A DNA stretch of 32,963 nt from Ectothiorhodospiraceae bacterium (GTDB lineage: Bacteria; Pseudomonadota; Gammaproteobacteria; Nitrococcales; Aquisalimonadaceae): NCBI GenBank assembly GCA_007125985.1, contig SLCE01000240.1, positions 1 to 32,963 of the forward strand. The letters are read 5' to 3'. Under the pieces are notes generated by a model that was given only the letters and a program-made list of their open reading frames with translations, did no database searches and was not told the DNA's origin. Below, piece after piece: positions 1 through 32,963 of this stretch (position 1 is the stretch's first letter; every line of letters starts with the position of its first letter). Made by a program: the position numbers and the translations under genes.

Positions 1-1
1 C

Positions 2-91
2 GGGGGTCCTGATGCCGGACTGTCGGCCGCATGGACGCGGCCGACAAGCCTACAGGGAAGTATTCACGGCGCGTCCGGCATCAGGACCCCC
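2..91. repeat. Nested perfect palindrome downstream of nrdB
   Basis: A 19-bp perfect inverted repeat has arms at 2-20 and 73-91. It encloses a second perfect 9-bp hairpin with arms GTCGGCCGC and GCGGCCGAC around a 6-nt loop (about 22-45). It lies just past the nrdB stop codon, so it could end the nrdAB transcript. There is no clear U-tract, and the two-level structure looks more like a dispersed REP-type repeat than a simple terminator. No open reading frame of interest lies in 1-147. Confidence 0.7.
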
Positions 92-147
92 ACCACCAGC
101 CGGCTCGGAGCCGCGTTGATGCCTTGTACGCCGCTGGTCTTCGGAAC

Positions 148-1251
148 TCAGTCCCAGCTTAGGGCGCCGCCGGTGCGGTACTCCGTGACCCGGGTTTCGA
201 AGAAATTTTTCTCCTTCTTCAGGTCCATGATCTCGCTCATCCACGGCAGCGGGTTCTCCGCCCCGGGGAAGGCCTCCGGCAGTCCGATCTGGGCCAGCCG
301 GCGGTTGGTGATGAAGCGCAGGTACTCGGTCATCATGTCAGCATTCATGCCGAGCACGCCGCGGGGCATGGTGTCGCGGGCGTAGGCCGCTTCCAGTTCC
401 ATGCCCTCGATAATCAGCTGTCGCATCTCCTGCTGGAAGCGGTCGGTCCAAAGCTGCGGGTTCTCCAGCTTGATCTGGTTGATCATGTCGATGCCGAAGT
501 TCATGTGCATCGACTCGTCCCGCAGGATGTACTGAAACTGCTCCGCCGTTCCGGTCATCTTGTTGCGCCGCCCCAGGCTGAGTACCTGGGCGAAGCCGGT
601 GTAGAAAAAGATGCCCTCAAATACCACGTAGAAGGCGATCAGGTCGCGCAGCAGGCGCTGATCGGCCTCCGGTGTGCCCGTGACGAAGGTGGGGTCTCCC
701 AGGCTTTGGGTGAACGGCAGGGCCCACTCGGCCTTGGCGGCCACCGCGGGCACTTCCCGGTACATGTTGAACACCTCGGCCTCGTCCATGCCGAGCGATT
801 CGATAATGTACTGGTAGGCGTGGGTGTGGACGGCTTCCTCGAAGGCCTGGCGCAGCAGATATTGGCGGCACTCCGGATTGGTGATATGTCGGTAGACGGC
901 CAGCACCAGGTTGTTGGCCACCAGCGAGTCGGCGGTGGAGAAAAATCCCAGGTTGCGCTTGACGATGGTGCGCTCGTCCTCGCTGAGCCCGTCGCGGGAT
1001 TTCCACAGCTCGATGTCGCGGCCCATGGGGATTTCCTGCGGCATCCAGTGGTTTTCGGAACCAGCCAGGTATTTGTCCCAGGCCCATCGGTATTTGAACG
1101 GCACCAGTTGGTTGAGGTCAGCTCGGCAGTTGATGATCTTCTTGTCATCCACCTGCACCCGGCGCGCGCCCAGCTCGATGTTTTCCAGCCCGGTGGCGCC
1201 GGCCATGCCCTGTTCACTGTTTCTTTCTTCTGCGGTGTTCCAGTCCAACAT
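148..1251 (-). CDS. nrdB: Ribonucleoside-diphosphate reductase, class I small (radical) subunit
   Basis: The 367-residue protein is the R2 subunit, which holds the di-iron site and tyrosyl radical that start deoxynucleotide synthesis in NrdA. All expected ligands are visible and spaced as in E. coli NrdB: D108, E139, H142, E212, E246 and H249. The radical tyrosine is Y146, seven residues after E139, so this is not the Phe-containing class Ic type. The C-terminal tail (GGALSWD) is the type of peptide that docks on the large subunit. The ATG at 1251 follows an AAGGAG ribosome-binding site. The gene lies 214 nt downstream of nrdA on the same strand; the gap holds nothing I recognise, and co-transcription is likely. 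Family and class are certain. Confidence 0.97.
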
Positions 1252-1465
1252 GCGATTGTCTCCTTGACTGATTTGCGTCGTCTGCTCTTGCTGCTATCGG
1301 TTGCGGGTGCTCGTGCGGGCTTCGAATCGGCTACTGCTGGGAGGCCTGCTTGGGTGGCTGCGCGTGAAGCCGTGCCCCTAGCGCGGAAGTCACCCAGTCA
1401 AGGCCAGAACGAAGCCCGCAACAAACAACGCTGCGTTCCGAGCACCAGACGCCTTCAACGGTTTG

Positions 1466-4261
1466 CTACTGGCACGCCTCGCAGCCCGGGTCCTCAATGG
1501 CGCAGGCCTGGGGTTGCGGGGAAGGTGCCGAGGGCACGCGGTTGAGCGCACCGTCTGTCACCGTGCTTTTCTCCACATGCGTGGCCCCCATGGAGCGCAG
1601 GTAATAGGTGGTTTTCAGCCCCTGACGCCAGGCCTCCAGATACAGCTGCTCCAGCTTTGGCCCGGAGGGTTCCGCCATGTAGAGATTCAGGCTCTGCGCC
1701 TGGTCCAGCCACTTCTGTCGTCGCGAGGCCGCCGCCACAAGCCATTTCGGATCCAGTTCGAAGGCGGTGGCGAACAGCGCCTTGAGATCGTCCGGCACGC
1801 GGTCCATGGGCTGGATGCTGCCGTCGTAGTACTTGAGATCGTTGACCATCACCGGATCCCACAGGCCGCGCTCCTTGAGCGCCCGCACCAGATATGGGTT
1901 GACCACGGTGAACTCTCCGGAGAGGTTCGATTTCACATAGAGGTTCTGGTACGTGGGATCAATGCCCTGGGAGACGCCGACAATATTCGCGATGGTGGCG
2001 GTGGGTGCGATAGCCAGGCAGTTGGAATTGCGCATGCCGCCGCGCACCTTTTCGCGCAACGCATCCCAGTCCAGGGTGCCGTGGGTGTCCATATGGCAGC
2101 CGCCATCCCGGGCATCGGCCACGTAGCGGATGGAGTCCACGGGCAGCACGCCCTGGTTCCACAGCGAGCCCTGGAATGACTGGTAGCTGCCGCGCTCCCG
2201 GGCCAGTTCGGCGGATGCCTCGATGGCGTAGTAGCTGATCGCCTCCTGACTGCGGTCCGCGAAATCCACGGCATCCTCGCTGGCATAGGAATAGCCGAGC
2301 CGGTAGAGGGCATCCTGGAAGCCCATCACGCCCAGGCCCACCGGCCGGTGGCGCAGATTGGCGCGGCGTGCCTGCGGCACGCTGTAGTAGTTGATGTCGA
2401 TAACGTTATCCAGCATCCGCATGGCGGTGCGCACGGTGCGGCGCAGGCGTTCGTGGTCGATGCCCTCCGGACCCACGTGGGAGGCGAGGTTCACCGAACC
2501 CAGGTTGCACACCGCGATCTCTTCGTCCGAGGTGTTCAGCGTGATCTCAGTGCAGAGATTGGAACTGTGCACCACGCCCGCATGCCGCTGCGGCGAGCGC
2601 AGGTTGCAGGGATCCTTGAAGGTGATCCACGGGTGGCCGGTCTCGAACAGCATGGACAGCATCTTGCGCCAGAGCTGTTTCGCGGAGACCACCTTGTGAT
2701 TGCGAACCCCGCCCTGTTTCGCCCGCGCCTCCAGTTCCTCGTAGGCTGCCCTGAACGCGCGGCCATAGAGTTCGTGGAGGTGGCCGGCCTCGTCGGGAGA
2801 GAACAGGGTCCAGTCGGCGTCGGCCAGCACGCGTTCCACGAACAGGTCGGGCACCCAGTGGGCCGTGTTCATGTCGTGGGTCCGGCGGCGGTCGTCGCCG
2901 GTGTTCTTGCGCAGTTCCAGGAATTCCTCCACGTCCAGGTGCCAGGTTTCCAGGTAGGCGCAGACCGCGCCCTTACGCTTGCCGCCCTGGTTGACGGCCA
3001 CGGCCGTGTCGTTCGCCACCTTGAGAAACGGCACCACGCCCTGGGACTTGCCATTGGTGCCCTTGATGTAAGCGCCCAGTGCCCGGACCCGCGTCCAGTC
3101 ATTGCCCAGGCCACCGGCGAACTTGGACAGCAACGCGTTGTCCCGGATGGCGCCGTAGATGCCGGCCAGGTCATCAGGCACCGTGGTGAGGTAGCAGCTG
3201 GACAGCTGCGGCCGCAGGGTGCCGCTGTTGAACAGGGTGGGGGTGGAGCTCATGAAATCGAAGCTGGACAACAAGCGGTAGAACTCGATGGCCCGCTCCT
3301 CGCGATCAACCTCGTTCAGCGCAAGGCCCATGGCCACCCGCATGAAAAAGGCCTGGGGCAGTTCAAAGCGGGTGTCCTCCCAGTGCAGTAGGTAACGGTC
3401 GTACAGGGTCTGCAGGCCCAGGTAGTTGAATTGCCGGTCGCGGTCGGTGTCCAGCACCTTGCCGATCCGGTCGAGATCGAAGTCCAACAGCCGCGGATCC
3501 AGCAATTCCAGTTCCACCGCACGCCGGACGTAACGCGGGAAGTAGCCGGCGTAGCCCTCCTCGATGCCGTCGGCTGGCACAGCCTCCGGGTGGTGGGACA
3601 GGAACTCCAGGGCCTCGCGGCGCAACTGGTTCAGCAGTAATCGGGCAGCGGCGTAGCCGTATTCGGGTTCGCGCTCGATCAGGCTGCGGGCGCACATCAC
3701 CAGGGCCCGGTTTATCTCGCCCTCGGTGACGCCGTCGTAGAGGTTGCGATGGACGTCCCGCAGGATGCGTGCCGGGTCGGTCTCCGGCAGGCCGTCGCAG
3801 GCGTCCTCCAGCCGCGCCCGCAGCCGTTCTTCGTCCAGCGGGATTCGCTGGCCGTCGGCCCGCGTCATGCTGAGCCCGGCGGGAGCTTTGTCGGCCGGGG
3901 GCTGCTGCGCGGCCCGCCGACGCGCGTGCTCCTCGCGGTAGAGCACGTAAGCCCGTGCCACCTTGTGCTCACCGGCGCGCATCAAAGCCAGTTCCACCTG
4001 GTCCTGAATATCCTCGATGTGGATGGTGCTGATATCCGGTTGGCGGGTGAGGGCGGCCACCACATGCTCGGTGAGGCGGGCCACCTTTTCCTGGATGCTG
4101 GCGGAATCATCTGCCTTGCTCTCCTCGAGGGCGAGAAAGGCCTTTTTCATGGCCAGGCTGATCTTGTCCGGCTTGAAGTCGGTTAACTCCCCGCTGCGGC
4201 GGATGACGCGTAGCCGGGATTGGCGGGTGCTTTGCGGGATGGATTCAGCGAGTGCTGACAT
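1466..4261 (-). CDS. nrdA: Ribonucleoside-diphosphate reductase, class I large (catalytic) subunit with two ATP-cones
   Basis: The 931-residue catalytic subunit reduces ribonucleoside diphosphates to deoxy forms. Two ATP-cone domains lie in tandem at the N-terminus (about 17-115 and 130-220), the arrangement known from Pseudomonas NrdA, where ATP/dATP set overall activity. Active-site features are present: redox cysteines C356 and C585, the N568-L-C570-x-E572 motif with the thiyl-radical cysteine, and a C-terminal C927-E-A-C930 pair that is re-reduced by thioredoxin or glutaredoxin. The ATG at 4261 is preceded by AGGAGG. The leader carries a cobalamin riboswitch and a hairpin that hides this ribosome-binding site, so expression should fall when B12 is plentiful. 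Subunit identity is certain. Confidence 0.97.
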   Translation of the reverse strand: MSALAESIPQSTRQSRLRVIRRSGELTDFKPDKISLAMKKAFLALEESKADDSASIQEKVARLTEHVVAALTRQPDISTIHIEDIQDQVELALMRAGEHKVARAYVLYREEHARRRAAQQPPADKAPAGLSMTRADGQRIPLDEERLRARLEDACDGLPETDPARILRDVHRNLYDGVTEGEINRALVMCARSLIEREPEYGYAAARLLLNQLRREALEFLSHHPEAVPADGIEEGYAGYFPRYVRRAVELELLDPRLLDFDLDRIGKVLDTDRDRQFNYLGLQTLYDRYLLHWEDTRFELPQAFFMRVAMGLALNEVDREERAIEFYRLLSSFDFMSSTPTLFNSGTLRPQLSSCYLTTVPDDLAGIYGAIRDNALLSKFAGGLGNDWTRVRALGAYIKGTNGKSQGVVPFLKVANDTAVAVNQGGKRKGAVCAYLETWHLDVEEFLELRKNTGDDRRRTHDMNTAHWVPDLFVERVLADADWTLFSPDEAGHLHELYGRAFRAAYEELEARAKQGGVRNHKVVSAKQLWRKMLSMLFETGHPWITFKDPCNLRSPQRHAGVVHSSNLCTEITLNTSDEEIAVCNLGSVNLASHVGPEGIDHERLRRTVRTAMRMLDNVIDINYYSVPQARRANLRHRPVGLGVMGFQDALYRLGYSYASEDAVDFADRSQEAISYYAIEASAELARERGSYQSFQGSLWNQGVLPVDSIRYVADARDGGCHMDTHGTLDWDALREKVRGGMRNSNCLAIAPTATIANIVGVSQGIDPTYQNLYVKSNLSGEFTVVNPYLVRALKERGLWDPVMVNDLKYYDGSIQPMDRVPDDLKALFATAFELDPKWLVAAASRRQKWLDQAQSLNLYMAEPSGPKLEQLYLEAWRQGLKTTYYLRSMGATHVEKSTVTDGALNRVPSAPSPQPQACAIEDPGCEACQ

Positions 4262-4293
4262 GGTGTCCTCCTATCGTCCGTTTGGAGGAACCA
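4261..4293 (-). promoter_or_regulatory. SD-sequestering hairpin before nrdA
   Basis: In the nrdA leader the sequence UGGUUCCUCC (4284-4293 in complement) can pair with the Shine-Dalgarno region GGAGGACACCA (4261-4271 in complement). This gives a 10-bp helix with one bulged C and a 12-nt loop. The helix covers the whole AGGAGG and reaches the first base of the AUG. It is a natural expression platform for the riboswitch upstream: ligand binding would favour this OFF hairpin and block translation. The pairing is seen directly; the switching is inferred. Confidence 0.7.
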
Positions 4294-4384
4294 TCGCGGA
4301 ATGCGGGTAGGGATGTCGTGCTGCGCAGGCGTGAAACGGCAACTGCCTCACGGCAGAGATTCGGGTGCCCGTCAGATTCGATCC

Positions 4385-4558
4385 GTCCCCAGTCACCTTT
4401 GACGCGAAGGTTCCTGGCAGTCCTCGGAGGTATTCGGGCTCGATGGTCGAACCGCCTGGGCGGCGTTCCGCCATCACACCGTTGCGCGACAGCCCCGGAT
4501 TCTCACCGGTGTTCCCCTCGCGATCACGGATACCACATTTGGTGTCCGTGATGAGGAT
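4385..4558 (-). promoter_or_regulatory. Cobalamin (B12) riboswitch in the nrdA leader
   Basis: Read on the minus strand, the leader contains the conserved B12-box core at 4477-4507, GGUGAGAAUCCGGGGCUGUC followed by GCGCAACGGUG. It is preceded by the GGGGAA segment and followed by a conserved CUGCCAGGAA-type stretch. A 13-bp helix (about 4522-4551, one G-U pair) opens the aptamer. Cobalamin riboswitches normally repress B12 synthesis or transport genes or a B12-independent isoenzyme. Here the target is the B12-independent class I reductase. The 3' boundary is approximate. Confidence 0.88.
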
Positions 4559-4565
4559 GGTTATC

Positions 4566-4594
4566 AACATATAGGTGTGTTCGCTTTCTGGCAA
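4566..4594 (-). promoter_or_regulatory. Candidate sigma-70 promoter of nrdA
   Basis: On the minus strand TTGCCA (4589-4594) is separated by 17 nt from TATGTT (4566-4571). Transcription would start near 4559, just ahead of the riboswitch aptamer, which is where a promoter is needed. Each hexamer has only partial consensus match. The stretch 4595-4772 upstream holds no gene or other signal I can support. Confidence 0.45.
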
Positions 4595-4772
4595 GGGGCG
4601 TGCAGTGTTGAGCCGTGGATGAGGTGCGTTTCCCTGCACACGCACTGAGGCAAACAGGATGGAGTTCGGACACGCTGTGAATACGTCCATGTACGCTTGC
4701 CGGCGAGGTCCCTCTCACCGACAGTCCCAACTCCACCCTGCCTGCCGGTTGCTCAAGGCCACCGCGCCGCTC

Positions 4773-4801
4773 TTGCAATGGTCATCCCGCTTTCATAAAC
4801 T
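4773..4801 (+). promoter_or_regulatory. Candidate promoter of tRNA-Gly
   Basis: TTGCAA (4773-4778) and TAAACT (4796-4801) are 17 nt apart, and the predicted start is about 10 nt before the tRNA gene. Both hexamers match the consensus at four of six positions, so this is a plausible but weak call. Confidence 0.4.
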
Positions 4802-4819
4802 GCCGCCAACTGGACGCAG

Positions 4820-4895
4820 GCGGGTGTAGCTCAGCTGGTAGAGCACAACCTTGCCAAGGTTGGGGTCGAGGGTTCGAGTCCCTTCACCCGCTCCA
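4820..4895 (+). tRNA. tRNA-Gly (anticodon GCC)
   Basis: The gene has a full cloverleaf: 7-bp acceptor stem GCGGGTG/CACCCGC, D-arm with AGCTCAGCTGGTAGAGC, anticodon loop CTTGCCAA and T-arm GGTTCGAGTCC. The 3' CCA is encoded. Anticodon GCC reads GGC and GGU glycine codons. A strong intrinsic terminator follows within 8 nt, so it is transcribed alone. Confidence 0.98.
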
Positions 4896-4902
4896 GGCAA
4901 TG

Positions 4903-4937
4903 ACGCCTCGCGGTGACTCCATCGCGGGGCGTTTTCG
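4903..4937 (+). terminator. Intrinsic terminator after tRNA-Gly
   Basis: A 10-bp stem, ACGCCTCGCG (4903-4912) with CGCGGGGCGT (4923-4932, one G-U pair), has a 10-nt loop and runs into TTTT. This is a textbook rho-independent terminator and separates the tRNA from the next gene. Confidence 0.85.
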
Positions 4938-4962
4938 TTTCCGACACTCCGGGGCGTCATTC

Positions 4963-5514
4963 ATGAGTCGCGACACATACCGCATCACCGTTGGCGCCAT
5001 CAGCCGGGATTTGCCGCTGTACGAAATGAAGCCCGGGCTGCGTATCGCGGTCCTGAATATCCTCGGGGATACCGAATTGGCGGAGGAAGCCGCCACGGTA
5101 CTGGCCGGGCGGCTTGCGGCGGAGGACTACGACGTGCTGGTGACCCCGGAAGCCAAGAGTATCCCCCTTGCCCATGCACTGGCCGTGCGCACCGGGCAGC
5201 CCTATGTCGTTCTACGTAAGAGCTACAAGCCCTACATGGGGGATGCGCTGGAGGCCACCACGGTGTCCATCACCACTGGTGCTCCCCAGACCCTCTACCT
5301 GGATGAGAAGGACAGGCGCCTGGTGGAAGGCCGGCGCGTGGTCCTGCTCGATGATGTCGTGAGCACAGGGTCCACGCTGCAGGGCATGAAACAGCTCATG
5401 AAGGAGGCTGGCGCCGACGTTGCGGCCACGGCCGCCATCTGTACGGAAGGGGATGCCGGCAACGGCGGCGACGTGATCGCCGCCGCCCATCTGCCGCTGT
5501 TCGAAGCCTCTTAG
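4963..5514 (+). CDS. Purine phosphoribosyltransferase-like protein (type I PRTase fold)
   Basis: The 183-residue protein has the signature PRPP-binding loop VVLLDDVVSTGST, which defines type I phosphoribosyltransferases. The conserved segment around PEAKSIPLAHALA, followed by YVVLRKSYKPYMG, resembles adenine and xanthine PRTases that salvage purine bases with PRPP. The exact base cannot be told from sequence. I chose the ATG at 4963 (MSRDTYRITV). The upstream in-frame start at 4900 would lie in the tRNA terminator. The ribosome-binding site is weak. The TAG stop (5512-5514) lies in the first bases of the adjacent inverted-repeat element, so the present C-terminus may have been set by its insertion. 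Confidence 0.85.
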   Translation: MSRDTYRITVGAISRDLPLYEMKPGLRIAVLNILGDTELAEEAATVLAGRLAAEDYDVLVTPEAKSIPLAHALAVRTGQPYVVLRKSYKPYMGDALEATTVSITTGAPQTLYLDEKDRRLVEGRRVVLLDDVVSTGSTLQGMKQLMKEAGADVAATAAICTEGDAGNGGDVIAAAHLPLFEAS

Positions 5515-5674
5515 GGAAGTGCTGATCCATTCCCATGGTATCCTGGCTTTGCGGCGTGCTTGCGTGCAAGACGCGGCTCGCAGGTAATGGCTAGCCCTTG
5601 CCTGCGAGCGCCGCCCGGTCAGCGCGCGCGAATGGCTCCGCAGAGTACTATGGGAATGGATCAGCGCTTCCCTA
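5512..5674. mobile_element. 163-bp MITE-like element with 29-bp terminal inverted repeats
   Basis: The terminal repeats at 5512-5540 and 5646-5674 match over 29 bp with two mismatches; the ends read TAGGGAAGYGCTGATCCATT. The element has no ORF and is flanked by TA on both sides, fitting a TA-type target duplication. The core includes a perfect 9-bp hairpin, GCTCGCAGG (5576-5584) with CCTGCGAGC (5601-5609), which may terminate both convergent transcripts. Each terminal TAG is the stop codon of the adjacent gene. A related single end occurs at 26395-26422, after selB. Confidence 0.75.
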
Positions 5675-6328
5675 GTTCCGCAGACTGATCACCGGCCAGC
5701 CCCGGGCCTGGGCCAATTCCCGTAATTGCTTGTCCGGGTCCACTGCCACGGGGTTGGTCACCTTCTCCAGCAGCGGCAGGTCGTTATGGGAGTCGCTGTA
5801 GAACCAGCTCTGCCGGGGTTGTTCGCTGCGTTCGGCAAGCCAGATGTCCAGTGCCTTCACTTTGCCTTCCCGAAAGGTCGGTTCATCAATCACTTCTCCC
5901 GTGTAGCGGCCTCCACGGAATTCCGGTGTGGTGGCCAGCAGGTGTTCGACGCCGAACAGCTCCGCGATGGGGCCGGTGATAAAGCGGTTGGTGGCGGTGA
6001 TGATCATGGTCACATGGCCGCGATGTGCGTGGTCCCGGACCAGTTCCTGTCCTGCCTCGAGAACGATGGGGCGGATGATTTCTTGCAGGAACTCGGCGCG
6101 CAGGGCGTGGAGTTCCTCCGCCGGGTAACGGGTCAGTGGCTCCAGCGCGAACCGCAGGTAGGCACGCACATCCAGTTCCCCGCGCTTGTAATCTTCATAG
6201 AAGCGCTGGTTTTGCGCATCGTAGCTGGCTTTGTCCACCAGGCCGCGCTCCACTACGAAACGCCCCCAAAGATAATCGCTGTCTCCGGCGAGCAGGGTGT
6301 TGTCCAGGTCGAATATGGCAAGTGTCAC
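5672..6328 (-). CDS. HAD-superfamily phosphatase, subfamily IB (SerB-like)
   Basis: The protein starts with the HAD motif I, IFDLDNTLL, in which the first Asp is the phospho-acceptor nucleophile and the second the acid. A long helical cap follows. Motif II is the IITAT segment, and motif IV is YSDSHNDLPLL with the metal-binding acidic residues. The G-K-V-K segment gives the motif III lysine. This architecture matches the SerB/CicA-like IB phosphatases; the substrate is unknown. I prefer the GTG at 6328 because an AGGAGA lies 7 nt before it; a longer start at 6373 would add 15 residues with no ribosome-binding site. The length is then 218 residues. The stop codon TAG (5672-5674) lies inside the repeat element. 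Confidence 0.85.
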   Translation of the reverse strand: MTLAIFDLDNTLLAGDSDYLWGRFVVERGLVDKASYDAQNQRFYEDYKRGELDVRAYLRFALEPLTRYPAEELHALRAEFLQEIIRPIVLEAGQELVRDHAHRGHVTMIITATNRFITGPIAELFGVEHLLATTPEFRGGRYTGEVIDEPTFREGKVKALDIWLAERSEQPRQSWFYSDSHNDLPLLEKVTNPVAVDPDKQLRELAQARGWPVISLRN

Positions 6329-6468
6329 GGAATGCTCTCCTGGTCGGGCGTTGACAGATCGCACCTGTTTCAAGGCCCGCCATTGTATCCAGTCGCCGCC
6401 GCATTTGCCGATTCGCGCCTGCGTGTGGAAAAATAGGTTTGATAATCGTGGTCTGGAAAAGTCAATAA

Positions 6469-7014
6469 GTGATTGATTCCGAAGGTTTTAGGGCGAATGT
6501 CGGCATTATTCTGACCAATGACGAAGGGTCTGTTTTCTGGGCTCGGCGCATTGGTCAGAATGCCTGGCAGTTCCCGCAGGGCGGAATCAGACACAATGAA
6601 ACGCCGGAGGAGGCCCTTTACCGGGAGCTGGCTGAAGAGGTGGGCTTGCAGCCCGAGCATGTGGAACTGGTGGGCTCCACCACCCGCTGGCTGCGCTATC
6701 ATCTTCCCAGGCGGCTCATCCGGCGCAACCGCAAGCCGGTGTGTATCGGCCAGAAGCAGCTTTGGTTCATGCTGCGCCTTGTGGGAGACGAGGCGGATGT
6801 CCGTCTCGACGCCAGCGAGCGCCCGGAGTTCGACGACTGGTGCTGGGTGGATTACTGGAAACCGGTGCGCGAGGTCGTGTTCTTCAAGCGCCGGGTGTAT
6901 CACTGCGCCCTGGAGGAACTTGCCCCGCTGGTCTTCCCTGAAGGGGCTCCGGAACCGCCATCCATGCCGCGTCCAGACCGCACGCGTCGCCGTCGGCAGG
7001 GCGCCAGCGGCTGA
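6469..7014 (+). CDS. rppH: RNA 5'-pyrophosphohydrolase
   Basis: RppH converts 5'-triphosphate RNA to monophosphate RNA and so triggers RNase E decay. The 181-residue protein has a full Nudix box, with G38, E44, R52-E53, E56-E57 and G59-L60 fitting G-x5-E-x7-R-E-U-x-E-E-x-G-U. The N-terminus ([14 protein letters not shown]) and the WQFPQGGI segment are typical of RppH rather than other Nudix enzymes. The start is a GTG with a weak ribosome-binding site. ptsP follows after 27 nt, the common rppH-ptsP order in gammaproteobacteria, so they probably share a transcript. The C-terminal tail is rich in Arg and Pro. Confidence 0.95.
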
Positions 7015-7041
7015 ATCCTTTACAGAGCCCCCGGACAGATC

Positions 7042-9309
7042 ATGCTTCAGACGCTCCACAGTATCGTCCAGGAAGTCAACGCTGCGCGGGGGCTGGACCA
7101 TGCGCTGAACATCATCGTCAAACGCGTGGCGGAAACCACCGAGGTGGACGTGTGTTCCGTCTACCTGGTGGACCCGGATACCCATGAATACGTGCTGATG
7201 GCCACCCGCGGCCTGAACCCGGATGCGGTGGGGCGCGTGCGTCTGCGGATGGATGAAGGTCTGGTAGGCCTGGTGGGCGAGCGCAAGGAGCCGTTGAACC
7301 TGGAAGATGCCGAGGCCCATCCGCGCTTCCGGTATTTTCCGGAAACCGGCGAGGAACGCTTCCACTCCTTTCTTGGCGCGCCCATCATCCACTTCCGCCG
7401 ACTGCTGGGCGTGCTGGTTGTGCAGCAGACCGCACGGCGGCGGTTCGGTGAAGAGGAGGTGGCCTTCATCGTCACCATGGCGGCGCAACTCGCCGGCGCC
7501 ATTGCCCATGGTGAGGCCACTGGCACCACCTCGCTCCTGGCCGGCGGCGGTGGCAGCCTGGCAAAGCGTCCGATGACGGGAGTCCCCGGCTCCCCGGGTG
7601 TCGCCATGGGGCAGGCAATGGTGGCTTATTCCCCTGCTGACCTGTTTGCGGTGCCGGATCGGCCCGCGGAGGATGTGGACCGGGAAATCGCCGCGTTCCA
7701 CGCGGCGCTGACCGCGGTGAAGGAAGAGGTCAAGGACATGGCGGCCCGGCTAGCCAATGCCGTGTCCTCGGATGAACACAGCCTGTTCGACGTCTACTTG
7801 CGCATGCTGGACAGCGAAAGCCTGGTCAAGGGCACGGAGGAGCGCATCCGTGAGGGCAACTGGGCCTCCGGCGCCCTGCGGGATAGCATTGCCCGACACG
7901 TGAGTGTGTTCGACGAGATGGAAGACCCCTATCTGCGCGAGCGGGCGGGGGACATCCGCGATATCGGCCGGCGCATACTCATGCGGCTGCAGCTGGATTC
8001 CGGTGATCAGCGCTCCGTCCCGGAAGGCACTGTGCTGGTGGGCGAGGAGATCAGCGCCTCGCAACTTGCCGAGATCCCCACGGAGCGGCTGGTCGGTGTG
8101 GTCACAGCACGGGGCTCGGGGAACTCCCATGTGGCCATACTCGCCCGTGCGTTGAACATCCCGGCGGTGATGGGGGTGGCGGAACTGCCGGTCAACCGCC
8201 TGGAGGGGCGGGAGGTCATCGTCGATGGCTACTCCGGACGTATCCATATCGACCCGGGGCCCGGCGCCAAGAAGGAATACCGGCGGCTGCTGCGGGAAGA
8301 TGCCGAACTGTCTGAGGAACTTCAGGCCCTGCGGGATCTGCCGGCCGAAACGCCTTGCGGTTATCGGGTGGGCCTCTATGCCAACACCGGGCTGATGGCC
8401 GACATCACCTCCAGTCTTGCCAGCGGCTGTGACGGCATCGGTCTGCATCGCACCGAATTTCCGTTCATGGCGCGGGAGCGTTTCCCGGGCGAGGACGAGC
8501 AGACTCTGGTTTACCGCCAGGTTCTGGAGCCGTTCGTTCCGCGCAAGGTGGTTTTGCGGACGCTGGACGTCGGCGGTGACAAGCCGCTGCCGTACTTCCC
8601 GGTGCGCGAGGAGAACCCGTTTCTCGGCTGGCGCGGCATCCGGCTCACCCTGGATCATCCGGAAATCTTCCTCACCCAGTTGCGTGCCATGCTCCGGGCC
8701 AACACCGGTTGTGGCAATCTGCACGTGATGTTCCCGATGGTGAGCCGGGTGGCCGAGGTGGATGAGGCCGTGGGGTTGCTGGAGCGGGCCCGGGACGAGC
8801 TTCTGGAAGAGGGCATCGAGGTGGAGATGCCCCAGATCGGCGTCATGGTCGAGGTGCCCTCGGCGGTGTACGAGACCGATCGGCTGGCGGCGAAGGTCGA
8901 TTTCATCTCCATCGGCTCCAATGACCTCACCCAGTACCTTCTGGCGGTGGACCGCAACAATGCACGGGTGGCGGATCTGTATGATGAACTGCATCCGGCG
9001 GTGCTGTCCGCCATGAACCACGTGGTGCAGGCGGCGCGGCCCCACGGCACCTCAGTCTCCGTTTGCGGCGCCATGGCCGGTGATCCGGTGGCCGCCATTC
9101 TGCTGCTGGGTATGGGCGTTCAGGGGCTGAGCATGAGCGTTTCCAGCCTGCTCAAGATCAAATGGGTCATTCGCAGTTTCTCCCGCAAGAAAGCGCGGGC
9201 TTTGCTGGAGCAGGCCTGGTCCATGGAGCGGCCTCAGGACGTGCGTTACCTCCTGAACGGCGCTCTGGACGAGGCCGGCCTCGGCGGGTTGATCCGCGCC
9301 GGCAAGTAA
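7042..9309 (+). CDS. ptsP: Phosphoenolpyruvate-protein phosphotransferase, nitrogen-type enzyme I
   Basis: This is the 755-residue EI-Ntr, which takes phosphate from PEP and passes it to NPr, starting the regulatory PTS-Ntr chain. An N-terminal GAF domain (about 1-155) separates it from sugar-type enzyme I. It is followed by the EI N-terminal domain, the phosphohistidine segment GSGNSHVAILAR with H363 as the likely active residue, and a C-terminal PEP-binding TIM barrel with TLDVGGDKPLPY, the SIGSNDLTQY motif and a conserved C-G-A-M-A-G segment. No EIIA or NPr gene is in the window. The cytoplasmic protein is full length. Confidence 0.96.
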   Translation: MLQTLHSIVQEVNAARGLDHALNIIVKRVAETTEVDVCSVYLVDPDTHEYVLMATRGLNPDAVGRVRLRMDEGLVGLVGERKEPLNLEDAEAHPRFRYFPETGEERFHSFLGAPIIHFRRLLGVLVVQQTARRRFGEEEVAFIVTMAAQLAGAIAHGEATGTTSLLAGGGGSLAKRPMTGVPGSPGVAMGQAMVAYSPADLFAVPDRPAEDVDREIAAFHAALTAVKEEVKDMAARLANAVSSDEHSLFDVYLRMLDSESLVKGTEERIREGNWASGALRDSIARHVSVFDEMEDPYLRERAGDIRDIGRRILMRLQLDSGDQRSVPEGTVLVGEEISASQLAEIPTERLVGVVTARGSGNSHVAILARALNIPAVMGVAELPVNRLEGREVIVDGYSGRIHIDPGPGAKKEYRRLLREDAELSEELQALRDLPAETPCGYRVGLYANTGLMADITSSLASGCDGIGLHRTEFPFMARERFPGEDEQTLVYRQVLEPFVPRKVVLRTLDVGGDKPLPYFPVREENPFLGWRGIRLTLDHPEIFLTQLRAMLRANTGCGNLHVMFPMVSRVAEVDEAVGLLERARDELLEEGIEVEMPQIGVMVEVPSAVYETDRLAAKVDFISIGSNDLTQYLLAVDRNNARVADLYDELHPAVLSAMNHVVQAARPHGTSVSVCGAMAGDPVAAILLLGMGVQGLSMSVSSLLKIKWVIRSFSRKKARALLEQAWSMERPQDVRYLLNGALDEAGLGGLIRAGK

Positions 9310-9316
9310 TTTTTTT
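9274..9316 (+). terminator. Possible intrinsic terminator overlapping the ptsP 3' end
   Basis: GCCGGC (9274-9279) can pair with GCCGGC (9298-9303), with an inner GCGG/CCGC helix, followed after a few bases by seven T residues (9310-9316). The hairpin sits in the last codons of ptsP and has a bulge, so efficiency is uncertain. Confidence 0.5.
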
Positions 9317-9319
9317 GTA

Positions 9320-9350
9320 ATTGACAATCACTCTCATTTGTATTCATACT
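9320..9350 (+). promoter_or_regulatory. Candidate Fur box overlapping the bfd promoter
   Basis: ATTGACAATCACTCTCATTT (from 9320) read on the other strand contains AAATGAGAGTGATTGTCAAT, close to the Fur operator pattern of repeated GATAAT-like hexamers. It overlaps a TTGACA -35 element (9321-9326) with a plausible -10 CATACT at 9345-9350. Iron-Fur would then repress bfd, as is known for bfd in other bacteria. Confidence 0.6.
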
Positions 9351-9374
9351 GCGAATGCAACGGGGAGGATTGTC

Positions 9375-9602
9375 ATGTACGTTTGTTTGTGTCACGGCGT
9401 CACCGATCACCATATCCGTGAAGCGGTCTCCCAGGGCGTGCGCAGCATGCGGGAACTGCGCCGTGAACTCGGCCTGTGCGGAAGCTGCGGTCGTTGCGGG
9501 CCCCATGCCCGCGAAGTGCTGACCGAGGCCACTGCGGATATCTCTGCCGTCGCCGTCCACATCCCCATGCCCGCCCGCGACCCGGAATGCTCCATCGCCT
9601 GA
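9375..9602 (+). CDS. bfd: Bacterioferritin-associated ferredoxin
   Basis: The 75-residue protein is a small [2Fe-2S] ferredoxin that passes electrons to bacterioferritin so that stored iron can be released. Cysteines C4, C6, C38 and C41 have the Bfd spacing (C-x-C, 31 residues, C-x-x-C); C35 is extra. The start [11 protein letters not shown] is typical. The ATG at 9375 follows GGGGAGG. The gene lies directly before bacterioferritin, its physiological partner, and behind a Fur-like site, so low iron should induce it. Confidence 0.94.
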
Positions 9603-9760
9603 ACCGGATTGCGAATACACCCTGTTCGCGCCTTCCCATGCCGTTCCCAACGGAGATCCCTGCTGTACTAGACTATGGGCGCGGAGTGCGCAGCATCCTG
9701 CATGTGTTGAACCATGCCGGCTGCGCCAAATCAACGTCGGACCAATGCTCAGAGGCTGAC

Positions 9761-10225
9761 ATGAAAGGCGATCCCAAGGTCATCGAATTCCTTAACAAGG
9801 TGCTCTACAACGAACTCACCGCCATCAACCAGTATTTCCTGCATGCGCGGATGCTCAAGGATTGGGGGCTGGAGAAGCTGGGGGAGAAGGAGTACCAGGA
9901 ATCCATTGAGGAGATGCAGCACGCGGATAAACTCATCGAGCGCGTCCTGTTCCTGGAGGGGCTCCCTAATCTGCAGGATCTGGGCAAGCTGCTGATCGGC
10001 GAGAACGTGCGTGAGATTCTGGAATGTGACCTCAAACTCGAGCATGCCGGGTGCCCAGTGCTGCGAGACGCCATTGCCTATTGTGAATCGGTCCGGGATT
10101 ACGTGAGTCGGGACCTGTTCCAGCATATCCTGAACGACGAAGAGGGGCATGTGGACTGGCTGGAAACCCAACTCGACCTGATCGATCGTATCGGCCTGGA
10201 AAACTACCAGCAGTCACAGGTCTGA
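9761..10225 (+). CDS. bfr: Bacterioferritin (haem-binding iron storage protein)
   Basis: The 154-residue protein forms the 24-subunit iron storage shell. Ferroxidase ligands are all in the standard positions: E18, E51, H54, E94, E127 and H130. M52, the residue that binds haem between paired subunits, is present, so this is a haem bacterioferritin and not an ordinary ferritin. I chose the ATG at 9761, preceded by AGAGG; the longer open frame upstream overlaps bfd in another frame and has no matching family sequence. The 158-nt gap after bfd has no clear signal. A hairpin follows the gene. Confidence 0.96.
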
Positions 10226-10240
10226 TCGGTGCCCGAGGTG

Positions 10241-10265
10241 CTGCGCCGCTTGTGCTGCGGCGCAG
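10241..10265 (+). terminator. GC-rich hairpin after bfr
   Basis: A perfect 9-bp stem, CTGCGCCGC (10241-10249) with GCGGCGCAG (10257-10265), has a 7-nt loop. No U-tract follows, so it may be a weak terminator or a 3'-end stabiliser. An AT-rich TATATATAAA stretch just after it may be the -10 region for the next genes. Confidence 0.5.
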
Positions 10266-10312
10266 AAGCCTATATATAAAGCCTCGTTCTTGTTCTTGTC
10301 GAGGAACCGATC

Positions 10313-10603
10313 ATGCCCATCTACGAGTATCAGTGCGCGGCCTGCGACCACGAACTGGAAGCCATACAGAAGATGAGCGATGCACCGCTCAGCGACTGCC
10401 CGGAATGCGGCCAGCCGGCCCTGAACAAAAAGATCTCAGCGGCTGGTTTCCGTCTCAAGGGCGGCGGCTGGTATGAGACGGATTTCAAGTCAGGCAATAA
10501 ACGCAACCTGGCGGGTGATACCGGGGCCGGCAAGAAAAGTTCCGGTGATTCGGGCTCCAGTGGCTCCGGCGACAGCACCAGTAAGAAAGCGGCTTCCGCC
10601 TGA
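10313..10603 (+). CDS. FmdB-family zinc ribbon protein
   Basis: The 96-residue protein starts MPIYEYQCAACDHELEAI, the hallmark of the FmdB regulatory domain. Two cysteine pairs (C8/C11 and C29/C32) form a zinc ribbon. The C-terminal third (about 65-96) is a low-complexity tail rich in Gly, Ser and Lys, as in many members. The family was named for a formamidase regulator, but its role in proteobacteria is not established. The ATG follows GAGGA. Its position just before aspS is common in gammaproteobacteria and suggests co-transcription. Confidence 0.9.
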   Translation: MPIYEYQCAACDHELEAIQKMSDAPLSDCPECGQPALNKKISAAGFRLKGGGWYETDFKSGNKRNLAGDTGAGKKSSGDSGSSGSGDSTSKKAASA

Positions 10604-10765
10604 ATCGCAGCGTGTCCCGGTCGTGCATCCCGGGGGCGCAGCCTTGCGCCGCCCGGGGTGACGCCTTACCATCCCCGCTTCCTCAGCATGCACCGCCTGG
10701 CGCAGGCCAATCCCGGCCAGTAGCGGTGATTCAAGTATTCGACAGCAATCGGGCCGAACAGACTC

Positions 10766-12556
10766 ATGCGTACTCATTACTGCGGGCAGGTCACCGAAGA
10801 TCATCTGGACACGGAAGTGGAACTCTGCGGCTGGGTGCACCGGCGACGTGACCATGGCGGCGTGATCTTCGTCGATCTGCGGGACCGGGAAGGGCTTGTG
10901 CAGGTGGTGTTCGACCCGGATCGGGCCGAGGTGTTCGCCACCGCCGAGCGAATCCGCAGCGAGTTTGTGCTACGTATCAAGGGCTGCGTCCGGCGTCGCC
11001 CCGAGGGAACCGAGAATCCCAACCTCACCACCGGCCAGATCGAAGTGCTGGGTCATGAGCTGGATGTGCTGAATACGGCGAAAACCCCGCCGTTTCAGCT
11101 CGACGAGGAATCAGTGGGCGAGGACGTGCGTCTGCGCTATCGCTACATGGATTTGCGCCGCCCGGAAATGCTGGAGCGTATCCGTACCCGCGCCCGTGTC
11201 ACCAGCCGTTTGCGCAGCTACTTGGACGCCCACGGTTTCCTGGATATCGAAACCCCCATGCTCACCCGGGCCACCCCTGAGGGCGCCCGTGACTACCTGG
11301 TGCCGAGCCGCGTGCATCCCGGCGCCTTCTACGCCCTGCCGCAATCACCGCAGTTGTTCAAGCAGTTGCTGATGATGTCCGGGATGGATCGCTACTACCA
11401 GGTGGTGCGCTGCTTCCGGGACGAGGATCTTCGTGCTGACCGGCAGCCCGAATTCACCCAGCTCGATGTCGAGACCTCGTTCATGGACGAGGATGGCATC
11501 ATGGCGCTGATGGAAGGCATGATCCGGGAGCTGTTCGCTTCGGAACTGGATGTGGATCTGCCGCCGTTCCCGCGCATGAGCTACCAGGAGGCGGTGGACC
11601 GCTTTGGCATCGACCGCCCGGACCTGCGTATCCCGCTGGAACTGGTGGAAGTCTCCGACCTGATGGACGGCGTGGATTTCAAAGTCTTCGCCGGCCCGGC
11701 CAAGGATCCCAAGGGGCGGGTGGCCGCGCTGCGTCTGCCTGGTGGCGGCGATCTGACGCGGAAGGAGATCGACGACTACACCGGTTTCGTCGGCCGTTAT
11801 GGCGCCAAGGGCCTGGCCTATATCAAGGTCAACGATCCGGCCGCCGGAGCCGAGGGGCTGCAGTCCCCCATCGTCAAGTTCCTCACCGCCGAGGCGATTA
11901 GCGGCATCATGGAGCGCACCGGCGCCCAGGCCGGCGATCTGATCTTCTTTGGTGCGGACAAGGCCAAGGTTGTGAACGAATCCCTCGGCGCCCTGCGGGT
12001 GAGGCTGGGGCATGACCGCGGCCTGGTGGAAGGTGACTGGCGCCCGCTCTGGGTGGTGGACTTCCCCATGTTCGAGTACGACGAGAGCGACGGTCGCCTC
12101 TACGCACTGCACCACCCCTTCACAGCGCCGCAGATCGATTCGGTGGAGCAACTGCGTGACGGTGATCCGGAACTGCTGCTGTCCCGTGCTTATGACATGG
12201 TGCTCAACGGCACCGAAGTGGGGGGCGGCTCCATCCGTATCCACCGGCCGGAGATGCAGCAGGCGGTGTTGGGTCTCTTGGGCATCGGCGAGGAGGAGGC
12301 CCGGGAGAAGTTCGGTTTCCTGTTGGATGCGCTGGAGTACGGCGCACCGCCCCATGGTGGGCTGGCCTTCGGCCTGGACCGCCTGGTGATGTTGATGACC
12401 GGCGCTGGCTCGATTCGTGATGTCATGGCGTTCCCGAAGACGCAGACCGCCAGCTGTCTGCTCACGGATGCGCCCTCGCCGGTTGCGGAACAACAGCTGC
12501 GCGAGCTCCACATCCGCCTGCGCAAGACCGCGGAAAAGGAGGGAGGCTCCGCCTGA
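10766..12556 (+). CDS. aspS: Aspartate--tRNA ligase
   Basis: This 596-residue class II synthetase charges tRNA-Asp. It has the N-terminal OB-fold anticodon-binding domain (about 1-110, [13 protein letters not shown] start), motif 2 at [18 protein letters not shown], the bacterial GAD insertion (about 280-420), and motif 3 at [15 protein letters not shown]. The length is that of bacterial-type AspRS. Whether it is discriminating or also charges tRNA-Asn cannot be decided here. The ribosome-binding site is weak. A hairpin follows the gene. Confidence 0.97.
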
Positions 12557-12562
12557 ATCCCG

Positions 12563-12602
12563 GCGGGATGGGGCTGTCGGTAGCACCCATCCCGCGCCGG
12601 TT
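12563..12602 (+). terminator. Hairpin terminator after aspS
   Basis: GCGGGATGGG (12563-12572) pairs perfectly with CCCATCCCGC (12586-12595) around a 13-nt loop, and flanking CCGG bases may extend the stem. Only a short pyrimidine stretch follows, so it is a probable but not classical terminator. The rest of the gap up to 12774 shows no signal except a good AAGGAGA ribosome-binding site before the next gene. Confidence 0.6.
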
Positions 12603-12774
12603 CCTTGAACTCTGTCACAGTGCTCGCCGCAGCGGGCTCTTACCATGAACGCACCCAGCGCTGAGCCCAGGGACGGGTCCAATCCGATCACCCGTTCCGT
12701 CCCAATGCCGAGGCCTGAACGGAGTTCGTGCGATCTCCCCGGCGTACCGGATACGAAAACAATAAGGAGACAGG

Positions 12775-14985
12775 GTGCGGTTAGCCAATGAAACGGGGGG
12801 GAGCCTCTCGCCCGTCAGAGAAGACGAATTCGCCCACAGGCGATCCTTTTTCGGCCTCACCGACGCGGATGCGGCGCTGCTACAGGAGTTTCAGCTGCGA
12901 CTGCCGGAAGCTGCGGTGTCACGGTTCCTGGATGGGTTTTGCCAACATCTGGTCAATACGCCGGAAGCCGCCCGGATTGTTGGTTCATCCCGCCAGGTCC
13001 AGCGTTTGCGTCAGCATCAGGACGACTATTTCCGTTCCCTGCTCAGCGGCCGCTATGACGCGGCCTATGCCCAGAACCGGCAGCGCATCGGGCGCGTACA
13101 TCAGCAGCTCGGCCTGGATTCCGCCTGGTACCTCGCCGCCTATGGTCGTTACACCCAGGGCCTGATGGAACTGGCCCGGCCGCTGTACATCAATGAATCG
13201 GAGCGTTTCGAGTCCCTGTGGCAGGCGCTGAACAAGATTGTGCTGCTGGACGTGTCGCTGGTGCTGGAGGCCTATGGCGCCGTGGGCGGGCAGGCCGCGC
13301 GTCAACGTGAATCGCGGCTGCGTCAGGCGCAGCGATTGGCCAGCATCGGCAGTTGGGAATGGTTGGCCGAGGCGCGCCAGGTCCGGTTCTCGGCCGAGGC
13401 GGCCAGTCTGTTCGGGCTGCCCCCCAGCGGTGAGCAACTGTCGGGGCAACGTGCCCTGGAACTGGTGCATGCCGATGATCGAGCCGGGCTGCTGGCTGCC
13501 GTGGAGCGGGCGCAGGCGGACGGTGTGCCGTTCCAGTTGGTGCACCGAATTCGCCGGCCAAGCGGTGAAACCCGCTACCTGAAGCATTATGCGGAGCCGG
13601 TCCGTGATCGGGACGGCTCCCTGGGGATCCAGGGCGCGGTGCAGGACATCACCGATCAGTATCTGACCCAGCAGCAGCTGGACTGGATGACCCGCCATGA
13701 CCCGCTTACCGGGCTGATGAACATGTCCAGCGGCATGGGGGCGCTGGAGGCCTTGATCGCGGATCCAAGGCAGCAGGGCCAGCCTTTCGGTGTGCTGCTG
13801 GTGGGCGTGGACCGGATGAAGCGGATCAACGATACCTTCGGCCGCGACGTGGGGGATCGCCTGCTGCGCCTGGCTGCACGACGCCTGCAGCGGGCCTTCC
13901 CACGACATCAGCTTGCGCGGGTCAGCGGCGACGAGTTCCTGCTTTTGCCGCAGCGGCGCGGGGACGATCCGGCGGCTGTGAAGGCGCATGCCGCCCGCGC
14001 CGCCGATCTGTTCGACAGCTCGGTGCAGATAGCCGGTGAGGAGATGCCCGTCAGTGTGAGCGTGGGAGGCATGTGCGCCGGCGCCAGGTGTCGTTGCGCG
14101 CGCGAGTTGCTTCGCGGCGCCACCAGTGCGCTGTACCGGGCAAAGGACGTGGGCGGACGGGCCTGGCGGCTGTACGACTCGGCACTGGACTCCGGACGCA
14201 GCGGGGATCTCGGCCTGGAGGCGCGGTTGCGACGGGCCCTGGAGCTTGCGGAGTTCCGCCTTTGCTACCAGCCCCAGTATGCCGTTCGCAGCGGTGCGCT
14301 GGTGGGTGTGGAAGCCCTGCTGCGGTGGGAGTCACCGGAGGGGGTGCATGGGCCGGACACCTTCGTCACTGCGCTGGAGGAGTCCGGCCTGATGGTGCAG
14401 GTGGGGCAGGAGGTTCTGCGGCAGGCCTGTGAACAGCTCGCCGCCTGGCGGGCCGGCGGCATTCCGGTGCCCCGGGTGGCCGTGAATATCTCCGCGCTGC
14501 AGTTGTCCGACCCCGGGTTTCTCGATTTTGTCCGTCGCACGCTGGAGCGGTTCGGCGTACCGCCCCACTGCCTGGAGTTGGAACTGACCGAGCATGCGGT
14601 GATCCAGTCCCCCGAAGATGCCGGGCAGAAGTTGCGAGGCCTCAAGGCCCTGGGAGTCCGGGTGACCATGGATGATTTTGGTACCGGCTACTCCTCATTG
14701 TCCTACCTCAAACGCCTGCCGGTGGATCAGATCAAGGTGGATAAATCCTTTATCAGCGATCTGCCGGACGACGAGAGCGGGGCTGCGCTGACCCGGGCTA
14801 TCATTGCCATGGCCCACGGGCTGGATCTCGAGGTTGTGGCTGAGGGCGTCGAGACCCGGCAGCAGCTTGCCTTCCTGGAGCGCCTGGATTGCGACATGGT
14901 GCAGGGCTTTCTGATGGGGCGCCCCGTGTCCGCGGATCGCATCCGTTGTCTGGCCTGGACGCTGGAGAAGTCCTTGCAGGACTGA
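12775..14985 (+). CDS. Globin-coupled sensor with PAS, GGDEF and EAL domains (cyclic di-GMP enzyme)
   Basis: This 736-residue soluble protein joins a globin-coupled sensor (about 20-170) to PAS (185-300), GGDEF (310-470) and EAL (480-730) domains. The globin part has the family motif IGRVHQQLGLDSAWYL with H109 as the likely proximal haem ligand, so it should sense oxygen or another haem ligand. The GGDEF signature is SGDEF (384-388), a variant often still active, and no RxxD inhibitory site is visible in front of it. The EAL domain looks intact: E513-A-L, NIS, ELTE and DDFGTGYSSL (633-642). The net activity is therefore probably phosphodiesterase, with possible cyclase function. The GTG start has a strong AAGGAGA 6 nt upstream. 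The gene stands alone. Confidence 0.9.
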   Translation: MRLANETGGSLSPVREDEFAHRRSFFGLTDADAALLQEFQLRLPEAAVSRFLDGFCQHLVNTPEAARIVGSSRQVQRLRQHQDDYFRSLLSGRYDAAYAQNRQRIGRVHQQLGLDSAWYLAAYGRYTQGLMELARPLYINESERFESLWQALNKIVLLDVSLVLEAYGAVGGQAARQRESRLRQAQRLASIGSWEWLAEARQVRFSAEAASLFGLPPSGEQLSGQRALELVHADDRAGLLAAVERAQADGVPFQLVHRIRRPSGETRYLKHYAEPVRDRDGSLGIQGAVQDITDQYLTQQQLDWMTRHDPLTGLMNMSSGMGALEALIADPRQQGQPFGVLLVGVDRMKRINDTFGRDVGDRLLRLAARRLQRAFPRHQLARVSGDEFLLLPQRRGDDPAAVKAHAARAADLFDSSVQIAGEEMPVSVSVGGMCAGARCRCARELLRGATSALYRAKDVGGRAWRLYDSALDSGRSGDLGLEARLRRALELAEFRLCYQPQYAVRSGALVGVEALLRWESPEGVHGPDTFVTALEESGLMVQVGQEVLRQACEQLAAWRAGGIPVPRVAVNISALQLSDPGFLDFVRRTLERFGVPPHCLELELTEHAVIQSPEDAGQKLRGLKALGVRVTMDDFGTGYSSLSYLKRLPVDQIKVDKSFISDLPDDESGAALTRAIIAMAHGLDLEVVAEGVETRQQLAFLERLDCDMVQGFLMGRPVSADRIRCLAWTLEKSLQD

Positions 14986-15071
14986 GCCTCCCCGGGCTGG
15001 CCAGGCGTGCCCGGCTATGATGAACTGTTAGGCTACTGTCGATAAGCGAATCGAGCGAGGCCTTCAGTTTC

Positions 15072-15938
15072 ATGACCCAACCCCCGTGGATGCACCCTGA
15101 CGTCAGACGCGCCTTCAACCCGGAACGGGTGGTGCAGGTCACACCGCTGCTGCGCCGGATCACGGCTCCGAATCCAGGCATGATGACCGGGCCGGGCACC
15201 AATACCTGGCTGGTCGGCGGCGACGCAGTGGCCGTGGTGGATCCCGGCCCTGATGAGCCCGCCCACATCGAGCGTATTGCCGAGGCCGCCGAGGGGCGGA
15301 TCCGCTGGATCCTCGTCACCCATACCCACCCCGATCACTCGCCCGGCAGTCGCCGCTTGGCGGAACTCACGGGGGCGCCTATTCTGGGGCACTGGATCCG
15401 GTTGCAGGGCATCAGCGATACCACGTTCCGACCGGAGGTTCCCATGGCCGATGGCGATCGGGTCTGCGCAGGTGGTTTCACGTTGCGGGCCCTGCATACG
15501 CCCGGCCATGCGGCCAATCATCTGTGCTTCCTGCTGGAGGAGGAACGTATCCTCATTGCGGGTGACCAGGTCATGGACCGGTCCACGGTGGTTATATCGC
15601 CGCCGGATGGCGATATGCTCGCCTATCTGGAGTCGCTGCAACGGCTCAAGACCCTGGGCCTGGAAGCCATCGCGCCGGCTCACGGCCGGCTGCTGAAAGA
15701 GCCGGACAAGCTGCTGCAGAACATCATTGATCATCGGCTCGAGCGTGAGGCCATGGTGGTGGAAGCGCTGGAAGCGGGTGATCAGTACATACCCGATATG
15801 GTTCGGCGTATCTATGTGGATGTGCCGGAGGCGCTGCACCGGGTGGCGGCAGGCTCGGTGTTCGCCCATCTGCTGAAACTCCGCGACGAAGGGCGTGCGG
15901 TTGGCGATACACGGGAGGGCCCCTGGGCCCTGCCCTGA
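15072..15938 (+). CDS. Metallo-beta-lactamase fold hydrolase (LACTB2-like)
   Basis: The 288-residue protein has the MBL-fold metal motif H84-T-H86-P-D88-H89, followed by further metal-binding positions at TPGHAANHL, AGDQVM and the late APAHG segment. The opening ([18 protein letters not shown]) and a C-terminal winged-helix-like end resemble the LACTB2 group, some members of which are endoribonucleases. The natural substrate is unknown. The start ATG has GAGG upstream. msrA follows after 14 nt with its own good ribosome-binding site, so the two are probably one operon. Confidence 0.88.
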   Translation: MTQPPWMHPDVRRAFNPERVVQVTPLLRRITAPNPGMMTGPGTNTWLVGGDAVAVVDPGPDEPAHIERIAEAAEGRIRWILVTHTHPDHSPGSRRLAELTGAPILGHWIRLQGISDTTFRPEVPMADGDRVCAGGFTLRALHTPGHAANHLCFLLEEERILIAGDQVMDRSTVVISPPDGDMLAYLESLQRLKTLGLEAIAPAHGRLLKEPDKLLQNIIDHRLEREAMVVEALEAGDQYIPDMVRRIYVDVPEALHRVAAGSVFAHLLKLRDEGRAVGDTREGPWALP

Positions 15939-15952
15939 TTCGGAGGTGTTCC

Positions 15953-16492
15953 ATGGCGGAGTTGGAAACAGCGACCCTGGGAGGCGGCTGCTTCTGGTGC
16001 TTGGAGGCGGTTTACCAGGATGTTGAGGGCGTGGAGTCGGTGGTCTCGGGCTATGCCGGCGGCGCCAGGGCCAACCCCAGCTACGAGCAGGTGTGCAGCG
16101 GGGCCACCGGGCATGCGGAAGTGGTGCAGATCCGGTTCGATCCGAAGCGCATCAGTTACCGCACGCTGCTGGATGTGTTTTTCGTGATACACGATCCAAC
16201 GCAGCTGGACCGCCAGGGCAATGATATCGGTACCCAGTACCGGTCCATCATCTTCTTCCATGACCAAGCGCAGGCGGAAACCGCACGGGCGGTGATGCGG
16301 GACGTGGAGGCCTCTGGCATCTGGGGCGCGCCGCTGGTCACACGGCTTGAGCCCTTGCCGGCGTTCTATCCGGCCGAGGACTACCATCAGAATTATTTCC
16401 GGAACCATCCGGGGCAGCCGTACTGCCAGGTGGTGGTGGCGCCCAAGGTGGCGAAGGCCCGCCAGCGTTTCGCTGCACTGTTCCGGCGTTGA
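15953..16492 (+). CDS. msrA: Peptide methionine-S-sulfoxide reductase A
   Basis: MsrA repairs methionine-S-sulfoxide in oxidised proteins. The 179-residue protein has the catalytic GCFWC motif with C13 as the nucleophile, and the conserved GYAGG, GHAEVVQ and FFxxHDPTQ segments. Here the catalytic residue is Cys, although the genome makes selenoproteins and Sec-type MsrA exists elsewhere. GGAGGT lies 7 nt before the ATG. A strong hairpin follows the stop codon. Confidence 0.96.
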   Translation: MAELETATLGGGCFWCLEAVYQDVEGVESVVSGYAGGARANPSYEQVCSGATGHAEVVQIRFDPKRISYRTLLDVFFVIHDPTQLDRQGNDIGTQYRSIIFFHDQAQAETARAVMRDVEASGIWGAPLVTRLEPLPAFYPAEDYHQNYFRNHPGQPYCQVVVAPKVAKARQRFAALFRR

Positions 16493-16502
16493 AGAAAGAA
16501 AA

Positions 16503-16527
16503 GGCGGGCCTGGAGGGCAGGCCCGCC
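16503..16527 (+). terminator. Terminator after msrA
   Basis: GGCGGGCCT (16503-16511) pairs perfectly with AGGCCCGCC (16519-16527) around a 7-nt loop, with an A-rich run before it and ATTCTTC after it. It is probably the end of the MBL-msrA transcript. Confidence 0.7.
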
Positions 16528-16528
16528 A

Positions 16529-16550
16529 TTCTTCGCAAAGGTGCGAAGAA
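16529..16550. repeat. Second perfect hairpin before the LysR gene
   Basis: TTCTTCGCA and TGCGAAGAA form a perfect 9-bp inverted repeat around AAGG, starting two bases after the msrA terminator. It could be a second terminator or a protein-binding site for the LysR gene downstream. Confidence 0.6.
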
Positions 16551-16700
16551 GGAGGAGAGGAAACATCGAGCTGTTACTCCGGCAAGCTGTCCTCATGCCG
16601 ACCGCTTGCGTGTAAACAATTATAGACGCTTCAGCGCGTGAAAAATCCTTCCAATCGGCATATCATTTGTGCCTGATTTTCAAAAGTCAGGGGCAGCCTC

Positions 16701-17660
16701 ATGGATCGCGCCACCGAAATGATGATTTTTGCCCGTTGCGTGGAAGAGGGCAGCTTTTCCGCCGCAGCCCGGGCCATGGATATGACGCCGTCGGCAGTCA
16801 GCAAGCAGATCCGCCGGCTTGAAGACCGCCTGGGCGCACGCCTGTTCAACCGGACCACCCGGCGCATCAACCTCACCGATGTGGGGCGTGACTTCTACGA
16901 GCGCTGCGCACGCATCATCGCCGAGATCGAAGAGGCGGAGGAAGTGGTCAGTTCGTTGCAGGATACCGTCCGCGGAACCCTGCGCGTGGCGGCGACGGCG
17001 GCCTTCGCCCGTGGCGAAATCCTGCCGCGCATCAACGGGTTCCTCGAGCGTTACCCGGATCTCAGCCTGGAAATGCAGCTCACCGACCGCATGCTTGACC
17101 TGGTGGAGCAGGGCATTGATGTGGCCGTCATGTTGCAGGAGCAGGTCACGGATCCGTCGCTGGTGGCGCGGAAACTGGCCAATAATCGCCGCATTGTGGT
17201 GGCCTCCCCGGATTACATCGCCCGGCATGGCGCTCCCGATAGCCCGGAGGATCTCTACCGACACAATTGCCTGAGCCTGTACAACGTCTCCCGGTTCAAC
17301 GACTGGGAATTCGAAATGCCGGATGGTCGGCGGCAGATCGTGCACGTGCAGGGGAATTTCCGCGCCAATACCGCCGGCGCCTTGTATGAGGCGTGCCTGG
17401 TGGGCGTGGGCCTGGCGCGCCTGTCCACCTGGCTGGTGGCGCCGCGGCTGCGGGATGGCTCCCTGGTTGAGCTGCTGCCCGACTACGCGCAGGAGGCCTC
17501 CGCGTACTATGTGCTGTTTCCTCAGGGGCGGCATATGTCGCGCAAGGTCCGCGCCTTCGTGGACTTTCTGGTGGAGCAGTTCACGCCGGTGCCGCCCTGG
17601 GAGCAGGATGACCAGTTGCCGCCCCGGCGAACGTTCCAGCGGAGCCCGCAGACCGCATGA
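16701..17660 (+). CDS. LysR-family transcriptional regulator
   Basis: The 319-residue protein has the LysR winged helix-turn-helix (about 1-60): a FARCVEEGSFSAAARAM helix, TPSAVSKQIRRLE recognition segment and LFNRTTRRINLTDVG wing. A periplasmic-binding-type effector domain follows (about 90-295). The effector is unknown. It resembles the CrgA/PA-type LysR group with a short linker. The short gap before the gene holds a CCTGA/TCAGG inverted repeat (16672-16691) that could be its own operator. It overlaps the next gene by ATGA, so the sirtuin is translationally coupled to it. Confidence 0.93.
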   Translation: MDRATEMMIFARCVEEGSFSAAARAMDMTPSAVSKQIRRLEDRLGARLFNRTTRRINLTDVGRDFYERCARIIAEIEEAEEVVSSLQDTVRGTLRVAATAAFARGEILPRINGFLERYPDLSLEMQLTDRMLDLVEQGIDVAVMLQEQVTDPSLVARKLANNRRIVVASPDYIARHGAPDSPEDLYRHNCLSLYNVSRFNDWEFEMPDGRRQIVHVQGNFRANTAGALYEACLVGVGLARLSTWLVAPRLRDGSLVELLPDYAQEASAYYVLFPQGRHMSRKVRAFVDFLVEQFTPVPPWEQDDQLPPRRTFQRSPQTA

Positions 17661-18538
17661 AGCCGGCCCCCGTCCTGATGCAGTCCGCCCGGAACGGGGT
17701 GGCGGCACTGGCACAGCGTCTGGCATCGGGTGACCGCGTGCTGGTGCTCACCGGCGCCGGCTGCAGTACCGGGTCCGGGATCCCGGACTACCGGGATAGT
17801 CGGGGTGCGTGGAAGCGGAAACCGCCTGTGCAGCTAAGGGACTTTCTGCGCAGCCCCCGCCAACGCCGCAGGTACTGGGCGCGCAGCATGCTGGGCTGGC
17901 CCCTGGTCGCCCGGGCGCGCCCCGGCGCCGCGCATCGTGCCCTCGCGGAACTGGAAGCGGCAGGCAGCGTCGCGCACCTGATCACCCAGAACGTGGATCG
18001 TCTCCATCAGCGCGCGGGTCACCGTGCGGTGACCGATCTGCATGGGCGCCTGGATCAGGTGGCATGCCTGGAATGCGGAGCACTGTGGGCGAGGGATCAG
18101 GTACAGGGCTGGCTGGAGCATCAGAACCCGGAGTGGCTGCGGTTCTCGGCAGGCGATGCCCCGGACGGCGATGCGGATCTCGATCATGTGGATTTCGATG
18201 CATTCCGGGTGCCGGACTGCCCTTCCTGCGGCGGACTGCTGAAACCGGCGGTGGTGTTTTTTGGCGAAACCGTGCCCAAGTCCGTGGTGGAGTCCAGCTT
18301 CCAGTGCCTCGACCGGGCGGATGCGTTGCTGGTTGTCGGTTCGTCCTTGATGGTCTGGTCCGGTTACCGGTTCGTGCGTCGGGCAGCGGAGCAGGGCAAG
18401 CCGGTGTTCATCGTCAACCGCGGGCATAGCCGTGGAGAGCGCGAAGCCAGACTGGTGGTGGATGGCGATTGCGGTCAGGTGCTGCCGGCGCTGGCGCGGC
18501 AACTGGGGTTGTCTGGTGCGGAGCCCGTCCATGACTGA
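17657..18538 (+). CDS. Sir2-family NAD-dependent protein deacylase (class II, SIRT4-like)
   Basis: The 293-residue sirtuin removes acyl groups from lysine using NAD. The NAD-binding GAGCSTGSGIPDYR motif (about 33-46), TQNVDRLHQRAG segment (about 110) and catalytic H129 (DLHGRL) are present. A zinc module has both pairs, C137/C140 and C188/C191. The sequence type, with a long insertion after the first zinc pair, is like class II (SIRT4-like) sirtuins, some of which act on lipoyl groups; this last point is inference. The start overlaps the LysR stop and its end overlaps murI by 8 nt. Confidence 0.92.
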   Translation: MKPAPVLMQSARNGVAALAQRLASGDRVLVLTGAGCSTGSGIPDYRDSRGAWKRKPPVQLRDFLRSPRQRRRYWARSMLGWPLVARARPGAAHRALAELEAAGSVAHLITQNVDRLHQRAGHRAVTDLHGRLDQVACLECGALWARDQVQGWLEHQNPEWLRFSAGDAPDGDADLDHVDFDAFRVPDCPSCGGLLKPAVVFFGETVPKSVVESSFQCLDRADALLVVGSSLMVWSGYRFVRRAAEQGKPVFIVNRGHSRGEREARLVVDGDCGQVLPALARQLGLSGAEPVHD

Positions 18539-19373
18539 CCGGCGGGCGGTGGGCGTGCTGGATTCGGGGGTCGGTGGTCTGTCCGTACTCCGCGAGATTC
18601 ATGCGCTTATGCCGGAGGAATCCCTCTACTACGTGGCGGATTCCGGTTTCGTTCCCTACGGGGAACGCAGTGCGGCTGCGATCCGTGAGCGGCTCGATGC
18701 GCTGACCGGTTTTCTGCTGGATCTGGACGTGAAAGCGGTCGTGGTGGCCTGTAACACGGCCACGGCGGCAGCGGTTCCCTGGCTGCGTGAGCGGCATTCC
18801 CTGCCGATTATCGGGATGGAGCCCGCCGTGAAACCGGCGGCACGGGTGAGCCGCAATCGCACCGTCGGCGTGTTGGCCACCCAGGGCACCCTGGCCAGCG
18901 GCCGGTTCGCGGCGCTGTTGCAGCGGTACGCCGGCGGTATGCGCATTCTCACCCAGCCCTGTCCGGGACTGGTGGCGGCGGTGGAGCGTGGGGAAGTGGA
19001 TTCACCGGCCACGGAGCGCCTGCTTCAGTCGTATCTGGACCCGTTGCTGGCACAGGGGGTGGACACCATTATTCTTGGTTGCACGCATTACCCCTTTCTG
19101 CGCCCATTGCTGGAGCGGATGCTCGGGTCGGGGATCCGGATTATCGACACGGGGGCGGCCGTGGCCAGGCAATTGCAGCGCCGCCTGGCAGCGGAAGGCC
19201 TGCAGGCGTCCCCGGGCAGCGTGGGTAAGGTTCGTTACTGGACCACTGGTGATGACGCCGCCCTGCGGGATTTTATAGGCAACCGGCTGCCCATGGCCCT
19301 TCGGGCACCGGTGTCCAGGGTGTCCCCGTGCCGCGATGGCGCCATGGCAGGGCCGCAGTTGCCCCACACGTGA
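18531..19373 (+). CDS. murI: Glutamate racemase
   Basis: MurI makes D-glutamate for peptidoglycan. The 280-residue enzyme has both catalytic cysteines in their motifs: C74 in VVACNTATAAA and C184 in ILGCTHYPFL. The N-terminal VLDSGVGGLSVL and the YVADSGFVPYG segment are family signatures. The ATG at 18531 overlaps the sirtuin's end by 8 nt, so translation is coupled; longer upstream starts would lie deep in the sirtuin gene. It ends 18 nt from the stop of the convergent response regulator gene. Confidence 0.95.
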   Translation: MTDRRAVGVLDSGVGGLSVLREIHALMPEESLYYVADSGFVPYGERSAAAIRERLDALTGFLLDLDVKAVVVACNTATAAAVPWLRERHSLPIIGMEPAVKPAARVSRNRTVGVLATQGTLASGRFAALLQRYAGGMRILTQPCPGLVAAVERGEVDSPATERLLQSYLDPLLAQGVDTIILGCTHYPFLRPLLERMLGSGIRIIDTGAAVARQLQRRLAAEGLQASPGSVGKVRYWTTGDDAALRDFIGNRLPMALRAPVSRVSPCRDGAMAGPQLPHT

Positions 19374-19391
19374 GCGGTGTCGGCCGCCCCG

Positions 19392-20027
19392 TCATTCCGT
19401 GGGGGTGAAAGGGTCGTGGATTCCGGCCACCACGGCCAGGCGGACCAGTTCGGCCACGTTGCGCACCTGCAGTTTCTGCATCACACGCCCGCGGTATAAC
19501 TCCACCGTGCGCGCACCCACGCCCAGTTGCTCGGCAATCTCCCGTGACCGCAAGCCGTTGATCAGCGGGGCCACCAGGTCGCGTTCCCGCGGTGTGAGCT
19601 GGGCGAACCGTTCCCGCGCCTGTGTCGCCATGGCTGTGCGCGCATGCTCGCGGCGATCCTTCTCGATCGCCCGCTGTACCGAATCCAGCAATTCCTGCTC
19701 GTTGAACGGCTTCTCGATGAAATCGCTGGCACCCCCGCGGAAGGCGCGGATCACCATGGGAACATCCGCGTGCCCACTGATGAAAATCACGGGCAGGCTG
19801 ACCTTGCGGCCCTGTAGAGCCTCCTGCACGTTCAATCCGCCCATACCCGGCATGCGGACGTCCAGCAGCACGCAGCCCTGCATCTGGGGCTCCAGTGCGT
19901 CCAGAAATGCCGCTCCGTTGGGGAACGTGCGATGTCGGATGCCGACCGACTCCAGCAGCCAGGCGGTGGATTCCAGCATGCCGGGGTCGTCGTCCACGAT
20001 GTAGACAGTTGGTGTGTAGGCCGTCAT
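19392..20027 (-). CDS. FixJ-family two-component response regulator
   Basis: The 211-residue protein has a receiver domain with acidic pocket D12-D14, phospho-acceptor D56 (VLLDVRMPG), S84 and K106, then a LuxR-type helix-turn-helix (about 144-205). It is a FixJ/TodT-type transcription activator. Its ATG overlaps the stop of the kinase gene (ATGA), so they are a coupled pair. The divergent acyl-CoA synthetase operon is the obvious candidate target, by position only. Confidence 0.94.
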   Translation of the reverse strand: MTAYTPTVYIVDDDPGMLESTAWLLESVGIRHRTFPNGAAFLDALEPQMQGCVLLDVRMPGMGGLNVQEALQGRKVSLPVIFISGHADVPMVIRAFRGGASDFIEKPFNEQELLDSVQRAIEKDRREHARTAMATQARERFAQLTPRERDLVAPLINGLRSREIAEQLGVGARTVELYRGRVMQKLQVRNVAELVRLAVVAGIHDPFTPTE

Positions 20028-22321
20028 GTTGCTCCGGCGGTTTCGTCGCGTGTCCAGGCGGGAAGGATAACCCGGAACTCCATGCCATTGTGTGCCTGGC
20101 GGCTGGCCGTCAACTCCCCTCCCAGTTGTTCGATGATCGAACGACTGATGGTCAAACCCAGCCCCAGCCCCTGCTGCTTGCTGGAATGAAACGGCTGGAA
20201 GATGGCTTCAAGTTCCTCTTCCGGAAGTCCCGGGCCATGATCCGTCACCAGGATCTGAACCGAGCCGGCATCCGGCCCGGCCAGGCTGCTGCTGACCTCC
20301 ACCATGGGGCGGGTTCGCGCGCCGCCTTCCCGGGTGGCCTCGACGCCGTTGCGCAGCAGGTTGACCAGCACCTGGGCCAGCAACACCGGGTCCGCGGCCA
20401 CGGCGGGCAGGTCAGGCTGCGCCGTATAGCGCAGGTAGACGCCATGCCGGCGGGCTTCCCATTGCACCATGGCGATGGTTTCCTCCACCACCGTATCCAC
20501 GTTGACCGCCACAATCTGGCGTTGGCCCTTGCGGACGAAGGCCCGCAACCGCCGGATGACCTCGGCCGCATGGCGGGCGCGATCCGCGATGCGCTCCAGC
20601 CCATCCCGTAGCCGTTCCCGGGTGTCCGATTCATCCCGCTTCAGGTGGTTGAGGCAGGCATTGGCGTAATTGACGATGGCGGCCAGTGGCTGGTTCATCT
20701 CATGGGCAATGCCGGAGGCCAGTTCGCCCATGGTGGTCAGCCGTGCCGCATGGGCCAATTCCTCCTGGTGGTGGCGTGACAACTCCTCGCGCAGTTCCCG
20801 ATCGGTCATGTCCCGGGCGATGACCGAGCAGTAGTTGCCGCCTCCGGTCTCGTCTCCATGGGTGATCATGACCAGCGAAGCCGGAAACGAGGCGCCCTGA
20901 TGCAGAGGCACCAGCCGGCCTTCCCCTTCCCACACATCGGCTTCATCGGGCTCGGGCAAAAGCCGTTCGTCCAGGCCGTCCGTCTGGTGGGCATCCAGCA
21001 CCTGGCGAACGGTGACCGGATCGCGCAGCGGATGCTGCAGCCCCAAAGCCTGCCCGGCGGCGCGGTTGAAATGCAGAATGCGGCCTCGCGCATCGGCAAA
21101 CAGCACGAGGTCCGTGGTGTTGGCCACCACCGCCGCCAGGCGGCGGGTTTCCTCCTCGGCGCGGCGGCGTTCGGTGACATCCCGGGACACGCAGATCAAT
21201 TCCAGGATGGTGCCGGTGTAGGTGTCCCTTATGGCGCGGATGGCGATCTCGAACCAGCGGTAGGCACCGTCGCGTCGACGCAGCCGGCAGGTCATGGTGT
21301 GGAAGCCGCGTTCGGCCAGATCGGCCAGGGCGTCGTCCGCCATGCGGGTGTGGTCTGCCGGGTGAACCAGCGTTTCCAGAGACTGGTCCATCAGGTCGCG
21401 GGGCATGTAGCCCAGCAGCGGCATCGAGGCCGGGGAGGCGTACAGAAACCGGCCTCGGGCATCGTGTCGCGAGATCAGATCGGTGGTGTTCTCGGTGATC
21501 AGCCGGTGAATGCGGTCGATCTGCTGGGACTGTCTGGCCGTACGGCGTTGCGTGGTCGCATCGCGGCAGCGGAGCAGCACTCGCTGGCCCCGGTCGAAAG
21601 CAATGTAGGTCCATAGCAGGATGTGATCCCCCACATCCGTTTCCACTTCCACGATAGGCCGCAGGCGGCGCACCACGGAGGCAAGCAGCGCAGCGTGATT
21701 CCTGGGCAGCAGCGCCCGCCAGGAGTCGCATTCCAGCCGATCCGCCAAGGTCGTCGCCGCCGGGTTCTGAATGAGTCGTTCCCCCGTGCTATCGCAGAGC
21801 AGTGCCGGGCTGGGATCCGCGTCCAGCAGGCGCGCGAGACTCTCCGGGGCGTCGGCCTGGGCAAGGTCGCTGAGCGCCGCGCACAGGCTGGAGAGCGTCT
21901 CCAGCGTACTGAGCGGGCGGGCATCCAATGGCCCCGGGAGGGCCAGCAGGAAGTCGTCCGCGGCTTGTCGCACTACTGCCAGGTGCCAGGGTTGGTTGGC
22001 ACGGCGATGCAAGCGCTTGAGTAAGGGGGCGTCGATGTGGGCGAGTTGGTCCGAGCGCAGTAAAGAGGCGTGCTGCAATTCTTGATGCAGCTGCTGATCC
22101 GTTGCCGAGAGATCCATGTCCGCCCCGTGGGGGCAACGGAGTGTGCCACCCACGGGGTGAAAATGCCGGCTACCCGGGTCATAGCGGAACAGTGCGTAGT
22201 CGCGACCGGCGAGGAGCGCTTCGGCCAATTGGCTGATCACCGTTCCGCTCTGTGCGGCGGAAGCGCCCTGCGCCAGCTGTTGAACCGCGGAGCTCAGGGC
22301 ACGTTGCTGGATTTTGTCCAT
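20024..22321 (-). CDS. PAS-domain sensor histidine kinase
   Basis: This 765-residue protein has an unassigned N-terminal region (about 1-170), several PAS domains (about 170-520), then a HisKA domain with phospho-acceptor H540 in GIAHEMNQPLA, and a HATPase_c domain with TDHGPGLP and GLGLGLTIS boxes near the C-terminus. I see no transmembrane segment, so it should be a cytoplasmic sensor like FixL. The PAS ligand is unknown. The ATG has a poor ribosome-binding site. It is divergent from the acyl-CoA synthetase gene and overlaps the regulator gene. Confidence 0.93.
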   Translation of the reverse strand: MDKIQQRALSSAVQQLAQGASAAQSGTVISQLAEALLAGRDYALFRYDPGSRHFHPVGGTLRCPHGADMDLSATDQQLHQELQHASLLRSDQLAHIDAPLLKRLHRRANQPWHLAVVRQAADDFLLALPGPLDARPLSTLETLSSLCAALSDLAQADAPESLARLLDADPSPALLCDSTGERLIQNPAATTLADRLECDSWRALLPRNHAALLASVVRRLRPIVEVETDVGDHILLWTYIAFDRGQRVLLRCRDATTQRRTARQSQQIDRIHRLITENTTDLISRHDARGRFLYASPASMPLLGYMPRDLMDQSLETLVHPADHTRMADDALADLAERGFHTMTCRLRRRDGAYRWFEIAIRAIRDTYTGTILELICVSRDVTERRRAEEETRRLAAVVANTTDLVLFADARGRILHFNRAAGQALGLQHPLRDPVTVRQVLDAHQTDGLDERLLPEPDEADVWEGEGRLVPLHQGASFPASLVMITHGDETGGGNYCSVIARDMTDRELREELSRHHQEELAHAARLTTMGELASGIAHEMNQPLAAIVNYANACLNHLKRDESDTRERLRDGLERIADRARHAAEVIRRLRAFVRKGQRQIVAVNVDTVVEETIAMVQWEARRHGVYLRYTAQPDLPAVAADPVLLAQVLVNLLRNGVEATREGGARTRPMVEVSSSLAGPDAGSVQILVTDHGPGLPEEELEAIFQPFHSSKQQGLGLGLTISRSIIEQLGGELTASRQAHNGMEFRVILPAWTRDETAGAT

Positions 22322-22533
22322 AGTTAATATCGTAGTTTTACTATAGAAAGCACGTTTGATTGCTAAAACTTTTTGATGTTGATATGGTCCGCGTCCAGAG
22401 TTGTTTCAGCAACCGATAACAGCAAATTTTACGGAGGAGCCGTGCCACCGCCTGTCGGTGGACCCGTGTTCCTCCCGGTCAGATCCGGCCCTTGGCCGTT
22501 TCACTCGATAACCAGCTGGAGGACGCGAACAGT
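22322..22533. promoter_or_regulatory. Divergent intergenic control region
   Basis: This 212-nt region separates the kinase gene from the acyl-CoA synthetase operon. Its left half is AT-rich, unlike the rest of the window, and should hold both promoters. A nested hairpin lies at about 22434-22475: CCACCG and CGGTGG around a 5-nt loop, flanked by GGAGGA and TCCTCC. No specific operator can be named. Confidence 0.5.
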
Positions 22534-24168
22534 ATGAGCCCCAGTCAGAACATCTACGAACAGCATCTGGACCAGACGCCGGCGAACCACGTGGCGCTGT
22601 CCCCCCTGCATTTCATTGAACGGACCGCCTCGGTCTACCCGAACCGTACCGCGGTGATTCACGGCGCGATTCGCCGAAGCTGGGCCGAAACCTACGACCG
22701 TTGCCGCCGCCTGGCCAGCGCGCTGGCCGGACGCGGCATCGGCAAGGGCGACACTGTTGCCGCCATGCTGCCCAATATCCCCGAGATGCTGGAAATGCAT
22801 TTCGGGGTGCCCATGACCGGCGCTGTGCTCAACACGCTCAACGTTCGGCTGGATGCGGAGGCCATCGCCTTCCAACTGCGCCACGGCGAGGCGAAGGCCG
22901 TTGTCGTGGACCGGGAGTTCGGCCAGGTCATCCGCTCGGCCCTGACCATGGTGGATCATCCGGTGCTGGTGATCGAAGTGGATGACCCCGAGTACGGTGA
23001 GGGTGAGGCGATCAGTGAACTGGGCTATGAGGCGCTGCTCGCCGAAGGTGATCCCAACTACGCCTGGGTGGGCCCGCAGGACGAATGGGACGCCATCTCG
23101 CTGAACTATACCTCCGGTACCACGGGTGATCCCAAGGGCGTGGTCTACCACCACCGGGGGGCATTCCTGAATGCCATGGGCAACCAGATGATCTGGGCGC
23201 TTGGGCATCACCCCATCTATCTGTGGACACTGCCCATGTTCCACTGCAATGGCTGGTGCTTCCCCTGGACGATCACCGCCTGTGCGGGCACCCACGTTTG
23301 CCTGCGGCGTGTGGACCCGGAAAAGATCCTGCAACTGATCCGTGAACACGGCGTGACCCACATGTGCGGTGCGCCCATCGTGCTCAACGGGCTGCTCAAT
23401 GCGCCGGACGCCTCCAAGGCGGGCATCGAGCACGAGGTCAAGGCCATGACCGCCGGTGCGGCACCGCCCGCGCAGGTTATCGGTGGTATCGAGCAGATGG
23501 GTATCAGCATCACGCACGTCTACGGACTTACCGAAGTCTACGGCCCGGTGACCGTTTGCGCCTGGCATGAGGAGTGGGATGCGTTGCCGCTGGAGGAACG
23601 CGCCCGCATCAAGGCCCGGCAGGGTGTGCGTTACCCCACGCTGGACGGGCTCATGGTGGCCGATCCCGAAACCGGGCAGCCGGTGGAGCAGGATGGCGAG
23701 ACCATGGGGGAGATCTTCATGCGCGGCAACACCGTGATGAAGGGGTACCTGAAAAACCCCAAGGCCACCCGTGACGCGTTCTCCGGTGGTTGGTACCACA
23801 CGGGGGATCTGGCGGTGTGGCATCCGGATGGCTATGTGGAGATCAAGGACCGGCTCAAGGACATCATCATCTCCGGCGGGGAGAACATTTCCACCATCGA
23901 GGTGGAGGATGTGATCTACCGGCATCCGGCGGTGCTGGAGGTGGCTGTGGTGGCACGCCCCGATGAGAAATGGGGGGAAACACCCTGCGCCTTCGTCACC
24001 CCTCGCCCGGGACATGATGACGTCACCGAGGCGGACATTATCAGTTTCTGCCGCGAGAACCTGGCGAATTTCAAGGCGCCGAAGACCGTGGTCTTCACCG
24101 ACCTGCCCAAAACATCCACTGGCAAGATCCAGAAATTCGTTCTGCGCGATCAGGCGCGGCAACTCTGA
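22534..24168 (+). CDS. AMP-binding acyl-CoA synthetase (short/medium-chain fatty acid type)
   Basis: The protein activates a carboxylic acid to its CoA ester via an acyl-AMP. It has the AMP-binding loop YTSGTTGDPKGV (about residue 190), the VYGLTEVYGP motif, the YHTGDLAVWHPDGYVEIKDR hinge and a C-terminal KTSTGKIQKF segment with the adenylation lysine. It resembles the group that includes short/medium-chain and methylmercaptopropionate ligases; the substrate is undetermined. I prefer the ATG at 22534 (MSPSQNIYEQ), with GGAGG upstream, giving 544 residues; a TTG at 22492 would be 14 codons longer. It is followed by a permease and a UspA gene on the same strand. Confidence 0.92.
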   Translation: MSPSQNIYEQHLDQTPANHVALSPLHFIERTASVYPNRTAVIHGAIRRSWAETYDRCRRLASALAGRGIGKGDTVAAMLPNIPEMLEMHFGVPMTGAVLNTLNVRLDAEAIAFQLRHGEAKAVVVDREFGQVIRSALTMVDHPVLVIEVDDPEYGEGEAISELGYEALLAEGDPNYAWVGPQDEWDAISLNYTSGTTGDPKGVVYHHRGAFLNAMGNQMIWALGHHPIYLWTLPMFHCNGWCFPWTITACAGTHVCLRRVDPEKILQLIREHGVTHMCGAPIVLNGLLNAPDASKAGIEHEVKAMTAGAAPPAQVIGGIEQMGISITHVYGLTEVYGPVTVCAWHEEWDALPLEERARIKARQGVRYPTLDGLMVADPETGQPVEQDGETMGEIFMRGNTVMKGYLKNPKATRDAFSGGWYHTGDLAVWHPDGYVEIKDRLKDIIISGGENISTIEVEDVIYRHPAVLEVAVVARPDEKWGETPCAFVTPRPGHDDVTEADIISFCRENLANFKAPKTVVFTDLPKTSTGKIQKFVLRDQARQL

Positions 24169-24278
24169 ATCAGGCCCGCCCCGGGCGCTAGGAGGCCGCA
24201 GGGAGCGGAACGGCGTTTCGCTCCCTGCGCCTGCCGTCGCTGCGCCCGTCCACGGCATGCTAACTGGAGGAGCAATTC

Positions 24279-25649
24279 ATGCAGCTTTACAAGCGTCAAC
24301 ACGGGGAAGAACAGCCTTATTGGTCGGCAGGGCCGTTCAAGATCCGTCTACCGTTCGTTCATTACCGCTGGGAAATGGCGGAGATGGTCCAGGCGCTGAT
24401 CATGTTTGTGGTCAGCCTGGCCATGATCCCCCTGCTGGAACAATATTTGGGGCTACCCTATGACGTGGCCCTCGCCTATGTGGTGGTTTGTGGCATCGGT
24501 TTCCTGCTGCCGGCATTACTGGGCGTACCCCTGGTACCGGGGTGGATCACCCCAGCGATTCCCGTCGTGCTGCTGTTCCTGGGGGATTTCGAGCCCGGAC
24601 CGGAGGCGATTCAGGCGCTGTTCGCGTTGCAGTTTCTGGTGTTCCTGATCTTCTTGATCCTTGGTGTGACACGGCTGGGCAGTACGCTGGTGCGCATCAT
24701 CCCCCGTTCCATGAAGGGCGGCATCATCATCGGCGCCGGCATTGCTGCGATCATGGGTGAGATCGAGAGCGGCGGTCGCCTGGCCGAGACGCCCATCTCA
24801 CTGATTGTCGGCGGCCTGGTTTGCGCCTACCTCATGTTCTCCATGTCTTTCAAGGGGCTGGTGGACCGCTCTGACTTCGCCCGCAGATTGGCCAACTACG
24901 GCATGGTGCCCGGTATGGTGGTGGCCATCATCATCGGTTGGCTGGTGATGGAATACCCGTTCCCGGATATCGAGTTCGGCATCACCTCGCCGGCCTTCGG
25001 CGAGATGTGGGGCTATCTGCCCTTCATGGTGGGCTTCCCGGGGCTGGACGTGTTCATGCTGGCGGTGCCCACGGCCGTGATCGCCTACGTCATCGCCTTC
25101 GGCGACATCATCGTCGGTAAATCCCTGATGGACCGTGTGGACCATCTTCGGCCCGACGAGAAGATCGACAGCGATATGGACCGCGTGCACCTGGTCACGG
25201 CCATCCGCAATGCGATCCACGCGTTCTTCGCGCCGTACCCGGGCCTGGCGGGCCCGATCTGGACGGCAGTGACCGCCACCATGGCCGAACGTTACAAGTA
25301 CGGGCGCAATGCCATGGAATCCATCTACAGCGGTGCCGGCACGTTCTGGGTCACTGGCTTCATCGCCCTGTTCATCCTGCCGCTGGTCAGCCTGTTCCAG
25401 CCTGTGCTGCCCATCGCGTTGTCACTGACGCTGCTGCTCACCGGCTATATCTGCCTGATGGTGGGGATCGAGCAGCTGGAGAACAATGTCGAACGCGGTG
25501 TGGCCGGCACCATGGCGGTGGTGCTCGCCGTGTACGGTGCGGGATGGGGCCTGGCAGCCGGTGCAGTGCTGTACATTCTGGTGGAAAAAACCCGCATGCT
25601 GGGCCGCGAGCCGAACTCCGACACTGCGGCCGCCCGGGATTCGGACTGA
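24279..25649 (+). CDS. Multi-pass membrane permease (NCS2/SulP-like)
   Basis: The 456-residue integral membrane protein has about 12-14 hydrophobic helices, with a hydrophilic N-terminus and a charged C-terminal tail. The overall pattern resembles the UraA/SulP fold transporters, but I cannot match it to a named family with certainty. It has a strong GGAGGAGC ribosome-binding site. It sits between an acyl-CoA synthetase and a UspA gene, so uptake of an organic acid that is then CoA-activated is a fair inference. Confidence 0.8.
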   Translation: MQLYKRQHGEEQPYWSAGPFKIRLPFVHYRWEMAEMVQALIMFVVSLAMIPLLEQYLGLPYDVALAYVVVCGIGFLLPALLGVPLVPGWITPAIPVVLLFLGDFEPGPEAIQALFALQFLVFLIFLILGVTRLGSTLVRIIPRSMKGGIIIGAGIAAIMGEIESGGRLAETPISLIVGGLVCAYLMFSMSFKGLVDRSDFARRLANYGMVPGMVVAIIIGWLVMEYPFPDIEFGITSPAFGEMWGYLPFMVGFPGLDVFMLAVPTAVIAYVIAFGDIIVGKSLMDRVDHLRPDEKIDSDMDRVHLVTAIRNAIHAFFAPYPGLAGPIWTAVTATMAERYKYGRNAMESIYSGAGTFWVTGFIALFILPLVSLFQPVLPIALSLTLLLTGYICLMVGIEQLENNVERGVAGTMAVVLAVYGAGWGLAAGAVLYILVEKTRMLGREPNSDTAAARDSD

Positions 25650-25680
25650 CCAACCGTGCACGAACAAGGAGTAACAGATC

Positions 25681-26133
25681 ATGACAGCGACCAAGACGTT
25701 TGATCGTATTCTGCTGCCGGTGGACGGCTCCGAGACCTCCAAGCGTGCGCGGGATGTGGCCATGGACCTAGCCAAGGGAAACGGCATTCCCGTAACCGTG
25801 GTGAGTGTGGTCTCGCGCCGGGATTTCATGCCATCCGAACTGATGGGCGCCACGCACATGAGCAAGGACGACATGGATGCCAGTCGCGAGGAGGAGGCCA
25901 TGCAGCTGGTGCATGGCATTGCCCGAACCCTGCGGGATGAGGGTATTAAGGTGGACGAGGAAGTGCTCAAGGGCGATCCCGCGGAAAGCATCGTCTCACG
26001 CGTGCGCCAGATGAAACGCCCATTGGTGGTCATTGGCCGCCGTGGGCTCACCGGCTTCCGCGAGATGGTGATGGGCAGCGTCAGTAACAAAGTGGTGCAT
26101 TACGCCGAATGCCCGGTGCTGGTGGTGAACTGA
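25681..26133 (+). CDS. Universal stress protein, UspA family
   Basis: The 150-residue protein has the UspA fold start (ILLPVDGSETSKRA) and the C-terminal ATP-binding motif G-R-R-G-L-T-G followed by MGSVSNKVVHYAECPVLVV. It therefore belongs to the ATP-binding subgroup. AAGGAG lies before the ATG and the gene is 31 nt from the permease gene. Usp proteins beside transporters often modulate them, but the role here is not known. A hairpin follows. Confidence 0.92.
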   Translation: MTATKTFDRILLPVDGSETSKRARDVAMDLAKGNGIPVTVVSVVSRRDFMPSELMGATHMSKDDMDASREEEAMQLVHGIARTLRDEGIKVDEEVLKGDPAESIVSRVRQMKRPLVVIGRRGLTGFREMVMGSVSNKVVHYAECPVLVVN

Positions 26134-26141
26134 GTTGTGCA

Positions 26142-26168
26142 GCCGCGGGCCTCACACGTGTCCGCGGC
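26142..26168 (+). terminator. Hairpin after uspA gene
   Basis: GCCGCGG (26142-26148) and CCGCGGC (26162-26168) form a 7-bp stem with a 13-nt loop, closing the synthetase-permease-uspA operon just before the convergent tRNA-Sec gene. No long U-tract follows. Confidence 0.55.
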
Positions 26169-26208
26169 TTCCCCGGACCACCGCGCCGCGGCGCAGATGG
26201 CACTGAAG

Positions 26209-26304
26209 TGGCGGAAGGGCGTGGGAGTCGAACCCACCAGACGTGCCTGGCACGTCTCACCGGATTTGAAGTCCGGGCGCTCCACCGGGATGCGATCCCC
26301 TTCC
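26209..26304 (-). tRNA. selC: tRNA-Sec (selenocysteine, anticodon UCA)
   Basis: Read on the minus strand, the 96-nt gene starts GGAAGGGGAUCGCAUCCCGG and ends CCCUUCCGCCA, aligning base for base over its first half with E. coli selC. The anticodon stem-loop is CCGGACUUCAAAUCCGG with UCA. The long variable arm has a 7-bp stem (AGACGUG with CACGUCU) and the T-loop is GGUUCGACUCC. CCA is encoded. The eighth acceptor pair, normally C-G, is G against G. It lies 115 nt after selB, so the sel genes form one cluster. Confidence 0.97.
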
Positions 26305-26383
26305 CCTGTGTCCGTGCATCGGGCGTCACAGCGCGGTCAGTGTAGCGCGCCGGGACGTCCGTGCGAACACCGGTTCGCCCTGC

Positions 26384-26393
26384 GGGGGGGGGG
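26384..26393. repeat. Run of ten G residues
   Basis: An uninterrupted G10 run lies between selC and selB. Such runs are prone to slippage and to read errors; it is outside any gene. Confidence 0.9.
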
Positions 26394-26394
26394 C

Positions 26395-26422
26395 ACCATG
26401 GGAATAAGTCAGTGCTTCCTTA
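26395..26422. mobile_element. Solo end of the MITE-like repeat after selB
   Basis: In the minus direction the sequence TAAGGAAGCACTGACTTATT then CCCATGGT follows selB. It matches the ends of the 5512-5674 element with a few changes, mostly transitions. The initial TAA is the selB stop codon. No second end is found nearby, so this is a remnant or a single-ended copy. Confidence 0.6.
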
Positions 26423-28315
26423 GCGCAGGCCCCGCCGTTCGCCGTCGAAACGGGTGATTCCGAGCCGGTCCAGGTGTTCCAGCACCTGTATGGTGAGGTT
26501 GCGGCCGATACCGCTGCGGTCCCGGTATCCGGCCGCATCGAACATGCCTTCCGGCGATTCACGGGACAAGTCCGCGGCAATGCCCGCCAGGGCCTGCACC
26601 GTCTCGGGCAGGAAATAGCGGTTGGGCGCAATCCGCTCCAGATAGCCGAATTGACTGAGCACCTGCAATCGCTCGACGAGTTGCTCGCGCTCCAGCCCCA
26701 GTTGCTCCGCCAGCTCGCCGACAATGGGTGGCCGCAGACCGGCTGCCTGCAACACGGAACGCACCCGGGCAAGCAGGGCCGCATCCTCTGCCTCCAGTCG
26801 CGGCGTGTGATCGGGCCGCCGCAGGCTGAAGCCCTGTCGGGTCAACTGCCCTTGGTCCAGCAAGGCGCGGATAATCGCCCGCACCAGCGGTGCGGACAGT
26901 TCGCGCCCGAGGCGGGTGCCCAGGCCCGCTTCCCCGGGCCCGATGCTGGCGGGCTGTGCCTGGTGCCAACGATCAACCGCGTCCCTCACCTGGTCGCAGC
27001 CTGCCTGCCACTGCGCGTGCCCGATCAATAGCATGCCCGCGCGTGTGGTGATGCGGAGGGCGTTCGCCGACTCCGCCAGCACCTGCGTCTGCTCCGGCGT
27101 CAGGTTGCGAGAGCGGCTGAAGTCCGGCATGAAGACCCCGGTCAGGCTCTGATCCAGCGCGGCCTGCAGCGCTTTCGCGTGATCAGCCGTGTCCAGTGCC
27201 CTGAGCAGAGCGAGGCGTTCCGGACGGCTGCGACCGCGACGGGCCGGCTGGGGGTCGATGACCAGCCCGCCTCCCAGCGTGCGTCGGGCGGACTGGTCGC
27301 GGACAATGAATCGGTCACCCTGTACGGCATGGATCGGGCGATCCAGCACCAGTTGGGCGAGCCCCGGCATTCCCGGCGCAAGCTCCCGTTGCCCCAACAG
27401 GGCCACGCGGGCCGGGACGTCGACCGCGCCCAGGTGCAGGTGGACCGGAGTCCAGTGCTGTAGTGGGCGGCTTTCCGACGCACACAAGTGTATGTTGACA
27501 TCCAGGCGTTCGCTTACCAGGTTGGCCGGACTCTCAACCACCCAGTCGCCCCGCCGGATGCTGTTCCGGTCGAGTCCGCTGCCCGCAAGGTTCAGTGCGC
27601 ACCGTTCGCCGGCGAATACCTGTTCCCGGGGTTGTCCTTGGCCATGGATGGTCCGCACGCGCACCGGCATTCCGGCCGGTAGCAGCATCAGCTGGGTGCC
27701 TGGCCGCACGCTGCCCGCAAAAGCGGTGCCGGTGACCACCAGGCCCGCGCCGTCCACGGTGAAGGAGCGGTCCACGGCCAGGCGGAAATTGCCCTCCCGT
27801 GAACGCCAGGGCATCTCCGCGCTGCGTTGTGTCAGGTGGTGTCGAAGCGCCTCGACGCCGCTATCGGTTTGCGCCGAAACCGGGAATACGGGGGCGGAAC
27901 GCAACGGGCTGTCGGCCAGTAGTGATGCCACTTCATCCGCTGCCTGATCCAGGCGCTCCCCGCTGACTCGATCCGCCTTGCTCAGTGCCACCGCGCCATG
28001 GCGCAGACCCAGCAGTTCCAGGATTGCGAGGTGTTCCCGGGTTTGCGGCATGGGGCCATCGTCGGCGGCAACCACCAGCAGCACAAAGTCCACCGCAGCC
28101 ACACCGGCCAGCATGTTGCGAATAAAGCGCTCATGGCCTGGCACATCCACGAAGCCGATGCGGCGCCCGGAAGGCCCGTCAATATAGGCAAAGCCCAGAT
28201 CGATGGTCAGCCCGCGGCGTTTTTCTTCCTCTGTGCGATCAGTGTCGATGCCGGTGAGTGCCCGCACCAGCGCGGTTTTCCCGTGATCCACATGGCCTGC
28301 TGTGGCGATAATCAC
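26420..28315 (-). CDS. selB: Selenocysteine-specific elongation factor
   Basis: SelB carries Sec-tRNA to the ribosome at UGA codons marked by a SECIS hairpin. The 631-residue protein begins with an EF-Tu-like GTPase (P-loop GHVDHGKT at 7-14, DVPGH, SKAD), followed by beta-barrel domains (about 170-340) and a long C-terminal part (about 370-631) made of winged-helix repeats that bind the SECIS RNA. Length is near that of the E. coli protein. The GTG start overlaps the selA stop (GTGA), so translation is coupled. The stop TAA lies in a MITE-like repeat end. Confidence 0.97.
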   Translation of the reverse strand: MIIATAGHVDHGKTALVRALTGIDTDRTEEEKRRGLTIDLGFAYIDGPSGRRIGFVDVPGHERFIRNMLAGVAAVDFVLLVVAADDGPMPQTREHLAILELLGLRHGAVALSKADRVSGERLDQAADEVASLLADSPLRSAPVFPVSAQTDSGVEALRHHLTQRSAEMPWRSREGNFRLAVDRSFTVDGAGLVVTGTAFAGSVRPGTQLMLLPAGMPVRVRTIHGQGQPREQVFAGERCALNLAGSGLDRNSIRRGDWVVESPANLVSERLDVNIHLCASESRPLQHWTPVHLHLGAVDVPARVALLGQRELAPGMPGLAQLVLDRPIHAVQGDRFIVRDQSARRTLGGGLVIDPQPARRGRSRPERLALLRALDTADHAKALQAALDQSLTGVFMPDFSRSRNLTPEQTQVLAESANALRITTRAGMLLIGHAQWQAGCDQVRDAVDRWHQAQPASIGPGEAGLGTRLGRELSAPLVRAIIRALLDQGQLTRQGFSLRRPDHTPRLEAEDAALLARVRSVLQAAGLRPPIVGELAEQLGLEREQLVERLQVLSQFGYLERIAPNRYFLPETVQALAGIAADLSRESPEGMFDAAGYRDRSGIGRNLTIQVLEHLDRLGITRFDGERRGLR

Positions 28316-29709
28316 GGGCGCGACAGCTCCATGAACTGGGCGCGGAAGCGGTCCTCGTCCTCCAGGCAGCGCATATCCAGCAGTACGGCGCCGTTGGCAA
28401 TGCGACCGATGACGGGCATCGGCAATTGACGCAGCCGTTCGGCAATGGCCCGGGCCGAACGGCCCGGGTTGCGCCCGCCGGCTGGTTGCAGCCGCAAGGC
28501 ATGGCTGGGGAGTAGATCCACGGGCAGTGAGCCGCTGCCGATCTGGCTATGGACGGGCACCACGTCCACCCGGCCCTCGTTGCCCAGCCAGTCGGCGACA
28601 ATGGGCTGTAGGCGTTGCGCCTGATCCGCGATGGAATCCGCCGCTCGCGACAGCAGGCGCAGGGTGGGCACGCGCTCCGCCAACCGGTCCGGATCCGCAT
28701 ACAACCGCAACACAGCTTCCAGCGCCGCCAGCGTGACCTTGTCGCAACGCAGGGCGCGCTTCATGGGGTTGCGGCGGATGCGTGCCACCAGGTCCGCGCG
28801 GCCCACGATGATCCCAGCCTGCGGGCCGCCCAGCAGTTTATCGCCGCTGAAGGTGACCAGGTCGACTCCATGGGCCAGGGCATCGGCGGGTGTCGGCTCG
28901 GCCGGCAGCCCGAACCGACGCAGGTCGGTCAGCGTGCCGCTGCCCAGGTCCACCAGGAACGGGATATCGTGTTCGTGGCAGAGCCGGGCCAGCCCGCCCT
29001 CGTCGGCTTCAGCAGTAAACCCCTGGACCTGGTAATTGCTGGTGTGGGCCTTGAGCACCAGCGCGGGGTTTGCATCGCCCATGGCGTCAGCGAAATCCCG
29101 CAGATGGGTGCGATTGGTGGTGCCAACCTCATGCAGCCGGCACCCTGCGCGGCGCATGATATCCGGCAACCGGAACGAGCCGCCGATCTCGATCAGTTCC
29201 CCGCGCGAGACCAGGACCCGGCGGCGCAAGGCCAGGCTGTTCAATGCCAGCAGCACCGCGGCCGCATTGTTGTTGACCACGGTGGCGGCTTCAGCGCCGG
29301 TGAGCCGGCACAGCCAGCCTTCCACGTGGGCATCCCGGTCGCCGCGTCGGCCGTGGCGCAGATCATATTCCAGATTGGATGCGCCAGAGGCGGCCTGGGT
29401 CATGGCGGCAATAGCTTCGGGCGGCAGCGGGGCCCGACCCAGATTGGTATGCAGCACGGTGCCGGTCAGATTGAAGACGGGTTGCAGCGAGGGCGCCAGC
29501 ACGGCCCGGACGGCATCGTCGACAGCCGTGGCGATGGTGGGCGCATCACAGGGGATATCGCCCTGGCGGCAGCGCGACAGGGTGTCACGTACCGCCTCCA
29601 GCACCAAGGGCCGGCCATGCGCTTCAGCCAGCGCCGTGATCGTGGACCAGTTCAACACCCGGTCCACCGACGGCGGTTGGGGGCGGTGCCCGGTGGGCGG
29701 GACACTCAC
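28312..29709 (-). CDS. selA: L-seryl-tRNA(Sec) selenium transferase
   Basis: SelA is the PLP enzyme that turns Ser-tRNA(Sec) into Sec-tRNA(Sec) with selenophosphate. The 465-residue protein has the PLP lysine K291 in the SGDKLLGGPQ motif, close to K295 of the E. coli enzyme, and the family segments NLGRAPLP and NNNAAAVLLAL. The GTG start at 29709 has AGAGGG upstream, but both start and SD lie in a 15-bp hairpin. selD, which makes selenophosphate, is not in this window and must be elsewhere. Confidence 0.97.
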   Translation of the reverse strand: MSVPPTGHRPQPPSVDRVLNWSTITALAEAHGRPLVLEAVRDTLSRCRQGDIPCDAPTIATAVDDAVRAVLAPSLQPVFNLTGTVLHTNLGRAPLPPEAIAAMTQAASGASNLEYDLRHGRRGDRDAHVEGWLCRLTGAEAATVVNNNAAAVLLALNSLALRRRVLVSRGELIEIGGSFRLPDIMRRAGCRLHEVGTTNRTHLRDFADAMGDANPALVLKAHTSNYQVQGFTAEADEGGLARLCHEHDIPFLVDLGSGTLTDLRRFGLPAEPTPADALAHGVDLVTFSGDKLLGGPQAGIIVGRADLVARIRRNPMKRALRCDKVTLAALEAVLRLYADPDRLAERVPTLRLLSRAADSIADQAQRLQPIVADWLGNEGRVDVVPVHSQIGSGSLPVDLLPSHALRLQPAGGRNPGRSARAIAERLRQLPMPVIGRIANGAVLLDMRCLEDEDRFRAQFMELSRP

Positions 29710-29742
29710 GGGCGCACCCTCTGGTTGTGCGCCCGTGAGTGT
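29702..29742 (-). promoter_or_regulatory. 15-bp perfect hairpin covering the selA start codon
   Basis: Arms 29702-29716 and 29728-29742 are perfect complements around an 11-nt loop. In the mRNA the loop holds AGAGGG, the apparent SD of selA, and the 3' arm holds the GUG start codon. No U-tract follows, so it does not look like a plain terminator of the UGSC gene, which ends 7 nt before it. In E. coli a SECIS-like hairpin in the selAB leader is known to bind SelB and damp expression; a similar role here is inference. Confidence 0.75.
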
Positions 29743-29748
29743 TGGCGG

Positions 29749-30276
29749 TTAGCTGCCCGCCTGCAGGGCGTCGAGGATTGACTCCAGGGCCTGATCCGCC
29801 AATTGGCGCAGTTCCTCGTCCGTCCGGTCCTGAATCGGATGGGCGACGAACACCATCGCCGGGTCGAAACCCAGCGACCGGCTTTGCATGGCCGCTGCCT
29901 GGACGAATTCCGTGGACGCAATGCCAACTCCGGGGATGCCTCGGCCTTCGAGGTCTGCGATGTCATGCATACAGCACGACGTGCAGGAGCCTCAGTCAGC
30001 CAGGCCTTCCACCACCAGATCGCATTCCGCCGCGATCTGCTGCCGCAGATCAGTCGGGGCGACCCGGGTGAATGTGGGTTTGCGGTAGCGCCGGACCTGG
30101 ATGCCCTGGGCCTGCAATCGGGTATCGATGTGATCGAGGAAGACATCGCCTCGGGCCTTGGATATGTCCAGCAGACCCACGGTGAGCCCGTCCAGACTGT
30201 CTGGGCGGGGCACCCGGGCGCGGGCCGCCGCGGATCTCTCCGCCGTGGGGTCCAGCAGATGTGTGGCTGCCGTCAT
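29749..30276 (-). CDS. UGSC-motif selenoprotein (in-frame UGA = Sec95)
   Basis: Two open frames, 30276-29992 and 29991-29749, are in the same frame and divided only by TGA at 29992-29994. Read as selenocysteine, the junction is LAD-U-G-S-C-T-S-C-C-M-H-D, the signature of the UGSC (seleno)protein family, whose Cys forms occur in other bacteria. The total length is 175 residues. The part before Sec has an alpha/beta look (VGLLDISKARGDVFLD) and the part after it is a short helical domain. Its function is not known; U-G-S-C suggests a redox or thiol-transfer site. ATGA overlap with the preceding gene shows coupling. Placement beside selA, selB and selC supports Sec decoding. Confidence 0.9.
29974..29994 (-). 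promoter_or_regulatory. Possible SECIS hairpin of the UGSC gene
   Basis: After the TGA a small perfect stem, GCAC with GUGC, closes a GUC loop about 11 nt downstream. The loop begins with G as bacterial SECIS loops do, but the stem is only 4 bp and is a little close to the UGA. A second stem, CCUCG with CGAGG, starts about 38 nt after the TGA. This is a weak call compared with the GrdB-like gene. Confidence 0.35.
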
Positions 30277-31709
30277 CCGTTTATCTCCTTGGTTACTGGT
30301 GTGGAGCCCACCGGGCCGGAAGCGGCCCAGCCGGCTATCACCGCGGAAAACAGGCCGGCGGTACCGCCGGCCCGAACGATCAGTAATCCGCCGGGGCGGA
30401 ATTTGGGAATCTGTTTGCCGGCCGCACTGGGTGGCAGGCCTTCGGCAATACCGTCAGCCCCGGCCAGGAGTTCATCGCCCGGGCTGAGCAGGAGTTGCTC
30501 CAAATCTTCCCGCAGTCGCTGCCGCGACCAGCCGGCCTGGCTGAACACACGATGGTGTTCCGGCGAGACCACCAGGACGGCGTCGCCAGCCATGGCCAGC
30601 TTGGTGTTGTCCACGGCGCGCAGGGAATTGGCAAAACTGCGCGCCAGTGATTCCGGCGTACGGGATTTCTGGTCGACGATACCCTGCACACCCTCGCCGG
30701 CGAACAACGTGACGGTGGACGTGTCCGGTGCAAAGCCGCGTTCTGTTGCCAGGGAACCCCAGTCGCTGTCTTCCGCCTCGGCGAAGCAGAAAGTGTATTT
30801 TCCCGGCGTGCCCAGCGTGGCGCGGTCGATCTCTCCGGGGCGTCCACCGCCCACGTTCCTGATCACCAGTTGCAGCGCACGCCCGATCGTCGCGTTCGCC
30901 CGGTTTCCCTGCCCCAGGGCGTTGACTCCGGAATTCATGCCAATGGCACGGCTGATGGGGCCGTTGACGATCACCATGGGGCCGGCAAACATGGTGGTGC
31001 ACAGGATGCCATGCATGCCGAAATCTTCACTGAGTGCGGCCTCGACTGCGGCAATGACCACGGGCAGATACTCGGGCTTGCAGCCGGCCATGACCGCGTT
31101 GACGGCAACTTTTTCCACAGTGCAGGGAACCAGGTCCGGCGGGATGTCCCCAAGGACCTCATCCGGTGCGCGCGTCGTGCCCTGCAGCATACGCAGAACA
31201 CGCTCCCGCGTGGGCGGAACCACGGGTAATCCGTCCGTCCAGCCGCGCTCGAAACAGGCCTCCATGACGTCCTCGGCATCGCCGAGCTCGATCTCCCGGG
31301 AGGCAAGGCTGCCGTGGTCGAACCGGGCGGCGAGTTTCTCCGGCATGCCCGGATCCTGGGTTTTCGATCCGCAACCGGGCCGGGTTTCCGGCAGGTCCGC
31401 GCCCAGGGGCTGTTGGCCGCTGAGGGCTTCCCAGTCGCCCCGGTGCCAGCCGTAGGTGCGTTCCACCTCACGGCCGTCTTCCACCCGGATCAGGGTGGGC
31501 ACGATCTCCACCTCCAGCCGCCAGGACTGCTCCAGCGTTTCATCATGGATGACGCGTGGCAGGCCAGCGCCGTAATCCGGGTCGTCCTGGCTGTACACGG
31601 TCAGCGGCAACGATCCCTGCGCGAGTTCATGCAGCACGGGCTCAATCAGCGCACAAGTGGGGCACTCACGCTTGGCGATTATGATAAGGCCGTCAGGCAG
31701 TTCCGGCAC
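30273..31709 (-). CDS. Thioredoxin-like domain fused to an uncharacterised domain, partner of UGSC protein
   Basis: The 478-residue protein has an N-terminal thioredoxin-like region (about 1-100) with a redox C16-P-T-C19 motif after a hydrophobic strand (LIIIAKRE) and an IVPTLIRV segment carrying a likely cis-proline. A linker (GCGSK) follows. The C-terminal about 350 residues, with WTDGLPVVPPTRERV, PCTVEKVAVNAVMAGC and GPISRAIGMNSG segments, form a large domain that I cannot assign. It is not a membrane protein. The GTG start has AGAGG upstream. The stop overlaps the UGSC start (ATGA), so it is probably the electron donor or scaffold for the selenoprotein; this is inferred from position. Confidence 0.8.
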   Translation of the reverse strand: MPELPDGLIIIAKRECPTCALIEPVLHELAQGSLPLTVYSQDDPDYGAGLPRVIHDETLEQSWRLEVEIVPTLIRVEDGREVERTYGWHRGDWEALSGQQPLGADLPETRPGCGSKTQDPGMPEKLAARFDHGSLASREIELGDAEDVMEACFERGWTDGLPVVPPTRERVLRMLQGTTRAPDEVLGDIPPDLVPCTVEKVAVNAVMAGCKPEYLPVVIAAVEAALSEDFGMHGILCTTMFAGPMVIVNGPISRAIGMNSGVNALGQGNRANATIGRALQLVIRNVGGGRPGEIDRATLGTPGKYTFCFAEAEDSDWGSLATERGFAPDTSTVTLFAGEGVQGIVDQKSRTPESLARSFANSLRAVDNTKLAMAGDAVLVVSPEHHRVFSQAGWSRQRLREDLEQLLLSPGDELLAGADGIAEGLPPSAAGKQIPKFRPGGLLIVRAGGTAGLFSAVIAGWAASGPVGSTPVTKEING

Positions 31710-31800
31710 GCGTCAGTCCTCTATCAAAGAATAAGCGATGTGCTCAAAGAGTATCACATGCTTGTGGGTTCATCGGCCAAGTTCTCCGATACCACATGTT

Positions 31801-32940
31801 TCACAAGCCGAGGCGTTCCCGCTGCTCTGCGGGCACCAACTGGCCGGTTGCCACCATTCGCAGCAACTTGTCGTCCGACACCATCATCTTGGACCGCAGC
31901 CGGATCAGCAGTTTTCCCGCGGCGGTGGTGTCCCAGAACCAGCGCTGCAATTGACGGCTGGACGGTCGCCCCTCTGCAGCGGCTGCCTCGAGATAGTGAG
32001 CCTTCAGGTCGTCCGCCGCCAGCCGCATGGCCATGGCCGGATGCTGTCCCGCTATCGGGCTCTCCGGCGGTGTCCCGGCCGCCATGGCCTGGAGGAATTC
32101 AGCGATGCCCGCAAGCGATAACCCGCTGTTTCCCACAGTTGTGCGCCCCCGCCGGGCCGTGGCCCGATGGTAGGCAGGAGCGAGCGCCCGCAACTCCGCT
32201 GCCAGCGCTTCCGGTGTTCCGGCCGCATCCGGAGATGCGGTTGACTCCGTGGCTAATCGCGGTGGTTGCCAGTCCGGATCATCGGCAAATCCGGGCGCCT
32301 GCGGCGCAAAGTCTGCGATATGCCGGGGGCGGCGGACATCCTCCAGAAGCTGCAGTGCCGTGCTGAGTACCTGCCGTTGAAACACGGGGTCTTCCGGCTC
32401 TCCCAGCGGGCGGCCTAACTCAAAGGGAACCCAAAGTGTACGCGGCGGCAGCATCCGCTCAGTATGTGGGCGAAACAGGCTGATACAGACCGTAGCAATG
32501 CCGGCCGCTTCCAGATAGTGCCCCAGCGCGCTCACGGCGCGCGTGCAATGGGGTCAAACAGGGAGCAGAACGGCGGCACTGATGCCCTGCTTGTGGAGAT
32601 CCCGCGCCAATTCTTCGGCGTAGGGCTGCATCAGTTCCGGATCGGTTGCACCCATGAAGCTGTAATGGGTGTCGGCCGCGTCCGCAATCATGCCGTCCGC
32701 TGCCAGTTCTTCCAGGCGCTGGCGCGGAAGGACCACTTCCACGTCCTGCTGGAAGCCTGTTCGGTCGAAATTCACCGACACGTGCGTCATCAGCAAGTCA
32801 GTGTCGCCGATTCGTGGTCCGATCCGGCGAAAATCCCGCGCGTTTGGTTTGAACGGTGGCTCTCCCCTGACGCTCAACCCCGCTGTGGATATCAGTGTGA
32901 CGGTATGATCCGTCATCGGCGCCGGTGGCACTAAGGCCAC
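31801..32940 (-). CDS. Glycine/sarcosine/betaine/D-proline reductase B-like selenoprotein (in-frame UGA = Sec)
   Basis: Frames 32940-32557 and 32553-31801 are continuous except for TGA at 32554-32556. Read as Sec, the junction is AVLLPV-U-P-H-C-T-R-A-V, the U-x-x-C site of the GrdB/PrdB family, whose anaerobic members cleave glycine, sarcosine, betaine or D-proline. Upstream features also match: HVSVNFDR, LPRQRLEEL and ADTHYSFMG. The C-terminal 250 residues form an extra domain beyond PrdB-like length. Start is either GTG 32940 (379 residues, Sec129) or ATG 32916 (371 residues, Sec121). I favour ATG (MTDHTVTLISTAGL), although neither has a clear SD. Function in this organism is unknown. No GrdA or GrdC is visible, so it is not a standard glycine reductase. 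Confidence 0.88.
32521..32556 (-). promoter_or_regulatory. Bacterial SECIS element of the GrdB-like gene
   Basis: Immediately after the UGA, CCCCA pairs with UGGGG and, after a 6-nt bulge, GCGCGC pairs with GCGCGC, closing the apical loop CGUGA. The loop lies 17-21 nt after the UGA and holds a G-U pair of bases, as expected for SelB recognition. The spacing, loop size and stability fit the bacterial SECIS model. It supports reading the TGA as Sec. Confidence 0.8.
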
Positions 32941-32956
32941 CGGCGCCGATGACGGA
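32909..32956 (-). promoter_or_regulatory. 21-bp perfect hairpin over the start of the GrdB-like gene
   Basis: Arms 32909-32929 and 32936-32956 are perfectly complementary around a 6-nt loop. The candidate ATG start (32916) lies within the stem and the alternative GTG (32940) at its other arm. It could be an upstream terminator with the real start further in, or a translational control hairpin. The window ends just beyond it, so the upstream gene cannot be seen. Confidence 0.7.
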
Positions 32957-32963
32957 CAGGATA

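Follow-up and report, generated by a model that had tools for sequence, protein, structure and literature searches.

Glycine reductase component B and PrdB of D-proline reductase (TIGR01917, TIGR04483 and PF07355) share a type of selenocysteine (Sec) domain in which U-x-x-C is followed by 'GIPxVxI' and an 'HPI'-like segment, and a domain apparently of this type also occurs at the locus described here. The UGSC family (NF041046/PF24696) is known from the Global Ocean Sampling study as 'UGSC-containing' proteins; passages of that study place UGSC among the most abundant selenoproteins of aquatic metagenomes, suggest a thioredoxin (Trx)-like fold and report a UGSC/Unknown_1 fusion, and the main-text passages found say nothing of an operon, a link to Trx or homology with GrdB (PMC2398784). 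In published reviews, UGSC appears among the redox-type selenoproteins whose role is unknown (PMC13188914), and in the literature searched we found neither a published function or partner for it nor a paper using the phrase 'UGSC family'. The third system of comparison, thioredoxin/thioredoxin reductase, resembles the locus in its C-x-x-C Trx domain, here fused to a domain that we named MID, and in the trxB/trxA genes beside Trx-less homologues; it differs in that Trx here seems dedicated to one enzyme pair through fusion to the partner domain. What is new is MID as the fixed partner of UGSC, bringing or recruiting its own Trx, and the pair appears to form a novel reductase that is a distant relative of glycine/proline reductase. 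In contrast to GrdB and PrdB, UGSC is single-domain and has MID as its partner, and neither the GrdE/PrdA pro-protein nor GrdA was found in searches whose positive controls were also silent. UGSC becomes a testable enzyme system now that it has a constant partner, a probable source of electrons and a tie to the Sec domain of GrdB/PrdB. The pair also offers a possible reason for Sec use where genomes have no amino-acid-fermenting reductases.

The window, that is the whole stretch of DNA analysed, comprises 32,963 nucleotides of an Ectothiorhodospiraceae contig. All three open reading frames (ORFs) of the preliminary description, together with the two in-frame UGA codons and the ATGA overlap that it claimed, are present on the minus strand; that description had left out the selA, selB and tRNA-Sec genes directly downstream. 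The features of the locus are as follows:

31801..32916, minus strand: GrdB/PrdB-like selenoprotein, long form; ATG at 32916, stop at 31801
32554..32556, minus strand: in-frame UGA of the GrdB-like gene; Sec in V-U-P-H-C-T (UPHCT)
30273..31709, minus strand: Trx-MID fusion protein, 478 aa; ATGA overlap with the UGSC start
31410..31709, minus strand: thioredoxin-like domain with CPTC (C16, C19); model match to thioredoxins
30276..31334, minus strand: MID domain, about 353 aa, partner of UGSC; no Pfam/NCBIfam model
29749..30276, minus strand: UGSC-family selenoprotein, 175 aa; NF041046 and PF24696
29992..29994, minus strand: in-frame UGA of UGSC, read as Sec (U95); motif ADUGSCTSC, with UGSCTSC at residues 95-101
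29947..29994, minus strand: this UGA and the directly following hairpin, bacterial SECIS-type; shuffle comparison
28312..29709, minus strand: selA, directly after the UGSC gene
26420..28315, minus strand: selB, after selA
26209..26304, minus strand: tRNA-Sec, anticodon UCA, after selB

The ATGA overlap lies at 30276-30273 and is repeated in four relatives (L023, L024, L026 and L049). Numbered from the ATG at 32916, the Sec of the GrdB-like protein is residue 121, and 47 bp of contig remain upstream of this start. The contig end itself (32917-32963) is an inverted repeat with arms of about 22 bp and a loop of 6 nt that overlaps the GrdB-like start and looks like a fold-back assembly artefact; a GTG start at 32940 is unreliable because it falls within this palindrome. 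At 31725-31800, in the gap that separates the GrdB-like gene from Trx-MID, CATGTGRTA occurs twice as a direct repeat, the copies about 40 bp apart, possibly as a regulator site dividing the GrdB-like and Trx-MID transcription units. A scan for promoter and terminator consensus sequences gave no match above chance.

The Trx-MID protein matched no Pfam or NCBIfam family, and its MID part, of about 350 aa, appears to be a previously undescribed domain. To follow this domain, the part of the protein outside Trx was aligned and the alignment scanned against a collection of 84,980 species genomes. This gave more than 550 MID relatives, of which the 80 best loci were fetched; these come from Gamma-, Beta-, Alpha- and Deltaproteobacteria, Acidimicrobiia, Chloroflexi, Acidobacteria, Gemmatimonadetes and others. 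By profile searches with UGA read through, UGSC was detected in 77 of these 80 best loci, in 72 of them no more than 400 bp from MID. Of the other three loci, two stop at a contig end just past MID, and L099 is the sole unexplained case. Conversely, all loci found starting from UGSC also carry MID. Single-polypeptide UGSC-MID fusions occur as well (L004, L175, L087, L180 and L172), the Sec UGA being the only in-frame stop in L004 and L175, and L173 is a diverged fusion. The UGSC/Unknown_1 fusion reported in passages of PMC2398784 is probably the UGSC-MID fusion of L004, L175, L087 and L180. The pairing of MID and UGSC as a conserved two-part functional unit is thus well supported by sequence comparison.

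Two branches of the family deserve separate mention. On haloarchaeal plasmids (L169, L176, L177 and L181), UGSC-MID pairs occur in the Cys form, and in some of them a single UGSC stands between two MID copies. In Vibrio and Sporomusa, UGSC-MID fusions (L172:8407-10092 and L173:8320-10044) adjoin aconitase X and DUF126, and MGTS replaces UGSC, so that this branch seems to have lost its redox site. Because of this replacement and the loss of MID cysteines in some fusions, part of the family is probably not redox-active.

Within MID, C210 and C308 are both kept in 99 of 108 copies, the losses lying mostly in fusions plus a few others, and D159, R170, E199, R277, D295 and E311 are also conserved. 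The predicted Trx-MID model (pLDDT 91) contains a thioredoxin domain that matches thioredoxins, and the C-x-x-C of this domain is kept in 80 of 81 homologues, the remaining one being masked. The Trx domain had no Pfam match at E 0.01, and the search by sequence for relatives of solved structure gave weak thioredoxin matches and nothing beyond. As for the kinship of MID, homology with GrdB was unsupported (hhalign E 0.012-0.33) and PrdA/GrdE gave no Pfam match even at E 5. A class I fumarase was also rejected: Foldseek gave E 1e-3 but with a TM of 0.24 and an rmsd above 11, and there was no Pfam match; the predicted fold weakly recalls that enzyme, which is a lead only.

The UGSC protein of the window is a clear family member, scoring 160.6 bits over the full model NF041046 (cut-off 125) and about 161 bits against PF24696 (cut-off 25), and it carries the (U/C)-G-S-C family motif. 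Its predicted structure (pLDDT 95) is a flavodoxin-like sandwich of five strands in which Sec begins the helix following the strand at residues 87-93, rather than the Trx fold considered before. UGSC itself had no PF07355 match and stayed below the GrdB/PrdB cut-offs. At family level, the GrdB model TIGR01917 matched the Sec region of 36 of 46 UGSC members (best E 8e-6). Alignment of the UGSC and GrdB-like profiles with hhalign gave E 2e-5 and a probability of 76% over 104 columns with the U-x-x-C motifs superposed, and E 0.009 when the long GrdB-like family was used alone. These comparisons suggest remote homology of UGSC with the GrdB/PrdB Sec domain.

Nearly all of the best 80 MID loci have Trx fused to MID. 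TrxB-type genes within 2.5 kb were found at 8 of 20 Trx-less MID loci and at none of the 80 Trx-fused ones (Fisher p 7e-7, shared ancestry ignored), leaving 12 of the 20 Trx-less loci with no TrxB in that range. The order is trxB-trxA-MID-UGSC in an Arthrobacter operon and MID-UGSC-trxB in Roseovarius, and in Variovorax a trxB lies slightly upstream. Taken together, the gene arrangements argue well for Trx supply to MID-UGSC, either by fusion or by a nearby trxB. The electron relay from Trx to UGSC proposed in the preliminary description therefore gains support from the Trx fusion and from trxB/trxA beside the Trx-less homologues, with a direction and chemistry that would be those given below.

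Neighbouring genes bear on the substrate. Trx-less MID paralogues sit among CoA-transferases, TRAP/TTT/TAXI transporters, aconitase X, LysR regulators and acyl-CoA enzymes, and the Trx-fused clade often neighbours thiolase, acyl-CoA dehydrogenase, MaoC, flavin reductase or branched-chain ABC transporters. No substrate-defining neighbour conserved across all lineages was found. In a gammaproteobacterial group of nine loci (L038, L041, L046, L050, L056, L059, L069, L095 and L097), thiolase lies directly downstream of UGSC and a small membrane-type protein without a Pfam match directly upstream of Trx-MID.

We consider it probable that Trx-MID and UGSC are two subunits of a thioredoxin-driven oxidoreductase acting in carboxylate or acyl reduction, with the GrdB-like gene independent of them. 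Pairing, fusions, Trx supply and Sec coding enter this model from sequence comparison. We infer from them an electron direction in which NADPH would reduce thioredoxin reductase, thioredoxin reductase the Trx domain (CPTC), and the latter a U95/C98 selenenyl-sulfide of UGSC. MID would bind and activate the carboxylate or acyl substrate, a class favoured because carboxylate transporters, CoA-transferases, acyl-CoA enzymes and aconitase X surround the paralogues, because acyl-CoA enzymes also neighbour the Trx-fused clade, and because the predicted MID fold has its weak resemblance to class I fumarase. The Sec selenolate might then attack a C-X bond of the substrate in the manner of glycine/proline reductase and be regenerated by C98 and Trx, and the GrdB-like gene would be an independent selenoprotein placed by the same sel cluster. 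More tentatively, and with less than even chances in our judgement, MID-UGSC could be a pyruvoyl-free, thioredoxin-dependent counterpart of glycine/proline reductase that cleaves C-X bonds in bacteria (Sec form) and haloarchaea (Cys form) and is one main reason why many aquatic bacteria keep the Sec machinery.

Other readings of the pair start from the same features. A thiol antioxidant or repair system reducing peroxides, disulfides or sulfoxides, instead of a metabolic C-X reductase, would suit a Trx domain joined to a Sec/Cys pair, the MsrA gene in the same window and the grouping of UGSC with redox-type selenoproteins in reviews (PMC13188914). However, UGSC combines a flavodoxin-like fold with a GrdB-type Sec domain and is not of a peroxidase fold, and many lineages have catabolic genes around the pair (CoA-transferase, acyl-CoA dehydrogenase, thiolase and TRAP/TTT transporters), which makes this reading unlikely. 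Rather less likely still is that MID-UGSC is mainly a carboxylate lyase, isomerase or dehydratase whose Sec/Cys and Trx only protect or regulate the active site. The weak resemblance of MID to class I fumarase and the fused members beside aconitase X in which MGTS replaces the redox motif would fit such an enzyme, but the fumarase match has that low TM, almost every member of the Trx-fused clade retains Sec, and trxB/trxA tracks the Trx-less redox forms.

A further alternative enlarges the thioredoxin-driven oxidoreductase to three components, with Trx-MID feeding both UGSC and the U-x-x-C site of the GrdB-like protein. The GrdB-like gene scored 22.2 bits against PF07355 (GRDB; gathering cut-off 22), over the C-terminal part of the model only, and 84.6 bits against the PrdB model TIGR04483, below the equivalog cut-off of 300. 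The three genes are in tandem and co-directional here, and among 50 pair-bearing genomes about 16 have the long GrdB-like form, which is missing from all 298 other genomes in a phylum sample. Against a shared relay, the GrdB-like gene adjoins MID-UGSC at none of the 80 best related loci, the adjacency being confined to this window; 19 stretches fetched around GrdB-like homologues held no MID and no UGSC; and a GrdB-like homologue is present anywhere in 26 of the 50 pair-bearing genomes but has no match in the other 24. The co-occurrence of the GrdB-like gene with the pair is real but confounded, since shared Sec dependence, as well as habitat, can account for it. Moreover, in genome G546 a GrdB-like gene adjoins selA, suggesting that both selenoprotein units are drawn to sel clusters. 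We therefore regard the three-component relay as very doubtful. On the surveys of the 80 loci and 19 stretches we reject a three-gene operon, and the trio most likely consists of two selenoprotein units, independent of each other, that lie next to one sel cluster. The preliminary description had proposed a three-gene system and chosen a co-occurrence survey as the test that could refute it; in the survey, the Trx-MID and UGSC pair holds together, whereas the trio largely does not, so the three-gene system is not borne out. Its suggested relay from Trx to the GrdB-like U-x-x-C is likewise unsupported because the trio largely fails to co-occur. On the other hand, its remark that glycine reductase partners are absent agrees with our searches: PF09338 (GrdE/PrdA pyruvoyl pro-protein) had no match in the window's own genome or 27 others and PF04723 (GrdA) none in the own genome, the positive controls being silent too in both cases.

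Sec use by UGSC is well supported. The UGA codon is found in nearly all UGSC members, with the Cys form in L019 and L102 within the Trx-fused set. Over 80 sequences, the hairpin after the UGA surpasses its synonymous-codon shuffles in average stability (mean z -1.26), and because an in-frame UGA and a similar hairpin recur across many phyla, this UGA is not there by chance. The two selenoproteins announced for the window accordingly agree with the in-frame UGA codons, the SECIS-type hairpin, for which the shuffle comparison refers to UGSC, and the sel genes in the genome. In Blastococcus (L040:11332-11334) and Geodermatophilus (L080:11332-11334), both Geodermatophilaceae, UAG stands at the UGSC Sec codon and the hairpin is kept. 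Sec insertion at UAG in this family was reportedly described by Mukai and co-workers in 2016.

The Sec form also depends on sel genes, as had been expected: selA was above the cut-off in 48 of 50 genomes, one exception (L102) carrying the Cys form and the other (L046) being a short-contig MAG. Sel genes adjoin the pair in L017, L024-L028, L075, L077, L078 and L094; selA/selB flank it on differing sides across several lineages, with tRNA-Sec alongside in several. Since the pair is co-located with selA, selB and tRNA-Sec in the window, it may be a main reason for keeping Sec here. No selD was above the cut-off in the window's own assembly despite selA, selB and tRNA-Sec, the search returning only an ORF that by eye looks ThiL-like (L022) and a single weaker match. 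In most close relatives selD was found elsewhere in the genome, and its absence here is probably an assembly gap. In addition, a strong GC-rich hairpin (CACTCACGGGCGCAC...GTGCGCCCGTGAGTG) at 29705-29745 spans the junction between UGSC and selA together with the start of selA. Hairpins of different sequence occupy the same junction position in L024, L026 and L028, and these structures may exert a SECIS-like control of selAB translation.
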